From the NCBI GenBank assembly GCA_016788065.1, contig JAEUTI010000014.1:1-64000 (forward strand): DNA of 64,000 nt. Reading direction: 5' to 3'. Both the position numbers and the translations under genes were made by a program. Of the stretch, positions 1-64,000 are shown one piece after another (the stretch's first letter is position 1; every line of letters starts with the position of its first letter). The DNA comes from Bacteroidia bacterium. GTDB lineage: Bacteria; Bacteroidota; Bacteroidia; AKYH767-A; OLB10. Below the pieces are notes generated by a model that saw only the letters and a list, made by a program, of their open reading frames with translations, was not told the DNA's origin and searched no databases.

Positions 1-609
1 ACCCAACAAACTCCCATGTATGCACAGCCCGGTGAACCGGGAAAGGAAGAATGGAAAATTCTGGAGCTGAAATTAATTGCTGATGTTGGTTTGGTTGGTT
101 TCCCAAATGCAGGAAAATCGACGCTGCTCTCTGCTGTTTCAGCTGCTAAACCTGAAATTGCCGACTATCCATTTACAACACTCACTCCAAATTTAGGAAT
201 TGTAGCTTATCGTGGCGATAAATCTTTTGTGATGGCCGATATCCCCGGAATTATTGAAGGCGCACATAAAGGAAAAGGATTGGGAACTCGTTTCCTCAGA
301 CATATTGAAAGAAATTCGGCACTTTTATTTATGGTTCCAGCCGATAGCAAAGACATAAAAAAAGAATTCAGAATTCTCAAGAATGAATTGCGGCAACATA
401 ATCCGGAGCTACTCGATAAGCGAAGAGTTCTTGCTATCACCAAAGCCGATATGCTGGATGATGAATTGATGGCTGCATTAAAAAAAGAATTTCCAAGAGA
501 TAAAATGGCCGATGGCACAAAAGTTCCTGTAGTATTTATTTCCGCTGTAGCGGGATATGGAATTCAGGAACTAAAAGATGTTCTCTGGAAAATATTAACA
601 GAAAATTAA
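1..609 (+). CDS. obg: GTPase Obg/CgtA, C-terminal part (5' end outside window)
   Basis: Obg is a ribosome-associated GTPase involved in late assembly of the 50S subunit and in stress signalling. The reading frame is open from base 1, so the gene starts upstream and the glycine-rich Obg fold is missing. What remains begins with the end of that fold ([10 protein letters not shown]), followed by the G domain: P-loop GFPNAGKST, switch/G3 DIPGIIEG, G4 TKAD (a variant of NKxD) and G5 SAVAG. The protein ends shortly after the G domain with no C-terminal OCT domain, as is common outside Firmicutes. The first ATG in the window (base 16) is an internal Met, not the start. It is followed 5 bases later by a PAP2 gene, so co-transcription is likely. 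Confidence 0.95.
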
Positions 610-614
610 ACTTC

Positions 615-1190
615 ATGTTTGAAACACTCGTTAATTTCGATCGCAGTTTATTCCTCGCTATTAATGGTTGGAATGCACCCTTTGCCGATCAGATTATGTG
701 GTGGGTTGCCGACCGTTTCATTTGGATTCCACTCTATCTGATAACAGCAATTTATTTGTATCGACGATTCGGAACAAACTCCATTTATATGATGCTGTTT
801 GCCGTTTTACTTATTGTTCTCAGCGATCAGGGATCCGTTCTAATTAAAAATAATGTGGAAAGGTTTAGGCCTTGTCATGATGAATCACTTTCCTTTTTAG
901 TACATACCGTAAATAACAAATGTGGCGGTCAATTCGGATTTGTTTCGTCGCATGCAGCAAACACCATGGCACTATTTACTTACATCCTTTTATTAACCCG
1001 AAATTCCAGTAAACTGCTCACCGGCATCCTGGGTGGATGGGTAGTGCTGATCGGCTATTGCAGAATATATTTGGGCGTTCATTTTCCTGCTGATGTAATT
1101 GGTGGCTGGATCATTGGAATTTTAGCAGCCGGTATCACTTATGTTATTTACAGGTTAAAATTCGATAGCCCCAAATCGATGGTGAGATGA
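615..1190 (+). CDS. PAP2-family membrane phosphatase
   Basis: This 191-aa polytopic membrane protein belongs to the type 2 phosphatidic acid phosphatase family, whose members dephosphorylate lipid phosphates such as undecaprenyl pyrophosphate, phosphatidylglycerol phosphate or lipid A. All three catalytic blocks are visible: Lys78-x6-Arg85-Pro86 (KNNVERFRP), Ser111-Ser112-His113 in place of the usual PSGH, and Arg150-x5-His156-x3-Asp160 (RIYLGVHFPAD). About five hydrophobic helices surround them. It starts 5 bases after obg, and its stop overlaps the start of crcB (ATGA), suggesting one transcript. An undecaprenyl-pyrophosphate phosphatase role is possible, but the substrate cannot be read from the sequence. 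Confidence 0.88.
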   Translation: MFETLVNFDRSLFLAINGWNAPFADQIMWWVADRFIWIPLYLITAIYLYRRFGTNSIYMMLFAVLLIVLSDQGSVLIKNNVERFRPCHDESLSFLVHTVNNKCGGQFGFVSSHAANTMALFTYILLLTRNSSKLLTGILGGWVVLIGYCRIYLGVHFPADVIGGWIIGILAAGITYVIYRLKFDSPKSMVR

Positions 1191-1561
1191 ATACCATAGT
1201 TGCTATATTTATCGGCGGTGGATTGGGCAGTGTAGCCCGTTTTTATACCGGAAAATGGATGCAATTAATGATTCCCGGAACCTTCCCATACGGAACTTTG
1301 GCATCCAACAGTATTAGTTCGTTGATCTTAGGTGTGTTTTTAGGCGCAACCTTACTGAATGGTTCCACCGATTCTTCCTGGAGATATTTTATTGCCATAG
1401 GATTTTGTGGTGGTTATTCCACTTTCTCAACATTCACTGCCGAAACTTTTGAATTGTTAAAATCAGATTTAGTAGCTGTTGCTATTGGAAATATTGCCGT
1501 TAACCTGATTGCCACCCTGGTTCTTTTTGGTGCAGGAATCTGGCTGGGAAAACAACTTTAA
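1187..1561 (+). CDS. crcB: Fluoride ion channel CrcB/FluC
   Basis: This 124-aa protein matches the small four-helix FluC family, whose members form dual-topology dimeric channels exporting toxic fluoride across the inner membrane. Visible signatures are the N-terminal GGGLGSVARFYTG, the second-helix GTLASNSISSLILG carrying the conserved Asn, and GFCGGYSTFSTFTAE, which matches the GGxTTFSTF motif of the channel's phenylalanine box. The length is typical. The ATG overlaps the stop of the upstream PAP2 gene by four bases, so the two are translationally coupled. I see no fluoride riboswitch directly upstream, as expected for a gene inside an operon. Confidence 0.92.
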   Translation: MNTIVAIFIGGGLGSVARFYTGKWMQLMIPGTFPYGTLASNSISSLILGVFLGATLLNGSTDSSWRYFIAIGFCGGYSTFSTFTAETFELLKSDLVAVAIGNIAVNLIATLVLFGAGIWLGKQL

Positions 1562-1588
1562 ATCATTCCGGTTTTCATTTGGAATCGC

Positions 1589-1596
1589 TATTTTTG
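1589..1596 (+). promoter_or_regulatory. Bacteroidota -7 promoter element (TATTTTTG) upstream of pafA-like gene
   Basis: TATTTTTG matches the Bacteroidota sigma-A -7 consensus TAnnTTTG and lies 17 bases before the ATG at 1614. The -33 region at the expected spacing (TTCC, 1566-1569) is a poor match to TTTG. It would give a very short leader. Confidence 0.5.
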
Positions 1597-1613
1597 CATT
1601 ATAAATAGTCCCT

Positions 1614-3251
1614 ATGAAAACTACCATCCGAATTTTCCAAACCTGTATTTTTATTTTGGCAAGCTTTGCCGCTATGGCGGGAAATCCAAATGAACCGAAG
1701 CCAAAACTAATAGTTGGTATTGTTATCGATCAGATGCGATATGATTATATAACACGTTACTGGAATAAATTTGGTGAAAACGGATTCAAAAAATTAGTCA
1801 ATCAGGGTTACAATTGCACCAACACCCATTACAATTATGTTCCCACTTATACCGGTCCCGGACACGCCAGTATTTACACCGGAACTACTCCCGCTGCACA
1901 TGGCATTATCAGCAATGATTGGTTTAACAGAGCCACCGGACGAAATATTTATGTTACAGAAGATGCAAATTCGAATGGTGTTGGAACTACATCAGGTGCA
2001 GGAAAAATGTCACCATCCCTCCTGCTCACAACTACTGTTACAGATGAACTCCGTACAGCCTCCAATTTTCGATCTAAAGTAATTGGTATTGCATTAAAAG
2101 ATCGTGGCGCCATTTTGCCTGCTGGCCACTCTGCTAATGCCGCGTATTGGTATGAAGGCACATCAGGAAACTGGATCAGCAGCTCCTGGTATATGAACGA
2201 ATTACCTTCGTGGGTTTCCGATTTCAACAATAAAAAACTTCCTGCAAAGTATTTGCAAAAAGCATGGACTACCCTGCAGCCTATTGAAACTTATGTAGAA
2301 AGCACTGCAGACAATGTTCCCTATGAAGAATCATTTCCCGGTGAATCAGCTCCGGTTTTTCCACACGATTTTCCAAAATCAAATCCGAATAACTTTGACA
2401 TCATCAAAAGATGTCCTTATGGAAATGAAATCACTAAAGAATTTGCATTGGCTGCACTAAAAGCAGAAAATCTTGGTAAGGATGAATTCACCGATTTTCT
2501 TGCAATAAGTTTTTCATCTCCCGATTATGTCGGCCACCAGTTTGGAACACATGCTATCGAAACACAAGATACTTACCTGCGCCTCGACCTCGATCTTGCA
2601 GAACTAATTGCCAAGACAGAAGAACAAATCGGGAAAGGAAATGTATTGTTCTTTCTGACCGCAGATCATGCTGCCATTCCAAATCCAAAATTTCTTTCCG
2701 ATCATAAAATTCCTGCAGGATTATTCAATATCTCCGCAGTCAGTGACTCACTAAATAAATTTATGCTTGCTGTTTATGGTCCCGGGAAATGGGTTTTGGC
2801 TGTTGATAATGATCAGGTTTACCTCGATCATACGCTTATTGAAACCCAGAAAATGAATTATAATGAAATGTGCGACCGCATTGCGCGATTCCTGATTCGT
2901 TTTAAAGGTGTGTCCGGTGCTCTTACTGCGAAAGAACTTGCGACCATGGAATATACTTATGGCATACGTTCTTTTGTACAGAAAGGCTTTTATCAGAAAC
3001 GATCGGGTGATGTGGCCATTATTTTGGAACCTGGATTAATTGAATACAAATTAACCGGAACGACTCATGGCTCACCTTACACTTACGACACCCATGTTCC
3101 TTTGTTATTTTATGGATGGAATATAAAAAACAAAACGGATCATACTCACATTAACATAACCGATATTGCTCCTACCATCTCGAATATGCTGGGCATTCAA
3201 CCACCGAATGCAGCAACCGGATATGTAATTCAGGGAATCTTTGAAAAATAA
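1614..3251 (+). CDS. PafA-like alkaline phosphatase, secreted
   Basis: This 545-aa protein of the alkaline phosphatase superfamily resembles PafA, the calcium-activated, phosphate-insensitive phosphomonoesterase common in Bacteroidota. An N-terminal signal peptide (hydrophobic ILASFAAMA, cleavage near residue 23) indicates periplasmic export. Metal and catalytic motifs are present: Asp39 in VIDQMRYDY, the nucleophile-type Thr of YTGPGH (about residue 80), SSPDYVGH near residue 302, and TADHA near 350. The length fits PafA. It has its own candidate promoter (1589-1596) and runs convergently into aroA with only six bases between. The role is probably release of phosphate from organic monoesters. 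Confidence 0.88.
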   Translation: MKTTIRIFQTCIFILASFAAMAGNPNEPKPKLIVGIVIDQMRYDYITRYWNKFGENGFKKLVNQGYNCTNTHYNYVPTYTGPGHASIYTGTTPAAHGIISNDWFNRATGRNIYVTEDANSNGVGTTSGAGKMSPSLLLTTTVTDELRTASNFRSKVIGIALKDRGAILPAGHSANAAYWYEGTSGNWISSSWYMNELPSWVSDFNNKKLPAKYLQKAWTTLQPIETYVESTADNVPYEESFPGESAPVFPHDFPKSNPNNFDIIKRCPYGNEITKEFALAALKAENLGKDEFTDFLAISFSSPDYVGHQFGTHAIETQDTYLRLDLDLAELIAKTEEQIGKGNVLFFLTADHAAIPNPKFLSDHKIPAGLFNISAVSDSLNKFMLAVYGPGKWVLAVDNDQVYLDHTLIETQKMNYNEMCDRIARFLIRFKGVSGALTAKELATMEYTYGIRSFVQKGFYQKRSGDVAIILEPGLIEYKLTGTTHGSPYTYDTHVPLLFYGWNIKNKTDHTHINITDIAPTISNMLGIQPPNAATGYVIQGIFEK

Positions 3252-3257
3252 GAAAGC

Positions 3258-4493
3258 CTACTCTGTATAGTTCACATCAAATCCGGCATTCTGAAGATCC
3301 TTATAAAAATCGGGATATGATTTAGAAACTACTTCCGGATCTGCAATGATAACTTTTTCAATTTTAGCAGCTAACAACGACATACACATTGCTACCCTGT
3401 GGTCGTTGTATGTTTTAACGGTATAGCGCGACATTCTCAAACCGGAATCTGCATAAATTTTAAATTTGGAACCTCCACAAAAATCGGTTTTCACATTAAA
3501 ATTATACAACTCACGTTGCAAAGCACTGGCACGATCACTCTCCTTCAATCGGAAATTTTTGAGTCCCGTTAAATCAGCAGTAATATTTTGAGCCCCGCAA
3601 ACAACAGCAATGGCAGGAGCTATATCGGGACAACCGGTGAAATCAACAGTAAAATAATCAGGCAAACGATAATTACTTTTTTTGCGGATTCTAATGCCTG
3701 AATCTTCGAACAAAGTCTCCACGCCAAGTGAATCCATGTAAGTGTGAATAATGGAATCACCTTGCAAACTGTTTTGATGTAAACCGGGCAACATTACTTC
3801 CATTCCATCTGACAAAGCAACAGCTTCATACCAATAAGAAGCGGCACTCCAGTCACTTTCAACCGTGAATGGCATTGCGGAATAATTTCCTGCAGGAATA
3901 TTTATTTGGTCACCATCAACAATTACATCAATACCAAAATATTGCATGACCGAAGCAGTCATTTGAATGTAAGGCAACGATAAAATTTCTCCGGTGAGCG
4001 TTATTTTAAGTCCATCCAGTAATAACGGTGCAATTAGCATCAATGCACTAATAAACTGACTGCTAATTTCGCCATTCACAGTCACATTTCCTCCATGGAG
4101 TTTTGATCCACTAAGTTTAACAGGTAAGCAACCGTGATTATTCACATAAGAAATTCCGGCTCCCAATTCGTTCAACGCATCCACCAATGGTGCAACAGGT
4201 CGGCGCTGCAAAGATTCCGATCCTGTAATGGTGCAAGGTTTTCCTTTAAAAGCACAATAAGCAAGCAAAAACCGGGCAGTTGTTCCCCCGTCACCGGCAT
4301 CATAAATCGATACTTCTGACTTCAGTAACCGGTCAAGTATTTGAGTGTCGGCTGCATTCGATAAATTATTGATGGTAGCAGGATCAGACAACAATACATT
4401 TATGATGAGCACCCTGTTACTGATACTTTTCGATGCAGGTAACTGAATTTCTACTTCACTTTTTAATTTTCCAACTCCTATTTCCGCTCTCAT
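3258..4493 (-). CDS. aroA: 3-phosphoshikimate 1-carboxyvinyltransferase (EPSP synthase)
   Basis: AroA joins shikimate-3-phosphate and phosphoenolpyruvate to make EPSP, the sixth step of chorismate synthesis, in the cytoplasm. The 411-aa protein shows LPASKSISNRVLI near the N terminus, GDGGTTARFLLAY (substrate-binding GTxxR-type motif), SLQRRPVAPLVDAL, and RLKESDRA and TYNDHRVAMC in the C-terminal half. It is slightly shorter than the enterobacterial enzyme (about 427 aa) but appears complete. Its ATG overlaps the aroB stop by four bases (ATGA), so the two are translationally coupled. It converges with the pafA-like gene, with no terminator visible between. Confidence 0.96.
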   Translation of the reverse strand: MRAEIGVGKLKSEVEIQLPASKSISNRVLIINVLLSDPATINNLSNAADTQILDRLLKSEVSIYDAGDGGTTARFLLAYCAFKGKPCTITGSESLQRRPVAPLVDALNELGAGISYVNNHGCLPVKLSGSKLHGGNVTVNGEISSQFISALMLIAPLLLDGLKITLTGEILSLPYIQMTASVMQYFGIDVIVDGDQINIPAGNYSAMPFTVESDWSAASYWYEAVALSDGMEVMLPGLHQNSLQGDSIIHTYMDSLGVETLFEDSGIRIRKKSNYRLPDYFTVDFTGCPDIAPAIAVVCGAQNITADLTGLKNFRLKESDRASALQRELYNFNVKTDFCGGSKFKIYADSGLRMSRYTVKTYNDHRVAMCMSLLAAKIEKVIIADPEVVSKSYPDFYKDLQNAGFDVNYTE

Positions 4494-5551
4494 CCTACCA
4501 AAGAATTATAAAAATGAACAGACTCGATCAGATCATTTTCGGATATGCCGGAGATCACTATCGGTGTGCCTATATGTTTTAACAAAGGAATGGAAAGAGT
4601 TCCGGATGCTCGTTTCTTATCTGATTTCACAAACTTCATAATTTCTGGAATCGCTTTTCCTTTAACAGAATGGATGACATGTATTTTTCTGATGGTTTGA
4701 ATAAGCGATTGTAATTCATCCTTAGATAAGTCACAAAGTTTATTGGAAAGATATCCTTCACTAATCATTCCCATCAGCACAGCTTCGCCATGAGAAATTG
4801 GATGAGAATCATGAGCAAGCGAATAACTTTCAAGTCCATGTCCGATGGTGTGACCAAAATTTAAATATATGCGATCTCCTTTTTCTTCAGGATCGGCCTT
4901 TACAATTTGCGATTTAACTTTGATAATTTCCGGAAGCAATGTTGATATTGCAAACTTAAATGGTTTGGAATTTATTTCATGAACAGCAATTACATTTTGA
5001 ATCTTCTCCCACAGTTCATTTCCAGCAAGGAGCGCATGCTTTATTACTTCAGCCATACCATTGTTCCATTCTTTATCAGGTAGTGTATCCAGAAAATCGG
5101 GCCAGATGATAATTTGATCTGGGAGTTTGAATGTGCCAACCATGTTCTTGAATGAATCCACATCAATACCGTTTTTCCCGCCTATACTCGCGTCAACCAT
5201 CCCCAAAAGGGAAGTTGGAAGATTGATAAATGAAATGCCGCGCATGTAAGTTGCAGCGGTAAACCCGCCGATGTCAGTCACCATCCCACCACCCAGATTC
5301 AAAACAACAGATTTCCGGTCAGCACCTGATTCCCGCAGTTGCTTCCAGATATATTCACAGGTCTTCAGATTTTTATGTTCTTCACCTGCACCGATAATGA
5401 TTTGATGATGTTTATGAGGTAAAATCTCAGAAATCCGCGGGTAGCAAAAACGATGCGTATGCTCGTCCATTAAAACAAATATGTTGCCATCGCAGTTGAT
5501 CAGCTTCTCTGCTAATGCCTTATTTCCGGGAATAAAACTTACTTCTTGCAT
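4490..5551 (-). CDS. aroB: 3-dehydroquinate synthase
   Basis: AroB converts DAHP to 3-dehydroquinate, the second shikimate-pathway step, using NAD+ and a divalent metal. Diagnostic parts are VLNLGGGMVTDIGGFTAATY, INLPTSLLGMVDASIGGKNG, the metal-binding stretch around EVIKHALL, and GHTIGHGLE. I place the start at the ATG at 5551 (353 aa, usual family length). The frame is open back to 5659, but those extra 36 residues do not look like AroB, and a good promoter (5578-5607) lies inside that extension. Alternative GTG start at 5578. aroA follows with a four-base overlap. Confidence 0.93.
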   Translation of the reverse strand: MQEVSFIPGNKALAEKLINCDGNIFVLMDEHTHRFCYPRISEILPHKHHQIIIGAGEEHKNLKTCEYIWKQLRESGADRKSVVLNLGGGMVTDIGGFTAATYMRGISFINLPTSLLGMVDASIGGKNGIDVDSFKNMVGTFKLPDQIIIWPDFLDTLPDKEWNNGMAEVIKHALLAGNELWEKIQNVIAVHEINSKPFKFAISTLLPEIIKVKSQIVKADPEEKGDRIYLNFGHTIGHGLESYSLAHDSHPISHGEAVLMGMISEGYLSNKLCDLSKDELQSLIQTIRKIHVIHSVKGKAIPEIMKFVKSDKKRASGTLSIPLLKHIGTPIVISGISENDLIESVHFYNSLVG

Positions 5552-5577
5552 CGTTGGCAGTTGATCCTTAATTCGCA

Positions 5578-5607
5578 CAAAGATAACCCTGTTCACCGAA
5601 CTACAAT
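5578..5607 (-). promoter_or_regulatory. Candidate promoter of aroB-aroA
   Basis: On the minus strand ATTG (5607-5604), an 18-base spacer and TATCTTTG (5585-5578) fit the Bacteroidota TTTG/TAnnTTTG promoter. It lies about 27 bases upstream of the ATG at 5551. Transcription from here could not make the longer reading frame, which supports the downstream start. Confidence 0.6.
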
Positions 5608-5762
5608 AAATTCGAAAGTTAGTGTTTGACAATCCAATCCTATCCGTATCTTTGAGCACCGGATTGGAAGTCTAAATTAATTTATAAGTAATTGAATTAC
5701 AGCATATTAAGAATTAAACCAATTCATCCGAACCTAAATCCGGTTAAGTTTTAAACAAGCAC

Positions 5763-6959
5763 ATGACACCTTCTGGTCCCGCAATGGGAAAAGTAAATTT
5801 CGATGATCTGAAAACAGCTTTTTCAGGAAAAACAGACAGCGACCTCACCCGGGCATATTGGCTTTTCAAAGCTATCAACAGCAATTTCCTGGTCGCCAAT
5901 GGTCCAAAGTTTCTGGATATAGCATTAGCTTTACGATTGCCGGTTCTCACCATTGTGAAGGCAACCATATTTAAACACTTCTGTGGTGGTGAAGATATTG
6001 ATGACTGCAATAAAACAGTTGCTGCTTTGTACAAGAATGGAATCGGGAGTGTGCTCGATTATTCTGTAGAGGGTGAAGAAAATGAAGCAAACTTTGAACA
6101 TACCACCGGTGAAATAATTGCTACCATCAACCGGGCTAAAGGAGATCCATCGACACCATTTTGTGTTTTCAAAACTACCGGAATTGCACGATTCGATTTA
6201 TTGGAAAAAGTTTCAGCCGGAACAAAACTTTCGGATCAGGAAACTACCGACTATAAAAAAGTGAAAGATCGTTTTCAACGGATTTGCGCCAAAGCTTTTG
6301 AAAATAAGGTTCGCTTGTTTATCGATGCAGAAGAATCATGGATTCAACAGGCAATTGATGACCTCACCGATGAAATGATGGCAATTTTCAATAAGGATAC
6401 CGCCATAGTTTACAACACCATTCAGTTGTACCGAACCGATAGGCTGGCATTTCTCAAAGCATCTCATCAAAAAGCAGTAACCAATAAGTACAAACTTGGA
6501 CTAAAACTGGTACGAGGTGCTTACATGGAGAAAGAACGCGATCGGGCAGCAGAAAAAGGTTATCCTTCTCCTATCCAGCCCGACCATGCTTCTTCGAACC
6601 GCGATTATGATGCAGCTTTGACTTATTGCATGGAGCACTTTGGCGAAATTGCTTTTTGCGCAGGAACGCACAACGAAGAAAGCAGCCATTTACTGGTGCG
6701 TTTGATGGCCGATAAAAACATCCCTAAAAATCATCCCGACATCTGGTTTTCACAATTGCTGGGAATGAGTGATCATATTTCTTACAATCTGGCTGCAGCT
6801 GGATACAATGTCGCCAAGTATGTTCCCTACGGACCGGTGAAATCTGTGCTTCCTTATTTAATTCGCCGTGCACAGGAAAACACTTCCATTTCCGGACAAA
6901 CAGGCAGGGAATTGCGCATGATCACCGAAGAAAAAAAGCGACGCAGAACGGAAAAGTGA
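5763..6959 (+). CDS. Proline dehydrogenase
   Basis: This FAD-dependent enzyme oxidises proline to pyrroline-5-carboxylate, the first step of proline catabolism. The 398-aa protein is the stand-alone type, with no fused P5C dehydrogenase. C-terminal motifs are characteristic of the PutA/PRODH barrel: LKLVRGAYMEKER (FAD/substrate-binding), FCAGTHNEES, the QLLGMSDHIS block, and YVPYGPVKSVLPYLIRRAQEN, which carries the paired arginines that bind the proline carboxylate. The start ATG at 5763 is the first in frame; an alternative in-frame Met lies seven codons downstream. It is divergent from aroB and has no partner gene here. Confidence 0.93.
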   Translation: MTPSGPAMGKVNFDDLKTAFSGKTDSDLTRAYWLFKAINSNFLVANGPKFLDIALALRLPVLTIVKATIFKHFCGGEDIDDCNKTVAALYKNGIGSVLDYSVEGEENEANFEHTTGEIIATINRAKGDPSTPFCVFKTTGIARFDLLEKVSAGTKLSDQETTDYKKVKDRFQRICAKAFENKVRLFIDAEESWIQQAIDDLTDEMMAIFNKDTAIVYNTIQLYRTDRLAFLKASHQKAVTNKYKLGLKLVRGAYMEKERDRAAEKGYPSPIQPDHASSNRDYDAALTYCMEHFGEIAFCAGTHNEESSHLLVRLMADKNIPKNHPDIWFSQLLGMSDHISYNLAAAGYNVAKYVPYGPVKSVLPYLIRRAQENTSISGQTGRELRMITEEKKRRRTEK

Positions 6960-7418
6960 CATTGCCTGAATAAGCTTATTTTTGACTAATATGCCTGTAT
7001 TCACTTTTCAATTTTTGTTAGTCAATCTTAAATGAATCTATTTTAAGATGAAAAGAGATTTTCTTGAGCTAACATATTTATAGGTAAAAACATGATTCTT
7101 AAAAATTAAAAGTGAAAAACACTGAACTCTGAATAGAAAACTCATGCCGTTATTAATTTTTTGATTTTGTGTTCATCACTTTTAATTCCGCAACAAACAT
7201 TTTTTTAAGAATAGCTCCAATTGCTGAGTAGAAACTTTCAAATTAAGAATCACCAAATCAAGAACAGCCACATTTTTCTACTATGAATTACCCATCACCA
7301 AATTACCAAACCACCACCTTTCGACAAGCTCAAGGCAAGAATCACCAAATCAAGTGCAGCCTCATCTTTTTTCCTAGGCATCCTCATTATCAAATCACCA
7401 AATTATCAAACCATCAAA
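6960..7418. other. Gene-free, repeat-bearing gap between convergent genes
   Basis: This AT-rich stretch separates the convergent proline dehydrogenase and alanine dehydrogenase genes. I see no credible coding region. Its second half (from about 7245) holds short degenerate repeats, listed separately, and one copy of the TTCGACAAGCTCAAGG motif (about 7320-7335). Confidence 0.7.
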
Positions 7419-7430
7419 TTAAATCCTCGA
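7245..7430. repeat. Degenerate short repeats of the ATCACCAAATTA type
   Basis: An 18-base unit beginning AAGAATCACCAAATC occurs at 7245-7262 and again, identical, at 7337-7354. Each copy is followed by a related tail (nnCAGCCnCATnTTTT). Around them are ATCACCAAATTACCAAAC and CAAATCACCAAATTATCAAACCATC, variants of a word of about seven bases (CAAATNA/CCAAATT). A TTCGACAAGCTCAAGG element lies between the two units. This looks like a non-coding repeat family and not a gene. Confidence 0.6.
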
Positions 7431-8654
7431 TGCCATCAACAAATTCAGATCCCTGTATGGCAACCTGCAGTGCTCACTCACAAATTTATTGGTAACCGTT
7501 CCTTTATAGAGATAAATTCCGGAACGCACTGTTTTGTGTGCCCAGAGGAATTCATCCAGCCTACCTTCATCACCAATGTTGATAAGGATAGGCGTAAAAA
7601 TATTACTCAATGCATACGATGCGGTGCGTGCGACACGGGATGCAATATTCGGAACACAATAATGAATGACTCCATACTTGCGAAAAACAGGATGTGTATG
7701 ATTAGTGACTTCCGAAGTTTCAAAACATCCGCCCTGGTCAATTGATACATCGATGATCACTGAACCAAAACGCATTTCACTTACCATTTCTTCGGAGACA
7801 ATTACCGGAGTGCGGCCTTCTTTAGCATGAATAGCACCAATGGCAACGTCAGCCGTACGCAAGGCTTTCATTAAAAAACTTGGAACAATAGTACTTGTAT
7901 ATAATTGCTGACCCAGATTTTTTTGTATCCGTCGTAGTTTATATAAATTATTATCGAATACTTTCACTGTCGCACCCAGACCCAAGGCCGTTTTAGCTGC
8001 GTATTCTCCAACTGTACCTGCTCCAATGATTACTACTTCAGTTGGAGGAATTCCCGTGACTCCACCTAGCAATTCACCTTTTCCCGACATGGTATTACTG
8101 AGGTATTCTGCTGCGATCAGGATAGAAGTACTTCCTACAATTTCACTCATCGCCTGAATTACGGGTAACACTTCCGTTTCATCACGCATGTATTCATAGG
8201 CAAGCGCAGTAATTTTTTTAGTCCGCAACTTCGAGACAAAATCACGTGGCTGCATGGCAATTTGTAAAATCGAAAGCAATGTTTGTTTCTCCTGAACTAA
8301 TTCGAGCTCTGCTTCAGATGGAGGAGCAACCTTTAGGATCAGTTTTGCATTTTTATATACTTCTTCCGGTGTATAGGCAATTTGTGCTCCGGCCTCGCTG
8401 TAATCGGTATCCGTAAAATTGGCATTCTTCCCGGCATTGGTTTCAATCATCACCTGATGTCCGTTATTTACCAGCAAAGCAACCGACTCGGGTACCAGAG
8501 CAATGCGGTTCTCCTGAAAAGAGGTCTCTTTGGGTATGCCTATGAATAAATTTTGGTTGGATGTTTTTATTTCCAGCAAACTCTCCTGGGGCATAAGTAT
8601 CCCCTGCTGTGCCAATCGCGAAATGGCAGGATCAACGGGTAGCGGTTTATTCAT
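7419..8654 (-). CDS. ald: Alanine dehydrogenase
   Basis: This enzyme catalyses NAD-dependent interconversion of L-alanine and pyruvate plus ammonia. The 411-aa protein has the N-terminal catalytic domain (GIPKETSFQENRIALVPESV), then a Rossmann NAD domain with VVIIGAGTVGEYAAKTALGLGA, and the family block IIDVSIDQGGCFETS. The C-terminal part HYCVPNIASRVARTASYALSN is also typical. Compared with the roughly 370-aa Bacillus enzyme it carries an N-terminal extension of about 35 residues, which I recall as common in Bacteroidota homologues. A candidate -7 element lies about 50 bases upstream, so it may be transcribed apart from tsaE. Confidence 0.92.
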   Translation of the reverse strand: MNKPLPVDPAISRLAQQGILMPQESLLEIKTSNQNLFIGIPKETSFQENRIALVPESVALLVNNGHQVMIETNAGKNANFTDTDYSEAGAQIAYTPEEVYKNAKLILKVAPPSEAELELVQEKQTLLSILQIAMQPRDFVSKLRTKKITALAYEYMRDETEVLPVIQAMSEIVGSTSILIAAEYLSNTMSGKGELLGGVTGIPPTEVVIIGAGTVGEYAAKTALGLGATVKVFDNNLYKLRRIQKNLGQQLYTSTIVPSFLMKALRTADVAIGAIHAKEGRTPVIVSEEMVSEMRFGSVIIDVSIDQGGCFETSEVTNHTHPVFRKYGVIHYCVPNIASRVARTASYALSNIFTPILINIGDEGRLDEFLWAHKTVRSGIYLYKGTVTNKFVSEHCRLPYRDLNLLMASRI

Positions 8655-8702
8655 AAAATTGGTGAACTAGCTTGTAAAAATAATAATATTCCTGCGTTTC
8701 AT

Positions 8703-8710
8703 CAAAAATA
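8703..8710 (-). promoter_or_regulatory. Candidate -7 element (TATTTTTG) upstream of ald
   Basis: On the minus strand TATTTTTG matches TAnnTTTG and lies 48 bases before the ald ATG, just beyond the end of tsaE. The -33 position at N19 reads CCTT, a weak match. Confidence 0.35.
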
Positions 8711-8718
8711 TCATATTA

Positions 8719-9168
8719 TTAGTCACCTGAAGGCCTGAAAACAGCGTATTTCCTGCCTTCCGGCAATATTTCAATAACTACCTCAACTGCCTGATCGGGA
8801 ATTAGGGAAGGAATTTTTTCAGGCCATTCAATAAAGCAGTAATGACCACTGTAAAAGTATTCCTCATAACCGAAATCGAAGGCTTCAGACTCCGTTTTTA
8901 GCCGGTAAAAATCGAAATGATACACCGGAACAGCTCCCGCAGCATGGTATTCATTCAAAATGGTAAATGTGGGACTACTTACGGTATCTGTTACTCCCAA
9001 CTGCCGGCAAATTTCCTTGATTAAAGTAGTTTTTCCAGAGCCCATTTCACCTCTGAATATCCACACCTTGTAAGCACCTGCAACACGAAGCAAATTTTCA
9101 GCTACAGCTTGCAATTCATCGGTTGCTGCACAGGATGTTTCGAAGGCAGGCATCTGACTAAGATTCAT
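8719..9168 (-). CDS. tsaE: tRNA threonylcarbamoyladenosine biosynthesis ATPase TsaE
   Basis: TsaE is the ATPase partner of TsaB and TsaD in making the t6A modification at position 37 of ANN-decoding tRNAs. The 149-aa protein shows the Walker A GEMGSGKTTL, the family motif SSPTFTILNEY, DFYRL, and FIEWPEK (Walker B-like Glu-Trp-Pro). The length is normal. It starts one base after the porX stop on the same strand, so the two are almost certainly co-transcribed; to my knowledge a porX-tsaE pairing recurs in Bacteroidota. The TsaB and TsaD genes are not in this window. Confidence 0.95.
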   Translation of the reverse strand: MNLSQMPAFETSCAATDELQAVAENLLRVAGAYKVWIFRGEMGSGKTTLIKEICRQLGVTDTVSSPTFTILNEYHAAGAVPVYHFDFYRLKTESEAFDFGYEEYFYSGHYCFIEWPEKIPSLIPDQAVEVVIEILPEGRKYAVFRPSGD

Positions 9169-9169
9169 A

Positions 9170-10723
9170 TTACCTGTTCGTTAAGCTGATGATCGGAATT
9201 ATCATTTCTTCCGGAGAGATACCACCGTGCTGAAAGGTATTCCTGTAGAAATTAACGTAGTGATTGTAATTATTGGGATAAGCAAAAAACTTATCCTGCT
9301 TTGCAAATACAAATGCAGTGCTCAAATTATTTCTGGGCAACATAGCATCGGCAGGATTTTTCACTTCAAAAACATCGCGCTTTTCATAGTTCAGATTCTT
9401 TCCTTGCTTATATCGTAAATTGGTGTTAGTATTTCTGTCGCCAATAAGCTTTGATGGCTCCTTCACACGAATCGTTCCATGATCAGTACTAATAACAACT
9501 TTTACATTTTTGGCAACCATTTTTCTTATAGCCTCAAGCAGTGGTGAATGTTCAAACCAGGAAACCGTTAAGGAACGGTAAGCTGCTTCATCATCAGCCA
9601 GCTCTCTGATCACCTGCATGTCGGTGCGTGCATGTGAAAGCATATCCACAAAATTGTAAACAATAATATTGAACTTATTCTGGAACATGTTGGAGATATT
9701 ATCCACCATCGCTTTCCCCGCATCAAAATTTGTTACTTTGGTGTAAGAAAATTTAATGGGTTTGCGAAGACGTTGTAACTGATCAGCCATGAACTCTTCC
9801 TCATGTTGATTTTTCCCTCCTTCATCATCATCATTCAACCAAAGTTTGGGAAATCTTTTTTCAATATCAGAAGGCATCATCCCTGCAAAAATAGCATTAC
9901 GCGCATACTGCGTTGCAGTTGGCAAAATGCTATAATAAGCATCTTCCTCCACCACCCGTAATTCATCATTCAGAATTGGTGCTATCATGCGCCACTGATC
10001 GTACCGAAGGTTATCAATAAGTAAAAAGAAAACCGGATCTTCTGTTGATTCTATTACCGGTAATATTTTTTTTCGGAAAAGTGTATGGGACAAAATCGGA
10101 GCTTTATCATCCTGCTTCAGCCATCCTAAATAATTTGATTCAATAAATTTACTGAATTGAACATTGGCTTCATCCTTTTGCATGGTGAGAATTTCATACA
10201 TACCCTCATCCTTAGATTTCTCTAATTCCAGCTCCCAGTAAATTAATTTTTTATAAACCTCAATCCACGACTTATAATCCAGCTTATCATGAATGGTAGT
10301 TCCAATATTTCGAAATTCCTGCTGGTAAACGGAAGTGGTTTTTTCAGATACCAGTCGCTTGGTATCCAGATTCTTTTTTATGGAAAGCAATATCTGATTC
10401 GGATTAACCGGTTTGATCAGGTAATCGGCAATCTTGGATCCGATTGCATCTTCCATAATATATTCTTCTTCGCTCTTGGTAATCATCACCACCGGTACCG
10501 AAGCATTGATATTTTTTATCCTTACCAAAGTTTCCAAACCCGATAAGCCGGGCATATTTTCATCGAGGAAAACAATTTCAAAACGCTGCTTCTGAAATAA
10601 ATCCAGTGCATCATGACCATTGGTGGCCGTTGTTACATCAAATCCCTTATCACGCAGAAAAAGAACATGAGGCTTCAGCAAATCAATTTCATCGTCAGCC
10701 CACAGTATGCTTAATTTATCCAT
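9170..10723 (-). CDS. porX: PorX, response regulator with PglZ domain (T9SS control)
   Basis: PorX is the cytoplasmic response regulator that, with the histidine kinase PorY, controls expression and activity of the type IX secretion system. The 517-aa protein has an N-terminal receiver domain (about 1-120) with acidic Asp10/Asp11, phosphoacceptor Asp54 (FLDENMPG), Thr82 and Lys104. A helical linker follows, then a C-terminal PglZ domain of the alkaline phosphatase superfamily: LLIDNLRYD (Asp237), LPTATQYARN (Thr271 at the active-site Thr) and VISTDHG. There is no DNA-binding domain, as in characterised PorX, whose PglZ domain is reported to cleave oligonucleotides. tsaE follows one base later. 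porY is not in the window. Confidence 0.93.
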   Translation of the reverse strand: MDKLSILWADDEIDLLKPHVLFLRDKGFDVTTATNGHDALDLFQKQRFEIVFLDENMPGLSGLETLVRIKNINASVPVVMITKSEEEYIMEDAIGSKIADYLIKPVNPNQILLSIKKNLDTKRLVSEKTTSVYQQEFRNIGTTIHDKLDYKSWIEVYKKLIYWELELEKSKDEGMYEILTMQKDEANVQFSKFIESNYLGWLKQDDKAPILSHTLFRKKILPVIESTEDPVFFLLIDNLRYDQWRMIAPILNDELRVVEEDAYYSILPTATQYARNAIFAGMMPSDIEKRFPKLWLNDDDEGGKNQHEEEFMADQLQRLRKPIKFSYTKVTNFDAGKAMVDNISNMFQNKFNIIVYNFVDMLSHARTDMQVIRELADDEAAYRSLTVSWFEHSPLLEAIRKMVAKNVKVVISTDHGTIRVKEPSKLIGDRNTNTNLRYKQGKNLNYEKRDVFEVKNPADAMLPRNNLSTAFVFAKQDKFFAYPNNYNHYVNFYRNTFQHGGISPEEMIIPIISLTNR

Positions 10724-10731
10724 AAATAACC

Positions 10732-10739
10732 TAATTTTG
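10732..10739 (+). promoter_or_regulatory. Candidate -7 element (TAATTTTG) upstream of the HD-domain gene
   Basis: TAATTTTG fits TAnnTTTG and lies 61 bases before the TTG start at 10801. No good -33 TTTG is present at the standard spacing. It sits in the short divergent gap with porX. Confidence 0.4.
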
Positions 10740-10800
10740 CAAATATTTTTAAAGAACTAAAATTACACATATTAATCGAACCCGATACACAAGTATTGCT

Positions 10801-12021
10801 TTGAACAAGAAAAAAATAATTAACGACCCCGTTTATGGTTTCATTACCATACCTTTTGAAATCGTCCACGACATCATTGAGAATCCCTGGTTTCAACGGC
10901 TGAGCCGGATTCGCCAGTTAGGACTCACCTATCTCGTTTATCCCGGTGCACTTCATACCCGCTTTCATCATACCATTGGTGCCCTACATTTAATGACCGG
11001 AGCAATTGAAACGCTTAAGTCTAAAGGTCACCACATTACCGATGAAGAAGCAGAAGGTGCTTGCATTGCAATTTTAATGCACGACATCGGCCATGGTCCG
11101 TTTTCGCATGCATTGGAAAACCTGCTCGCCAAAAATGTTTCCCACGAATACCTTTCCGAACTTTTTATGAATCGGCTGAATAAGGAATTCGATGGCAAAC
11201 TTGAAGTGGCGATCCGTATTTTCAACAACCAACATCCGAAAAGGTTTTTACACCAATTGGTTTCCAGCCAGTTGGATGTCGATCGCCTCGATTATCTAAA
11301 CCGCGACAGTTTTTTTACCGGTGTCTCTGAGGGGGTTATCAGCTCCGATCGCATCATTAAAATGTTGGATATTGCCGATGGAAATCTGGTGGTGGAAGAA
11401 AAAGGAATTTATTCGGTCGAGAAGTTTATTACAGCCCGCCGATTGATGTACTGGCAGGTTTATCTTCATAAAACTGTGCTGGCAGCCGAACACATGCTGG
11501 TCAACATTATTACCAGAGCACGCCAGCTTTCCCTTAACGGGGAAATCCTTTTCGGCACGCCTTCATTCCTTGATTTTTTACAAAATGAGCACCAAAAGGC
11601 TGATTTTGAGTCGAATCCGGAAATTCTCGCCAGTTTTGCCAACCTCGATGATTTTGATGTTTTTACTTCGGTAAAAGAGTGGTGCAATCATCCCGACAAG
11701 GTACTTTCAACCCTTTGCCAGGGATTAGTAAACAGAAAACTTTACAAAATTGAAATCCGCAAAGAAGCCTTCGATACAGGTGAAATCAGGAAACTTCGGG
11801 AAGAAATAAGCAATGCTTTAAACATTTCAATTGAGGAAGCCGCCTACTTTGCCTTCACCGATTCCATCCAGAATAATGCTTACAGCTCAACGGATGACAA
11901 AATTAATATTTTGTTCAAAGACGGAACTATCGTTGATATAGCGAAGGCTTCTGATAATTTCAATATTAACGCACTGACCCAGCCTGTTACCAAACATTTT
12001 CGCTGTATTTACAGACCATAA
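10801..12021 (+). CDS. HD-domain phosphohydrolase (dGTPase-like)
   Basis: This 406-aa cytoplasmic protein of the HD superfamily resembles deoxyguanosine triphosphate triphosphohydrolases and SAMHD1-like enzymes. Metal-binding and active-site motifs are HTRFHHTIGALHL, the HD doublet in ILMHDIGHGPFSHALE, and DRLDYLNRDSFFTGV, typical of this subfamily. The start is TTG at 10801: the residues that follow (NKKKIINDPVYGF) look like the conserved N terminus, and the next in-frame Met lies well inside the HD region. Related proteins bind or hydrolyse dNTPs, but the exact substrate here is unknown. It is divergent from porX and stands alone. Confidence 0.88.
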   Translation: MNKKKIINDPVYGFITIPFEIVHDIIENPWFQRLSRIRQLGLTYLVYPGALHTRFHHTIGALHLMTGAIETLKSKGHHITDEEAEGACIAILMHDIGHGPFSHALENLLAKNVSHEYLSELFMNRLNKEFDGKLEVAIRIFNNQHPKRFLHQLVSSQLDVDRLDYLNRDSFFTGVSEGVISSDRIIKMLDIADGNLVVEEKGIYSVEKFITARRLMYWQVYLHKTVLAAEHMLVNIITRARQLSLNGEILFGTPSFLDFLQNEHQKADFESNPEILASFANLDDFDVFTSVKEWCNHPDKVLSTLCQGLVNRKLYKIEIRKEAFDTGEIRKLREEISNALNISIEEAAYFAFTDSIQNNAYSSTDDKINILFKDGTIVDIAKASDNFNINALTQPVTKHFRCIYRP

Positions 12022-12115
12022 TCACTTGTTTTAGCCTGAAAAACCAATCAAATAAGGGGCTAAAACTGCAAATTCTTCCTATTCTGTTACAAATCACAAC
12101 TATTGACAATCAAAA

Positions 12116-12147
12116 TGTGGCAGATTAAAGCATAATTTCTACCTTTG
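12116..12147 (+). promoter_or_regulatory. Candidate promoter of the lpxD-lpxC/fabZ-lpxA operon
   Basis: TGTG (12116-12119), a 20-base spacer and TACCTTTG (12140-12147) resemble the Bacteroidota TTTG/TAnnTTTG promoter. It lies about 45 bases before the lpxD ATG. Confidence 0.5.
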
Positions 12148-12191
12148 TTCTTTGGATCAGTAGCCTAAAATGAGGCACTAATTATCCCAAT

Positions 12192-13232
12192 ATGGAATTT
12201 ACAGCCAAACAAATCAGCGACTTATTGCAGGGAACCATTGATGGCGACCCGGGCACTACGGTCAATAAGCTTGCAAAAATTGAGGAAGGCATTCCCGGCT
12301 CTCTGTCTTTTCTTGGTAATCCAAAGTACATCGAATACGTTTATACTTCAAAAGCATCCATCATTATTGTCGGCAACGATTTTGTTCCTGATAATCCTGT
12401 AAGTGCTACTTTGATCCGCGTTGCAGATGCCCGTGGCAGTTTTGCGAAATTGCTTGAAATGTACAATCAGGTGATGCGCGATAAAAAAGGAATTGAAACA
12501 CCTTCATTCATTGCCTCCTCCGCTACTGTTGGAAATGACCCTTATATCGGTGCTTTTGCTTACATAGGAAATAAAGTTAAGCTGGGTAATAATGTAAAAA
12601 TTTACCCGAATTGCTATATCGGCGACAATGTTACCATCGGTGATAACACCACCCTTTTTGCAGGTGCTAAAGTTTATTCTGATTGTGTGATAGGTGCATC
12701 TGTTACCATTCATGCAGGAGTGATTATTGGTGGTGATGGATTTGGTTTTGCTCCTTCTTCCGGAAGCTATGCTAAGGTAGCACAGATTGGAAACGTGATT
12801 ATTGAAGATCATGTGGAAATTGGATCCGGCACTACCATAGACCGTGCAACTCTGGGATCAACCATCATCCGTAAAGGAGTTAAACTCGATAATCTTATTC
12901 AAATAGCTCACAATGTTGAAGTGGGCGCAAATACTGTAATAGCAGCCCAGACAGGCATAGCTGGATCAACAAAAATTGGTAAAGATTGCATGATCGGCGG
13001 ACAAGTAGGAATTGTTGGCCATATTACCATTGCCGACAATACCAAAATAGCGGCGCAGTCAGGTGTTGGTTCTGCAGTTACTGAACCCGGACAAATTATC
13101 CAGGGCTCACCTGCATTTGGCATTAGCGATTACAGAAGAAGTTATGTAGTTTTTAGAAAACTGCCTGATCTTGAAAAGAAGATTTCTGAACTAGAAAAAG
13201 CTTTGGCAGAAATCAGGCAAACTATTTCCTAA
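12192..13232 (+). CDS. lpxD: UDP-3-O-(3-hydroxyacyl)glucosamine N-acyltransferase
   Basis: LpxD adds the second hydroxyacyl chain in lipid A synthesis (third step of the pathway). The 346-aa protein has an N-terminal uridine-binding domain (about 1-100: [12 protein letters not shown] and FLGNPKY motifs). A long left-handed beta helix of hexapeptide repeats follows (about 105-300), including the diagnostic [11 protein letters not shown] block, TTIDRATLG, and QIAHNVEVG with the catalytic His. A C-terminal helix ([18 protein letters not shown]) completes the trimeric acyltransferase. It is first in a cluster with lpxC/fabZ (7 bases downstream) and lpxA. Confidence 0.97.
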
Positions 13233-13239
13233 AAAAGAA

Positions 13240-14631
13240 ATGATCAAACAAACAACTATTAAAAACCCGGTTACTGTTTCGGGTGTGGGATTGCATACCG
13301 GAGCACTGGTGAATTTGACTTTTAAACCGGCTCCTGCAAATCACGGATTTAAATTTAAAAGAATTGATCTCGATGGTCAACCGGTTATAGATGCCGATGT
13401 TGATAATGTGGTTGATACTTCCAGAGGTACTACACTCAGTCAGAATGGTGCCAAAATCAGTACCACCGAACATGCACTTGCTGCTTTAGTGGGAACTGAA
13501 ATCGATAACATCATGATTGAAGTGGATGGTCCCGAAGTGCCAATTATGGATGGCAGCTCCCGCCCTTATATTGATGCTATTCTGAAAGCAGGAATTGAAG
13601 AGCAAAATGCGGAACGGATTTATTTTGAACTGAAAGATAATCTCACTTTCGAAGAACCTTCCCGTAAGGTTGAAATGCTTGCAGTTCCAAGTGCCGACTA
13701 TCGCATCACGGTAATGGTTGATTACAACTCTCCGGTTTTAGGAACGCAACATGCGCAGATGCATCTCATCAGTGAATTTCAGGAAGAGATTGCTCCATGC
13801 CGTACGTTTTGCTTTTTGCATGAGCTTGAAATGCTGGTGAAGCACAACCTCATTAAAGGTGGTGATTTAAATAATGCAATAGTTGTTGTTGATCGCCCTG
13901 TTTCACAACAGAAATTGGATGAGCTTGCAACACTGTTCAACAAACCGCATGTAGAAATTAAAGAAAAAGGAATTCTGAATAATGTACAACTGCATTTTCA
14001 GAATGAACCTGCCCGTCATAAATTGTTAGATATTGTTGGTGATCTTGCCCTTATCGGGATGCCAATTAAAGCACATATTCTTGCTGCTCGTCCTGGCCAT
14101 GCAGCCAATGTAGAGTTCGCAAAAAAAATAAAGCAACTTATAAAGAATGAAAAATCGAAGACTACAGTTCCTGTTTTCGATTTGTACGGAACACCTGTTT
14201 GCGATATTAATAAAATCGCAAAAAATTTACCTCACCGCTACCCTTTCCTGCTGATTGATAAAATCATTGAGCTTACAGATAACCGTGTTGTTGGTGTGAA
14301 AAACGTCACCATGAACGAATGGTTTTTTCAGGGACACTTCCCCGATAATCCTGTAATGCCGGGAGTGCTTATGATTGAAGCTATGGCACAAACCGGTGGC
14401 ATTTTGGTTCTTCACTCCGTTCCTGATCCTGAAAATTACTGGACCTATTTCTTACGCATCGATCAGGCACGTTTCAAACAAAAAGTCGGACCCGGTGATA
14501 CTTTGGTATTTGATCTGGAATTGATTTCTCCTATCAGAAGAGGCATTTGTCACATGGCAGGTAAAGCTTATGTAGGTGATAAAATTGTGATGGAAGCTGA
14601 AATGATGGCACAGATTGTAAAAAAGAGCTAA
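13240..14631 (+). CDS. lpxC/fabZ: Bifunctional LpxC-FabZ fusion
   Basis: This single 463-aa polypeptide combines the zinc deacetylase LpxC (about residues 1-310, the committed lipid A step) with the hydroxyacyl-ACP dehydratase FabZ (about 315-463, fatty acid synthesis). LpxC motifs are VSGVGLHTG, STTEHALAAL with a zinc His, DGPEVPIMDGSS, RHKLLDIVGDLAL with His and Asp zinc ligands, and the general-base region around RPGHAAN. FabZ motifs are LPHRYPFLLIDKI, GHFPDNPVMPGVLMIEAMAQ with the catalytic His/Glu pair, and RFKQKVGPGD. The fusion is a Bacteroidota hallmark. lpxA starts five bases after the stop. Confidence 0.97.
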   Translation: MIKQTTIKNPVTVSGVGLHTGALVNLTFKPAPANHGFKFKRIDLDGQPVIDADVDNVVDTSRGTTLSQNGAKISTTEHALAALVGTEIDNIMIEVDGPEVPIMDGSSRPYIDAILKAGIEEQNAERIYFELKDNLTFEEPSRKVEMLAVPSADYRITVMVDYNSPVLGTQHAQMHLISEFQEEIAPCRTFCFLHELEMLVKHNLIKGGDLNNAIVVVDRPVSQQKLDELATLFNKPHVEIKEKGILNNVQLHFQNEPARHKLLDIVGDLALIGMPIKAHILAARPGHAANVEFAKKIKQLIKNEKSKTTVPVFDLYGTPVCDINKIAKNLPHRYPFLLIDKIIELTDNRVVGVKNVTMNEWFFQGHFPDNPVMPGVLMIEAMAQTGGILVLHSVPDPENYWTYFLRIDQARFKQKVGPGDTLVFDLELISPIRRGICHMAGKAYVGDKIVMEAEMMAQIVKKS

Positions 14632-14636
14632 GCAAA

Positions 14637-15428
14637 ATGATCTCAGATAAAAGCAACATTCACCCGAATGCGAAACTTGGAGCCAATGTTTCAGTCGATG
14701 CATTTACCACCATTTATGGTGATGTTGAGATTGGTGAAGGAACCTGGATCGGACCAAATGTGACCATATTTGATGGTGCACGCATTGGTAAAAACTGTCG
14801 CATATTTCCGGGCGCTGTTATTTCTGCAATCCCACAGGATCTGAAATATGCAGGCGAAAATACAACCACTGAAATTGGCGATAATTGTACCATTCGTGAA
14901 ATGGTTACTGTCAATAAAGGCACTGTTGCTTTAGGAAAAACAGTAGTTGGAAACAATTGCTTGCTGATGGCTTATGTTCACATTGCTCACGATTGTATTC
15001 TTGGCAATAATGTTATACTTGCCAATTCAGTAAATCTGGCGGGACATGTTACAATTGATGACTATGCTATACTGGAAGGATATGTTGGTGTTTCACAATT
15101 CATCCGTATTGGTGCCCACAGTTTTATTGGTGGTCAGACTGGAGTTCGTAAAGATGTTCCTCCTTTTACTAAAGCAGCACGAGAGCCACTTTCTTTTGCA
15201 GGAATCAATAGTGTGGGATTGAAAAGAAGAGGTTACGACAATAACTCCATTACGATCATTCAGGATGTTTATCGCATTCTTTATACCAAAGGATACAGTA
15301 CCAGAAATGCTTTGGATATTATAGAAAAAGAAATCCCCGAAAGTCCGCATAAAGATCAGATTATTGATTTCATCAAATCCTCCGAAAGAGGAATCATGAG
15401 AGGTTATTCAGGTGGCGATCACGATTAA
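14637..15428 (+). CDS. lpxA: Acyl-ACP:UDP-N-acetylglucosamine O-acyltransferase
   Basis: LpxA performs the first, reversible acylation of lipid A synthesis. The 263-aa protein is a left-handed beta-helix trimer subunit: hexapeptide repeats run from about residue 5 to 185. They include AISAIPQDLKYAGE, TVNKGT, and YVHIAHDCILGN with the catalytic His, then GGQTGVRKDVPPFT and the C-terminal helical domain (GINSVGLKRRGY). Length is typical (about 260). It follows lpxC/fabZ after five bases, and its last 17 bases overlap the GTG start of the ABC ATPase gene, implying translational coupling. Confidence 0.97.
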   Translation: MISDKSNIHPNAKLGANVSVDAFTTIYGDVEIGEGTWIGPNVTIFDGARIGKNCRIFPGAVISAIPQDLKYAGENTTTEIGDNCTIREMVTVNKGTVALGKTVVGNNCLLMAYVHIAHDCILGNNVILANSVNLAGHVTIDDYAILEGYVGVSQFIRIGAHSFIGGQTGVRKDVPPFTKAAREPLSFAGINSVGLKRRGYDNNSITIIQDVYRILYTKGYSTRNALDIIEKEIPESPHKDQIIDFIKSSERGIMRGYSGGDHD

Positions 15429-16065
15429 TAAGACACAATCATTTTCAGAAATTTCACTGAACGGAATTGGAAAAAAATTCAGAAGTCAGTGGATTTTCAA
15501 AAACATAAATACCGTTTTTTCTAAAGGTGACCGCATCGCTGTATCGGGACCAAATGGCTCCGGAAAATCGACTTTATTACAACTCATTGCAGGATATATC
15601 ACACCAAGTGAGGGTACAATGCAATGGAAAAGCGAATCAGCTGCAATTGCTTCTGACCAATTATTCCGCCATCTTACCATGGCAGCACCTTACCTGGAGT
15701 TGATTGAAGAATTTACCCTTGAAGAAAATATCAATTTCTTTCTGCAGCATAAAAAATTCAGAGAGCAATTAAATACATCGCAATTTATTGAACGAATAGA
15801 ACTCAATGCAGCAAGTTCCAAACCGGTTAAATATTTTTCATCCGGAATGAAGCAACGCATGAAACTGGGGATGGCTATTTTGGCTCAAACAGATGTATTG
15901 TTTTTGGATGAACCACTTTCCAATCTCGATAAGCAAGGTTACGACTGGTACCGGAACCTTATCCAAACCATTCCATCAGAAACCATTGTTTTTGTTGGAT
16001 CCAATATGGTTAAGGATGAGGCATTCTTTTGCACACGGGAACTCCACATTCAGGATTTCAAGTAA
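15412..16065 (+). CDS. Orphan ABC transporter ATP-binding protein
   Basis: This 217-aa nucleotide-binding subunit has Walker A GPNGSGKSTLL (about 43-53), the signature-type motif YFSSGMKQRMKLG and Walker B VLFLDEPLSNLD. The switch (H-loop) position reads VGSNMVKDE, without the His found in most active ABC ATPases. The start is GTG inside the end of lpxA (17-base overlap), so translation is coupled to lipid A synthesis. No permease is adjacent. The general architecture resembles CcmA/NodI-type exporters. A lipid-A-linked export role is only a guess from position. Confidence 0.8.
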   Translation: MAITINKTQSFSEISLNGIGKKFRSQWIFKNINTVFSKGDRIAVSGPNGSGKSTLLQLIAGYITPSEGTMQWKSESAAIASDQLFRHLTMAAPYLELIEEFTLEENINFFLQHKKFREQLNTSQFIERIELNAASSKPVKYFSSGMKQRMKLGMAILAQTDVLFLDEPLSNLDKQGYDWYRNLIQTIPSETIVFVGSNMVKDEAFFCTRELHIQDFK

Positions 16066-16132
16066 ATCCCTCTCCATTCATTTCCGGAAAAACTACCCTG
16101 CTGAAACCCGGGCTGCAATTTTATCGTATGCT

Positions 16133-16396
16133 ATGTACAACCGACATTACATGGCTACAAATTCTACTTCAATTGCAGACAATCAAAGCGGGATCACAGA
16201 AAACTCTGTAGAGTCTACATTTTATAATTGTGTCGATAAAGGCCTTACATACGACCATACGGAGGAAGTTCAGGGCTGGAAGATGAGTTATTTCCGAATT
16301 CCGGCCACAAAAGAGCCATTAGCCCTTATTCCTGCAGTCTTTGAGGAACTGCTGATAGTAGGACTACTTTTAGTACTGGTATTAAATAACTGGTAA
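16133..16396 (+). CDS. Possible small membrane-anchored protein
   Basis: This unrecognised 87-aa reading frame starts at ATG 16133 (or 16151) in the gap after the ABC ATPase gene. The body is polar (residues 1-65) and the last 18 residues form one hydrophobic segment (ELLIVGLLLVLVL), giving a tail-anchored or single-pass appearance. The frame is also open upstream inside the ATPase gene, but that portion is out of frame with the real gene and is ignored. The stop at 16396 lies one base before the end of the convergent gene. There is no clear promoter or ribosome-binding site, so it may not be a gene. Confidence 0.35.
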   Translation: MYNRHYMATNSTSIADNQSGITENSVESTFYNCVDKGLTYDHTEEVQGWKMSYFRIPATKEPLALIPAVFEELLIVGLLLVLVLNNW

Positions 16397-16397
16397 A

Positions 16398-16787
16398 TCA
16401 GGCTTGCACGGGTTGTTCAACGAACCGGTGGAATTCTGTTTTTAAGTCCTGATATAACTTTTCAAAATCATTCAATCTGGTGATGTGCGCTTGGTGCATT
16501 TGAAGGATATCACCTATTTCCGTTTTACTCTTTCCTTCCATTGTTGCTTCAAGCAGGTTTTCGTATTGCTTGAAGTCGTGACGCATGATATCAAGTACTT
16601 CCTTTTGCAGGATAAACTGATTTTGGAAATGCTCAGCATGAGGAGGCACCTGCCTGGGTGTAAATCGGGATACGAAATCACTCAGGTGACTATTCAGTAA
16701 TTTCAATTCGTTTTTAATGTCCACTATCCGATGTTGCCAGGTAGCATGTTCGGCATGGATCTTTGCAATAAGATCATTTGTTTCCAT
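16398..16787 (-). CDS. Uncharacterised helical protein
   Basis: This 129-aa, strongly helical cytoplasmic protein has no signal peptide or membrane segment. Two or three long amphipathic helices are suggested by charged heptad-like stretches (ATWQHRIVDIKNELKLL, KEVLDIMRHDFKQYENLLEA, HITRLNDFEKLYQDLKTEF), including a His-rich middle (PPHAEHFQNQF). It could be a coiled-coil or helical-bundle dimer. I do not recognise the family and assign no function. It is convergent with the possible small gene at 16133 and has a gene-free region upstream. Confidence 0.65.
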   Translation of the reverse strand: METNDLIAKIHAEHATWQHRIVDIKNELKLLNSHLSDFVSRFTPRQVPPHAEHFQNQFILQKEVLDIMRHDFKQYENLLEATMEGKSKTEIGDILQMHQAHITRLNDFEKLYQDLKTEFHRFVEQPVQA

Positions 16788-17220
16788 GGTGTTATTATAT
16801 TAAGTGATTAACAAACCATTGAGATAGCTCAGCCCGGAAAAATGGCCGGCGACTTTAAAGAACAATTTGAAGCAGATGGTTAAAATTATATATATAAAGG
16901 TAAAAAGCAAAAAAAAAGAGCTTATTTTTTTTAACAAAAGCGAAACCCTTTTGCAAGGGAAGTTGAACAAAGTGCTCTTTAAATCATTTGCGTTACCTAA
17001 AAACCAGACAATCTGGTCTCCTTCTTTTCACGCTGCTACACCTATCCGAGACAGTGTCAAATAGCTGAAAGTACCGTCAACAGGACTTTCCTGCCAAAAG
17101 TGACATTCGAAACCGGCACCAAAACCGTCCAAATCTTACAAACGACACAAAGCCTGTGTGAATTGAAACTGCAACCATTTTGCGGGGGGTATTTTTGGAG
17201 AGTACCAAATAATTCACAGT
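16788..17220. other. Gene-free region with small hairpins
   Basis: No credible gene is visible. There are two small inverted repeats: CCCTT-TTGC-AAGGG at 16946-16959 and ACCAGA-CAA-TCTGGT at 17003-17017. Neither is followed by a T-run. A TATTTTTG (17190-17197) lies just before the gene at 17221 and may be its -7 promoter element, though without a well-placed -33 partner. Confidence 0.5.
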
Positions 17221-17664
17221 ATGGGAAATTTTACAAAGACAGTATGCCTCGTTTTCTTAATAACAGCATGCACAGCAATGGCGGTATCGGCCCAAAACGT
17301 ACAAAACTCACGAAGGTATCGCGTTGTTGCCTATAAAAATGGTAATGCATCGGTAAGCTCCACTTCAAATACTACCGAGGTAGTTCCTTATATGAGTATT
17401 TATATTCCGAACTCCTTCACTCCTAATGGCGACGGACTCAACGACACATTTGGTGCTTATGGTGAAGCAATCAAAGACTTCCGCATGCAGGTATTCAATC
17501 GCTGGGGTCAGATGATTTTTGAATCGAATAATGTAGAGTACCGTTGGGACGGAACACACGAAGGCACCCAGGTTCCTCAGGGATCATATGTCTACCGTGT
17601 TGTTGCAAAAGGTATTACAGGCAAACAAACTACCAAAGACGGAACAGTAAACATAGTATACTAG
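17221..17664 (+). CDS. Small secreted protein with gliding-motility-type C-terminal domain
   Basis: This 147-aa protein consists of a signal peptide (FLITACTAMAVSAQ, cleavage near residue 24), a short linker of about 35 residues, and a domain of the gliding-motility-associated C-terminal type (about 58-147). The domain signature is clear: IYIPNSFTPNGDGLNDTF, FNRWGQMIFES, and a YRWDG...PQGSYVYRV ending. In other Bacteroidota this domain sits at the end of very large adhesins such as SprB relatives and directs T9SS secretion (type B). Here it is nearly alone, so the protein is either a minimal T9SS substrate or a remnant of a larger adhesin. It is the first of a run of secreted-protein genes. 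Confidence 0.82.
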   Translation: MGNFTKTVCLVFLITACTAMAVSAQNVQNSRRYRVVAYKNGNASVSSTSNTTEVVPYMSIYIPNSFTPNGDGLNDTFGAYGEAIKDFRMQVFNRWGQMIFESNNVEYRWDGTHEGTQVPQGSYVYRVVAKGITGKQTTKDGTVNIVY

Positions 17665-18016
17665 TGATCAGTTATCGGTGATCAGTTATCGGTGATCATT
17701 AATTAGTGAATTGTAATTAGTGATCAGCGCCGCCCTGAGCGGCATCGAAGGGGGTCATTAATAATTTATGAAAATATCGATTTTCCTTCTGCCAAGAAAT
17801 AAATTTATCATCTATCATTTATCATCTATCATAAGAACGCAATTACCTTTCTGAGCAAAAATAAAAAATCCTTAATTCTTAATCCTCTCGTGCTTACCCT
17901 CGGAATCATAACACTTTTCAGAAACTACCTTTTAAAAAAGAATAAAACGGGAGTCGAGAATTCATATGTCCCCAGATCGTTATCATACGATCATTACTAC
18001 TTCAAATGAAAAACTG

Positions 18017-18040
18017 AAACCCTTTAACAGCAAGGGTTTT
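18017..18040 (+). terminator. Weak hairpin terminator candidate
   Basis: AAACCCTT (18017-18024) pairs with AAGGGTTT (18032-18039) across a 7-base loop, followed by only T and then CATTTT. It might end transcription coming from 17221, but it is far downstream (about 350 bases) and the T-run is poor. Confidence 0.35.
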
Positions 18041-18150
18041 CATTTTAATACAAACGACCAACTTTTTGGTGAACGTCGCATTTTTGTGGGTGAATTTTTA
18101 TAAATGATGGGTAAATCGTAGTTATCAACATCCTGTTAACAACTTTAAAC

Positions 18151-18173
18151 GTTGTAAATCAAGTATTTACAAC
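18151..18173. promoter_or_regulatory. Perfect 9-bp palindrome, candidate operator
   Basis: GTTGTAAAT (18151-18159) and ATTTACAAC (18165-18173) form a perfect inverted repeat with a five-base centre (CAAGT). A third half-site-like ACAAC lies just upstream (about 18139). It ends 17 bases before the -33 element of the promoter for the 1605-aa protein, a position typical of an activator site. Confidence 0.5.
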
Positions 18174-18190
18174 TCAGTCCGTCCAAAAGC

Positions 18191-18221
18191 CTTGTCAATC
18201 AAGGGTTTTATTCTATTTTTG
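18191..18221 (+). promoter_or_regulatory. Candidate promoter of the 1605-aa surface protein gene
   Basis: CTTG (18191-18194), 19 bases, then TATTTTTG (18214-18221) is a good Bacteroidota promoter. It predicts a start site near 18228 and a leader of about 90 bases. Confidence 0.6.
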
Positions 18222-18319
18222 GCATCAACCCCAGTAATACAGCGGGTTTTAATGCTTTTCGGGAATGGGCCGGCTGTAGAAAAAGGACAAAAACTAACTA
18301 ACTAACCAATCAACAAAAA

Positions 18320-21300
18320 ATGATTAAAACACACAATTCTCCCCCCCGGGGAAGGACCAGCGGTTTGAGAAAACTAACGGTCACTGTGATGGCGATGCTT
18401 CTGGCATTTCATTTTCAAACGTTGCAGGCTCAGACTTACGCACCGTTGCGTTACTGGACATTCGAGAATTCAAACTCGATGAAAGATTCAATGAACAACT
18501 TCAACATGGATCCAAATTATTATGGCTCACCTTATGCCATCAATAATAATGCTCCCGGTGTTGGTGTTGGAAAGTACCTGACATTAAATGGAAGTTCGGG
18601 ACTTATTAAATTGGGTGAGCTGCAGATTGACTCGGCATTCACATTCGAATTCCTGTTTCGTCCGGGATACCAGTTTAATATGTCGACCTTCTTCCGTCGC
18701 ATTGATGGTGCCATTGAAACACGTATGGGTTACCCATACATTTCATTCACTACCGTAACTAATAACTATAGCGGTGGAACAACAAATGATGAGATGATGA
18801 TCAACCTCAATCAGATTGGCCGTCGCTCATATGGTTATTTTATGGATGGCAACTGGCATCACATCGTTTTCCGATACAATTCCAAATCAGGATTGAAACA
18901 AGTTTGGGTTGATGGAGAATGTCCCGATGGCTATTCTAAAACATTACCAACAGGATACTTCACCAATAATACTTCGGTGAACCGTGAAATGATTCTGAAC
19001 ACGCAGTCAACTTACCTGAAATATCACGGAGATTATGATGAAATGGCATTGTACAATTATTCTTTGCCAAACAATCAGATTTATAAGCACTACCAGGATT
19101 TTGTTGCAAAACAACATTACACTTATACGCTTTCATCTACCCCTCCTCCTACACCGGCTCCTGTTTCTGCTGCTATCGATTCTGAAGAATATGCACCCGG
19201 ACATCCTTCTGTTACAGTTTCAACCTCTGATCAGGTTAAAACTTTCCCAATACCAAGATATAAAACCGGTCATACATTACTTCCAAACATTCCACTTTAT
19301 GGTGTTGAATACCTGGGTGGACTGTTACAATCGGGAACCACTTATACTCAGGCATTGAATGCTGCTAAAATCCAACAGGTCGATCTGATCAACAATTTTA
19401 ATCAGTCGATTTTGGTTGCCAGCAATACGCATGAATATCCGTATTACAACGACACGACCAAATTTGCAGGATGGTTTATAAAGTATGCAAACGATAATCC
19501 TTCTAAACACACCAGTGCCTTTACTTTCTGGCCACAAGTGAATCCACAAATTATTGGCAGAAGCTCGTCACAACCTTATGTTACCTGCAATTGTCTGAGC
19601 AACAATCATTACCTCCGTAATAGTTCCGGACAGTTTTTGAATTCAGGAGGAGGTGTAACTTCAGCTAAAACTCTTAGTCCTGCAGCACCATCCGATTCAC
19701 TGGCTTATGACGGATTAACTCAACGCTACTACTTACAGCAAATGGTGAATAAACTCACCCGTCCCATGAACCTTCTTTTTGAAAATGGAGAAGTGATTCC
19801 TTTCTACAATAACTCTTCTGTGTTATCAATGGACCCGGCTGTATTGTCAGATAAAAACAGTACCGGTCTGGATTGGTATACTTATGAAGGTCGCCGTGCA
19901 AAAGAAAAAGTTCTTGCATACAGAAACCAGTTCATGAATATCCCTCAGCTGTCAAATACCAAGTTTGCTTACTATCAGGTAGATGGTCAGCCAACATGGC
20001 GGTTTAATTATGCTGAGATGCGTCAGACCAGCACACAAATTAACGGACAGTATTATCCAACAGGAGATATTTATGTAAGATATCCTGATAACTGGAGATA
20101 CTGGACCAGTGCATGGCATGGATGGCAATGGGTAGCTGAGTCAAGAAAAGTTGAATTAGCCCTTGGAGATAAATTATATTCACCTCCTGTTGCTGCTGGT
20201 TGGGATGTTGATGAAACTAAAAATGTTCGTCCCGCACAATGGCTTGGATTACTTAAGGCATTTGCTATGTCAGGTGCAGAATATTTCTACCCTTCATTCT
20301 TCTCAACAGTAGCACCTTTCCAGGATTCTAAAAACTGGGCATGGCAAACTGTAATGCCGGCTTATGCTCAGGCTGTAACAAGTCGCTATGAAGATTTACT
20401 TCGTAATGGCTATCTCATGGAAGGTGATGTTCCCAACGATTATATCAACCCCGCATGGAATGCCTATTCATTTAAAACAGGCGATTTGCGCAAACTGGTT
20501 GTAATCAGAAAACATAATACACTTGCCAAGTATGCGATCACCGGTACGCTGCAACCCAACTCTAACATGATGGGCAATGCCGAGAATGAAGGTGTAGCTA
20601 CGATAACTCTCGACGGACAAACGCTGAAATTCAAAGTTCGCCGTCAGGGAAGTACTTATATCTACGATAAAACAAATGCATCCTCACCGGTATTTTATCA
20701 GCTAGATGAATGGCATGAAGCTAAACACCCATATCGCTGGATCAAAGATTTTAATTTCGAAGGTGAATTATTTGATAACACCAATGCGAATGCTGTAATA
20801 AAAACCAGTGTTCCAGCCGGAACAACAGCCGGAGATTATACAAACTATACCAGCTACGTAACATTTACAGCTGCATCTCAGGTGGTTTATAATTTCCAGC
20901 CTCGCATGGGAAATTCTTCAACTATGTACCTCTGGGTTCGTGCAAGAAGTAAAACAGGAACATCAACTGGCTTCAATGTGACTCTGAATGGCGGATCATC
21001 TAATACATTCGATTGTATCAAAGATACCAACTGGGTATGGTACCGCTTCAATACCAATAATGCTGCTGTAACCTTCTCCGGTCTGACTGCTTCAACAAAC
21101 TATCAGCTTGCAATCACTGCCAGCAATACAAGTTTGGAAATTGACAAAATTGCAATCACCAGCAATTCCGGAGCATACTATGGAAATGCCATCAACCCTT
21201 GTACAACTACTCAGGCAACAATCACTGCCGGAGGAAGCACAACATTCTGTCAGGGAGGCAATGTAACACTTACAGCCAGCAATGGTTCTACTTATCAATG

Positions 21301-23137
21301 GTCAAATGGAGCAACATCAAAAACCATAACAGTTACCACTTCCGGCTCATACGTTGTTACGGTAACTACCACAGGTGTTGGTTCTTCCACTTCATCACCT
21401 GTTTCAGTCACTGTGCTTTCATTACCCTCAGCTACTGTATCTGCAGGAGGACCAACAACATTCTGTCAGGGTGGAACAGTTACCCTCACCGGATCAGCTG
21501 GTTCATCGTGGTTGTGGACTCCGGGCAATCAAACATCCCAATCTATTACAGTTTCAACTGCAGGAACCTACAATGTTAGAGTTACCGGATCAAATGGCTG
21601 CAGCGCGACATCTTCAAATGCAACAGTTACTGTTAATGCATTGCCTACTTCTACAATTACAGCAGGTGGTTCAACTACATTCTGTCAGGGCGGAAGTGTA
21701 AACCTTTCTGCAAGCACAGGATCATCCTACTTATGGAGTCCGGGTAACCAAACTACTCAGACGATAAATGTGACAGCCGGCGGATCATACACAGTTCGCG
21801 TGACTAATTCGAATGGTTGTACTAAAGTATCTTCGGCAACTTCTGTAACAGTTAATGCTCTTCCTACTGCTACAATTACTCCAAGTGGTTCCCTGAGCAT
21901 TCCTTCCGGTGGAAATGTGACCTTGACTTCCAGCTCCGGTTCAAGCTATTTATGGTCACCGGGTAATCAAACCACCCAAAGTATCACAGTTGGAACAGCA
22001 GGAAGCTATACCGTAAGGGTTACCAATTCAGCGGGATGTACCAAAGTATCTTCTCCTGCAGTTGTTTCCATCGTTGGAGCAGGAACTGCAACAATAACAC
22101 CTTCTGGTCCTACTACATTCTGTCAAGGCGGTAGTGTTTCACTGAGTGCAAATACAGGAACTTCTTATCTGTGGTCGAATGGCGCAACTACAAAAACTAT
22201 TACAGTTTCAACTTCCGGCTCCTATACAGTAACAGTTTATAATGGGGCAACACCATCTGTTTCTCCGGCAACAACAGTTACAGTTCTTAGTTTACCTACA
22301 GCAACCATCTCTGCAAGCGGACCAACAACATTCTGCAGCGGAGGATCGGTTACACTGACAAGTAGCGCCAATGCCAGTTATTTATGGTCTCCGGGCAACC
22401 AAACATCACAAAGTATCACTGCAACATCAAGTGGCACTTACAATGTTGTGGTTACCGGAAGCAATGGATGCACCAAAGCTGCCACTGCAGTACCTGTGAC
22501 TGTTACTACTTGCGGTGGCTGTGCTGCTCCTTACGGATTAGTTACTACCAATGTGAACTCCAATTCAGCGACAGTATCTTGGACTAATCCAAATAGTGGT
22601 CAGACTCAATTCCAGGTCAAGTTAAAGAACATGACTACTAACTACCTTTATATTACCGGTAAAGTTCCGGCTACAACAACTACTATTACAGTTGGAGCAG
22701 CATCGTCTTCAAACTACCGCTGGTGGGTTCGCTCCTGGTGTGGATTGGATAAATCAGCTTATGCCGGTTATCTGACATTTAATACACCTGCTCCGCGTAC
22801 CGATGAACCGGAATTAAATGATGAGTTGACTCCATTGGTAGAGCTGTTTGATGAATTCGCTGATGAAACGGTGATTGATCTGGATAAAGAAGGAATGCAA
22901 TTATATCCAAATCCTGCTTCTACTTCAGCTAGTATCACATTCAAGTCTGCTATCAAAGATGATTACTCCGTTCAGGTACTTGATTTCAATGGCAAAGTTT
23001 TGATCAATGAAATTATAAATGCCGGTGAAGGATACAATATATATGAGATCAACACATCTCACCTTGCTAAAGGAATATATATGGTACACCTAAAAGGAAC
23101 ATCCTTTAACGAGGTAAAACGACTTGCAGTGCAATAA
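18320..23137 (+). CDS. Giant T9SS-secreted LamG/Ig-repeat surface protein (1605 aa)
   Basis: The protein has a long signal peptide (hydrophobic core VTVMAMLLAFHF, ending LQAQ near 38). A LamG/concanavalin-like domain follows (about 45-260; FTFEFLFRPGY, GNWHHIVFRYN, KQVWVDGE). Residues 290-780 form a large domain I do not recognise, with conserved acidic and aromatic motifs (ENGEV at 488-492, SAWHGWQWVAESR, AAGWDVDE, SGAEYFYP with Glu654), suggestive of a glycosidase-like barrel. Residues 810-955 resemble a carbohydrate-binding beta-sandwich (LYDKxN..., LYLWVRARS-type). Six Ig-like repeats of about 73 aa (960-1397), one Fn3 domain, an acidic linker and a type A T9SS sorting domain (LYPNPAS..., last about 80 residues) complete it. 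It is probably exported and surface-attached. The paralogue at 24731 is closely similar throughout. Confidence 0.85.
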   Translation: MIKTHNSPPRGRTSGLRKLTVTVMAMLLAFHFQTLQAQTYAPLRYWTFENSNSMKDSMNNFNMDPNYYGSPYAINNNAPGVGVGKYLTLNGSSGLIKLGELQIDSAFTFEFLFRPGYQFNMSTFFRRIDGAIETRMGYPYISFTTVTNNYSGGTTNDEMMINLNQIGRRSYGYFMDGNWHHIVFRYNSKSGLKQVWVDGECPDGYSKTLPTGYFTNNTSVNREMILNTQSTYLKYHGDYDEMALYNYSLPNNQIYKHYQDFVAKQHYTYTLSSTPPPTPAPVSAAIDSEEYAPGHPSVTVSTSDQVKTFPIPRYKTGHTLLPNIPLYGVEYLGGLLQSGTTYTQALNAAKIQQVDLINNFNQSILVASNTHEYPYYNDTTKFAGWFIKYANDNPSKHTSAFTFWPQVNPQIIGRSSSQPYVTCNCLSNNHYLRNSSGQFLNSGGGVTSAKTLSPAAPSDSLAYDGLTQRYYLQQMVNKLTRPMNLLFENGEVIPFYNNSSVLSMDPAVLSDKNSTGLDWYTYEGRRAKEKVLAYRNQFMNIPQLSNTKFAYYQVDGQPTWRFNYAEMRQTSTQINGQYYPTGDIYVRYPDNWRYWTSAWHGWQWVAESRKVELALGDKLYSPPVAAGWDVDETKNVRPAQWLGLLKAFAMSGAEYFYPSFFSTVAPFQDSKNWAWQTVMPAYAQAVTSRYEDLLRNGYLMEGDVPNDYINPAWNAYSFKTGDLRKLVVIRKHNTLAKYAITGTLQPNSNMMGNAENEGVATITLDGQTLKFKVRRQGSTYIYDKTNASSPVFYQLDEWHEAKHPYRWIKDFNFEGELFDNTNANAVIKTSVPAGTTAGDYTNYTSYVTFTAASQVVYNFQPRMGNSSTMYLWVRARSKTGTSTGFNVTLNGGSSNTFDCIKDTNWVWYRFNTNNAAVTFSGLTASTNYQLAITASNTSLEIDKIAITSNSGAYYGNAINPCTTTQATITAGGSTTFCQGGNVTLTASNGSTYQWSNGATSKTITVTTSGSYVVTVTTTGVGSSTSSPVSVTVLSLPSATVSAGGPTTFCQGGTVTLTGSAGSSWLWTPGNQTSQSITVSTAGTYNVRVTGSNGCSATSSNATVTVNALPTSTITAGGSTTFCQGGSVNLSASTGSSYLWSPGNQTTQTINVTAGGSYTVRVTNSNGCTKVSSATSVTVNALPTATITPSGSLSIPSGGNVTLTSSSGSSYLWSPGNQTTQSITVGTAGSYTVRVTNSAGCTKVSSPAVVSIVGAGTATITPSGPTTFCQGGSVSLSANTGTSYLWSNGATTKTITVSTSGSYTVTVYNGATPSVSPATTVTVLSLPTATISASGPTTFCSGGSVTLTSSANASYLWSPGNQTSQSITATSSGTYNVVVTGSNGCTKAATAVPVTVTTCGGCAAPYGLVTTNVNSNSATVSWTNPNSGQTQFQVKLKNMTTNYLYITGKVPATTTTITVGAASSSNYRWWVRSWCGLDKSAYAGYLTFNTPAPRTDEPELNDELTPLVELFDEFADETVIDLDKEGMQLYPNPASTSASITFKSAIKDDYSVQVLDFNGKVLINEIINAGEGYNIYEINTSHLAKGIYMVHLKGTSFNEVKRLAVQ
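21209..22510 (+). repeat. Tandem Ig-like repeat array, 6 units
   Basis: Six in-frame units of about 219 bases encode Ig-like modules of the pattern TATITAGGSTTFCQGGSV...SYLWSPGNQTTQ...GSYTVRVTNSNGCT. Units share long stretches of near-identical DNA. The fourth unit has lost the first Cys (SIPSGG) and the fifth lacks the second. Confidence 0.85.
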
Positions 23138-23156
23138 TAAAATAGTAAATGGTTTA

Positions 23157-23186
23157 AAGGGCTTCTCAAAAGGAAGCCCTTTTTTA
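23157..23186 (+). terminator. Intrinsic terminator of the 1605-aa protein gene
   Basis: AAGGGCTTC (23157-23165) pairs with GAAGCCCTT (23173-23181) over a 7-base loop and runs into six T. It lies 20 bases after the stop codon. Confidence 0.9.
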
Positions 23187-23429
23187 TTGATTACACATCC
23201 GTTTTCTGAAACTTATTTTCATTTCGCTGCATGAAAAGGTCTTTTGCCTTACACTATTTGTAATGAAAAAATCAAACCTTACATCCCTTTTATAGGTCTT
23301 GAAACCTTTCAAACCGCAATTTCAGTGACTTTCAGAAAAAGAACGTGATCAATTTTGATACAAATTCTCAAAAATCTTTCAAATTATAATTCCTTCTCAT
23401 CTTGCTTCATTTACCCCTGAATACCGCCC

Positions 23430-23437
23430 TAATTTTG
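23430..23437 (+). promoter_or_regulatory. Candidate -7 element for the 266-aa secreted protein
   Basis: TAATTTTG fits TAnnTTTG; a CTTC lies 21 bases upstream as a weak -33. The site falls inside the upstream-extended reading frame and so favours the ATG at 23495 as the start. Confidence 0.4.
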
Positions 23438-23494
23438 ATGCATCAGAAAACAGTAAGCAACTATTCAGATCAATTAATTTTAAAAAGCAACACG

Positions 23495-24295
23495 ATGAAA
23501 AGAAATTCTACAAACAGTAACGCATCTTTCAGAAACATGCTTTCAGCAGGTGCAAAATCAATTAAACTAATGATGGTACTGGCACTTGCCGGAACAGGAA
23601 TTGCTAATGCTCAGTTTGGAGCAGTACCCGGTGAACATGATCCAATGGTTAAAGGATTAAATGACCCGATTCTCAGAAATCCTGGTGGAAATAATATGCC
23701 AATCAGAAATATTACTATCACTCCAATTTGTCCTGGAATTCAGAATTTAAATGTACCAGACATGAGCTTTGATGCAGTGGTGATGGAATGGTCAAATGCA
23801 TTCAATTATGATAGTCTCGTGTTCCGATTTGCATTGTCAGGAACAAATAACTACAGAGAAATTCGTATTCCTGGTAATCCAAATCCCGGAAGATACTTCC
23901 TGCAAGGCTTAACTGCACAAACTTCATATGATTTCTCAATTGCATCCGTATGCGGACCGGGTAATCAATCGGCTTGGAGTAACTCTGTAACGGTTACAAC
24001 ACTTCACGAACCTGCACCACGCATTCAAAATAATCAACGTAATTATAATCAAATACGTCTTAATCCGAATCCTGCCTCCGGATCAACTGCAATGTCCTTC
24101 TACTCCCCTATCGACGGTGTGTATCAGGTAGTAATTGTTTCCTCAACAGGCAAAGAAGTTATGAAGAAACAATTCAATTGCAGCATGGGTCAAAACATAC
24201 AGCAAATTGATCTCTCGAACTTCGCTCCAGGTCTATACTTTGTAAGACTGGGCAACGGATCGGAAACGTCCATCGAGAAGCTTATGGTAAATTAA
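23495..24295 (+). CDS. Secreted Fn3-like protein with T9SS sorting domain
   Basis: This 266-aa protein lies between the two giant genes. I start it at ATG 23495: the residues after it (MKRNSTNSN..., then KLMMVLALAGTGIANAQ) form a proper signal peptide. One fibronectin III-like module follows (about 85-185; MEWSNAFNYDSLVFRF, GNPNPGRYFLQGLTAQTSYDF, VCGPGNQSAW), then a type A T9SS sorting domain (LNPNPASGS..., FAPGLYFVRL, last about 80 residues). The Fn3 module closely resembles the third Fn3 module of the 2127-aa protein, including the GNPNPG loop. It may be an accessory or binding partner of the giants; function unknown. Confidence 0.82.
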   Translation: MKRNSTNSNASFRNMLSAGAKSIKLMMVLALAGTGIANAQFGAVPGEHDPMVKGLNDPILRNPGGNNMPIRNITITPICPGIQNLNVPDMSFDAVVMEWSNAFNYDSLVFRFALSGTNNYREIRIPGNPNPGRYFLQGLTAQTSYDFSIASVCGPGNQSAWSNSVTVTTLHEPAPRIQNNQRNYNQIRLNPNPASGSTAMSFYSPIDGVYQVVIVSSTGKEVMKKQFNCSMGQNIQQIDLSNFAPGLYFVRLGNGSETSIEKLMVN

Positions 24296-24317
24296 TATTT
24301 GATCTGTTTGAAGGAAG

Positions 24318-24342
24318 AAGAGGCTTTCATGGCCTCTTTTTT
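24318..24342 (+). terminator. Intrinsic terminator of the 266-aa protein gene
   Basis: AAGAGGC (24318-24324) pairs with GCCTCTT (24332-24338), 7-base loop, then six T. It lies 22 bases past the stop. Confidence 0.85.
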
Positions 24343-24386
24343 AGTTTTAGTAAATAGGGACGGAATAGTTCTTATTAATCAATATA

Positions 24387-24425
24387 AAAGCCCGGAAGTG
24401 CAAAAATTGCATCTCCGGGCTTTTT
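24387..24425 (+). terminator. Second intrinsic terminator
   Basis: AAAGCCCGGA (24387-24396) pairs with TCCGGGCTTT (24414-24423), followed by T to 24425. It is a strong GC-rich stem, a back-up to the terminator 45 bases upstream. Confidence 0.75.
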
Positions 24426-24590
24426 CATTACATAGCCTATATCATTCATTGATTTCTTCAAACCCACTATTCATGCGGGTTTGAAGAAAATGCCCATAAT
24501 TATCAATAGACTTTTACAGAAATTTTCCCGACAATCTTACAATAGTCAACTCAGGATTTGAAACGGTCAACGCCCGCTTGGCGCGCGGCT

Positions 24591-24598
24591 TATTTTTG
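24591..24598 (+). promoter_or_regulatory. Possible -7 element for the 2127-aa protein gene
   Basis: TATTTTTG matches TAnnTTTG, but there is no TTTG-like -33 at N17-N21, and the leader would be about 125 bases. Weak candidate. Confidence 0.3.
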
Positions 24599-24730
24599 AA
24601 ACCGTATCCAAATGATAAAAACTAAAAAATATCAAATGACATACGAACAATAATACAAGTTCTGTGCCAAAAACACCAAAAAGCGACCTTCAAATAAAAA
24701 TTAATAGTTAACTAGATCAACAAAGAAAAA

Positions 24731-27700
24731 ATGAAAAGCAACTTTACAAAAGTATTCGACAAAAGCAATCCTGCTCCAAGTGTCCCCACACAATTTGGTA
24801 TGCTTGTATTGTTATTACTGTTGATTGCCATGTTTAGCTCCAAAGCGCAAACCATAAGCCCGTTACGCTACTGGACCTTTAATGGTGCGAATGCAGGGAC
24901 AGACTCCATGGGAGTTTCTAATCTGAATTTTACTACCTACAACTCTCAGTACACCGTAGGTACAAATGGTCAGGTTGGAAAATACATCTCTCTGGATGCG
25001 CAATCCAACCTGATTGATGGCGGACCACTGCCATTATCAAATGCCGTTTCGGTTGAATTCTTATTCAAACCAGGCTACATGTTCAACACTACCAACATGA
25101 TTAAGCGTGGTGACGGTGCCTTCGCAATCAGAATGGAATATCCAAAAATTTCATTCTATACCACTGTTAAAACAAGTAGCGGAAGTATGATCGAAGATGA
25201 ATTCATCATCAACCTTGATGGAATCGGTAGAAAAACTTTTGGATACTATGTAGATGGCAACTGGCATCACATGGCATTTGTATACAATGCAACAACCGGT
25301 GTTAAACAGGTTTATGTTGACGGACAACTTCCAACAGGTTTCAGCAAAACAGTTGCTAATACAGGAACTATCAACTCAACCGGAAACACAAACTTCTACC
25401 TTAACCACACAGTTAACTACGTAAAATATTTTGGTTCCATTGATGAACTGGCAGTTTATAACACCGCAATTCCTGCAAACTTTGTTTACAAACATTATTT
25501 AGGAACACAAAGCGGACAACCATACAGCTTCACGAACAATTACAACAACCCACTTCCAACAGCTGCTCCTATTACAGGACCAGTTGATCCTATGGATTTC
25601 GCTCCTGGTCACCCTTCAGTGACTATTTCTGCTATTGAGCAACTCAACAGCTATCCTGTTCCAAGATATAAACCAGGTAATACTTTACTTAAGAATTTCA
25701 ACTGGATGGATCCTAAATATATGGGTGGACTTTTTCAACCCGGTGTTACAACTCAAAATGCAGTTGATAACAGCGTGCTTATCCAAACTGAATTAGCTAA
25801 AAATTACAACTACTACTTCAATGTAGAACTTGGAAATGATTTGTTCGATATCGCATGGGCAAATGCAGCTAATGCAAACCCTGATTTTAAACTGGCATTA
25901 ACCATCTTTAGAGCTCAGTTAAATGGTAACAGCCCTGAACTTACCAATCAGAATAAACCAGCTAATCACTATCTGCAAAATTCAAGTGGTCAGTTCATTG
26001 ATATCAACGGTAACGTAACAACTTCGAAAATCTGGAGACCAACTGCACCTACTTCATCTTATAACAATGATGGACAAAATATCTACAATGAATTGAATAA
26101 CCTTTATACCCGCTTAACCCGGAATATTGACATCGTAAATGAAAATGGTGAAGTATTTCCTCATCCTGAAGAAGTGGCATTAAACAAAGATCCAGATGTA
26201 GTGGCAGCGAAAAATGCTTCAGGTATGGATTGGCCAACTTTCCTTGCAAGTAAATTCAAGGAGAATGAAGTTAATTCCTACAGAAATATTTTCATGGCAC
26301 ACCCTCGTATGGCAAATGCCAAATTCACTGAATACTCAACTGATGGGTTTCCATTATACCGATTTAAATACAGCCAGGCACGTTTGGTAAACAGCCAGAT
26401 TAATGGACAATACTATTCTACACCTGACTTCTATCCTCGTTGGGCAAATAACTGGAGAAACTGGGTATCTGCATGGCATGGATGGCAATGGATCGTTGAA
26501 TCAAGAGTAAATGAACTTGCTGTTGGCGATCGTCTTTATTCACCTTTCGTAGCTGCAGGCTGGGATGCTAATGAAGAAGTTAATATTCGTCCGGGCCAAT
26601 GGTTGGGATTACTAAAAGCACTTGGTATGACAGGAGCAGAATTCTTCTATTCAGGATTTTTCTCCCTTTCTTCTCCATGGCCTGATTCAAGAAACTGGAT
26701 CTGGCAAGCTGCAATGCCACCTTATGCACAGGCAATTTCAAGTCGCTATGAAGATTTTTTAAGAAATGGTGAATTGATGAATGGTGATGTTGCAAATTCC
26801 TATGTAACTCCAACAGCACCGGGATACTCATTCTGGTGTGGCGATCTGAGCAAATTGGTTGTTATCAGAAAACATAATGCTGGAAACAAATATGCAATCA
26901 CAGGTTCTGTTCAGCCAAATTCAAATATGGTTGGAAACAGTCCGGATGAAGGCGTTGCTAAAATCACCCTCGATGGTCAGGTAATTTCTTTCAAAGTTAG
27001 AAAGCAAGGTAGCACTTATATTTATGACAAAACAAATGCCGCTGCGCCAGTATTCTATCAGTTAGATGGATGGCATGAAAAATCTCATCCATCACATTGG
27101 ACTAAAGATTTTAACTTCGAAGCGGAATTATTTGATAACACTAATTCTCAGGTTTCTATTAAAACCAGTGTTCCTGCAGGAGCAGCTGCCGGTGACTTCA
27201 CAAATTTCACCAGTTATGTTTCATGGCCGGATAATGCTACAAGTCCTGCACCGGTTGAATATAACTTCCGCCCTCGCAGTGCATCCAATGCCACTCTTTA
27301 CTTATGGGTTCGAGCACGCAGCAGAGGTGGTGTTACCAGCAGCATGAATGTGCAAATCGACAACATGGCAGCCCGCACCATCGGATGTATCAATGATACG
27401 GCATGGACCTGGTACCGCTATGATGCATGTACTCAACAAGCAATAAACTATAATAACATTAATGTTGCTGATCACAAAATAATTATCACTCCGGGTAATG
27501 CTAAACTTGAAATCGATCAGGTGTTACTGACTACCAGCAGCAGTCTGATACTGAACAGTGCTCCTCCATCATGCGGATCAGCAACTGCTACTGTAACTGC
27601 AAACGGAAGCACAAGCTTTTGCACCGGTGGAAGTGTTACTTTGACTGCAAGCGCAGGAACATCTTATTTCTGGTCACCAGGCGGACAAACAACACAATCA

Positions 27701-30700
27701 ATTACTGTTTCTAACTCCGGTTCTTTCTATGTAACTGTTGGTTCAGGTTCTTCATGCTCTGCAATTTCAAACCCTGTTACCGTATCTGTTTCAAATGCTC
27801 CTACTGCAACTATCACAACTTCCGGATCAACCACATTATGTCAGGGTGCTAATGTTACTCTGAATGCACCAGCCGGCGCTGCTTCGTATTTATGGACTCC
27901 CGGTGGTCAGACTACCCAATCGATTACTACCGGTACCGCAGGACAATATAGTGTTCGTGTAACTAATGCAGGAGGTTGCTCTGCAACTTCATCACCGGTT
28001 ACAGTTTCTGTAGGTACTACTCCATCGGCTGTAGTAACTGCAGGCGGGCCTACTTCGTTCTGTCAGGGAGGATCTGTTTCATTAAGCACTTCAGGTGGTT
28101 CATCTTACCTTTGGTTCCCTGGCGGACAAACAACTGCTTCTATTAATGTAACTGCTGCAGGTAACTATTCTGTTCGTGTAACAGGAACAGGTGGATGTAC
28201 TGCTATGTCACAAACAATTCCGGTAACAGTTAATTCAATTCCTACTGCAACAATTTCTGCGGGCGGACCAACCTCATTCTGTGCAGGAGGAAGTGTAACT
28301 TTGAGTGCAAGCTCAGGTGCTTCCTACTTGTGGACTCCGGGTGGACAAACAACACAATCGATTACAGTTAGTAATTCTGGTTCTTATACAGTTCGCGTTA
28401 CAAATGCATCAGGATGTTCTGCAACTTCTGCAGCTACAACAGTAAATGCAAATGCTACTCCATCAGCGGCAATAACTGCAAGCGGACCAACTTCATTCTG
28501 CGCAGGAGGTAATGTTACTCTAACTGCAACCAGTGGATCATCTTACTTATGGACTCCCGGCGGACAAACAACACAATCGATTTCTGTAAGTTCTGCCGGC
28601 TCATACTCCGTTAGAGTAACCAATGGCAGCGGTTGTTCTGCAACTTCTGCTGCAACTAATGTTAGTGTACAAGCCGCACCAAATGCACAGATCGCTAACA
28701 GTGGCCCACTTACCTTCTGTCAGGGAGGTAGTGTAAACCTTACTGCATCTGCGGGAGCATCATATTTGTGGAGTCCGGGTGGACAAACTACGCAAACAAT
28801 TAATGTTACCAATTCAGGTGCATATACTGTTAGAGTAACCAACAGTTCCGGTTGTTCAACAATCTCATCGGCTACCAATGTGAATGTAAACAGTTCGCCG
28901 GTAGCATCAATCGCTGCCAATGGTCCACTTGCCTTCTGCTCCGGTGGAAGTGTAACACTTACTGCAAGTGCTGGTTCATCATATTTATGGACTCCTGGCG
29001 GACAAACTTCTCAGTCGATTACTGTTTCAAATGCAGGTAGCTATTCAGTAAGAGTAACCAATGCATCCGGTTGCTCTGCTACTTCAGCAGCATCGAATGT
29101 TAGTATTACCAGCAATCCGGTAGCAACCATTACCGCTAATGGAAACACAACTCTTTGTCAGGGTGGTAATGTTGACCTTACTGCAAGCAACGGTTCATCA
29201 TGGTTGTGGAGTAATGGTGAAACTACTCAAACTATATCAGTATCCAATGCTGGAAGTTATGCAGTTACTGTTTCTGCAGGTGCAGGTTGCAGTGCTACTT
29301 CAGCACCTCAGGTAATTAGTATGTCACCAGCTGTTTCTGCGGTAATTACTCCAAACGGACCAACAACCTTTACTCAAGGACAGAATGTTGTTCTGAACGC
29401 TTCAGGTGGAACTTCTTATGTTTGGGCACCTGATGGTGAAACAACTCCATCAATAACTGTGAGCTCAAGTGGAATTTATTCTGTAACCGCATACAATGCA
29501 AATGGATGCTCTAAAACATCAGACCCAATTGTAGTTAGTGTTATTCCTGTTGCAGGCCCTCCAGCAACCATTACCTTAAGTGGCCCTGCAAAATTATGTC
29601 CGGGTCAGAATGTGGTTCTTACTGCTAATGCCGGAGCATCTTACTTATGGAGTCCGGGTGGTCAAACTACCAGACAAATTACTGTAAATACTGCAGGCAC
29701 TTATTATGTAACAGTAGTTGATAACAATGGTGTTTCATCAACCAGTGCAGATGTGATTGTATCAGTAAATCCTGCTCCTGCGGCTCCTGCTGTAATCAGC
29801 AGCTTCATTCCTGGTTCAGGCTATCAGTTAAAAGCATATGAACCAACTGCACATAACTACATCTGGTCGAATGGAGCTACCACTCAAACCATCAATGTAA
29901 ATGCAATTGGAAACTATACTGTTAAAGCAATTAATGGTTTAGGTTGTGAATCTCCAATTCAGTCAATGGCTGTAACTGCAACAAATTCTCAACCATGTGC
30001 AAAAGCCAATATGCTTTCACACTATGCAATTTCTAACAACAATGCAACTGTATCCTGGAATCCTGCAATCACTGCTGATTCATTCAGAGTTGCGGTACAA
30101 CAGATTTCAACTTCAATTGTAATGAACTTTACTGTTCCCGGAAATCAAAGTAAACTTGACTTGCAGGATCTGTTACCTGGCACTTCTTACAAATGGTATG
30201 TATACACAATTTGCGGATCAACCCAATTGCAGAGTACCAGTAAAGTGTTCACTACTTTAAATGCACCACTTCCATGCGGGTCAACTCCACAATATCTCAA
30301 AACAGATGTTGTTAATGCAACCTTCGCAAAAATATCCTGGTATGATACTCAATCAGATCGTTTTGTAATTCGCTACAGGGCAGTTGGAACTAGTACCTAC
30401 ATCTATCGTCGCTCCTACAATACATTAACTGAGGGAATGATCCAAGGATTAATTCCGTCAACTACCTACGAATGGAGTGTTCGTTCTATGTGCGATGCAA
30501 ATGTCAGCCTCTATTCCGAACCAATGTATTTCACCACTTTAAGCGCATGCCCTTCAGTAGGCGGTGTAACTGTAGCTGATATCGGATTTAACAGTGCACA
30601 ACTAAACTGGAACTCATCCATTAGTGTCGACACCTTAATGATTCGCATAGCAATTACCGGAACTACCGATTACAAAGTAATTAAACTTGCCGGTAATCCA

Positions 30701-31114
30701 AATCCGGGGAACTACACTGTAACCGGATTAATCCCAGAAACAACTTACGATGCTTGGGTAGCTACCAAATGCGGTTCCGGAAGTACTTCAGCATGGGGAA
30801 CTCCTGCAACCTTCACTACTTTATCTGAACCGGTTGTTAGAACTTCATCTGATCCTGGTATATTGAATGTGAATGCGTATCCAAACCCAACCAAATTGTT
30901 TATCAACTATGCCTTCACATCAAAAGAAGAAAGTGAATATACCGTGAAAGTATGTGATATCTCAGGACGGGAATTACTCTCTGAAGTACGCGTAGCAAAT
31001 GAAGGATTACATGGCGAACAAGTTTCATTAGGCGGATTTGCAAGCGGACTGTATATGCTAGTTATTCAACAAGGACCAATGGTTGGAAGATTCAAATTCA
31101 ATATTAGCGAGTGA
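24731..31114 (+). CDS. Giant T9SS-secreted LamG/Ig-repeat surface protein (2127 aa)
   Basis: Paralogue of the 1605-aa protein with the same order of domains. There is a signal peptide (LVLLLLLIAMFSSKAQ, cleavage near 40), then a LamG-like domain (about 45-255; VEFLFKPGY, GNWHHMAFVYN, KQVYVDGQ). An unidentified central domain (about 285-760) has ENGEV at 471-475, SAWHGWQWIVESR, AAGWDANEE and TGAEFFYS with Glu637. A CBM-like sandwich (about 800-945) precedes eleven Ig-like repeats (950-1753), three Fn3 modules (about 1754-2037) and a type A T9SS sorting domain (AYPNPTKLF..., last about 80 residues). The two conserved Glu positions are 166 residues apart in both paralogues. Enzymatic function is inferred only; adhesin is the alternative. 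Confidence 0.85.
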   Translation: MKSNFTKVFDKSNPAPSVPTQFGMLVLLLLLIAMFSSKAQTISPLRYWTFNGANAGTDSMGVSNLNFTTYNSQYTVGTNGQVGKYISLDAQSNLIDGGPLPLSNAVSVEFLFKPGYMFNTTNMIKRGDGAFAIRMEYPKISFYTTVKTSSGSMIEDEFIINLDGIGRKTFGYYVDGNWHHMAFVYNATTGVKQVYVDGQLPTGFSKTVANTGTINSTGNTNFYLNHTVNYVKYFGSIDELAVYNTAIPANFVYKHYLGTQSGQPYSFTNNYNNPLPTAAPITGPVDPMDFAPGHPSVTISAIEQLNSYPVPRYKPGNTLLKNFNWMDPKYMGGLFQPGVTTQNAVDNSVLIQTELAKNYNYYFNVELGNDLFDIAWANAANANPDFKLALTIFRAQLNGNSPELTNQNKPANHYLQNSSGQFIDINGNVTTSKIWRPTAPTSSYNNDGQNIYNELNNLYTRLTRNIDIVNENGEVFPHPEEVALNKDPDVVAAKNASGMDWPTFLASKFKENEVNSYRNIFMAHPRMANAKFTEYSTDGFPLYRFKYSQARLVNSQINGQYYSTPDFYPRWANNWRNWVSAWHGWQWIVESRVNELAVGDRLYSPFVAAGWDANEEVNIRPGQWLGLLKALGMTGAEFFYSGFFSLSSPWPDSRNWIWQAAMPPYAQAISSRYEDFLRNGELMNGDVANSYVTPTAPGYSFWCGDLSKLVVIRKHNAGNKYAITGSVQPNSNMVGNSPDEGVAKITLDGQVISFKVRKQGSTYIYDKTNAAAPVFYQLDGWHEKSHPSHWTKDFNFEAELFDNTNSQVSIKTSVPAGAAAGDFTNFTSYVSWPDNATSPAPVEYNFRPRSASNATLYLWVRARSRGGVTSSMNVQIDNMAARTIGCINDTAWTWYRYDACTQQAINYNNINVADHKIIITPGNAKLEIDQVLLTTSSSLILNSAPPSCGSATATVTANGSTSFCTGGSVTLTASAGTSYFWSPGGQTTQSITVSNSGSFYVTVGSGSSCSAISNPVTVSVSNAPTATITTSGSTTLCQGANVTLNAPAGAASYLWTPGGQTTQSITTGTAGQYSVRVTNAGGCSATSSPVTVSVGTTPSAVVTAGGPTSFCQGGSVSLSTSGGSSYLWFPGGQTTASINVTAAGNYSVRVTGTGGCTAMSQTIPVTVNSIPTATISAGGPTSFCAGGSVTLSASSGASYLWTPGGQTTQSITVSNSGSYTVRVTNASGCSATSAATTVNANATPSAAITASGPTSFCAGGNVTLTATSGSSYLWTPGGQTTQSISVSSAGSYSVRVTNGSGCSATSAATNVSVQAAPNAQIANSGPLTFCQGGSVNLTASAGASYLWSPGGQTTQTINVTNSGAYTVRVTNSSGCSTISSATNVNVNSSPVASIAANGPLAFCSGGSVTLTASAGSSYLWTPGGQTSQSITVSNAGSYSVRVTNASGCSATSAASNVSITSNPVATITANGNTTLCQGGNVDLTASNGSSWLWSNGETTQTISVSNAGSYAVTVSAGAGCSATSAPQVISMSPAVSAVITPNGPTTFTQGQNVVLNASGGTSYVWAPDGETTPSITVSSSGIYSVTAYNANGCSKTSDPIVVSVIPVAGPPATITLSGPAKLCPGQNVVLTANAGASYLWSPGGQTTRQITVNTAGTYYVTVVDNNGVSSTSADVIVSVNPAPAAPAVISSFIPGSGYQLKAYEPTAHNYIWSNGATTQTINVNAIGNYTVKAINGLGCESPIQSMAVTATNSQPCAKANMLSHYAISNNNATVSWNPAITADSFRVAVQQISTSIVMNFTVPGNQSKLDLQDLLPGTSYKWYVYTICGSTQLQSTSKVFTTLNAPLPCGSTPQYLKTDVVNATFAKISWYDTQSDRFVIRYRAVGTSTYIYRRSYNTLTEGMIQGLIPSTTYEWSVRSMCDANVSLYSEPMYFTTLSACPSVGGVTVADIGFNSAQLNWNSSISVDTLMIRIAITGTTDYKVIKLAGNPNPGNYTVTGLIPETTYDAWVATKCGSGSTSAWGTPATFTTLSEPVVRTSSDPGILNVNAYPNPTKLFINYAFTSKEESEYTVKVCDISGRELLSEVRVANEGLHGEQVSLGGFASGLYMLVIQQGPMVGRFKFNISE
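27583..29992 (+). repeat. Tandem Ig-like repeat array, 11 units
   Basis: Eleven in-frame units of about 73 aa (219 bases) follow the same pattern as the array at 21209, but with PGGQTTQ in place of PGNQTTQ as the usual loop. Units 4-7 are the most alike at DNA level. Unit 9 has lost the first Cys (TFTQGQ), unit 10 lacks the second, and unit 11 is divergent. Confidence 0.85.
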
Positions 31115-31179
31115 CAGAAATGATAAATGATGGATGATTGGGCTGTGTCGAAATATAAGCATGCATTTCGTAGAAGCAA

Positions 31180-31325
31180 TAATCAGCACCCATTCGACTT
31201 CGCTCAGGGGCTGCATCAGCACCCCTCGATCCGCCAGCCGGCGGACTCTGGGCACCCTTCGACTTAGCTCAGGGGCTGCATCAGCACCCATTCGACTTCG
31301 CTCAGGGCAAGCATCAACACATCAG
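31180..31325. repeat. REP-like TTCGAC...GCTCAGGG repeats
   Basis: Three copies of the word ATTCGACTTCGCTCAGGG or a close variant occur at about 31192-31210, 31256-31274 and 31290-31307, two followed by GCTGCATCAGCACCC. A GC-rich palindrome (CCGCCAGCCGGCGG, 31231-31244) sits between the first two. The ends of the word are partly complementary (CCCTTCGA and TCAGGG), giving small hairpins. Short ATCAGCAC words continue to 31339. These are non-coding and lie between two convergent genes. Related words occur near 7320 and 17732. Confidence 0.7.
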
Positions 31326-31340
31326 CACATCAGCACATTA

Positions 31341-31377
31341 AAAAAAAGACTGCAGAAAATTCTGCAGTCTTTTTTTA
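31341..31377. terminator. Bidirectional terminator between convergent genes
   Basis: A-tract, AGACTGCAGAA, a short A/T turn, TTCTGCAGTCT and T-tract form a near-perfect symmetric hairpin. It can serve both the 2127-aa protein gene (+) and the muramidase gene (-), whose stop is at 31375. Confidence 0.85.
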
Positions 31378-32592
31378 TTCTTCATATAGCAAATATTTTT
31401 TTCGCTTTGCCAGATAGCTTTTTAATCCCGGTTGCCATGATTTACGAATTTCTTCAACACTCATATTAGCCTGGATTTGTTTCCTCAACATATCAGTTCC
31501 AGCAAGCTTGTCGAAAAATGGGATAAAAAATGCGGCGGAATCAGAATAAGCCTTATACATCTGAACAATCCACTCAATTTGCAATTGCCCTGATTTTAAC
31601 ACCTCTTCCTTTCTTGAATTTAATTTTATGCCTTTGCAAAGTTGATTCTCATAAGGTGGATCTTTAATCACACCGGCAATTTCAACCGGCTTAAATTCAA
31701 AGTCGCCGTTCTTATAACCTGGAAATCCCATAACCTGAAATGGAAAATCAGTACCCCTTCCCACCGAAACCTTAGCCCCTTCAAAAAAACACAACGATGG
31801 ATACAGATAAATGGCATCCATATTTGGAAGGTTAGGCGATGGTCTTACCGGTAAATTATATAGTGATTTGTGAGTGTAACCAACCATAGGAACAACCAGC
31901 AGCGTACATTTTTCGGCATCAGAAATCCACTTTTCTCCTTTTGCCATTTTCGCATATTCACCAACTGTTAGTCCATGTACAACCGGAATCGGCGCAATTC
32001 CAACAAAGGAACGAAAAGCTGTATCGAGCACGGGACCATCAACATAAAATCCATTAGGATTGGGCCGATCGAGAACGATAACAGGAATATTAAATGCCGC
32101 ACACGACTCCATCACATAATGCAAAGTAGAGATGTAAGTATAAAAACGGGCTCCCACATCCTGAATATCAAAAATAATAACATCTATACCGTCAAGATCT
32201 TCCTTAGTGGGCTTTTTATGAGAACCGTATAATGAAACCAACGCAATACCAGTTTTGGCGTCGATTCCTGAATTAACGTGATCACCGGGACCAGCCTCAC
32301 CACGAAAACCATGCTCCGGAGCAAAAACTCTTGAAACAGTAATGCCTGAGTCAATTAACAGGTCAACTAAATGCCGGCTGCCAACTAAAGAAGTTTGATT
32401 GGCTACCACTCCCACCTTCTTACCCTTCAAAAGCCGTAAATAGGCGCCGGTTTGATCGGCACCGGTTAAAAGCTTCTCATTTGAAACAGAACCGACACCA
32501 TTTTCAGTGATTCCACTACTAACCGGCACACCGGCTGAGCAAGCTACAAGCACCAATAAAAAAACTAAGTTCCTGATTTTAGGGTAGATCAT
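31375..32592 (-). CDS. NamZ-like exo-beta-N-acetylmuramidase (DUF1343), lipoprotein
   Basis: This DUF1343 protein of about 405 aa belongs to the YbbC/NamZ family, whose characterised members release MurNAc from the ends of peptidoglycan fragments. Family motifs are visible: KVGVVANQTSLV, FAPEHGFRGEAGPGDHV, FDIQDVGARFYTY, VLDRPNPNG, VVHGLTVGE, and RPSPNLPNMDAIYLYPSLCFFEG. I start it at ATG 32592, because MIYPKIRNLVFLLVLVAC reads as a lipoprotein signal peptide with the lipobox LVAC; the frame is open 15 codons further upstream without adding signal. Likely anchored in the outer or inner membrane, acting in cell-wall recycling. Confidence 0.87.
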   Translation of the reverse strand: MIYPKIRNLVFLLVLVACSAGVPVSSGITENGVGSVSNEKLLTGADQTGAYLRLLKGKKVGVVANQTSLVGSRHLVDLLIDSGITVSRVFAPEHGFRGEAGPGDHVNSGIDAKTGIALVSLYGSHKKPTKEDLDGIDVIIFDIQDVGARFYTYISTLHYVMESCAAFNIPVIVLDRPNPNGFYVDGPVLDTAFRSFVGIAPIPVVHGLTVGEYAKMAKGEKWISDAEKCTLLVVPMVGYTHKSLYNLPVRPSPNLPNMDAIYLYPSLCFFEGAKVSVGRGTDFPFQVMGFPGYKNGDFEFKPVEIAGVIKDPPYENQLCKGIKLNSRKEEVLKSGQLQIEWIVQMYKAYSDSAAFFIPFFDKLAGTDMLRKQIQANMSVEEIRKSWQPGLKSYLAKRKKYLLYEE

Positions 32593-32657
32593 AATAAATG
32601 GCTTTACAGTTGCTGCGAAATTGGTAAATTTATGCACTTAAATCAACCCTTTGTTAA

Positions 32658-33881
32658 GTGAGTTACGAAACATTCATTGCTAAAAAAGTACTTTTCGGCA
32701 AATCCGGTAAATCCCGGATGGCAAATCCTGTGATAAGGATTGCTACGTTGGGGATTACCCTTGGAATGGCTGTGATGATTATTTCTGTAATGGTTGTTAC
32801 CGGTTTCCGAAACGAAATAACTGCTAAAGTAATCGGCTTTGGAGCTCATATCAGAATCAATAACTTTGATTCCAACAACTCCTACGAAGAAATTCCTATT
32901 GCGGCCAATGCCCCTTTTGTTTCTAAATTGAAAAAAAATCCGAATGTAAAACATATTCAGATTTATGCTACCAAAGCAGGCATCGTAAAAACGAATGAAG
33001 AAATTCAGGGAATAGTGCTTAAAGGAGTCGATAAGAAATATGACTGGACCTTTTTTAAAGATAAATTGGTTTCCGGTAAAATACCGGAACTGAACGATTC
33101 CAATGAGTTTAATGAAGTACTTATTTCAAAGAAGACTGCCAACCAGTTGCAGTTGAAAGCAAGCGATGATATGATCGTCTATTTCATTCAGCAACCACCC
33201 AGAATCCGGAAATTTAAAATTACCGGGGTTTACTCGACTGGACTTGATGAATTCGATAATTTATATGCATTTTGCAATATCGACATTATCAGAAAGCTGA
33301 ATAACTGGGACAAAACACAGGCTGGTGGTTATGAGATTTTAATTCATGATTTAAACAAACTTGATCAGGTTAATGATGAAATTTACAAGTCTGCAGGTTT
33401 TGAATTCTACACACAAAGCATCAGGGAACAATATCCGCAACTCTTTCATTGGCTCGATTTGCAAAACATAAATGTGATCATCATTATCGGACTCATTTTA
33501 TTGATTGCCGGGATCAGCATGATCTCCACCCTGCTGATTCTGATTCTGGAAAATACTGCTATGATTGGAATGCTCAAAGCACTTGGCGCCGGAGACCGAA
33601 GCATTCGCAAGATCTTTATTTATATCGCTGTACCGGTAATCGGCACCGGAATAATCGCCGGAAATATTTTAGGCATTGGACTTTGCTTGCTGCAATGGAA
33701 ATTCGGACTGGTCACACTCCCCCAGGAATCGTACTATGTGAGTACCGTTCCGGTTAACTTTTCGATCCCACATCTGATATTGCTCAATGCAGGGACCATT
33801 CTGGCCTGTATCCTGATTTTGATTGGACCTTCGGCTGTGATCAGCAGAATAAGCCCTTCAAAAGTTATGCGATTTGATTAA
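32658..33881 (+). CDS. LolC/E-type (FtsX-family) ABC permease
   Basis: This 407-aa membrane protein of the MacB/LolCE/FtsX permease family has a first transmembrane helix near residues 25-48 (IATLGITLGMAVMIISVMVV), a large periplasmic domain (about 50-265) and three C-terminal helices (about 270-400; IIIIGLILLIAGISMISTLL, then ENTAMIGMLKALGA, the conserved cytoplasmic loop). The topology matches LolC/LolE, which extract lipoproteins for transport to the outer membrane. The start is GTG at 32658. No ATP-binding subunit is adjacent, so the partner must be encoded elsewhere. It is divergent from the muramidase gene. Confidence 0.85.
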   Translation: MSYETFIAKKVLFGKSGKSRMANPVIRIATLGITLGMAVMIISVMVVTGFRNEITAKVIGFGAHIRINNFDSNNSYEEIPIAANAPFVSKLKKNPNVKHIQIYATKAGIVKTNEEIQGIVLKGVDKKYDWTFFKDKLVSGKIPELNDSNEFNEVLISKKTANQLQLKASDDMIVYFIQQPPRIRKFKITGVYSTGLDEFDNLYAFCNIDIIRKLNNWDKTQAGGYEILIHDLNKLDQVNDEIYKSAGFEFYTQSIREQYPQLFHWLDLQNINVIIIIGLILLIAGISMISTLLILILENTAMIGMLKALGAGDRSIRKIFIYIAVPVIGTGIIAGNILGIGLCLLQWKFGLVTLPQESYYVSTVPVNFSIPHLILLNAGTILACILILIGPSAVISRISPSKVMRFD

Positions 33882-33888
33882 CCGGGAA

Positions 33889-33919
33889 TTTCTGCTTTCA
33901 AGGGCTTTTTGTACCTTTG
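33889..33919 (+). promoter_or_regulatory. Candidate promoter of the cystathionine beta-synthase gene
   Basis: TTTC (33889-33892), 19 bases, TACCTTTG (33912-33919) is a good Bacteroidota promoter, 24 bases before the ATG. Confidence 0.6.
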
Positions 33920-33943
33920 CACTTCTAAATTAAAATATATCAA

Positions 33944-35308
33944 ATGTACTGCAAGAACATACTGGAAACCATTGGAAATACGCCACTTGTGCGATTAAAC
34001 AAAGTTGCTGAAGGCGTTAAAGCTACCGTTTTGGCTAAAGTGGAGACTTTCAACCCCGGAAATTCAATTAAAGACCGCATGGCTCTCAAAATGGTTGAAG
34101 ATGCTGAAAAAGCCGGTCTTCTTAAGCCGGGAGGAACCATTATTGAAGGAACTTCAGGAAATACCGGAATGGGGCTGGCTATTGCTGCTATCGTGAAAGG
34201 CTATAAGTGCATTTTCGCTACAACCGACAAGCAAAGCAAGGAAAAGGTTGATGCCCTTCGTGCCTTTGGTGCGGAAGTGGTGGTTTGTCCAACCAATGTT
34301 GAACCGGAAGATCCAAGATCGTATTATTCTGTTGCAGCCCGTCTGAACCGGGAAATTCCAAACTCGTTTTATCCAAATCAATACGATAATCCTTCTAATG
34401 CCATTGCTCACTATGAAACAACTGGACCAGAAATCTGGGCACAGACTGAAGGTAAAGTTGATCACCTGGTGGTAGGTGTTGGCACCGGTGGAACCATCTG
34501 TGGTACAGCTAAATTTTTGAAAGAAAAAAATCCAAATCTGAAAGTTTGGGGAATCGATACTTATGGTTCTGTGTTTAAGAAATATAAGGAAACCGGAATT
34601 TTCGATAAAAATGAAATTTATCCCTATGTTACAGAAGGTATTGGTGAAGATTTCCTGCCAAAAAATGTTGACTTTAATCTGATAGATGCTTTTGAAAAAG
34701 TTACCGATAAGGATGCTGCTCTGATGACTAGAGAAATTGTTCGTAAGGAAGGTATCTGGGTGGGCAATTCAGCGGGTTCGGCTATGGCCGGATTACTTCA
34801 GCTGAAGGATAAATTCAAAGAAGGAGAAGTTGTTGTGGTAATTTTCCATGATCATGGCACCCGTTATCTGGGTAAAATTTTCAACGACGATTGGATGCGT
34901 GAAAAAGGTTATACCAATCGGAAAGGTATGACTGCAAATGACCTGGTTAATACAAATAAAAATGTTGAATTGATTACTGTGAAAAGTACTGATACCATCA
35001 GTGATGCTCTTAAGCTCATCACCGGACATGGCATCTCTCAAATTCCGGTAACAACTGATAACCGCATCGTTGGTACGGTAAATGAAAATTTAATATTCAG
35101 TAAAATAATTGCTAATCCGGATATTGCCAAAGAACCGGTGAGCACCATTATGCAGGAAGCACTTCCATTCGTGGATGCTTCTACTCCACTTGATGTCCTC
35201 TCTGAAATGGTCAGCAAATCGGATGCAGCTGTGCTTGTAAAGGATTTTAAACTGGATAAAAATTATATCATTACCCGTTTCGATGTTGTGAAAGCTCTTG
35301 CCAACTGA
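33944..35308 (+). CDS. Cystathionine beta-synthase (PLP enzyme with CBS pair)
   Basis: This 454-aa fold-type II PLP enzyme condenses serine (or O-acetylserine) with homocysteine or sulfide. The catalytic domain (about 1-320) shows IGNTPLVRL, the PLP lysine in NPGNSIKDRMA, the phosphate-binding EGTSGNTGMGLA, VGVGTGGTICGTAKF, and EGIWVGNSAGSA. The C-terminal 115 residues form a pair of CBS domains (VELITVKSTDTISDAL, GHGISQIPVT, then VSTIMQEALPFV). No heme-binding N-terminal domain is present. Five bases separate it from the receptor-like gene, so they are probably co-transcribed. Cysteine synthase with CBS domains is the alternative reading. Confidence 0.9.
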   Translation: MYCKNILETIGNTPLVRLNKVAEGVKATVLAKVETFNPGNSIKDRMALKMVEDAEKAGLLKPGGTIIEGTSGNTGMGLAIAAIVKGYKCIFATTDKQSKEKVDALRAFGAEVVVCPTNVEPEDPRSYYSVAARLNREIPNSFYPNQYDNPSNAIAHYETTGPEIWAQTEGKVDHLVVGVGTGGTICGTAKFLKEKNPNLKVWGIDTYGSVFKKYKETGIFDKNEIYPYVTEGIGEDFLPKNVDFNLIDAFEKVTDKDAALMTREIVRKEGIWVGNSAGSAMAGLLQLKDKFKEGEVVVVIFHDHGTRYLGKIFNDDWMREKGYTNRKGMTANDLVNTNKNVELITVKSTDTISDALKLITGHGISQIPVTTDNRIVGTVNENLIFSKIIANPDIAKEPVSTIMQEALPFVDASTPLDVLSEMVSKSDAAVLVKDFKLDKNYIITRFDVVKALAN

Positions 35309-35313
35309 AACAA

Positions 35314-36096
35314 ATGATTCATATCGATCAAACAATGCGTGAGGTCAGGTTACACAAACCTGTCTCACGCATTGTTTGTCTGGTACCATCCATTACTGAA
35401 TTGCTAAGTGATCTAGGTCTCGATGATCGCATTGCAGGCATAACGAAATTCTGCATTCATCCCGAACATCTTTTCAGAGAAAAAACTAAAGTTGGCGGTA
35501 CCAAGAATGTGAATCATGAAAAAGTAAAAGCATTACAGCCCGATCTGATCATCGCCAATAAAGAAGAAAACACTAAGAAGGATATTGAACTCCTCGAAAA
35601 AGTTTTCCCGGTTTGGATAAGCGACATTTCAAATTATGAAGAAGCTTTATCTATGATTCATGAAATAGGTCAACTCACAGACACTTCTTCCAAAGCAGCA
35701 AAACTTATCGAAAATATCAGAACCACCTTTCAAGGAATACAACAATTTAATAACACTTCCGTACTTTATCTTATCTGGAAGAATCCTTACATGGCTGCCG
35801 GAAAAAATACATTCATCGATAATATGCTATCGCTGTGCAATCTTAAAAACTGTATTGATGCCGAACGTTACCCGGAAGTGGATGAGAGATTGATAAAAGA
35901 ACTAAATCCTGAGTTAGTTTTCCTTTCATCAGAACCTTTTCCTTTTAAAGAAAAGCATATTCATGAACTAAAACAACTTTTACCGGAAAGTAATGTTATC
36001 TTGGTCGATGGGGAATATTTCTCCTGGTATGGATCCAAAATGCTTACCGCGCCTCAATATTTTAATTCTTTACAAAATACTGTTATCCCAAACTGA
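35314..36096 (+). CDS. Helical-backbone metal-receptor (BtuF-like) protein without signal peptide
   Basis: This 260-aa protein of the cobalamin/iron substrate-binding superfamily has RIVCLVPSITELLSDLGLDDRIAGIT, KVGGTKNVNHEKVKALQPDLIIANKEEN and DERLIKELNPELVFLSSEP, the typical two-lobed fold with a helical backbone. It has no signal peptide and no transporter partner nearby, as I recall for a Bacteroidota subgroup, so the location may be cytoplasmic. Its first codons (residues 6-22) contain a very strong hairpin (separate entry). The stop overlaps the ATG of the patatin gene by one base (TGATG). Ligand unknown. Confidence 0.8.
   Translation: MIHIDQTMREVRLHKPVSRIVCLVPSITELLSDLGLDDRIAGITKFCIHPEHLFREKTKVGGTKNVNHEKVKALQPDLIIANKEENTKKDIELLEKVFPVWISDISNYEEALSMIHEIGQLTDTSSKAAKLIENIRTTFQGIQQFNNTSVLYLIWKNPYMAAGKNTFIDNMLSLCNLKNCIDAERYPEVDERLIKELNPELVFLSSEPFPFKEKHIHELKQLLPESNVILVDGEYFSWYGSKMLTAPQYFNSLQNTVIPN
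35329..35378 (+). repeat. Long inverted repeat inside the 5' coding region
   Basis: CAAACAATGCGTGAG (35329-35343) pairs perfectly with CTCACGCATTGTTTG (35364-35378). After a 2x1 internal loop, CAGGTT (35346-35351) pairs with AACCTG (35357-35362) around a five-base loop (ACACA). In mRNA this is a stem of 21 base pairs in 50 bases beginning 15 bases after the ATG. No T-run follows, so it is not an ordinary terminator. Confidence 0.9.
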
Positions 36097-38408
36097 TGCT
36101 TAAAGTAAATCCCTCATATCGTTTTGGTGCAGGATTTTCCATTTGGCTGATGGTTTTAATTCTCATTGGCTACACTGCTTCAGGTCAGTCTGTAGGACTT
36201 GTTTTGAGTGGTGGTGGAGTACGGGGTATGGCTCACATTGGCGTCATGAAAGCTTTGGAAGAAAATGGTATCCCGATCGATTATGTTGCAGGAACGTCTG
36301 CAGGAGCAACTGTTGGATCACTCTATGCTATTGGTTTGTCACCTGTTGAAATTGAAAAGCTGGTATTATCACAAGAGTTTGTAGAATGGGCCACAGGTGA
36401 AATCAATGAAGACCTCGACTATTACTACAATCGAAATGAACCCGGAGCATCATGGGTTTCTCTCAAATTTTCACTCGACTCAGTCATTCGCACACACTTA
36501 CCAACGAGCGTGGTTAATTCGGCACGCACCGATTTTGCACTTATGGAAGGTATGGCCGCAGCAATTGCCAAAGCAAAATATAATTTCGACAGTTTATATG
36601 TTCCTTTTCGATGTGTAGCTGCTGATATTATCTCCAAAAAGCCAATCGTTTTTGAAAGTGGCGACCTTCCACTGGCAGTACGTGCTTCTATGGCCTACCC
36701 TTTTTACTTTACACCGGTTTCATACAATAACATGATTCTATTCGATGGCGGCATCTACAATAACTTCCCTGTTGATGTGATGTTGAAAGAATTTAATCCT
36801 GATGTGATCATTGGCGTTAATGCAGGCTCCTACCCTGACATTCCATATGAAGAGAATGTTTGGTCGATGTTTAAAACGATGGTTGTACAGGCAACTAATT
36901 ATTCTGTACCCAGGGAAAACGACGTATTAATCAATCCTATGGTTGATGATGTTGGTTTGTTTGATTTTAATGATGTGAAAGCTGCTATCGACTCCGGCTA
37001 TGCGGAAACGATCCGAAATATGGACGCGATTAAATCACGGATTGGCTATCGCAGAAGTGCCGAACAATTGAAAGAAAAACGTACATCTTTCAGAGGCGAT
37101 CTAGGTCAGATTACTATAGATAAAATACATGCCACTGGAATCACGCTGAATCAAGAGCAATATGTTCGAAATATTCTCAATCGAAATAATGATTGCCTTG
37201 ATCTAAATCAAATAAAACCTTCCTACTTCAAATTACTAACCGACAAGAATATTAAATCGGTTTTCCCCAGGCTTACTTACAACGATTCAACAGGTTACTA
37301 TGACATGGACTTGCTAATCAAAAAGGAAAAAGATTTACGAGTCGATTTCGGTGGGAATATTTCATCAAGCCCAATCAATGAAGCATACATGGGATTGCAA
37401 TATAATTTGTGGGGAAAAAACTCTTTAACAGCAAGTGGAAATATCTATTTCGGGAAACTATACAACTCGGCATCTGTCAGGTTACGACTCGATATCCCAG
37501 GAAGATTTACTTATTACATTGAACCAATTGCAACCATCAACCGATTCGACTACTTTAAAAGCAGTTCTGCTTTTCTGGAAGATGTTAAACCGGCCTATCT
37601 GATTCAAACAGACCGATTCTATGGAGCTAATTTCGGCATCCCGGCTCGGAATAAAGGTAAGGTATATCTATCTGCAGGTTCTTTCAGTCTCATAAACCGC
37701 TACTATCAGACCCGTGATTTTTCAAGCGAAGACTTATCAGACAAAACAACCTATACCGGCTGGACAGGCTCCATTCATTTTGAGCGAAGCACTATCGATA
37801 AAAAAATGTACGCTCGAAATGGAACATCTTTCAACATCAGTGGAAGAATGGTTTCCGGTACAGAAAAAACTTACCCGGGAACAACCGGAATTTTTAATGA
37901 TACCATTCGCTCAACCCACGACTGGCTGCAATTAAGAATGATTTATGACAATTATTTCAGAAGTATCGGGATTTTTACATTAGGTTTTTATACCGATATG
38001 TACTTATCCAATCAATCGTTCTTCTCCAATTATACCGCGTCCATTTTAACCACTCAGGGATTTCAACCTATCAGTCAAAGCAAAACTATATTCCTTGATA
38101 ATTACAGAGCTCACAATTACATTGGAATGGGTCTGAAATCTGTAGTTAACATCCTCTCAAATGTAGAACTACGCACAGAAGGATATTTGTATCAACCGTT
38201 TCAGGAAATAATTTCAACCAAAGGTTACAAAGCCAAATACAACGAAGCTTTTGAATCGAGATATTTCATTGCTGCTCTTTCAGCTGTATTTCACAGTCCG
38301 GTTGGTCCAGCTAGTTTGAGTGTAAACTACTATGAAAAAAGGGATCAGCCTTTCTCAGTACTATTTCATTTTGGATATATTATTTTCAACAAAAGAGCCC
38401 TCGATTAA
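36096..38408 (+). CDS. Patatin-like phospholipase with outer-membrane barrel
   Basis: This 770-aa protein combines a patatin phospholipase domain (about 30-320) with a POTRA-like segment (about 345-420) and a BamA/Omp85-type beta barrel (about 425-770), like the PlpD/RssA-type autotransporter lipases. Catalytic features are present: oxyanion GGGVRG (39-44), nucleophile Ser68 in GTSAG, and Asp217 in DGGIYNN. An N-terminal signal segment (FSIWLMVLILIGYTASGQ) precedes it. The C-terminal residues end in aromatic, strand-like patterns as expected for barrels. It shares one base with the upstream gene, so translation is coupled. It ends in a TTAA shared with the convergent gene's stop. Confidence 0.9.
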   Translation: MLKVNPSYRFGAGFSIWLMVLILIGYTASGQSVGLVLSGGGVRGMAHIGVMKALEENGIPIDYVAGTSAGATVGSLYAIGLSPVEIEKLVLSQEFVEWATGEINEDLDYYYNRNEPGASWVSLKFSLDSVIRTHLPTSVVNSARTDFALMEGMAAAIAKAKYNFDSLYVPFRCVAADIISKKPIVFESGDLPLAVRASMAYPFYFTPVSYNNMILFDGGIYNNFPVDVMLKEFNPDVIIGVNAGSYPDIPYEENVWSMFKTMVVQATNYSVPRENDVLINPMVDDVGLFDFNDVKAAIDSGYAETIRNMDAIKSRIGYRRSAEQLKEKRTSFRGDLGQITIDKIHATGITLNQEQYVRNILNRNNDCLDLNQIKPSYFKLLTDKNIKSVFPRLTYNDSTGYYDMDLLIKKEKDLRVDFGGNISSSPINEAYMGLQYNLWGKNSLTASGNIYFGKLYNSASVRLRLDIPGRFTYYIEPIATINRFDYFKSSSAFLEDVKPAYLIQTDRFYGANFGIPARNKGKVYLSAGSFSLINRYYQTRDFSSEDLSDKTTYTGWTGSIHFERSTIDKKMYARNGTSFNISGRMVSGTEKTYPGTTGIFNDTIRSTHDWLQLRMIYDNYFRSIGIFTLGFYTDMYLSNQSFFSNYTASILTTQGFQPISQSKTIFLDNYRAHNYIGMGLKSVVNILSNVELRTEGYLYQPFQEIISTKGYKAKYNEAFESRYFIAALSAVFHSPVGPASLSVNYYEKRDQPFSVLFHFGYIIFNKRALD

Positions 38409-40255
38409 TTGTAAGGCTGAATTTCAAGGAAGCTGACTTTAAAGTCATCTAAAAAGAAGTTAGTTTTATTCCTGTTCCAGACATATACTTTCAGAACATC
38501 ATCGGATACAATATCACTAGGAAGAATTAAACCGAAATGTGACTTTCTCCATACCGCATCTGCTTTTCTGGGCATGTCAGCTAACTGCATCGGAAACCAA
38601 TGTTTATTTCTACCTGTACTATCATTTACTTCAATTATAACAAGGGCACTTTTACACGCAGTATCTTGCTGTTGTTGCCACCACAATGTTGTTCTGCAAT
38701 AAAGTTCTTTTCCGGTCATAAAATTAACTGCTTTAATTTCGAAAGCAGGTCCATACTCATTGCTATCGGTATAAGAAATAACTTTTGATCCTGAATACGC
38801 AGGACTTTGAACAGCATCAACTATATTAGATGAACTCCAAAATGAAATGGGGGATTCGCCGTCATTAGTCCATGATTTCCCCTCCAACGGCTGTAATTTA
38901 CCATAAACAAGTTGTTTATCGGTGCCAAGTACATTTCGGAAACGGTCACCGGTTTTCAGGAAAACATATTTATACTTTTCAAAATTCATTGCTGACGGAT
39001 GTATGATTTGATACCTGTAAGCATAATTCTGAATTAGACTAATGGTTATCAAAACACTCAGCAAGAAAAAAACAACGGCCTTAACCACAATGCTTCGGAT
39101 ATGCTGCAAAGCAAGTGCAGCCGGAATCATCAAAACCGAATAGTAATCTATGAAAGCCCTTTGACCAAATCCGTCACCATAATACCAGTTCCACCAGGAA
39201 GAAATTACAAAAATCAACAGCAACAAGTTTGCTGAATAAGCCATAAACTCATACTTGTTAGACCGGAACAAATAAACCAAACCGGGTATAATCATCAGCA
39301 ACACCGGCGTATAAATAAAAAGGCCTTTTCTGAAACTAAACAAGACTTTGTAAATCTGAGGATTTGAAAAAATAAAACCTTCTTCACCATAAGACCATAC
39401 CCACCACGAACCACTTTGCCAGTGAAAGATGTAAAACTGAATAAAAACAATTGCACAGAAAGCGAAAAATGCAGTTACCAGATAAAATGGCTTGTTGAAT
39501 AATGAAATAAAGGCTCTATACAAAACAGTAGTTGATCCAGCCAAAAATGGGATCACCATTACCACTAATAAGTTCACAGGTCTGACCAGAATTATGAGTG
39601 CCAATAAAACACCGGCAACAATTAAATACGAACGTGAAATATTCAGACAATACATCCTCATGAAATAAACAAATGCACTGATTAGTGCAAAAGAGTACAC
39701 ATGCGACATTGCAGCATGTATAGAAGTATAATACAGCAGATTGGTACCTAAGCCTGTCATCAACAAGATAAAACCAATGGTGGCATCTCCTATCTGATAA
39801 GTACGAAGTATTTTACGCAAGAAATATAAGCCTGCAAGAAAATAAACTAAGGAGGCAACCATAACCATCAAAAAATATGGCCATGAATATCCGTTCAAGG
39901 GCTCATTTACAGCCATTGCCAGTGTATGTCCAAGAAAGAAAAATGGAGTAAGCATAACAGCTACTCCCGTATAATTTTTATTGACTGTACCTTTTTCTGT
40001 TGATACCAACAATCTGCCTGAATAGTATCTGCTTATGGAACCATTCCCGGAATCATTAAAAAAAGTGTAGCCGGGATCATCATAAATAAAATATGCAGGC
40101 AAATAGGCATAATATCCTTTGCTATCACCATCAATAAGTGCTTCCCATCCATTACCATCTTCTCCCTTCCATCTGTGAAAATATGCAAAAAACACCGTCA
40201 CCAGTAATACAATTACCAGGGATGAATGGGATAAACCGGCACCACTTTCTTTCAT
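38405..40255 (-). CDS. Polytopic membrane protein, possible GT-C glycosyltransferase
   Basis: This 616-aa protein has roughly ten to twelve transmembrane helices over the first 430 residues and a soluble C-terminal domain of about 180 residues that looks like a beta-sandwich. Between the first helices is a polar loop with acidic residues (EALIDGDSKGYYAYLPAYF), reminiscent of the first-loop Asp/Glu motif of GT-C glycosyltransferases that use lipid-linked sugars. The gene follows a family 2 glycosyltransferase (4-base gap), which often makes the lipid-linked sugar donor. I infer a sugar transferase for surface glycans; no closer name is supportable. Confidence 0.7.
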   Translation of the reverse strand: MKESGAGLSHSSLVIVLLVTVFFAYFHRWKGEDGNGWEALIDGDSKGYYAYLPAYFIYDDPGYTFFNDSGNGSISRYYSGRLLVSTEKGTVNKNYTGVAVMLTPFFFLGHTLAMAVNEPLNGYSWPYFLMVMVASLVYFLAGLYFLRKILRTYQIGDATIGFILLMTGLGTNLLYYTSIHAAMSHVYSFALISAFVYFMRMYCLNISRSYLIVAGVLLALIILVRPVNLLVVMVIPFLAGSTTVLYRAFISLFNKPFYLVTAFFAFCAIVFIQFYIFHWQSGSWWVWSYGEEGFIFSNPQIYKVLFSFRKGLFIYTPVLLMIIPGLVYLFRSNKYEFMAYSANLLLLIFVISSWWNWYYGDGFGQRAFIDYYSVLMIPAALALQHIRSIVVKAVVFFLLSVLITISLIQNYAYRYQIIHPSAMNFEKYKYVFLKTGDRFRNVLGTDKQLVYGKLQPLEGKSWTNDGESPISFWSSSNIVDAVQSPAYSGSKVISYTDSNEYGPAFEIKAVNFMTGKELYCRTTLWWQQQQDTACKSALVIIEVNDSTGRNKHWFPMQLADMPRKADAVWRKSHFGLILPSDIVSDDVLKVYVWNRNKTNFFLDDFKVSFLEIQPYN

Positions 40256-40259
40256 GCAA

Positions 40260-41000
40260 TTACTGCCTTAATATGCCATATTTAACTATACACCATAATG
40301 CACGGACACCATCTTTCCAGCCAATCTTTTTACCTTGTAAATCGGTTCGGGCAATATAAGTTACCGGTACTTCAGCGAAACGAATTTGTTTATTTCTGGC
40401 TAGCTTGGCAGTCACTTCCGGTTCAAATCCAAATCGTTCTTCTTTCAGAATAAGTTTTTTCACTTCCGGAACAGGCATCAACTTATAACAGGTTTCCATA
40501 TCTGTAAGTCGGGTTCCAAAAAACAAATTCGACAACGAAGTTAAAAATGCATTTGCCAGGAATGATAAGTTCCTGCTTTGGTTGCCAGATGAATTGTTCA
40601 GAAATCGTGAACCATAAACTACTTCTGCATTTCCATTCACAACAGGCTGCAGCAATTGTATAAAATCATTGGGATCAAGTTCCAGATCGGCATCCTGAAT
40701 AATCATGTAATCACCTTTAACATGCTTAATTGCAGTATGAATTGCTCCACCCTTCCCTTTGTTTTGCTCATGTCTGATAAAATTCACAGGCACACTCAAT
40801 CGCACGCGCTGCAGAAAAGATTCCACACGATTCGCAGAAGAGTCCGTTGAAGCATCATCAACAACTACCAACTCCATCAATATTCCGTCCGGTAATTTAA
40901 CGGCAAGAACTTTTTCAAGTATCGGAACTACAGTTTCCTGTTCGTTATAAACAGGGATAATTATACTGAGCCGGGAAATTATCATATTGCCTGAGTTCAA
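40260..41000 (-). CDS. Family 2 glycosyltransferase (DPM/DPG synthase-like)
   Basis: This 246-aa GT-A fold enzyme has RLSIIIPVYNEQETV at the N terminus, VVVDDASTDSS, KGKGGAIHTAIKHVKGDY, the metal-binding DxD-type DADLELDP, and VYGSRFLNN. This pattern resembles polyprenyl-phosphate mannose or glucose synthases, which transfer sugar from a nucleotide donor to a lipid phosphate on the cytoplasmic face. No C-terminal membrane helices are present. ATG at 41000 is given; an internal ATG at 40985 (before IISRLSIIIP) is equally plausible. It lies between DUF3467 (1-base gap) and the polytopic protein and is probably co-transcribed with both. Confidence 0.88.
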   Translation of the reverse strand: MNSGNMIISRLSIIIPVYNEQETVVPILEKVLAVKLPDGILMELVVVDDASTDSSANRVESFLQRVRLSVPVNFIRHEQNKGKGGAIHTAIKHVKGDYMIIQDADLELDPNDFIQLLQPVVNGNAEVVYGSRFLNNSSGNQSRNLSFLANAFLTSLSNLFFGTRLTDMETCYKLMPVPEVKKLILKEERFGFEPEVTAKLARNKQIRFAEVPVTYIARTDLQGKKIGWKDGVRALWCIVKYGILRQ

Positions 41001-41001
41001 A

Positions 41002-41319
41002 TCAGGCCTGACCTGCAGGACCTCCGAAATTCATTGGAATAGCAATTTCTTCGGTATGTTTGATTTGTCCGTGTGCTGCTTCAAACTTTGCAATATTATC
41101 TGCCATAGCTGAAAGTAAACGCTTGGCATGTTGTGGAGTTAAAATAATTCTTGACTTCACTTTCGCCTTTGCAGTATTGGGCATTATTTTGATAAAATCG
41201 ATTACAAACTCACTATTGCTATGCGTGATGATTGCAAGATTGCTATAGATACCATCAGCAATTTCGTCTGTCAATTCAATATTCAATTGGTTTGGCTGTG
41301 CGTTTTTCTTATCTTCCAT
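41002..41319 (-). CDS. DUF3467 protein
   Basis: This 105-aa cytoplasmic protein has the DUF3467 pattern: IELTDEIADGIYSNLAIITHSNSEFVIDFI, then VKSRIILTPQHAKRLLSAMADNI. No function is established that I know of. It follows rpoC on the same strand but lies beyond rpoC's strong terminator (41367-41400), so it is probably transcribed separately. The glycosyltransferase gene begins one base after its stop. Confidence 0.82.
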   Translation of the reverse strand: MEDKKNAQPNQLNIELTDEIADGIYSNLAIITHSNSEFVIDFIKIMPNTAKAKVKSRIILTPQHAKRLLSAMADNIAKFEAAHGQIKHTEEIAIPMNFGGPAGQA

Positions 41320-41366
41320 GTGTCTGTTATTTTACAAAGTAAAGTTACTGAATTCTTTGTTAAGGA

Positions 41367-41400
41367 TAAAAAAAAACCGCCGAATAAAATCCGGCGGTTC
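41367..41400 (-). terminator. Intrinsic terminator of rpoC
   Basis: On the minus strand AACCGCCG (41400s side, 41399-41392) pairs with CGGCGGTT (41382-41375) over a 9-base loop, followed by nine T. It lies 22 bases after the rpoC stop and ends the ribosomal protein/RNA polymerase operon. Confidence 0.92.
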
Positions 41401-41421
41401 CTTTGTGTATTGACCAATTAT

Positions 41422-44400
41422 TTATTCTGTGCCGGCAAGTTCTTCTTTACCAGCTCTTTTAGATGCCATTAACATGTCATACTCTTCCTGAGAACCAACA
41501 ATCAGTTTTTCGTATTCACGAAGTCCGGTTCCTGCAGGAATCAAGTGACCAACGATCACGTTTTCCTTCAGACCTAACAGGTGATCTACTTTACCGCTGA
41601 TAGCAGCTTCATTAAGAACTTTCGTTGTTTCCTGGAAGGAAGCAGCCGAAATCCAGCTCTTCGTATGCAATGATGCCTGTGTGATTCCCTGAAGCAATGG
41701 TGTTGAAGTTGCAGCAATTGCAGGACGTGCTTCAACCGGTTTCAAATCTTTTCTTTTCAGAACTGAATTCTCATCACGAAGTCTTCTGATACTGATCATC
41801 TGACCTGCTTTGAAATTCGGAGATTCACCCGGTTCAACAACTACCACTTTATCAATGATGCTGTCATTCTCTTCCATGAAGTCCACTTTATTTGCGTGTT
41901 CCTTCTCAAGGAAACGGGTATCACCCGGATCTTCGATTACTACTTTACGCATCATCTGACGAACGATCACTTCAAAGTGCTTATCATTAATCTTCACACC
42001 CTGCAATCGATAAACCTCCTGAATTTCATTCACAAGATATTCCTGAACCATTGCAGGTCCTTTAATACTCAGAATGTCGGATGGTGTTATAGCTCCATCA
42101 GATAAAGGCGAACCTGCTCTGATAAAGTCATTATCCTGAACAAGAATATGCTTAGACAATGGCACCAGATATTTCTTCACTTCACCTTCGCGGGATGTGA
42201 TCACAATCTCTCTGTTACCACGTTTGATTCCACCATATGTTACCTCACCATCAATTTCAGAAACAATAGCAGGATTAGATGGATTACGTGCTTCGAATAA
42301 TTCCGTCACACGTGGAAGACCACCGGTGATATCACCAGATTTTCCGGTTGCACGAGGAATCTTAACAAGAACCTGACCTGCAATAATTTTATTGCCGGCA
42401 TTCACAACGATGTGTGCGCCTACAGGAATATTATATGCTTTCAGTACTTCTTTGTCTTTACCTTTTCCGTCGTTTACAATTTTGATAACAGGGTTCTTTG
42501 TTTTATCACGACTGTCGATAATAACCTTCTCTTTGTAACCGGTTTGTTCATCCGATTCTTCACGGAATGTTACGTTCTCTTCGATGTGTTCGTATTCAAT
42601 TTTACCTGCTGTTTCAGAAACGATAACGGCATTGTATGGATCCCACTCACAAATCATTTGTCCTTTTTCTACAATGGCTCCTTCTTTCACAAAAAGGTGC
42701 GCACCGTAAGGAACGTTATTAGTAGCAAGTACTGCACGTGTTTTTGGATCAACAATTCGAATTTCTCCGGAACGTCCCAACACCACATCAACAGTTTTGC
42801 TCTCTGACTTGAATGGAATAAATTTCAATTCTTCAAATTCAACTTTACCGCCGAACTTCGCAACCATTTGTGATTCGGTAGCAGCTTTCGATGCTGTACC
42901 ACCCACGTGGAAGGTACGGAGTGTAAGCTGTGTACCAGGCTCACCAATCGACTGCGCAGCAATAACACCAACGGCTTCTCCTTTACCAACCATTCTACCG
43001 GTTGCAAGGTTACGTCCGTAGCATTTACCACATACACCAGTCTTCGATTCACAAGAAAGTACTGATCTGATTTCAACCATTTCAATTGGTGATTTCTCAA
43101 TGATATCGCCAATCTCTTCAGTAATTTCTGATCCTGATGCTATGATTAATTCGCCTGTTAACGGATGGTAGATATCGTGAAGCGATACACGACCTAAAAT
43201 ACGGTCATATAATGATTCAACTACCTCTTCATTATTTTTCAATGCTGTTTCTGCAAGACCTCGCAGTGTACCGCAATCTTCTTCATTGATGATTACATCC
43301 TGTGCAACATCAACAAGACGACGAGTAAGGTAACCCGCATCCGCAGTCTTAAGAGCGGTATCGGCAAGACCTTTACGTGCACCGTGAGTTGAAATGAAGT
43401 ACTCAAGGATCGATAAACCTTCTTTAAAGTTCGATAAAATCGGGTTCTCAATAATCTCACCTCCGCTGGCACCTGATTTCTGAGGCTTTGCCATCAGACC
43501 CCTCATACCACCTAACTGACGAATCTGTTCTTTGGAACCACGGGCTCCTGAGTCCAGCATCATGTAAACGGCATTGAATCCCTGACGATCTGATGAAAGT
43601 TGTTTCATCAGGTTCTCGGTAATTCTTGAGTTGGTACGTGTCCAGATATCGATGATCTGATTGTATCGCTCGTTGTTGGTGATGAAACCCATGTTATAGT
43701 TGCTTCTCACCTCTTCAACTTCCTCGTGTGCTTTCTTAACCAGTTCTTCTTTCTGAACAGGAATCATGACATCATTCAGGTTAAACGACAATCCACCACG
43801 GAAGGCCATTTTAAATCCGATGTCTTTGATATCATCCAGGAAGGCTGCTGTTTTAGCAATTCCGGTACGTTTAAGAACCTGGCTGATAATTTCACGAAGC
43901 GATTTTTTGGTCAACAATTCGTTGATATAACCAACTTCGGTTGGAACAACCTGATTCAATAAAACTCTACCTACTGTAGTTTCAGTTAAACGGGTAATTA
44001 ACTCTTCGTCTTCACGAACAGTTACTTTTACTTTTATCCAGGCATGCAGATCAATTCGTCCTTCGTTATAGGCGATAATCACCTCTTCCGGAGAATAGAA
44101 TGCAAGACCTTCGCCTTTAACAACTGTATCTTTATCGTTACGCTTTCCTTTGGTCATGTAATACAGACCCAATACCATGTCCTGAGATGGAACCGTAACC
44201 GGTGCACCATTTGCAGGGTTCAGGATATTGTGTGCAGCGAGCATCAACATCTGAGCTTCCAGAATTGCAGCATTTCCAAGTGGAACGTGAACCGCCATCT
44301 GGTCACCGTCGAAATCGGCGTTGAATGCAGTACACACCAATGGGTGCAATTGAATCGCTTTTCCTTCGATCAGCTTTGGCTGGAATGCCTGAATACCCAA

Positions 44401-45735
44401 ACGGTGAAGGGTTGGGGCCCGGTTTAACATTACCGGATGGCCTTTCAGTACGTTTTCAAGAATATCCCATACAATGGCATCTTTGCGATCAACAATTTTC
44501 TTTGCAGATTTAACTGTCTTCACAATACCACGCTCAATCATTTTACGAATGATAAACGGTTTGAAAAGTTCCGCTGCCATATCTTTTGGCAATCCGCATT
44601 CGTGTAATTTCAATTCTGGTCCAACGACGATTACCGAACGAGCCGAGTAGTCAACACGTTTTCCCAAAAGGTTCTGACGGAAACGACCTTGCTTACCTTT
44701 TAAGCTGTCAGAAAGTGATTTCAACGCACGGTTTGATTCTGTTTTAACAGCATTTACCTTACGTGAGTTATCGAATAATGAATCCACAGCTTCCTGTAAC
44801 ATCCTTTTTTCGTTACGAAGGATAACATCCGGAGCTTTGATTTCAATCAATCGCTTCAAACGGTTATTTCTGATAATAACACGACGGTATAAGTCGTTCA
44901 AATCAGAGGTTGCAAAACGACCTCCATCCAATGGAACCAATGGACGTAATTCCGGTGGAATAACAGGAACCACTTTTACGATCATCCATTCCGGACGATT
45001 TTCAATGTGGGTATTTGCCTGACGGAAAGCTTCCACAACCTGAAGTCTTTTTAAGGCTTCATTCTTACGTTGCTGAGAAGTTTCTGTATTTGCCTGGTGA
45101 CGTAAACGGTATGATAATTCATCCAGATCCAAACGTCCTAATAAATCATGCAATGCTTCAGCTCCCATCCGTGCAATGAACTTGTTTGGATCGGAATCAT
45201 CAAGGTGCTGATTTTCTTTCGGAAGTGTTTCAAGATGATTCAGATATTCTTCTTCAGTAAGGAAGTCAAGATAACTTACTCCTTCTTCAGCTTTAACACC
45301 TGCCTGAATTACTACATATCGCTCATAGTAAATGATAAGATCCAGTTTCTTGGTTGGTAATCCCAACAAGTAACCAATCTTATTTGGAAGAGATCTGAAA
45401 TACCAGATGTGCGCAACAGGAACAACCAATTGAATATGGCCCATTCTTTCGCGACGCACTTTCTTTTCTGTCACCTCAACTCCGCAACGATCGCAGACAA
45501 TCCCTTTGTAACGGATTCTTTTATATTTCCCGCAATGACATTCCCAGTCTTTTACAGGCCCGAAAATTCTTTCGCAGAACAATCCATCACGCTCAGGCTT
45601 ATAAGTCCTATAGTTGATGGTTTCAGGCTTTAGAACTTCTCCGCTCGATTGCTCGAGAATATGTTCCGGAGAAGCAAGACTGATAATGATCTTTGAGAAG
45701 TTACTCTTGATCTTAAAATCTTTTTTATTACCCAT
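41422..45735 (-). CDS. rpoC: RNA polymerase subunit beta'
   Basis: Catalytic core subunit of RNA polymerase, 1437 aa, usual length for Bacteroidota. The N-terminal zinc ribbon is seen in [20 protein letters not shown], the active-site magnesium motif in [10 protein letters not shown], the bridge-helix/trigger-loop region follows, and the second zinc site is in [17 protein letters not shown]. The beginning ([20 protein letters not shown]) and the [16 protein letters not shown] block are conserved. It follows rpoB after 55 bases and ends before a strong terminator. Confidence 0.98.
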
Positions 45736-45790
45736 TTTCGATGATTTCTTAAATAATTAACTCAGTGAACTAAATGAACCTTCAACAATA

Positions 45791-48700
45791 TTAATCCAAT
45801 GAAACTTTGAGACACAAGCCTCGCAATTCATGAAGTAATACATTGAATGATTCAGGTATACCCGGTGTTCCGAGATTTTCACCTTTCACAATTGCTTCAT
45901 AAGCTTTTGCACGACCCATTACATCATCCGATTTAATAGTGAGTAATTCCTGAAGGATATGAGCTGCACCGAATGCTTCGATTGCCCAAACCTCCATCTC
46001 ACCAAATCGCTGACCTCCGAACTGCGCCTTACCACCCAGCGGCTGCTGTGTAATAAGTGAGTATGGTCCGATGGATCTTGCGTGCATCTTATCGTCAACC
46101 ATGTGTCCCAGTTTCAGCATGTATATGATACCTACAGTTGCAGGTTGATCAAATCGCTCTCCTGTTCCACCGTCACACAGATAAGTACTTCCAAACTTAG
46201 GAATGCCTGCTTTAGAAACATAACTATCGATATCAGCAATGGTAGCACCGTCGAAAATCGGAGTTGCAAACTTTACTCCCAGTTTCTGACCTGCCCACGC
46301 AAGTACCGTTTCATAAATCTGACCAAGGTTCATACGTGATGGTACACCCAGCGGATTAAGAACGATATCTACCGGAGTTCCGTCTTCCAGGTAAGGCATA
46401 TCTTCATCACGAACAATTCTCGCTACGATACCCTTGTTACCATGTCGACCCGCCATTTTATCACCTACTTTCAACTTACGTTTTTTAGCGATATAAACTT
46501 TAGCAAGCTGCATGATTCCGGGTGGTAATTCATCCCCAACCTGAATTGCAAACTTTCTGCGTTTAAATCCTCCGATTACATCATTAACTTTGATGTTGTA
46601 GTTGTGAAGCAGACGTTTAATCTGATCGTTCTTTTCTTTATCGGTAGTCCACTTGTTCGGGTTGATATTTGCATAATCAATTTCCGACAGTGTTTTCTGA
46701 GTAAATTTAGCTCCTTTGGCAATGAGGGTTTCCTTGAAGTTATCCATTACACCCTGAGAAGTTTTTCCACTTACCAGAATGAATAGTTTATCTACAAGTT
46801 TCGCTTTCAGTTCAACTAAAGCTTTTGCCTGCTCATCATCAATTTTAGCAATAACAGCTTTTTCATCAAGCTTGTTATTTTTATCTTTTACTGCACGTGA
46901 GAATAGTTTCTTGTCGATAACAACACCTCTGACAGATGGTGGTACTTTCAAGGAAGCATCTTTAACATCTCCGGCTTTGTCACCGAAAATTGCACGCAAC
47001 AGTTTCTCTTCAGGTGAAGGATCTGTTTCTCCTTTTGGAGTAATTTTTCCAATCAGGATATCGCCTTCATGAACTTCAGCACCAACACGGATCAAACCAT
47101 TCTCATCAAGTTCACGTGTTGCTTCTTCACTTACGTTTGGAATATCAGCAGTAAGTTCTTCCAGTCCGCGTTTTGTATCACGAACTTCAATACTGTACTC
47201 ATCAACGTGTAAAGAGGTGAAGATATCTTCACGAACCACACGTTCAGAAATTACGATGGCATCCTCAAAGTTGTAACCTTTCCATGGCATGAACGCCACT
47301 TTAAGATTCCTTCCAAGAGCTAATTCACCATCTTGGGTTGCATATCCTTCGCACAATACCTGTCCTGCTTTAACTTTTTCGCCCTTACGAACGATAGGTT
47401 TCAGGTTCACACAGGTATTCTGGTTGGTTTTCTGATATTTTGTCAATCGGTAAACTTTCAAATCATCATCGAAGCTTACTAATTTATCATCATCACTTCT
47501 GTAGCTTCTCAGAATAATTTCGTTGGCATCAACATACTCAACAACACCATCTGATTCTGCATTTACCAATACACGTGAATCACGCACAACCATACCTTCG
47601 AGACCGGTACCAACAATTGGTGCTTCCGGACGAAGCAATGGAACTGCCTGACGCTGCATGTTCGATCCCATCAGGGCACGGTTAGCATCATCATGCTCAA
47701 GGAACGGAATCAATGAAGCTGCGATAGAAGCAATCTGATTCGGAGCAACGTCCATCAACTGAAGTTTTACAGGCTCTACCTCAGGAAAATCACCCTCATA
47801 ACGTGCTTTTACACGTGGGTCTTTGAAGTTACCTTTTTCGTCGATATTGGTTACAGCCTGTGCAATTACCTTTGAATCTTCTTCTTCAGCAGTAAGATAT
47901 ACTACATCTTTTTCAACTTCCACACGACCATTACTGATGGTACGATAAGGAGTAGAAATAAATCCAAGATTATTGATTTTCGCATACACACACAAACTCG
48001 AAATAAGTCCGATGTTCGGACCTTCAGGAGTTTCAATGGTACATAAGCGGCCATAGTGGGTGTAGTGAACGTCACGAACCTCGAAACCTGCACGCTCGCG
48101 GGAGAGACCTCCTGGTCCAAGGGCAGACAACCTTCTTTTGTGTGTTATTTCAGCAAGTGGATTGGTTTGATCCATGAACTGAGACAACTGATTGGTACCA
48201 AAGAAGGAATTGATTACCGATGACAATGTTTTCGCATTGATCAGATCCGCAGGTGTAAAGACTTCATTATCGCGAACGTTCATTCTCTCACGGATAGTTC
48301 TTGCCATACGTGCTAAACCAACTCCGAATTGAGAGTACAATTGTTCTCCAACTGTTCTTACACGACGATTACTTAAGTGATCGATATCATCCACATCAGC
48401 TTTCGAATTGATCAGCTGAATAAGATATTTTATGATCGAAATGATATCCTGCTTCGTAAGCACTTTGGTATCTTCCGGAATTTCAAGACCAAGCTTGCGG
48501 TTGATACGGTAGCGACCTACTTCACCAAGATCATATCTCTTATCTGAGAAGAATAATTTATCAATGATACCTCTGGCAGTTTCTTCATCCGGTGGCTCTG
48601 CATTACGAAGCTGACGATAGATGTGCTCTACGGCTTCTTTTTCAGAGTTTGATGTATCTTTCTGCAGTGTGTTGTAGATGATTGCATAATCAGCAGAGTT

Positions 48701-49618
48701 GGTATCTTCTTTATGAAGAATTACCACCTTAACTCCTGATTCAATAATCAAATCCACATGATCATCTTCGAGAATTGTTTCTCTTTCAAGTATAACTTCG
48801 TTACGCTCGATAGAAACAACCTCACCGGTATCCTCATCTACGAAATCTTCTACCCATGTTTTCAAAACACGTGCAGCAAGTTTTCTTCCGGTTACTTTTT
48901 TGAGAGCGGCTTTACTGACTTTTACCTCATCAGCAAGTCCGAATATCTCGAGAATATCTTTATCGGTCTGGTAACCGATTGCACGTAGCAATGTAGTTAC
49001 CGGGAATTTCTTTTTACGGTCGATGTAAGCATACATCACGTTATTGATGTCGGTTGCAAACTCGATCCAGGATCCTTTGAATGGAATTACCCTTGCTGAA
49101 TATAATTTGGTTCCGTTCGCATGGCGACTTTGACCAAAGAATACACCCGGAGAACGATGCAACTGAGAAACAACAACACGTTCAGCACCATTGATCACAA
49201 AGGTACCTTTAGGAGTCATGTAAGGAATGGTTCCCAAATAAACATCCTGAATAATTGTTTCAAAATCTTCGTGATCAGGATCTGTACAATAGAGCTTAAG
49301 CTTAGCTTTCAGCGGAACGCTGTAAGTAAGTCCTCTTTCGATACATTCTTCCAGAGAATATCGCGGTGGGTCCACGAAATAATCCAGGAATTCAAGTACG
49401 AAGTTATTTCTGGAATCAGAGATCGGAAAGTTTTCGCTGAACACTTTAAACAGACCTTCATTATGCCTGTTGTCAGATGTAGTTTCAAGCTGAAAAAAAT
49501 CCTGGAACGACTTTAACTGGACTTCAAGAAAATCAGGATACTCAATTGCCTGTTTACTGGACGAAAAATTGATCCTTTTAACGCTGTTCTTTTGTGGTGA
49601 ATTTTGAATTGCGGCCAA
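45791..49618 (-). CDS. rpoB: RNA polymerase subunit beta
   Basis: Core RNA polymerase subunit, 1275 aa. The rifampicin-binding cluster reads [32 protein letters not shown], with the usual susceptible-type residues at the Asp, His and Ser positions. C-terminal blocks [12 protein letters not shown] and [22 protein letters not shown]-type (here [12 protein letters not shown]) are present. It is preceded by a hairpin region (49658-49729) after rplL and followed by rpoC, the standard rplKAJL-rpoBC order. Confidence 0.98.
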
Positions 49619-49657
49619 GGGATATAGGTTTTAGGATTAAATATTATAAAACACACT

Positions 49658-49729
49658 AAAAACCGCTCGTGATTTCACGCCGGCTTTAAAAGGGTATAGA
49701 CCTCTGCGCCCTTTAGGGAGCAGAGGTCT
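49658..49729 (-). promoter_or_regulatory. Double hairpin between rplL and rpoB, candidate attenuator
   Basis: On the minus strand AGACCTCTGC (49729-49720) pairs with GCAGAGGTCT (49707-49698), with three extra inner pairs, then TACCCTTTTAAA. A second, imperfect hairpin (about 49684-49662) follows and ends in TTTTT. Partial termination here would lower rpoBC relative to the ribosomal proteins, as known for this junction in other bacteria. Confidence 0.65.
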
Positions 49730-49756
49730 TGTAATCAGAACGAATTCTGGAGAGCG

Positions 49757-50134
49757 TTATTTAACTTCAACCTCAGCCCCAGCTTCTTCAAGTTGTGTTT
49801 TAAGTGAGTTTGCCTCATCTTTGGTAACACCTTCTTTTACTGGTTTTGGTGCTCCATCAACAAGATCTTTTGCTTCTTTCAAGCCAAGTCCGGTAAGTTC
49901 TTTTACCAATTTAACTACGGCAAGTTTGTTTCCACCTGCAGCTTTAAGAATAACATCAAAAGATGTTTTTTCTTCCGCAGCGGCTCCGGCACTTGCACCA
50001 CCACCTGCAACCATTACTGGAGCAGCAGCAGCAGGCTCAATACCATACTTGTCCTTAAGGATCTGAGCTAATTCGTTAACTTCTTTTACAGACAGGCTAA
50101 CCAGCTGTTCTGCGAATGCATTTAAATCTGCCAT
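49757..50134 (-). CDS. rplL: Ribosomal protein bL12 (L7/L12)
   Basis: Stalk protein of the 50S subunit that recruits translation factors, 125 aa. The N-terminal dimerisation helices ([23 protein letters not shown]), the Ala/Gly-rich hinge ([18 protein letters not shown]) and the C-terminal factor-binding domain ([22 protein letters not shown]) are all clear. It lies 79 bases after rplJ and before the attenuator-like hairpin upstream of rpoB. Confidence 0.98.
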
Positions 50135-50213
50135 TTTATTAATTGTTTTTTTGAGTTACTAAATGATTTTTTGAATTTGGGATATTACGAAAGAGAATGT
50201 TCTGTTAGGAAGC

Positions 50214-50735
50214 TTATGAACCTTTCTCCTCTAGTGTTTTTAAGATACCTGAAAGTTTCTGTCCACTCGACTGAAGAGCAGAGATAACATTCTTCGCAGG
50301 TGATTGTAACAATGCAATAACGTCTGCAACAAGCTCGTTTTTCGATTTAAGAGCAACCAACACATCCACGTTGTTGTCACCAACAAAAATAGCTGTATCG
50401 ATCCATGCGCCTTTCAGAATCGGCTTGTCATTTTTTGCACGGAATTCTTTAATCAGTTTCGCAGGTACATTTCCGGTATCGGAGTACATGATAGCTGACG
50501 ATCCTTTTAAGGTTTCGAACAATGGAGAGTAATCACCATCTAAACGCTCTAATGCCTTTTTGATCAACGAATTCTTAGCAACATTTATCTTTACTTGTTT
50601 GTTGAAGCAAAGCCTTCTCAACTGATTTGTTTTCTCAACTGTAAGGTTAGAAATATCAGTGATGTAGAAACAGTTATATTTTGACAGATCCTCAACTAAT
50701 GAGCCGATAATCTGATCTTTTTCTTCCCTTTTCAT
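50214..50735 (-). CDS. rplJ: Ribosomal protein uL10
   Basis: Base of the ribosomal stalk, binding 23S rRNA and bL12 dimers; 173 aa, typical. The N-terminal domain shows DQIIGSLVEDLSKYNCFYITDI and NQLRRLCFNKQVKINVAKNSLIKKAL; the C-terminal helix (SAKNVISAL, SGQKLSGILKTLEEK) binds bL12. In other bacteria uL10 represses its own mRNA by binding a leader; only 31 bases separate it from rplA here, so such a leader would overlap rplA. Confidence 0.97.
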   Translation of the reverse strand: MKREEKDQIIGSLVEDLSKYNCFYITDISNLTVEKTNQLRRLCFNKQVKINVAKNSLIKKALERLDGDYSPLFETLKGSSAIMYSDTGNVPAKLIKEFRAKNDKPILKGAWIDTAIFVGDNNVDVLVALKSKNELVADVIALLQSPAKNVISALQSSGQKLSGILKTLEEKGS

Positions 50736-50766
50736 TGGTTAAATTAAATGGTCGGGTTTAAATTGT

Positions 50767-51462
50767 TTATCCTGTGATTGTCTTAGCATCGATGCGAATT
50801 CCGGCACTCATGGTACTCGACATTGCAATGCTTTTAAAATATGCTCCTTTAGCAGCTGATGGCTTCAGTTTTGATATAGTCTGGAGCAATTCATTTGCAT
50901 TTTCGTATAGCTTTTGAGCATCGAAAGATGTCTTGCCTATAGATGCATGAATGATTCCGGTTTTATCAACTTTAAAGTCAATCTTACCTGCTTTTACTTC
51001 CTGAACTGCCTTACCAATATCATTGGTTACAGTTCCGGTCTTCGGATTTGGCATCAGGTTTCTTGGACCTAATACTTTACCTAATTTACCTACCTTGGCC
51101 ATTACACCAGGCATGGTAATTACTACATCCATATCAATCCATCCCTGCTCTATCTTAGTGATGTACTCATCGAGTCCAACATAATCAGCACCTGCATCCT
51201 GAGCTTCTTTTTCTTTATCAGGAGTACATAATACTAATACTTTGATAGTCTTTCCGGTTCCATGTGGTAAAGTAACAATTCCACGTACCATCTGGTTTGC
51301 TTTCCTTGGATCAACTCCAAGACGAACAGCCAGATCCACGGATGAATCAAACTTTGTAAAACTGATTTCTTTCACCAGTTTGGAAGCGTCCAGAAGGGAA
51401 TATTGTTTTGTCCGGTCTAATTTGGACTCAACAGCTTTCTGTTTTTTAGTTAAGCTTGGCAT
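50767..51462 (-). CDS. rplA: Ribosomal protein uL1
   Basis: Protein of the mobile L1 stalk, which helps release deacylated tRNA; 231 aa. Conserved parts: [42 protein letters not shown]-type (here [15 protein letters not shown]), [26 protein letters not shown], and [20 protein letters not shown] at the C terminus. It follows rplK after 39 bases in the same operon. In other bacteria L1 also regulates the L11 operon. Confidence 0.98.
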
Positions 51463-51501
51463 TTTTAGTAATCTTTAAGTGATTGTACTGATTCCGGGAA
51501 A

Positions 51502-51942
51502 TTATTTTACCGGAAACTCCCCTTCTACTGTGATACCCATGCTGCGGGCTGTTCCTGCCACCATTCTCATGGCTGACTCAACTGTAAAACAGTTTAAATC
51601 GGGCATTTTTGCTTCAGCTATGGCCTGTACCTGTGACCAGGATACCGTTGCCACTTTTTTCCTGTTTGGCTCGGCAGATCCTGACTTCAATTTCGTTACT
51701 TCCAGTAACTGAACAGCTACAGGAGGGGTTTTGATAATGAAATCAAATGATTTATCGGCATAAACAGTGATAATAACAGGAAGTACTTTTCCTGCCTGAT
51801 CCTGTGTTCTTGCATTAAACTGCTTGCAGAACTCCATGATGTTTACACCTTTGGCACCTAATGCGGGTCCAATTGGAGGTGCCGGATTGGCGGCGCCACC
51901 TTTTACCTGGAGTTTTATGAGGGCTGCTACTTCTTTAGCCAT
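51502..51942 (-). CDS. rplK: Ribosomal protein uL11
   Basis: Protein of the GTPase-associated centre, 146 aa. The N-terminal domain reads [39 protein letters not shown] with the flexible Pro-rich region targeted by thiostrepton. The C-terminal rRNA-binding domain includes the helix around [25 protein letters not shown]. It follows nusG after 84 bases. Confidence 0.98.
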
Positions 51943-52026
51943 TTTGTTTGAGTATATAGTTCCCGGCTAGTAACATCGCTTTTCGTGGAAGCCGAATTGC
52001 TTTGTGTGTTTGCCGGAAAGGGTTGT

Positions 52027-52566
52027 TTATTCTTTTTCTACCTGCATGTAACTAAGCTCAAGTGGTGTTTTTCTTCCGAAAATCTTAACCATTACCTTAA
52101 GCTTTTTCTTCTCTTCATTCACCTCTTCAATGATTCCTGAGAAACTATTGAATGGTCCATCTATTACTTTAACCGATTCACCAACTACAAAAGGATTGTG
52201 AATGATCTCTTCTGAATCTGCAAGCTCATCTACTTTTCCTAATATTCTGTTGACTTCAGAAATCCTTAACGGTGCGGGAGCTTCACCCTTTGCACCAAGA
52301 AATCCGATAACACCGGTTGTATTTTCAATTATATGTGGAATTTCTCCGGTCAATGTTGCTTCTATTAACACATAACCCGGGAAATAACTACGCTCTTTAC
52401 TTATTTTTTTACCGTCCTTTATCTGGTAAATTTTTTCCATCGGAATCAATACCTGAGCTACATAATCCTGCAGCTTCAAACGGGAAATTTCAGATTCAAT
52501 GTATTGCTTGACTTTCTTTTCTTTCCCGCTAATTGCCCTGATAACATACCACTTTTTATCGCTCAT
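52027..52566 (-). CDS. nusG: Transcription elongation factor NusG
   Basis: NusG binds RNA polymerase and couples it to Rho or to ribosomal protein S10. The 179-aa protein has an N-terminal NGN domain (KKWYVIRAISGKEKKVKQYIE, ERSYFPGYVLIEA, ENTTGVIGFLG) and a C-terminal KOW domain (VKVIDGPFNSFSGIIEEVNEEKKKLKVMVKIFGRKTPLEL, here named by positions about 125-165). I start at ATG 52566, because MSDKKWYVI is the conserved beginning; the frame is open 45 codons upstream into secE, but those residues are not NusG-like. It follows secE after 11 bases. Confidence 0.97.
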   Translation of the reverse strand: MSDKKWYVIRAISGKEKKVKQYIESEISRLKLQDYVAQVLIPMEKIYQIKDGKKISKERSYFPGYVLIEATLTGEIPHIIENTTGVIGFLGAKGEAPAPLRISEVNRILGKVDELADSEEIIHNPFVVGESVKVIDGPFNSFSGIIEEVNEEKKKLKVMVKIFGRKTPLELSYMQVEKE

Positions 52567-52577
52567 CTGGGGACTTA

Positions 52578-52769
52578 TTAGAAAGAACTGTAAAGTAAAT
52601 TCATGATAAATGAGAATATGGAATCCATTCCAAATACCACTATTCCAATGATCAGGGAAGCCACTAACACCACGATAGCACTGCTTTGCAGCTCGCTCCA
52701 CGTTGGCCAGGATACCTTGTTCATCAACTCATTGTAGGAATCCTTAATATATGCGCTGATTTTTTCCAT
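52578..52769 (-). CDS. secE: Preprotein translocase subunit SecE
   Basis: This small SecYEG subunit, 63 aa, has the short single-helix form common outside gammaproteobacteria. An amphipathic N-terminal helix (KISAYIKDSYNELMNKVSWPTWSEL) carries the conserved KVxWPT motif, followed by one transmembrane helix (SAIVVLVASLIIGIVVFGMDSIFSFIM). It lies between tRNA-Trp and nusG, as in most bacteria, and all three are probably co-transcribed. Confidence 0.97.
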   Translation of the reverse strand: MEKISAYIKDSYNELMNKVSWPTWSELQSSAIVVLVASLIIGIVVFGMDSIFSFIMNLLYSSF

Positions 52770-52894
52770 GATCTGTCACTCTTGTTTTGAACTTCTTATT
52801 AAACTTATGATTGTAAACAGACAATCAACTGTATTCTTATTTTCTTTTTGCTGGCAGATCTCAACTTCTGTTTCTCTGCCGGTCATTAATCATG

Positions 52895-52967
52895 CACGGG
52901 TGGAGAGACTCGAACTCCCAGCCAATGGTTTTGGAGACCACTACTCTACCAATTGAGCTACACCCGT
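52895..52967 (-). tRNA. trnW: tRNA-Trp (CCA)
   Basis: A 73-base cloverleaf on the minus strand: acceptor ACGGGTG/CACCCGT, D arm with AATTGGTAGAG, anticodon loop CTCCAAA giving CCA, T arm GGGAGTTCGAGTCTC. The 3' CCA is not encoded. It lies between tuf and secE. Confidence 0.96.
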
Positions 52968-53120
52968 AACTTTAATTTATCTCTTCCTCCACTATCTTGC
53001 CTCTTGTTTATTGAGCTAATGGAAGAAAGTCTTCACTTCATCATCTCTATGAAATCATGATTTTGCGGATTTCATATAAAGACGATTGTATCCCTTTTTA
53101 AGAATCCTGAATCAGGATTT

Positions 53121-53181
53121 AAAAAATAACACAATTCCGAAAGATTACAGCCGGACCCTTGTGAGGTACCCGGCTGCAATC
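53121..53181 (-). terminator. Terminator region of tuf
   Basis: On the minus strand, GATTGCAGCCGG (53181-53170) pairs with CCGGCTGTAATC (53154-53143), one G-T pair, starting 17 bases after the tuf stop; ATTTTTT follows about 15 bases later. A second palindrome (AATCCTGA/TCAGGATT, 53103-53119) lies beyond it. Confidence 0.6.
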
Positions 53182-53197
53182 TACCGGAATGAAAGTA

Positions 53198-54385
53198 TTA
53201 CTTAATGATTTCGATTACCTGTCCGGCACCTACTGTTCTACCACCCTCACGGATAGCGAAACGAAGTCCTTTGTCCATAGCAACAGGAACGATAAGCTTC
53301 ACAGTGATAGTAACGTTATCACCTGGCATTACCATCTCACGTCCTTCAGGAAGTTCGATTTCACCTGTTACGTCAGTTGTTCTTAAGTAGAACTGTGGAC
53401 GGTATTTATTGTGGAATGGAGTGTGACGTCCACCTTCTTCTTTTTTAAGTACATAGATCTCAGCTTTGAAATCTGTGTGAGGAGTGATTGATCCTGGTTT
53501 AGCTACAACCATACCACGACGGATATCGTTCTTCTCAATACCACGAAGCAATAAACCTACGTTATCACCAGCTTCACCTTTGTCAAGGATTTTACGGAAC
53601 ATTTCTACTCCGGTAACTGTTGATGTAAGTTTTTTCTCCTGCATTCCAAGGATATCAACTGTATCGTTTGAGTTGATAATTCCTCTTTCAATACGACCGG
53701 TTGCAACGGTACCACGACCAGTGATCGAGAACACATCTTCAACAGGCATAAGGAATGGCTTATCAATATCACGAGGAGGAATTGGAATGAAATTGTCAAC
53801 TGCATCCATCAATTCATTGATTTTTGGAACCCAGTTAGCATCGTTGTTCAATCCACCCAAAGCTGATCCACGAATGATTGGTGTATTGTCACCATCAAAT
53901 TGATAGAAGCTTAACAATTCACGGATTTCCATCTCAACAAGGTCAAGAAGTTCCGGATCGTCAACCATATCCACTTTATTCATGAAAACTACAATCTTTG
54001 GAACACCTACCTGACGTGCAAGAAGGATGTGCTCACGTGTTTGTGGCATAGGTCCGTCAGTTGCAGCAACTACCAGAATAGCACCGTCCATCTGTGCAGC
54101 ACCTGTAACCATGTTCTTTACATAGTCAGCGTGACCTGGACAGTCAACGTGTGCATAGTGACGATTTTTTGTCTGATACTCTACGTGAGCAGTATTAATG
54201 GTAATACCTCTTTCTTTCTCCTCAGGAGCGTTATCGATTGAAGAGAAATCACGTACTTCAGCAAGTCCCTGCGATGCAAGAACTGAAGTGATAGCAGCAG
54301 TGAGGGTAGTTTTACCGTGGTCAACGTGACCAATAGTCCCAATGTTTACGTGGGGTTTGGAACGATCAAATTTTTCTTTTGCCAT
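53198..54385 (-). CDS. tuf: Elongation factor Tu
   Basis: GTPase delivering aminoacyl-tRNA to the ribosome; 395 aa, full length. G motifs [31 protein letters not shown] and the SALGG-type G5 are intact, as are the domain 2/3 blocks ([47 protein letters not shown]). It sits inside a tRNA cluster (Thr, Tyr, Gly, Thr upstream; Trp downstream), the classic tRNA-tufB arrangement, and is probably co-transcribed with the upstream tRNAs. Confidence 0.98.
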
Positions 54386-54647
54386 TTTTTTATGGGTTAT
54401 TAAGACGTGGTTTTTATTAATTGATTTTTGTTTCCTGTACCTGCGATCCTGCTAATCCACGCCTGAACAACAGACTACACGGCTTCGACAGGAAATATTA
54501 CTTTACTATATATGTATGCACTTTTACATGCAGTTTTTCTTTTGTTGTCAGGCAGATACAGATTCAATCACTCTTCCGCCCTATGCAATTCTTAATAATC
54601 AACCCCATTCCTGAAGCCGATAAACCCAACCGGTGGTCGCCGGTTTG

Positions 54648-54720
54648 AGCCAATGACCAGGATCGAACTGGTGACCTCATCCTTACCATGGATGTGCTCT
54701 ACCGACTGAGCTACATTGGC
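54648..54720 (-). tRNA. trnT: tRNA-Thr (GGT)
   Basis: Cloverleaf of about 73 bases on the minus strand. Acceptor GCCAATG/CATTGGC, anticodon stem CATCC/GGATG, loop ATGGTAA giving GGT, T arm with CCAGTTCGATCCTGG. The nearest tRNA to tuf. Confidence 0.95.
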
Positions 54721-54900
54721 TTGTGAGCTGAAACTGTACCCGTTTAAGGTGACTGCCACACCAGCCCAGTGGTTTATTGTTGTATTATACCGGCGTTACG
54801 GTATTTTAGTTGTTATCTATTTATAAGTCAAAGACTTACAGACTTCAACTTTCCATTTCAGCAGCTCTGGCCAATGGTCAGGTACTACTTTGAATCCTGG

Positions 54901-54973
54901 AGCGGAAGACCGGGCTCGAACCGGCCACCCTCAGCTTGGAAGGCTGATGCTCTACCAAATGAGCTACTTCCGC
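54901..54973 (-). tRNA. trnG: tRNA-Gly (TCC)
   Basis: Cloverleaf of about 73 bases on the minus strand. Acceptor GCGGAAG/CTTCCGC, anticodon stem TCAGC/GCTGA, loop CTTCCAA giving TCC, T arm GCCGGTTCGAGCCCGGT. Confidence 0.96.
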
Positions 54974-55194
54974 TTATATTAAAGAACACCTGGAAGTCTG
55001 TTTTCCTACCACCCCGATAACTTTCGGGAGAGCTGTTTCCAATTGTTACTTTGTTTTAACTGACTGATAATCAAAATTTCCATCAGGAAACAACTATCAG
55101 CCTTATTTTTTATCCTTTAATAAGGATATTGAAATTTCTACCAGAATTGAATTTGACCACTTTTTTATGATCTCCGGTGAGATACTTTAAGTGG

Positions 55195-55277
55195 TGGGGA
55201 GAGAAGGATTCGAACCTTCGAAGTCGTAAGACAACAGATTTACAGTCTGTCCCATTTGGCCACTCTGGTATCTCCCC
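55195..55277 (-). tRNA. trnY: tRNA-Tyr (GTA)
   Basis: Class II tRNA of 83 bases on the minus strand with a long variable arm. Acceptor GGGGAGA/TCTCCCC, anticodon loop CTGTAAA giving GTA, T arm AAGGTTCGAATCCTT. Confidence 0.96.
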
Positions 55278-55311
55278 ATTCCGGTGTGGCTTTACCCACG
55301 AATTCCTTATG

Positions 55312-55385
55312 AGCCGATGGAGGGATTCGAACCCCCGACCCACTGATTACAAATCAGTAGCTCTGGCCAACTGAGCTACATCGGC
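55312..55385 (-). tRNA. trnT: tRNA-Thr (TGT)
   Basis: Cloverleaf of 74 bases on the minus strand. Acceptor GCCGATG/CATCGGC, anticodon stem ACTGA/TCAGT, loop TTTGTAA giving TGT, T arm GGGGGTTCGAATCCCTC. First gene of the tRNA-tuf transcript. Confidence 0.96.
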
Positions 55386-55433
55386 ATTATTAATTATATA
55401 GACACTCAAAGAACACCCCAAAATTTGGGATTG

Positions 55434-55464
55434 CAAATGTATGAAACATATTTTGATATACAAA
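55434..55464 (-). promoter_or_regulatory. Promoter of the tRNA-Thr/Tyr/Gly/Thr-tuf transcript
   Basis: On the minus strand TTTG (55464-55461), exactly 19 bases, TACATTTG (55441-55434): a textbook Bacteroidota sigma-A promoter, with the tRNA starting 49 bases after the -7 element. Confidence 0.8.
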
Positions 55465-55615
55465 CAGTTGCTGAAAAAATTTATAATGGATTATTTCAAC
55501 ACCCGAAAAGTTATCAACTTCTTTATTAAATTGGAGGTAAATTGACTTAAAAATAAACATTTGATGCAGTTTAATTGAAAATTAAATCGTCTATAAATCA
55601 AGTAACTAACAATGT

Positions 55616-55646
55616 TTTGAATTTTGTCAAATATGTTTTACATTTG
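55616..55646 (+). promoter_or_regulatory. Promoter of the secreted-protein operon at 55.7 kb
   Basis: TTTG (55616-55619), 19 bases, TACATTTG (55639-55646): the same sequence elements and spacing as the divergent tRNA promoter. It lies inside the upstream-extended reading frame, supporting ATG 55680 as start (leader about 27 bases). Confidence 0.75.
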
Positions 55647-55679
55647 TTATTAATAGTTTACCTAAAGACCGTCCGAATC

Positions 55680-56753
55680 ATGTTTAATTCAACCCTAAAA
55701 TGCCTGTTATCAATCAATTTGATCCTGGCAACATTCGCATTTGTCTCCCCGGTTTCAGCTCAAAATGTAGGAATCGGCACTGCAACTCCTGCTGAAAAAC
55801 TCCATGTTATTGGTAATGTCCGCGTTTCTACCCTTGCAGGACTAGGAAACCGGATAGTTTTCGCCGACCCGCTTGGAACTTTGGTCGCAGGTTCCGGTTT
55901 GACTTCCCCGGCATGGCTTACAACAGGTAACACCGGACTGATTGGAGGAAATACCACTACCACCGGCACGAATTTTCTGGGAACTACGGATGCGCAAAAT
56001 ATTTGCTTCCGGACTAATAATATTGAACGTGGCCGATTCAGTGCCCTGGGTGAATTTTTCGTAGGTGCCTTCAATACAGTTATCGCCGGTGATCTTATGA
56101 ATGCGGTAGGAAACGCCACATTCCCCTGGGCCATAAATGGTTATGTGCCAGCTGGCGCGAATGGCGGAGGTGTATATGGACAGGTACAAGCAGGAAACGG
56201 AACTATTTTCGCTTCTGTACAAGGTGAATACGGCGGAACCAATGCAGGTGGTGCCGGTGTCAGAGGACTGGCAATTAACCCTGCCTCAATAGGTGTTCAA
56301 GGTACCGAATCCACATTGCTTGGCTGGGCCGGATTATTCAATGGTGATGTTGGAGCTGTATTACCAGGAGGATTTTTCACCGTATCTGACATGCGACTGA
56401 AAACCAATATCTCTCCTATTGAAGGAGCCCTCGACAAAGTGAACAAACTGAAATCGTATTCGTATGATGCTAATGTAGCCGGATATCCCAAGTACATTAA
56501 CTCTTCCCGCCGTACCATTGGGTTCCTTGCTCAGGAGGTAGAACAAATCCTTCCTGAAGCTGTTATTGAGAAAAGAATTCCCACTCTGAACGTGGGTCGA
56601 ACAGATACCGATAAAAATCATGAATCAATGCTGGTTAAAGCTGTAAGTTATGATGCAATTATTCCGGTACTTGTAGAAGCAATAAAAGAGCAACAACTCC
56701 TAATAGAAAATCTTACTGAGCGAATCAATTCGCTTGAAAAATCATCCAAATAA
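55680..56753 (+). CDS. Secreted protein with peptidase S74 chaperone domain
   Basis: This protein of about 357 aa starts at ATG 55680, which gives a clean signal peptide (LLSINLILATFAFVSPVSAQ). The N-terminal part begins NVGIGTATPAEKLHVIGN, a module common in Bacteroidota phage-tail-fibre-like surface proteins. A Gly/Ala-rich middle follows. The C-terminal S74 intramolecular chaperone domain (about 240-357) has SDMRLKTNI with the Ser and Lys of the self-cleavage dyad, and RTIGFLAQEVEQILPEAV. It ends in a coiled-coil-like helix (LIENLTERINSLEKS). S74 domains drive trimer assembly of fibres. First of three closely spaced secreted genes. Confidence 0.85.
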   Translation: MFNSTLKCLLSINLILATFAFVSPVSAQNVGIGTATPAEKLHVIGNVRVSTLAGLGNRIVFADPLGTLVAGSGLTSPAWLTTGNTGLIGGNTTTTGTNFLGTTDAQNICFRTNNIERGRFSALGEFFVGAFNTVIAGDLMNAVGNATFPWAINGYVPAGANGGGVYGQVQAGNGTIFASVQGEYGGTNAGGAGVRGLAINPASIGVQGTESTLLGWAGLFNGDVGAVLPGGFFTVSDMRLKTNISPIEGALDKVNKLKSYSYDANVAGYPKYINSSRRTIGFLAQEVEQILPEAVIEKRIPTLNVGRTDTDKNHESMLVKAVSYDAIIPVLVEAIKEQQLLIENLTERINSLEKSSK

Positions 56754-56761
56754 TTCCTCCC

Positions 56762-58393
56762 ATGAGAAAATTTTTAACTCTTAAAAGCCTTTGTCTGGCT
56801 TCATTTCTGGCAATACCTTTTGCTGCATCTTCGCAAAATGTTGGTATTGGAACAGCTACTCCACTCGAGAAACTGCATGTTATTGGTAATATCAGATCCT
56901 CTACCCTTGCGGGAGTTGGAAACAGAGTAGTTTTGGCTGATCCAAACGGAACGCTCATCACTGCTACAGGAGCCGGCTCCCCTGCCTGGATGACTACAGG
57001 AAATTCGCTGACTAACATAACTACTAATTTTCTTGGGACAACCGATCTGATGGCTTTAGGAATCAGAACCAATAACCTGGAAAGAATGCGAATTCTCGAC
57101 AATGGTCAGGTTTCCGTAAATAATATTGCTCCGTTTGCTACTGCACAATTCTCCTCTTATGCAACATTAACATTTGATGGAGTAGTTGGTGCTGCAACCG
57201 GCACAGGGGACGGAGTATTCGGCCAAAATACAAGTACCGGTGCAACACCTGGTTCCGGAGTAACCGGAATCTCGACTTCCTCAACCGGATTTGGAGTTTT
57301 TGCATACAATACCAATGCTGCCGGAACAGGAATTATTGCAGCAGGAAATAATGCACCTGCCGGTTATGCAGCCGCAGGATCCGGAGGTGCTTTCACAGGC
57401 ACACGAATTGGAGTCTATTCTGTTTCTAATAATGTGAATGCTGCTCTCTCCAGCACCGGAGTTATTGGTCGCGATGCAGGTGGTACATTCACCATGCTGA
57501 ATGGCGGAGCCGGATTAACCGGAACAGCGGCAAATTCAGGAGTTGGAATTTTTGCTTATAATACCGGTATAACCAATCTCAGTCATGGAGTGTACTCAAC
57601 AATAACATCTCAATTAGCAGTGCCGGTTTTAGGCGTTGGTGGAATCTCAGGTCTGCAAGGTCAGACCACTGTAGCGACCGGAACCGGTACCAGCGGATTC
57701 GGTGGAGCCAATGGTGATGGTGTATATGGAACTGCATCAGGCAATCTTGGATATGGAATTAATGGATTCGTTACAAATGGAGTTTCTGCAATTGGTGTTT
57801 ATGGATATGGTGACCCGGGTGTTGCTACCAGATATGGTGGGTTTTTCGATAATGATTTAGGAACAACAGGTGTAAAAACCTTCCTGATTGATCACCCACT
57901 TGACCCTCAAAATAAATTACTCAAACATTTTTCAATAGAATCGCCTGAAGTGCTAAATATTTACAGAGGAAATGTTGTCCTCAACAGTGCCGGCGAAGGA
58001 ACTGTAACTTTACCAGACTACTTTGAAGCAGTAAATAATACTAACTATAGTTACCAACTCACTCCAATCGGCAATGCCGCTCCTGTTTTTGTTAAATCAG
58101 AAATCAGCAACAAACAATTTGTTGTTGCAGGTGGTAACCCGGGACAAAAAATTTCTTGGGTAGTTTATACGGAAAGAAATGATCTTTACATGCAACAATA
58201 TCCTGAGGAAAGAGCTGCAGTTATAAATAAAACTAATGATGCAATAGGCAAATACATGTCACCACAATTATATGGCCAACCTGCATCCATGGGTATTCAC
58301 TATAAAGATAAAAGCAATCTCAAAGCAACTACAGCAAAAACTACTGAAGTTACCGGAGAAACTACCGAAAAAACAATTGAAGTAAAACAATAG
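56762..58393 (+). CDS. Secreted S74-less relative with HPLDP-type C-terminal domain
   Basis: This 543-aa protein has a signal peptide (LASFLAIPFAASSQ) and the same N-terminal module as its neighbour (NVGIGTATPLEKLHVIGN, RSSTLAGVGNRVVLADPNGTL). A long Gly/Thr/Ala-rich, strand-repeat-like middle (about 130-360) contains many GVF/GVY turns (DGVFGQN, GVFAYNT, GVYGYGDPG). The C-terminal domain (about 370-500) has KTFLIDHPLDPQNKLL and ESPEVLNIYRGNVVL...VTLPDYFEA, a pattern I know from many secreted proteins of unknown role. No S74 domain or T9SS sorting domain is visible, and the last 40 residues are Thr/Lys/Glu-rich. Eight bases follow the previous gene. Confidence 0.78.
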   Translation: MRKFLTLKSLCLASFLAIPFAASSQNVGIGTATPLEKLHVIGNIRSSTLAGVGNRVVLADPNGTLITATGAGSPAWMTTGNSLTNITTNFLGTTDLMALGIRTNNLERMRILDNGQVSVNNIAPFATAQFSSYATLTFDGVVGAATGTGDGVFGQNTSTGATPGSGVTGISTSSTGFGVFAYNTNAAGTGIIAAGNNAPAGYAAAGSGGAFTGTRIGVYSVSNNVNAALSSTGVIGRDAGGTFTMLNGGAGLTGTAANSGVGIFAYNTGITNLSHGVYSTITSQLAVPVLGVGGISGLQGQTTVATGTGTSGFGGANGDGVYGTASGNLGYGINGFVTNGVSAIGVYGYGDPGVATRYGGFFDNDLGTTGVKTFLIDHPLDPQNKLLKHFSIESPEVLNIYRGNVVLNSAGEGTVTLPDYFEAVNNTNYSYQLTPIGNAAPVFVKSEISNKQFVVAGGNPGQKISWVVYTERNDLYMQQYPEERAAVINKTNDAIGKYMSPQLYGQPASMGIHYKDKSNLKATTAKTTEVTGETTEKTIEVKQ

Positions 58394-58429
58394 TTGAAAC
58401 AAATGTTATTCACTTAATTTAAATTTACC

Positions 58430-61400
58430 ATGCAACTGTTTCACATAAAAATATTACGAAAATTATTTTTGCTGACTATTTTTTCTCTGACTTCTTTTTC
58501 CGTATTCAGTCAATGTATGACCTACGTTGTCCCTATGCAGGAAAAAATAACAGGAGCTTCTGCAATAATTGAAGGTAAAGTAATCGCCCGACAAGGTTTT
58601 TGGAATGCAAACTCATCCTTTATTTACACCAGTAATATCATTGAAGTTTATAAAGTTTTCAAAGGCTCTGTCACTACCAACCAGATTGAAGTAATTACCG
58701 AAGGTGGTGTTGTAGGAAATCAAATGATTAAAGCTGAACCTTCACTCGAACTACAGATTGATGAAACAGGAGTTTTCTTTTTGATTCAGGCTGCAAATCT
58801 AAATCCAGCTTCTCCTTTTACACCTTCTAATCAGTTTGAAGGTTATGCAGCAAATCAGTCACTCATTAAATATGATTTAAAGGATGGCTCTGCTGTTGAC
58901 GGCTTACTAAATTATTCAAACATTGCAACAGAAGTGTATCAGCCGGTTATTCAGGCTACCGGACAGAATTACACAGAAATTATTCCTGCTAATTTTATTC
59001 AATCATCTAATTCTGGTCCGGGGGGACCACCTGTGCCTTTGGTGTTTCCAACTATTGCTACTATTACATCTCCTTCAACTGCCGGAACATTTTCTTTAGT
59101 AACGATTACCGGAAATAATTTTGGTGCCGGTCCATATGGAGGAACTCGTGCACTTGAATTCAGAGATGCTAACAATGGAGGAGCAGGCTTTATCCCTACT
59201 CCTGCAAATCATATTATATCATGGACAAATACCAGTATTCAGGCATGGGTCCCAACGCAGGCAGGAAGTGGAAATATTCGTGTAACTAATGAATTAAATG
59301 AAGCAACTATTTCAGGTGTTACTATAACCATCAATTACAATGAAACTAATGTAAATTCAGGTGGAGTTTATTACCAACCTGATTTGGTAAACGATAATGG
59401 AACTGGTGGATACACCTGGCAATATAACAACTTATTCAATGGGAACGCTGCGGCTGTTGCTTCCTTCGAAAGAGCTTTGCAAACATGGCGCTGTGGAACC
59501 TTTGTTAATTTTAATAAAGCTGGTACTACTGCCACTGCTTGTCAAGCGCTTGATGGTGCAAACATAGTCACATTTGATGGTGCCTGCGCATTGCCAGCCG
59601 GAGTGCTTGGTGTTTCCTATAGTTACTACAGTGCCTGTGCTGCAGGTGTTTGGTATGTAACTGAAAACGATTTGAAATTTCGCACCAATGGAACCGGTGG
59701 TATTAACTGGAACTATGGTCCTGCTCCTACAGCTGGTGGTCTGTTCGATTTTGAATCTGTTGCTTTGCATGAACTTGGACACAGTCATCAGTTGGGCCAT
59801 ACAATTACACCTGTAACTGTCATGAATTATGCCGTAGGGCCAAATACCGATCGTAGAACACTTACTCCGATCAGTGAAACAGCTGGTGGAAACGATATTA
59901 TGTCGCGGAGCACCGTAAATAATTCGTGCGGTCCGTCAGCAATGGTTGCATTAAATGCTTCTAATTGCTCTATTGCAGCTCCGGTTGCTAACTTCTCCGG
60001 AACGCCAACCTCTGGCTGTAATACTGTTACGGTTACTTTCACTGATCTTAGTATTGGCTCGCCCACTACATGGACATGGGCATTTCCCGGTGGTGCTCCT
60101 GCAGCTTTCGTAGGTCAAAATCCGCCACCTATTACTTATGGTACTCCAGGAAATTATACTGTTACTTTAACAGTTACTAACGCATCAGGAACCGATGCCG
60201 AAACAAAAACAAATTACATTGTCGTAAATAACTGCCCTCCGCCTGTAGCAGATTTCTCTGCATCACCATTATCGGTGTGTACCGGACAACCAGTTTTCTT
60301 CAATGATCTTTCCACAAATTCTCCTACATCCTGGACTTGGACATTCCCGGGTGGAGCTCCGGCATCTTCAACATTGCAAAATCCCTCAGTGACTTATGCC
60401 GCTGCAGGAAGTTATGCAGTTACATTAACTGCCACAAATCCTTATGGAGGAAATACAATAACTAAAACAGCATACATTACAGTGGTAAACTGTCCGCTTC
60501 CTCCCGTTGCGAATTTCAGTGCCACTCCTACTACTCTTTGTGCGGGCGGTACAGTGAATTTTACCGACCTTAGCACGAACAGTCCAAATTCATGGCAATG
60601 GTTTTTCCCTGGCGGAACTCCGGCATCTTCCATTTTACAAAACCCTGCTGTTGTATATGCAACTTCCGGAACATATCCGGTGACATTGATAGTGTCGAAT
60701 ATAAGTGGATCCAATACTTTGACTATAGCAGGTTATATCACCGTAAATGTTTGTTCAGCACCAGTAGCAAACTTTGCAGGATGGCCAACCACAGTTTGCG
60801 CCGGCTCACCTGTAACTTATGCTGACCTGTCAACAAACAGTCCTACAAGTTGGGTATGGTCATTCCCGGGTGGAACACCTGCTTTATCAGCACTTCAAAA
60901 TCCTGTTATCAATTACAACGTGGCAGGAAACTATAATGTGACATTGCAGGCAACCAATGCCTTTGGGAATAATACGATGGTAAAAAACCTCTATATTTCT
61001 GTTGTTGCTTGTCCGGCATTCGGCTCCGGACTTATTGTAAATGACGGATCTTTGATACAGGTTGAAACCGGTGCACTTGTTACTGTACAGGGAGGTTTTG
61101 TGAACCGCGATAATGGTGCAAATATTGGCCGGTTGGATAATTGGGGACTAATCACTTTAACTGGTGACTGGACCAACAATTCCGGCGGAAACGCATTCAT
61201 TAATTCTAGTCCTGGGACAACTGATTTTAATGGTGCTGCACAAAGTATTCTTGGTTCAACAACAACCAATTTCTACAATTTAACCTTGTCGGGAAGTGGT
61301 GTAAAAACACTGGGAGTTAACACGGTTGCAGAAGGAGTTTTAAATCTGAATGATCGAGAATTAGCAACAGGTGCCTACTGGATGCATGTAACAAACCCTT

Positions 61401-62509
61401 CAAATACTGCAATTACACGCACCGGTGCATTAAACTCAACTCCTGTTCAGGGATTTGTGAGCAGCACAGGACTTGGTAGGTTGAGATGGAACACGAACTC
61501 TACAAGTACCTATATTTTTCCTGTTGGTTCCAGCATAAATGGTGGCCGTTTCAGACCTGTTGCACTTCGACCTTCTAATGCTTCCGCAAATACCTACGCA
61601 GTGAGATTTGTGAACAACAATCCTACTCTCGATGGATTTAATGTTGCTCTTAAAGATGCAAACCTCGGAGCAATAAATCCACTTTGGTATCAGAAAATTA
61701 ATAGTATCAGTGGAACTACTAATCCTGATATCACGCTTTATTTTGATAATATTCAAGACGGTATTGCGCCCCTTCCAAACCTTCTGATGGCTCAATGGGC
61801 ATACAACGCACCTCCTGTTCAATGGAGATCCATTTCAGGTGTTGCAATTGCAGGAGCAGCATCACCTGCCTTGTCGAGTGTCACTAAAGCTGCCTGGATC
61901 AGTTTCAACACTGAAAATTTTGATCTGGCACCTCAGTCTATTCCTCTTCCTGTTGAACTTATCAGTTTCACCGGAAAGTGTGATTCGAAATCCATTTCTC
62001 TGGAATGGGTAACAGCATCTGAATTGAATAACGATTTCTTTGTGCTTGAAAAAAGTTTTGATGGAATTAATTTCTTTGAAGTGACACGAATCAAAGGTGC
62101 AGGAACAGTTAGTACAACTACTGCTTACAAATTCCACGACCATGATTTAAAAGATGAATCACGCTGGTATTACAGACTTAAACAAGTTGATTTCAATGGC
62201 GAAAGTGCTGAGTCAAAAATCATTTCTATCAATTGTAATGAATCAGGTAAAAATGATGTCAGCATTAATCTGTATCCTAATCCAGTTCATGACGCATTAA
62301 ATCTTGTAATTAACCAGGACTTCTCCGGAAAAGTAGTTGTAACAATTGTAAATGTGCTTGGACAAACAGTCTTCAGTCGTGAGTACCCTGTTGCAGCAGG
62401 AATACAACAAATTGAGCTCGACATCAATTACCTTGCTCCTGCCATGTATCACATTGTAATTGAAAGCGGAAGTTATAAAAAGACCGAAAAAATCATCCGA
62501 CAGGATTGA
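58430..62509 (+). CDS. Secreted metzincin-type metalloprotease with TIG, four PKD domains and T9SS sorting domain
   Basis: This 1359-aa protein has a signal peptide (LLTIFSLTSFSVFSQ), an N-terminal beta-rich domain (about 30-125), and an IPT/TIG domain (about 200-295). A metalloprotease domain (about 310-480) carries HELGHSHQLGH at 447-457, matching the zinc motif HExxHxxGxxH, with Met-turn VMNY near 465. Four PKD domains follow (about 519-859; FTDLSxxSPTTWTWxFPGG-type). Then come a beta-rich region (about 865-1180), a further domain (LISFTGKCDSKSISLEW, about 1185-1270) and a type A T9SS sorting domain (LYPNPVHD..., last about 80 residues). Likely a secreted or surface protease; substrate unknown. 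Follows the previous gene after 36 bases; terminator at 62531. Confidence 0.87.
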   Translation: MQLFHIKILRKLFLLTIFSLTSFSVFSQCMTYVVPMQEKITGASAIIEGKVIARQGFWNANSSFIYTSNIIEVYKVFKGSVTTNQIEVITEGGVVGNQMIKAEPSLELQIDETGVFFLIQAANLNPASPFTPSNQFEGYAANQSLIKYDLKDGSAVDGLLNYSNIATEVYQPVIQATGQNYTEIIPANFIQSSNSGPGGPPVPLVFPTIATITSPSTAGTFSLVTITGNNFGAGPYGGTRALEFRDANNGGAGFIPTPANHIISWTNTSIQAWVPTQAGSGNIRVTNELNEATISGVTITINYNETNVNSGGVYYQPDLVNDNGTGGYTWQYNNLFNGNAAAVASFERALQTWRCGTFVNFNKAGTTATACQALDGANIVTFDGACALPAGVLGVSYSYYSACAAGVWYVTENDLKFRTNGTGGINWNYGPAPTAGGLFDFESVALHELGHSHQLGHTITPVTVMNYAVGPNTDRRTLTPISETAGGNDIMSRSTVNNSCGPSAMVALNASNCSIAAPVANFSGTPTSGCNTVTVTFTDLSIGSPTTWTWAFPGGAPAAFVGQNPPPITYGTPGNYTVTLTVTNASGTDAETKTNYIVVNNCPPPVADFSASPLSVCTGQPVFFNDLSTNSPTSWTWTFPGGAPASSTLQNPSVTYAAAGSYAVTLTATNPYGGNTITKTAYITVVNCPLPPVANFSATPTTLCAGGTVNFTDLSTNSPNSWQWFFPGGTPASSILQNPAVVYATSGTYPVTLIVSNISGSNTLTIAGYITVNVCSAPVANFAGWPTTVCAGSPVTYADLSTNSPTSWVWSFPGGTPALSALQNPVINYNVAGNYNVTLQATNAFGNNTMVKNLYISVVACPAFGSGLIVNDGSLIQVETGALVTVQGGFVNRDNGANIGRLDNWGLITLTGDWTNNSGGNAFINSSPGTTDFNGAAQSILGSTTTNFYNLTLSGSGVKTLGVNTVAEGVLNLNDRELATGAYWMHVTNPSNTAITRTGALNSTPVQGFVSSTGLGRLRWNTNSTSTYIFPVGSSINGGRFRPVALRPSNASANTYAVRFVNNNPTLDGFNVALKDANLGAINPLWYQKINSISGTTNPDITLYFDNIQDGIAPLPNLLMAQWAYNAPPVQWRSISGVAIAGAASPALSSVTKAAWISFNTENFDLAPQSIPLPVELISFTGKCDSKSISLEWVTASELNNDFFVLEKSFDGINFFEVTRIKGAGTVSTTTAYKFHDHDLKDESRWYYRLKQVDFNGESAESKIISINCNESGKNDVSINLYPNPVHDALNLVINQDFSGKVVVTIVNVLGQTVFSREYPVAAGIQQIELDINYLAPAMYHIVIESGSYKKTEKIIRQD

Positions 62510-62530
62510 TTCCTATTATTAAAATACACC

Positions 62531-62560
62531 AGGCCACTCCGGAAAGAGTGGCCTTTTTTA
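62531..62560 (+). terminator. Intrinsic terminator of the protease gene
   Basis: AGGCCACTC (62531-62539) pairs with GAGTGGCCT (62546-62554) over a 6-base loop, followed by six T. It lies 21 bases after the stop. Confidence 0.92.
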
Positions 62561-62630
62561 TTGCTGGTATCTGTTAAACTTTTGCATTCATTTATAATCA
62601 AACCCATTCACAATTCTCAATTTAACAGTC

Positions 62631-64000
62631 ATGATCCGAATCAAATTCTTTCTTTTATTGATTTTCATATCACATATGGCCCAATCTCAGCAAAACACCA
62701 TACTCATAATTGCTGATGATGTTGGCACGGATTACTTTGGCGTTTATAGCAACTCTGTCGATACAGCTAATACGCCAAACATCCGACAGTTTGCAGAAAA
62801 TGGAATTCTTTTCAGGCACTCATGGGCAAATCCGGTTTGTTCTCCAACCCGGGCTGGAATTTTCACCGGCAGATACAGTTTCAGAACCGGTGTGGGAGGT
62901 GTAATTACCAGCCAGCAATTACCTCAACTCGATACCGCTGAAATATCGATTCCGGAACTATTAAAATATCATGCACCAGTCAGTTTTGCAACCGGCTGCT
63001 TTGGGAAATGGCACTTACATAATTCAAGTCCACAAAAATATTTATACCCCAATCAAATGGGCTATGATGCTTATTCCGGAAATTTCAACGGAGCTATACC
63101 CGACTTTTATAATTACGTGGCTATTACAAATGGCATTGCTGATACCATTACTACCTATGCAACCACTAAAACAGTAACCGATGCTATTAACTGGCTAGAT
63201 ACGTTGCAAAGCGGCAAACCCTTTTTTATGTGGCTCGCCTTTAATGCACCTCACACACCATTTCATAAGCCACCTGATACCTTACATACCGTCCCCGGAT
63301 TGATAGGAACAGTTTCGCACATAAATAATAATCCGAAATTGTATTTCAAAGCCGCACTTGAAGCAGTGGATTCTGAAATAGGCAGATTGATTTTATTTCT
63401 TCAACAAAACAATTTAGCTGACAGCACCAATATCATTTTCATTGGTGACAATGGTAATGATAAACGAGTAGCTCAAATAGCCGACACCTCCCATTGTAAA
63501 CAAACGCTATATGATTACGGTGTTCATGTTCCTATGATCATCACCGGCCCAGCAGTGGTGAATCCGGGAAGAACGAGTAATTCGCTGGTAAACACCACTG
63601 ATCTTTTTAGCACTATCCTTGAACTTTCCGGATTTGCTAATTGGTCAAATTTTATTCCTCCTGCATTTTTACCAAATGACACCCAAACATTATTGCCTGA
63701 AATTCAAAATATCGGTGGAACATTAAGAGATTGGATTTTCTCGGAACAATTCAGTACGACTCCGGCTTATTATGATGGGAAAACTATCAGAAACCACACT
63801 CATCAGTTGATCCGATTCGATAATGGCACAGAGGAATTTTATGATATGATGGTTGATTCCCTTCAACAAAATAATTTATTGTCGGGGACATTGAACACTG
63901 TTGACCAAAGCAATTACAATTTTCTTTGCTCCGAATTAAATAACCTTCTTGGCACCTCAGGTTGTTCCTTCACATCATTACCTGACAGCGCTAGCATGCA
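62631..64000 (+). CDS. Secreted sulfatase (3' end outside window)
   Basis: The frame starts at ATG 62631 and is open to the last base, so the gene is cut by the window end (456 codons seen). There is a signal peptide (FFLLLIFISHMAQSQ). Sulfatase features are NTILIIADDVG with the metal-binding Asp pair, CSPTRAG with Cys70 as the residue converted to formylglycine (CxPxR), GKWHL, a metal site at FIGDNGN, and a PHTPFHKPP-type block. Together they indicate a type I sulfatase of sulfated glycans or similar esters. Whether a T9SS sorting domain follows cannot be seen. Confidence 0.88.
   Translation, partial: MIRIKFFLLLIFISHMAQSQQNTILIIADDVGTDYFGVYSNSVDTANTPNIRQFAENGILFRHSWANPVCSPTRAGIFTGRYSFRTGVGGVITSQQLPQLDTAEISIPELLKYHAPVSFATGCFGKWHLHNSSPQKYLYPNQMGYDAYSGNFNGAIPDFYNYVAITNGIADTITTYATTKTVTDAINWLDTLQSGKPFFMWLAFNAPHTPFHKPPDTLHTVPGLIGTVSHINNNPKLYFKAALEAVDSEIGRLILFLQQNNLADSTNIIFIGDNGNDKRVAQIADTSHCKQTLYDYGVHVPMIITGPAVVNPGRTSNSLVNTTDLFSTILELSGFANWSNFIPPAFLPNDTQTLLPEIQNIGGTLRDWIFSEQFSTTPAYYDGKTIRNHTHQLIRFDNGTEEFYDMMVDSLQQNNLLSGTLNTVDQSNYNFLCSELNNLLGTSGCSFTSLPDSASM

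Follow-up and report, generated by a model that had tools for sequence, protein, structure and literature searches.

A candidate hairpin RNA element inside the first codons of a TroA-like gene at the cystathionine beta-synthase junction of Bacteroidota

The window analysed here is a stretch of 64,000 nucleotides from a Bacteroidia bacterium (contig JAEUTI010000014.1, positions 1 to 64,000 of the forward strand). It carries a gene for cystathionine beta-synthase (CBS; Pfam matches PALP, 1.5e-79, and CBS, 2.9e-10), followed by an open reading frame for a TroA-like helical backbone metal receptor (Pfam Peripla_BP_2; NCBIfam NF038402 TroA_like, 2.2e-44), a family referred to as BtuF-like in the original prediction that drew attention to this locus, and then by a patatin-like reading frame (Table 1). 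The CBS, TroA-like and patatin-like genes (33944-38408) form a conserved gene order. Across Bacteroidota, CBS followed by the TroA-like gene is a common arrangement, the two being adjacent in 135 of 232 ortholog loci, and a patatin homologue lies 3' of the TroA-like gene in about 54 of the 173 ortholog loci with 700 nt or more of downstream sequence, many of them in the same order. The single base shared by the TroA-like and patatin-like frames at position 36096, also part of the original prediction, is indeed present. It looks special to the focal genus: in relatives the patatin match mostly begins 110-260 nt downstream of the TroA-like gene, a larger gap than in the window.

Table 1. Positions of genes and hairpin parts at the CBS-TroA-like junction, in window coordinates
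Feature	Positions	Strand	Remarks
Cystathionine beta-synthase (CBS), upstream cistron	33944-35308	+	PLP-dependent domain and CBS domain; TGA stop at 35306-35308
TroA-like helical backbone metal receptor (ORF containing the hairpin)	35314-36096	+	260 aa; 5 nt past the CBS stop
Match to covariance model R1	35320-35388	+	36.7 bits; sole match in the 4.26 Mb genome of the window at E up to 10
Lower stem, 5' arm	35329-35343	+	15 bp, perfect; codons 6-10
G of G.U pair, U bulge and upper-stem 5' arm	35344-35351	+	upper stem 6 bp
Loop	35352-35356	+	ACACA, 5 nt
Upper-stem 3' arm and U of G.U pair	35357-35363	+	
Lower stem, 3' arm	35364-35378	+	codons S18 R19 I20 V21 C22
Patatin-like ORF, downstream	36096-38408	+	context only; shares one base with the TroA-like stop

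A mis-annotated start codon of the host reading frame can be ruled out, as three orthologs (L026, L028 and L029) start at the same place. Inspection by eye revealed no obvious signal peptide or lipobox at the start of the TroA-like protein or its orthologs, which suggests a possible cytoplasmic role beside cystathionine beta-synthase for this periplasmic-binding-protein fold. In one ortholog (L118; G013:C13:16039-16806) an internal TGA interrupts a frame that is otherwise open; the gene may be broken, misassembled or recoded.

Closer inspection of the start of the TroA-like gene bears out the inverted repeat that had been described at 35329-35378. The two arms of the lower stem (35329-35343 and 35364-35378), each 15 nt long, are 100% complementary; the structure continues upwards with a G.U pair (35344/35363), a U bulge of one base (35345) and an upper stem of 6 bp (35346-35351/35357-35362), giving 22 pairs in total. 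The placement in codons 6-22, 15 bases past the ATG, likewise stands: the hairpin begins at +16 relative to the ATG at 35314 (codon 6), 20 nt past the CBS stop, and ends in codon 22. Near start codons, strong structure is as a rule avoided.

The structure is as unusual as had been suggested. Its local minimum free energy (MFE) is -42.2 kcal/mol, against a mean of -25.05 for dinucleotide shuffles, none of which (0/200) equals it. The region 21-70 nt past the CBS stop has an MFE of -36.6, against a mean of -11.7 for synonymous shuffles, in which codons are permuted and the protein sequence is unchanged (0 of 3000 equal; z -7.0). In Markov-sequence controls of the same size as the window the longest perfect hairpin is 11 bp. 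The window-scale and synonymous-shuffle controls rule out a chance origin, and as protein-preserving shuffles fold worse, amino-acid constraint is ruled out as the sole cause. The hairpin occurs once in the genome, so that a mobile or repeated element is ruled out as well.

By length of perfect hairpin, the focal structure ranks second in the 64 kb. The longest, at 31341-31376, is an intergenic perfect hairpin of 16 bp that ends in an A-run on one side and a T-run on the other; this symmetrical intrinsic terminator lies directly 3' of a 2127-aa reading frame (24731-31114) and at the end of a minus-strand reading frame (31375-32637). Two further strong hairpins (24386-24489) occupy the 435-nt gap between the reading frame at 23402-24295 and the start of the 2127-aa frame: the 11-bp AAAAGCCCGGA/TCCGGGCTTTT hairpin resembles a bidirectional terminator, and the 13-bp TTTCTTCAAACCC/GGGTTTGAAGAAA hairpin is without a T-run. 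Elsewhere in the window, five tRNA genes are clustered on the minus strand (52895-55385).

The only other member of the genus that was compared (G001/L002/L032, record KLAP29) shares the hairpin apart from a single substitution, which lies in the loop. Across 780 nt the two species show 49 differences, none of them in the stem, which is weakly unexpected (p ~0.06, an estimate), and compensatory changes are not available from a genus of two species. Beyond the genus, the outcome for the original prediction, which had proposed loss of the stem in relatives as a test, is divided: the stem was sought in order-level orthologs (about 45-55% protein identity) and is absent there, and the structure reappears elsewhere with different sequences. 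The focal protein departs from its family at three rare residues, M8, V17 and C22, all of which fall within the stem; position 22, a Cys in the focal protein, is Ser in 106 of 109 family sequences. On this basis the pairing seems to have come at the expense of family-typical amino acids.

The same observations could be read as the trace of a mutational by-product, whereby template switching (quasi-palindrome correction) left a functionless perfect inverted repeat in a linker that tolerates it. The arms are very long and perfect, with a single bulge, the hairpin is restricted to one genus within its order, and the rare M8, V17 and C22 sit where pairing is completed or flanked, all of which fit such an event. 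What counts against it comes from other lineages.

A scan of 109 orthologs revealed long stems, differing in sequence, at the same segment of the gene. Among 101 Crocinitomicaceae orthologs, the 20 codons before the LVPS motif have a mean z of -2.67 against synonymous shuffles, with 60% of sequences at z<-2 and 44% at z<-3; segments of the same length further into the gene average about 0. For the main register, represented by 40 distinct Crocinitomicaceae sequences, 94.8% of cells pair, compared with 26-45% in slid controls. Double compensatory changes, which had been proposed as a check on the hairpin, are found in these 40 sequences at 6 of 11 stem pairs (41 cells; 0/500 shuffles), so that the check is positive in this family and negative among near relatives of the focal genus. 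One pair of third codon positions is seen as A-U, C-G, U-A and G-C. In a 41-sequence set of the main register, 39 G.U cells stand against 1 A.C cell over positions 19-32 (13 against 1 in the inner stem), a count carrying a small bias because the score used in choosing sequences tolerates G.U slightly. Such an excess of G.U over A.C cells points to selection that would act at the level of the sense RNA rather than of duplex DNA. A palindrome acting at the DNA level, whether as a cruciform or as a dimer binding site, is disfavoured by the same asymmetry and by the shifting sequence and register.

Within Fluviicola, nine distinct sequences of one clade have a near-invariant common stem, and three more species have different stems in the same place. 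Among codons whose amino acid is invariant, the third position varies at 1 of 7 sites in the stem and at 98 of 113 outside it (p=9e-5). Hairpin carriers include cultured species, several Fluviicola among them. The focal stem and the main Crocinitomicaceae register both use the R-I-V codons as 3' arm; as these codons largely dictate the 5' arm, this would explain the similar ACAAT-CG core. Acquisition of the focal hairpin by gene transfer from Crocinitomicaceae was considered and set aside, since the gene tree (in which deep support is modest) places the focal protein outside that clade, and we favour an independent origin on this phylogenetic evidence.

The mutational by-product reading thus has to contend with the same junction being hit repeatedly in separate lineages with covariation, with the asymmetry of G.U over A.C, and with frozen synonymous sites. 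We consider a functionless by-product unlikely, and it is possible that the focal copy was mutational in origin and selected afterwards. In Crocinitomicaceae the hairpin is very probably a selected RNA element, and in the window it is probably one too; this claim is much firmer than any mechanism.

A covariance model (R1) was built from Crocinitomicaceae orthologs only, and it matches the window at the hairpin (Table 1). The same alignment without structure (R2) gives no match in the window. The R1 score derives in part from orthology, as other relatives in the order reach 10-30 bits. Among 60 Crocinitomicaceae genomes R1 finds matches in 23, never more than one per genome.

The original prediction had also raised a cobalamin-, metal- or temperature-responsive switch, for which the encoded protein family (TroA/BtuF-like), and nothing else, can be cited. 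An Rfam search at the window locus and 12 relative loci gave no match at or above the gathering score to any known family, cobalamin riboswitch included. The element is a simple hairpin of variable sequence, with register and loop equally free to vary; neither a conserved ligand-binding core nor an alternative fold was seen, and a switch of this kind is extremely improbable.

A leaky intrinsic terminator or attenuator between the CBS and TroA-like genes has somewhat more to commend it. The base of the focal stem is AU-rich (ACAAT/ATTGT), the upper stem is GC-rich, and a moderately T-rich stretch follows; moreover, several relatives (L006, L018, L029 and L120) have ordinary terminator-like hairpins in their gaps. 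However, the stem is without a U-tract, and a terminator scan of the plus strand found none at the hairpin, in keeping with the original view that it is not terminator-like. The T content after the stem is due to the conserved I-V-S codons, and in hairpin-bearing Crocinitomicaceae the post-stem Ser codon is more often TCG (31/63) than TCT (13/63), with TCT in 12/24 of hairpin-less sequences. As no U-tract has been selected after the stem, we regard termination as very unlikely.

Is the hairpin, then, simply a property of gene starts in these bacteria? Over codons 5-26 of neighbouring genes, 5.1% reach z<-2 and 0.9% z<-3 (n=334), and other tightly adjacent gene pairs reach z<-3 in 0 of 72 cases; these counts rule out a general trait of Bacteroidota gene starts or of tight gene pairs. 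Outside Crocinitomicaceae, z<-3 is found at 6 of 28 loci where the CBS stop overlaps the TroA-like start or lies at most 15 nt from it, against 2 of 153 others (p=2e-4), and when repeats within a genus are collapsed at 4 of 25 (p=0.004; z<-2 marginal, p=0.05), with the proviso that thresholds and groupings were picked during exploration and that the sequences are phylogenetically non-independent. The positive lineages here are the focal genus, Chitinophaga (with its own register, codons 14-26), L329 and L323/L297. In orthologs that are not adjacent to CBS, the hairpin is little above background. Hairpin occurrence is thus better predicted by an upstream CBS gene, a point absent from the original prediction.

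A complementary pattern is seen where the two genes are spaced apart. Outside Crocinitomicaceae, a significant hairpin is present in 44% (n=25) of CBS-TroA-like gaps of 25-200 nt and in 16% (n=133) of other gaps. For Crocinitomicaceae, whose hairpin mostly resides in the reading frame, the share of such CBS-TroA-like gaps is 11% (n=19); these percentages come from a sample of genomes that is not exhaustive, and the gap lengths depend on the choice of start codon. That hairpins lie in the reading frame at tight junctions and in the gap where there is one suggests an element tied to the boundary at the end of the CBS cistron. Two Fluviicola loci (L157 and L158) have a second strong hairpin in a CBS-TroA-like gap of 58-66 nt besides the one in the reading frame (z -4.2 and -4.0).

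Two observations run against assignment to the boundary. First, two members of the same family as the focal genus (L021 and L026) have tight CBS adjacency and are without the hairpin. Second, the codon position of the Crocinitomicaceae hairpin is constant despite CBS gaps of 26-67 nt, as at many Fluviicola loci, so that in this family the hairpin tracks the TroA-like start, not the CBS stop.

The latter observation favours a translational gate on the TroA-like gene, the reading put forward in the original prediction together with a possible effect on the patatin-like gene through the shared base. In such a gate a hairpin just beyond the initiating ribosome would lower or tune initiation or re-initiation at the TroA-like start, 0-5 nt from the CBS stop. 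The tight stop-start spacing of the cases outside Crocinitomicaceae fits control of re-initiation. In Flavobacterium johnsoniae, positions -20 to +20 are as a rule less paired (PMC6847099), and the hairpins, which begin between +16 and about +34, lie at the edge of this region. Yet a gate does not account well for three features of the distribution: the hairpin is not seen at other tightly adjacent gene pairs, lineages with a gap place it there, away from the TroA-like start, and orthologs without an adjacent CBS gene are little above background. A gate is conceivable, though we think it rather unlikely.

The mechanism we tentatively favour, with translational tuning of the TroA-like gene next, is a boundary hairpin for the CBS cistron. 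The hairpin would form in the sense transcript about 20 nt past the CBS stop, on the margin of the footprints of both the terminating and the initiating ribosome or outside them. As the genes almost touch, leaving no intergenic room, it would have to lie inside the first TroA-like codons. There it would block 3'-to-5' exonucleases, insulate terminating ribosomes, or both, and CBS would be made in excess over the TroA-like protein.

There is some precedent for this proposal. In the puf operon (Chen et al. 1988, cited in PMC9239205), intercistronic stem-loops reportedly stabilise upstream cistrons and give differential stability within one operon. Those stem-loops are similarly at a cistron boundary, but they lie between genes, whereas the hairpin described here overlaps coding sequence and compromises C22, M8 and V17. 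A closer parallel is the gal operon of E. coli, where the galE hairpin (E-hairpin) in galT stops exoribonucleases and yields stable galE mRNA (PMC11925234, PMC9239205). As at our locus, the galE hairpin sits in the following gene's coding sequence, a short way past the upstream stop. It is smaller and more distant, at 8 bp and about 130 nt past the stop; where spacing is tight, the loci studied here have stems of 11 to 22 bp that lie about 20-35 nt from the stop. The present hairpins also differ in that they recur across lineages with covariation and are known from sequence alone.

The proposed insulating function has its counterpart in the ribosome termination structure (RTS), which follows the stop codon, insulates against re-initiation and has a strength tied to expression of the next cistron (PMC7518266). 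The focal hairpin resembles an RTS in that a stable structure lies just 3' of a stop codon and clear of the terminating ribosome. However, the RTS was described as a feature averaged over whole genomes, and its definition covers gaps of 25 nt or more and neighbours on the opposite strand (PMC7518266), whereas the focal hairpin is specific to a gene pair and much stronger, and its successor gene is 5 nt away on the same strand. The fit is weakened further because the published RTS is depleted at gaps <25 nt, the opposite of what a 5-nt gap would require. We infer that the hairpin may act as an exonuclease block or insulator, and that a function in Crocinitomicaceae may extend to the focal genus.

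The lineages and registers that would count as separate origins are the genus of the window, several Crocinitomicaceae registers, Chitinophaga, L329 and L323/L297. A literature search for a reported link between the CBS-TroA-like pair and an RNA element found none. Whether these hairpins together constitute an undescribed, gene-pair-specific RNA element of the Bacteroidota CBS-TroA-like junction, embedded in the reading frame, of several origins and varied in sequence and register, is in our judgement evenly balanced.

The locus presents a long hairpin that is kept, and apparently re-invented, in a place where such structure is normally avoided, for one gene pair and at what seems a cost to the protein. 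It offers a clean natural test of the way in which adjacent genes come to be expressed unequally in operons of bacteria that lack Shine-Dalgarno sequences. If the proposal is true, selection at a cistron boundary can override conserved amino acids in an overlapping reading frame.
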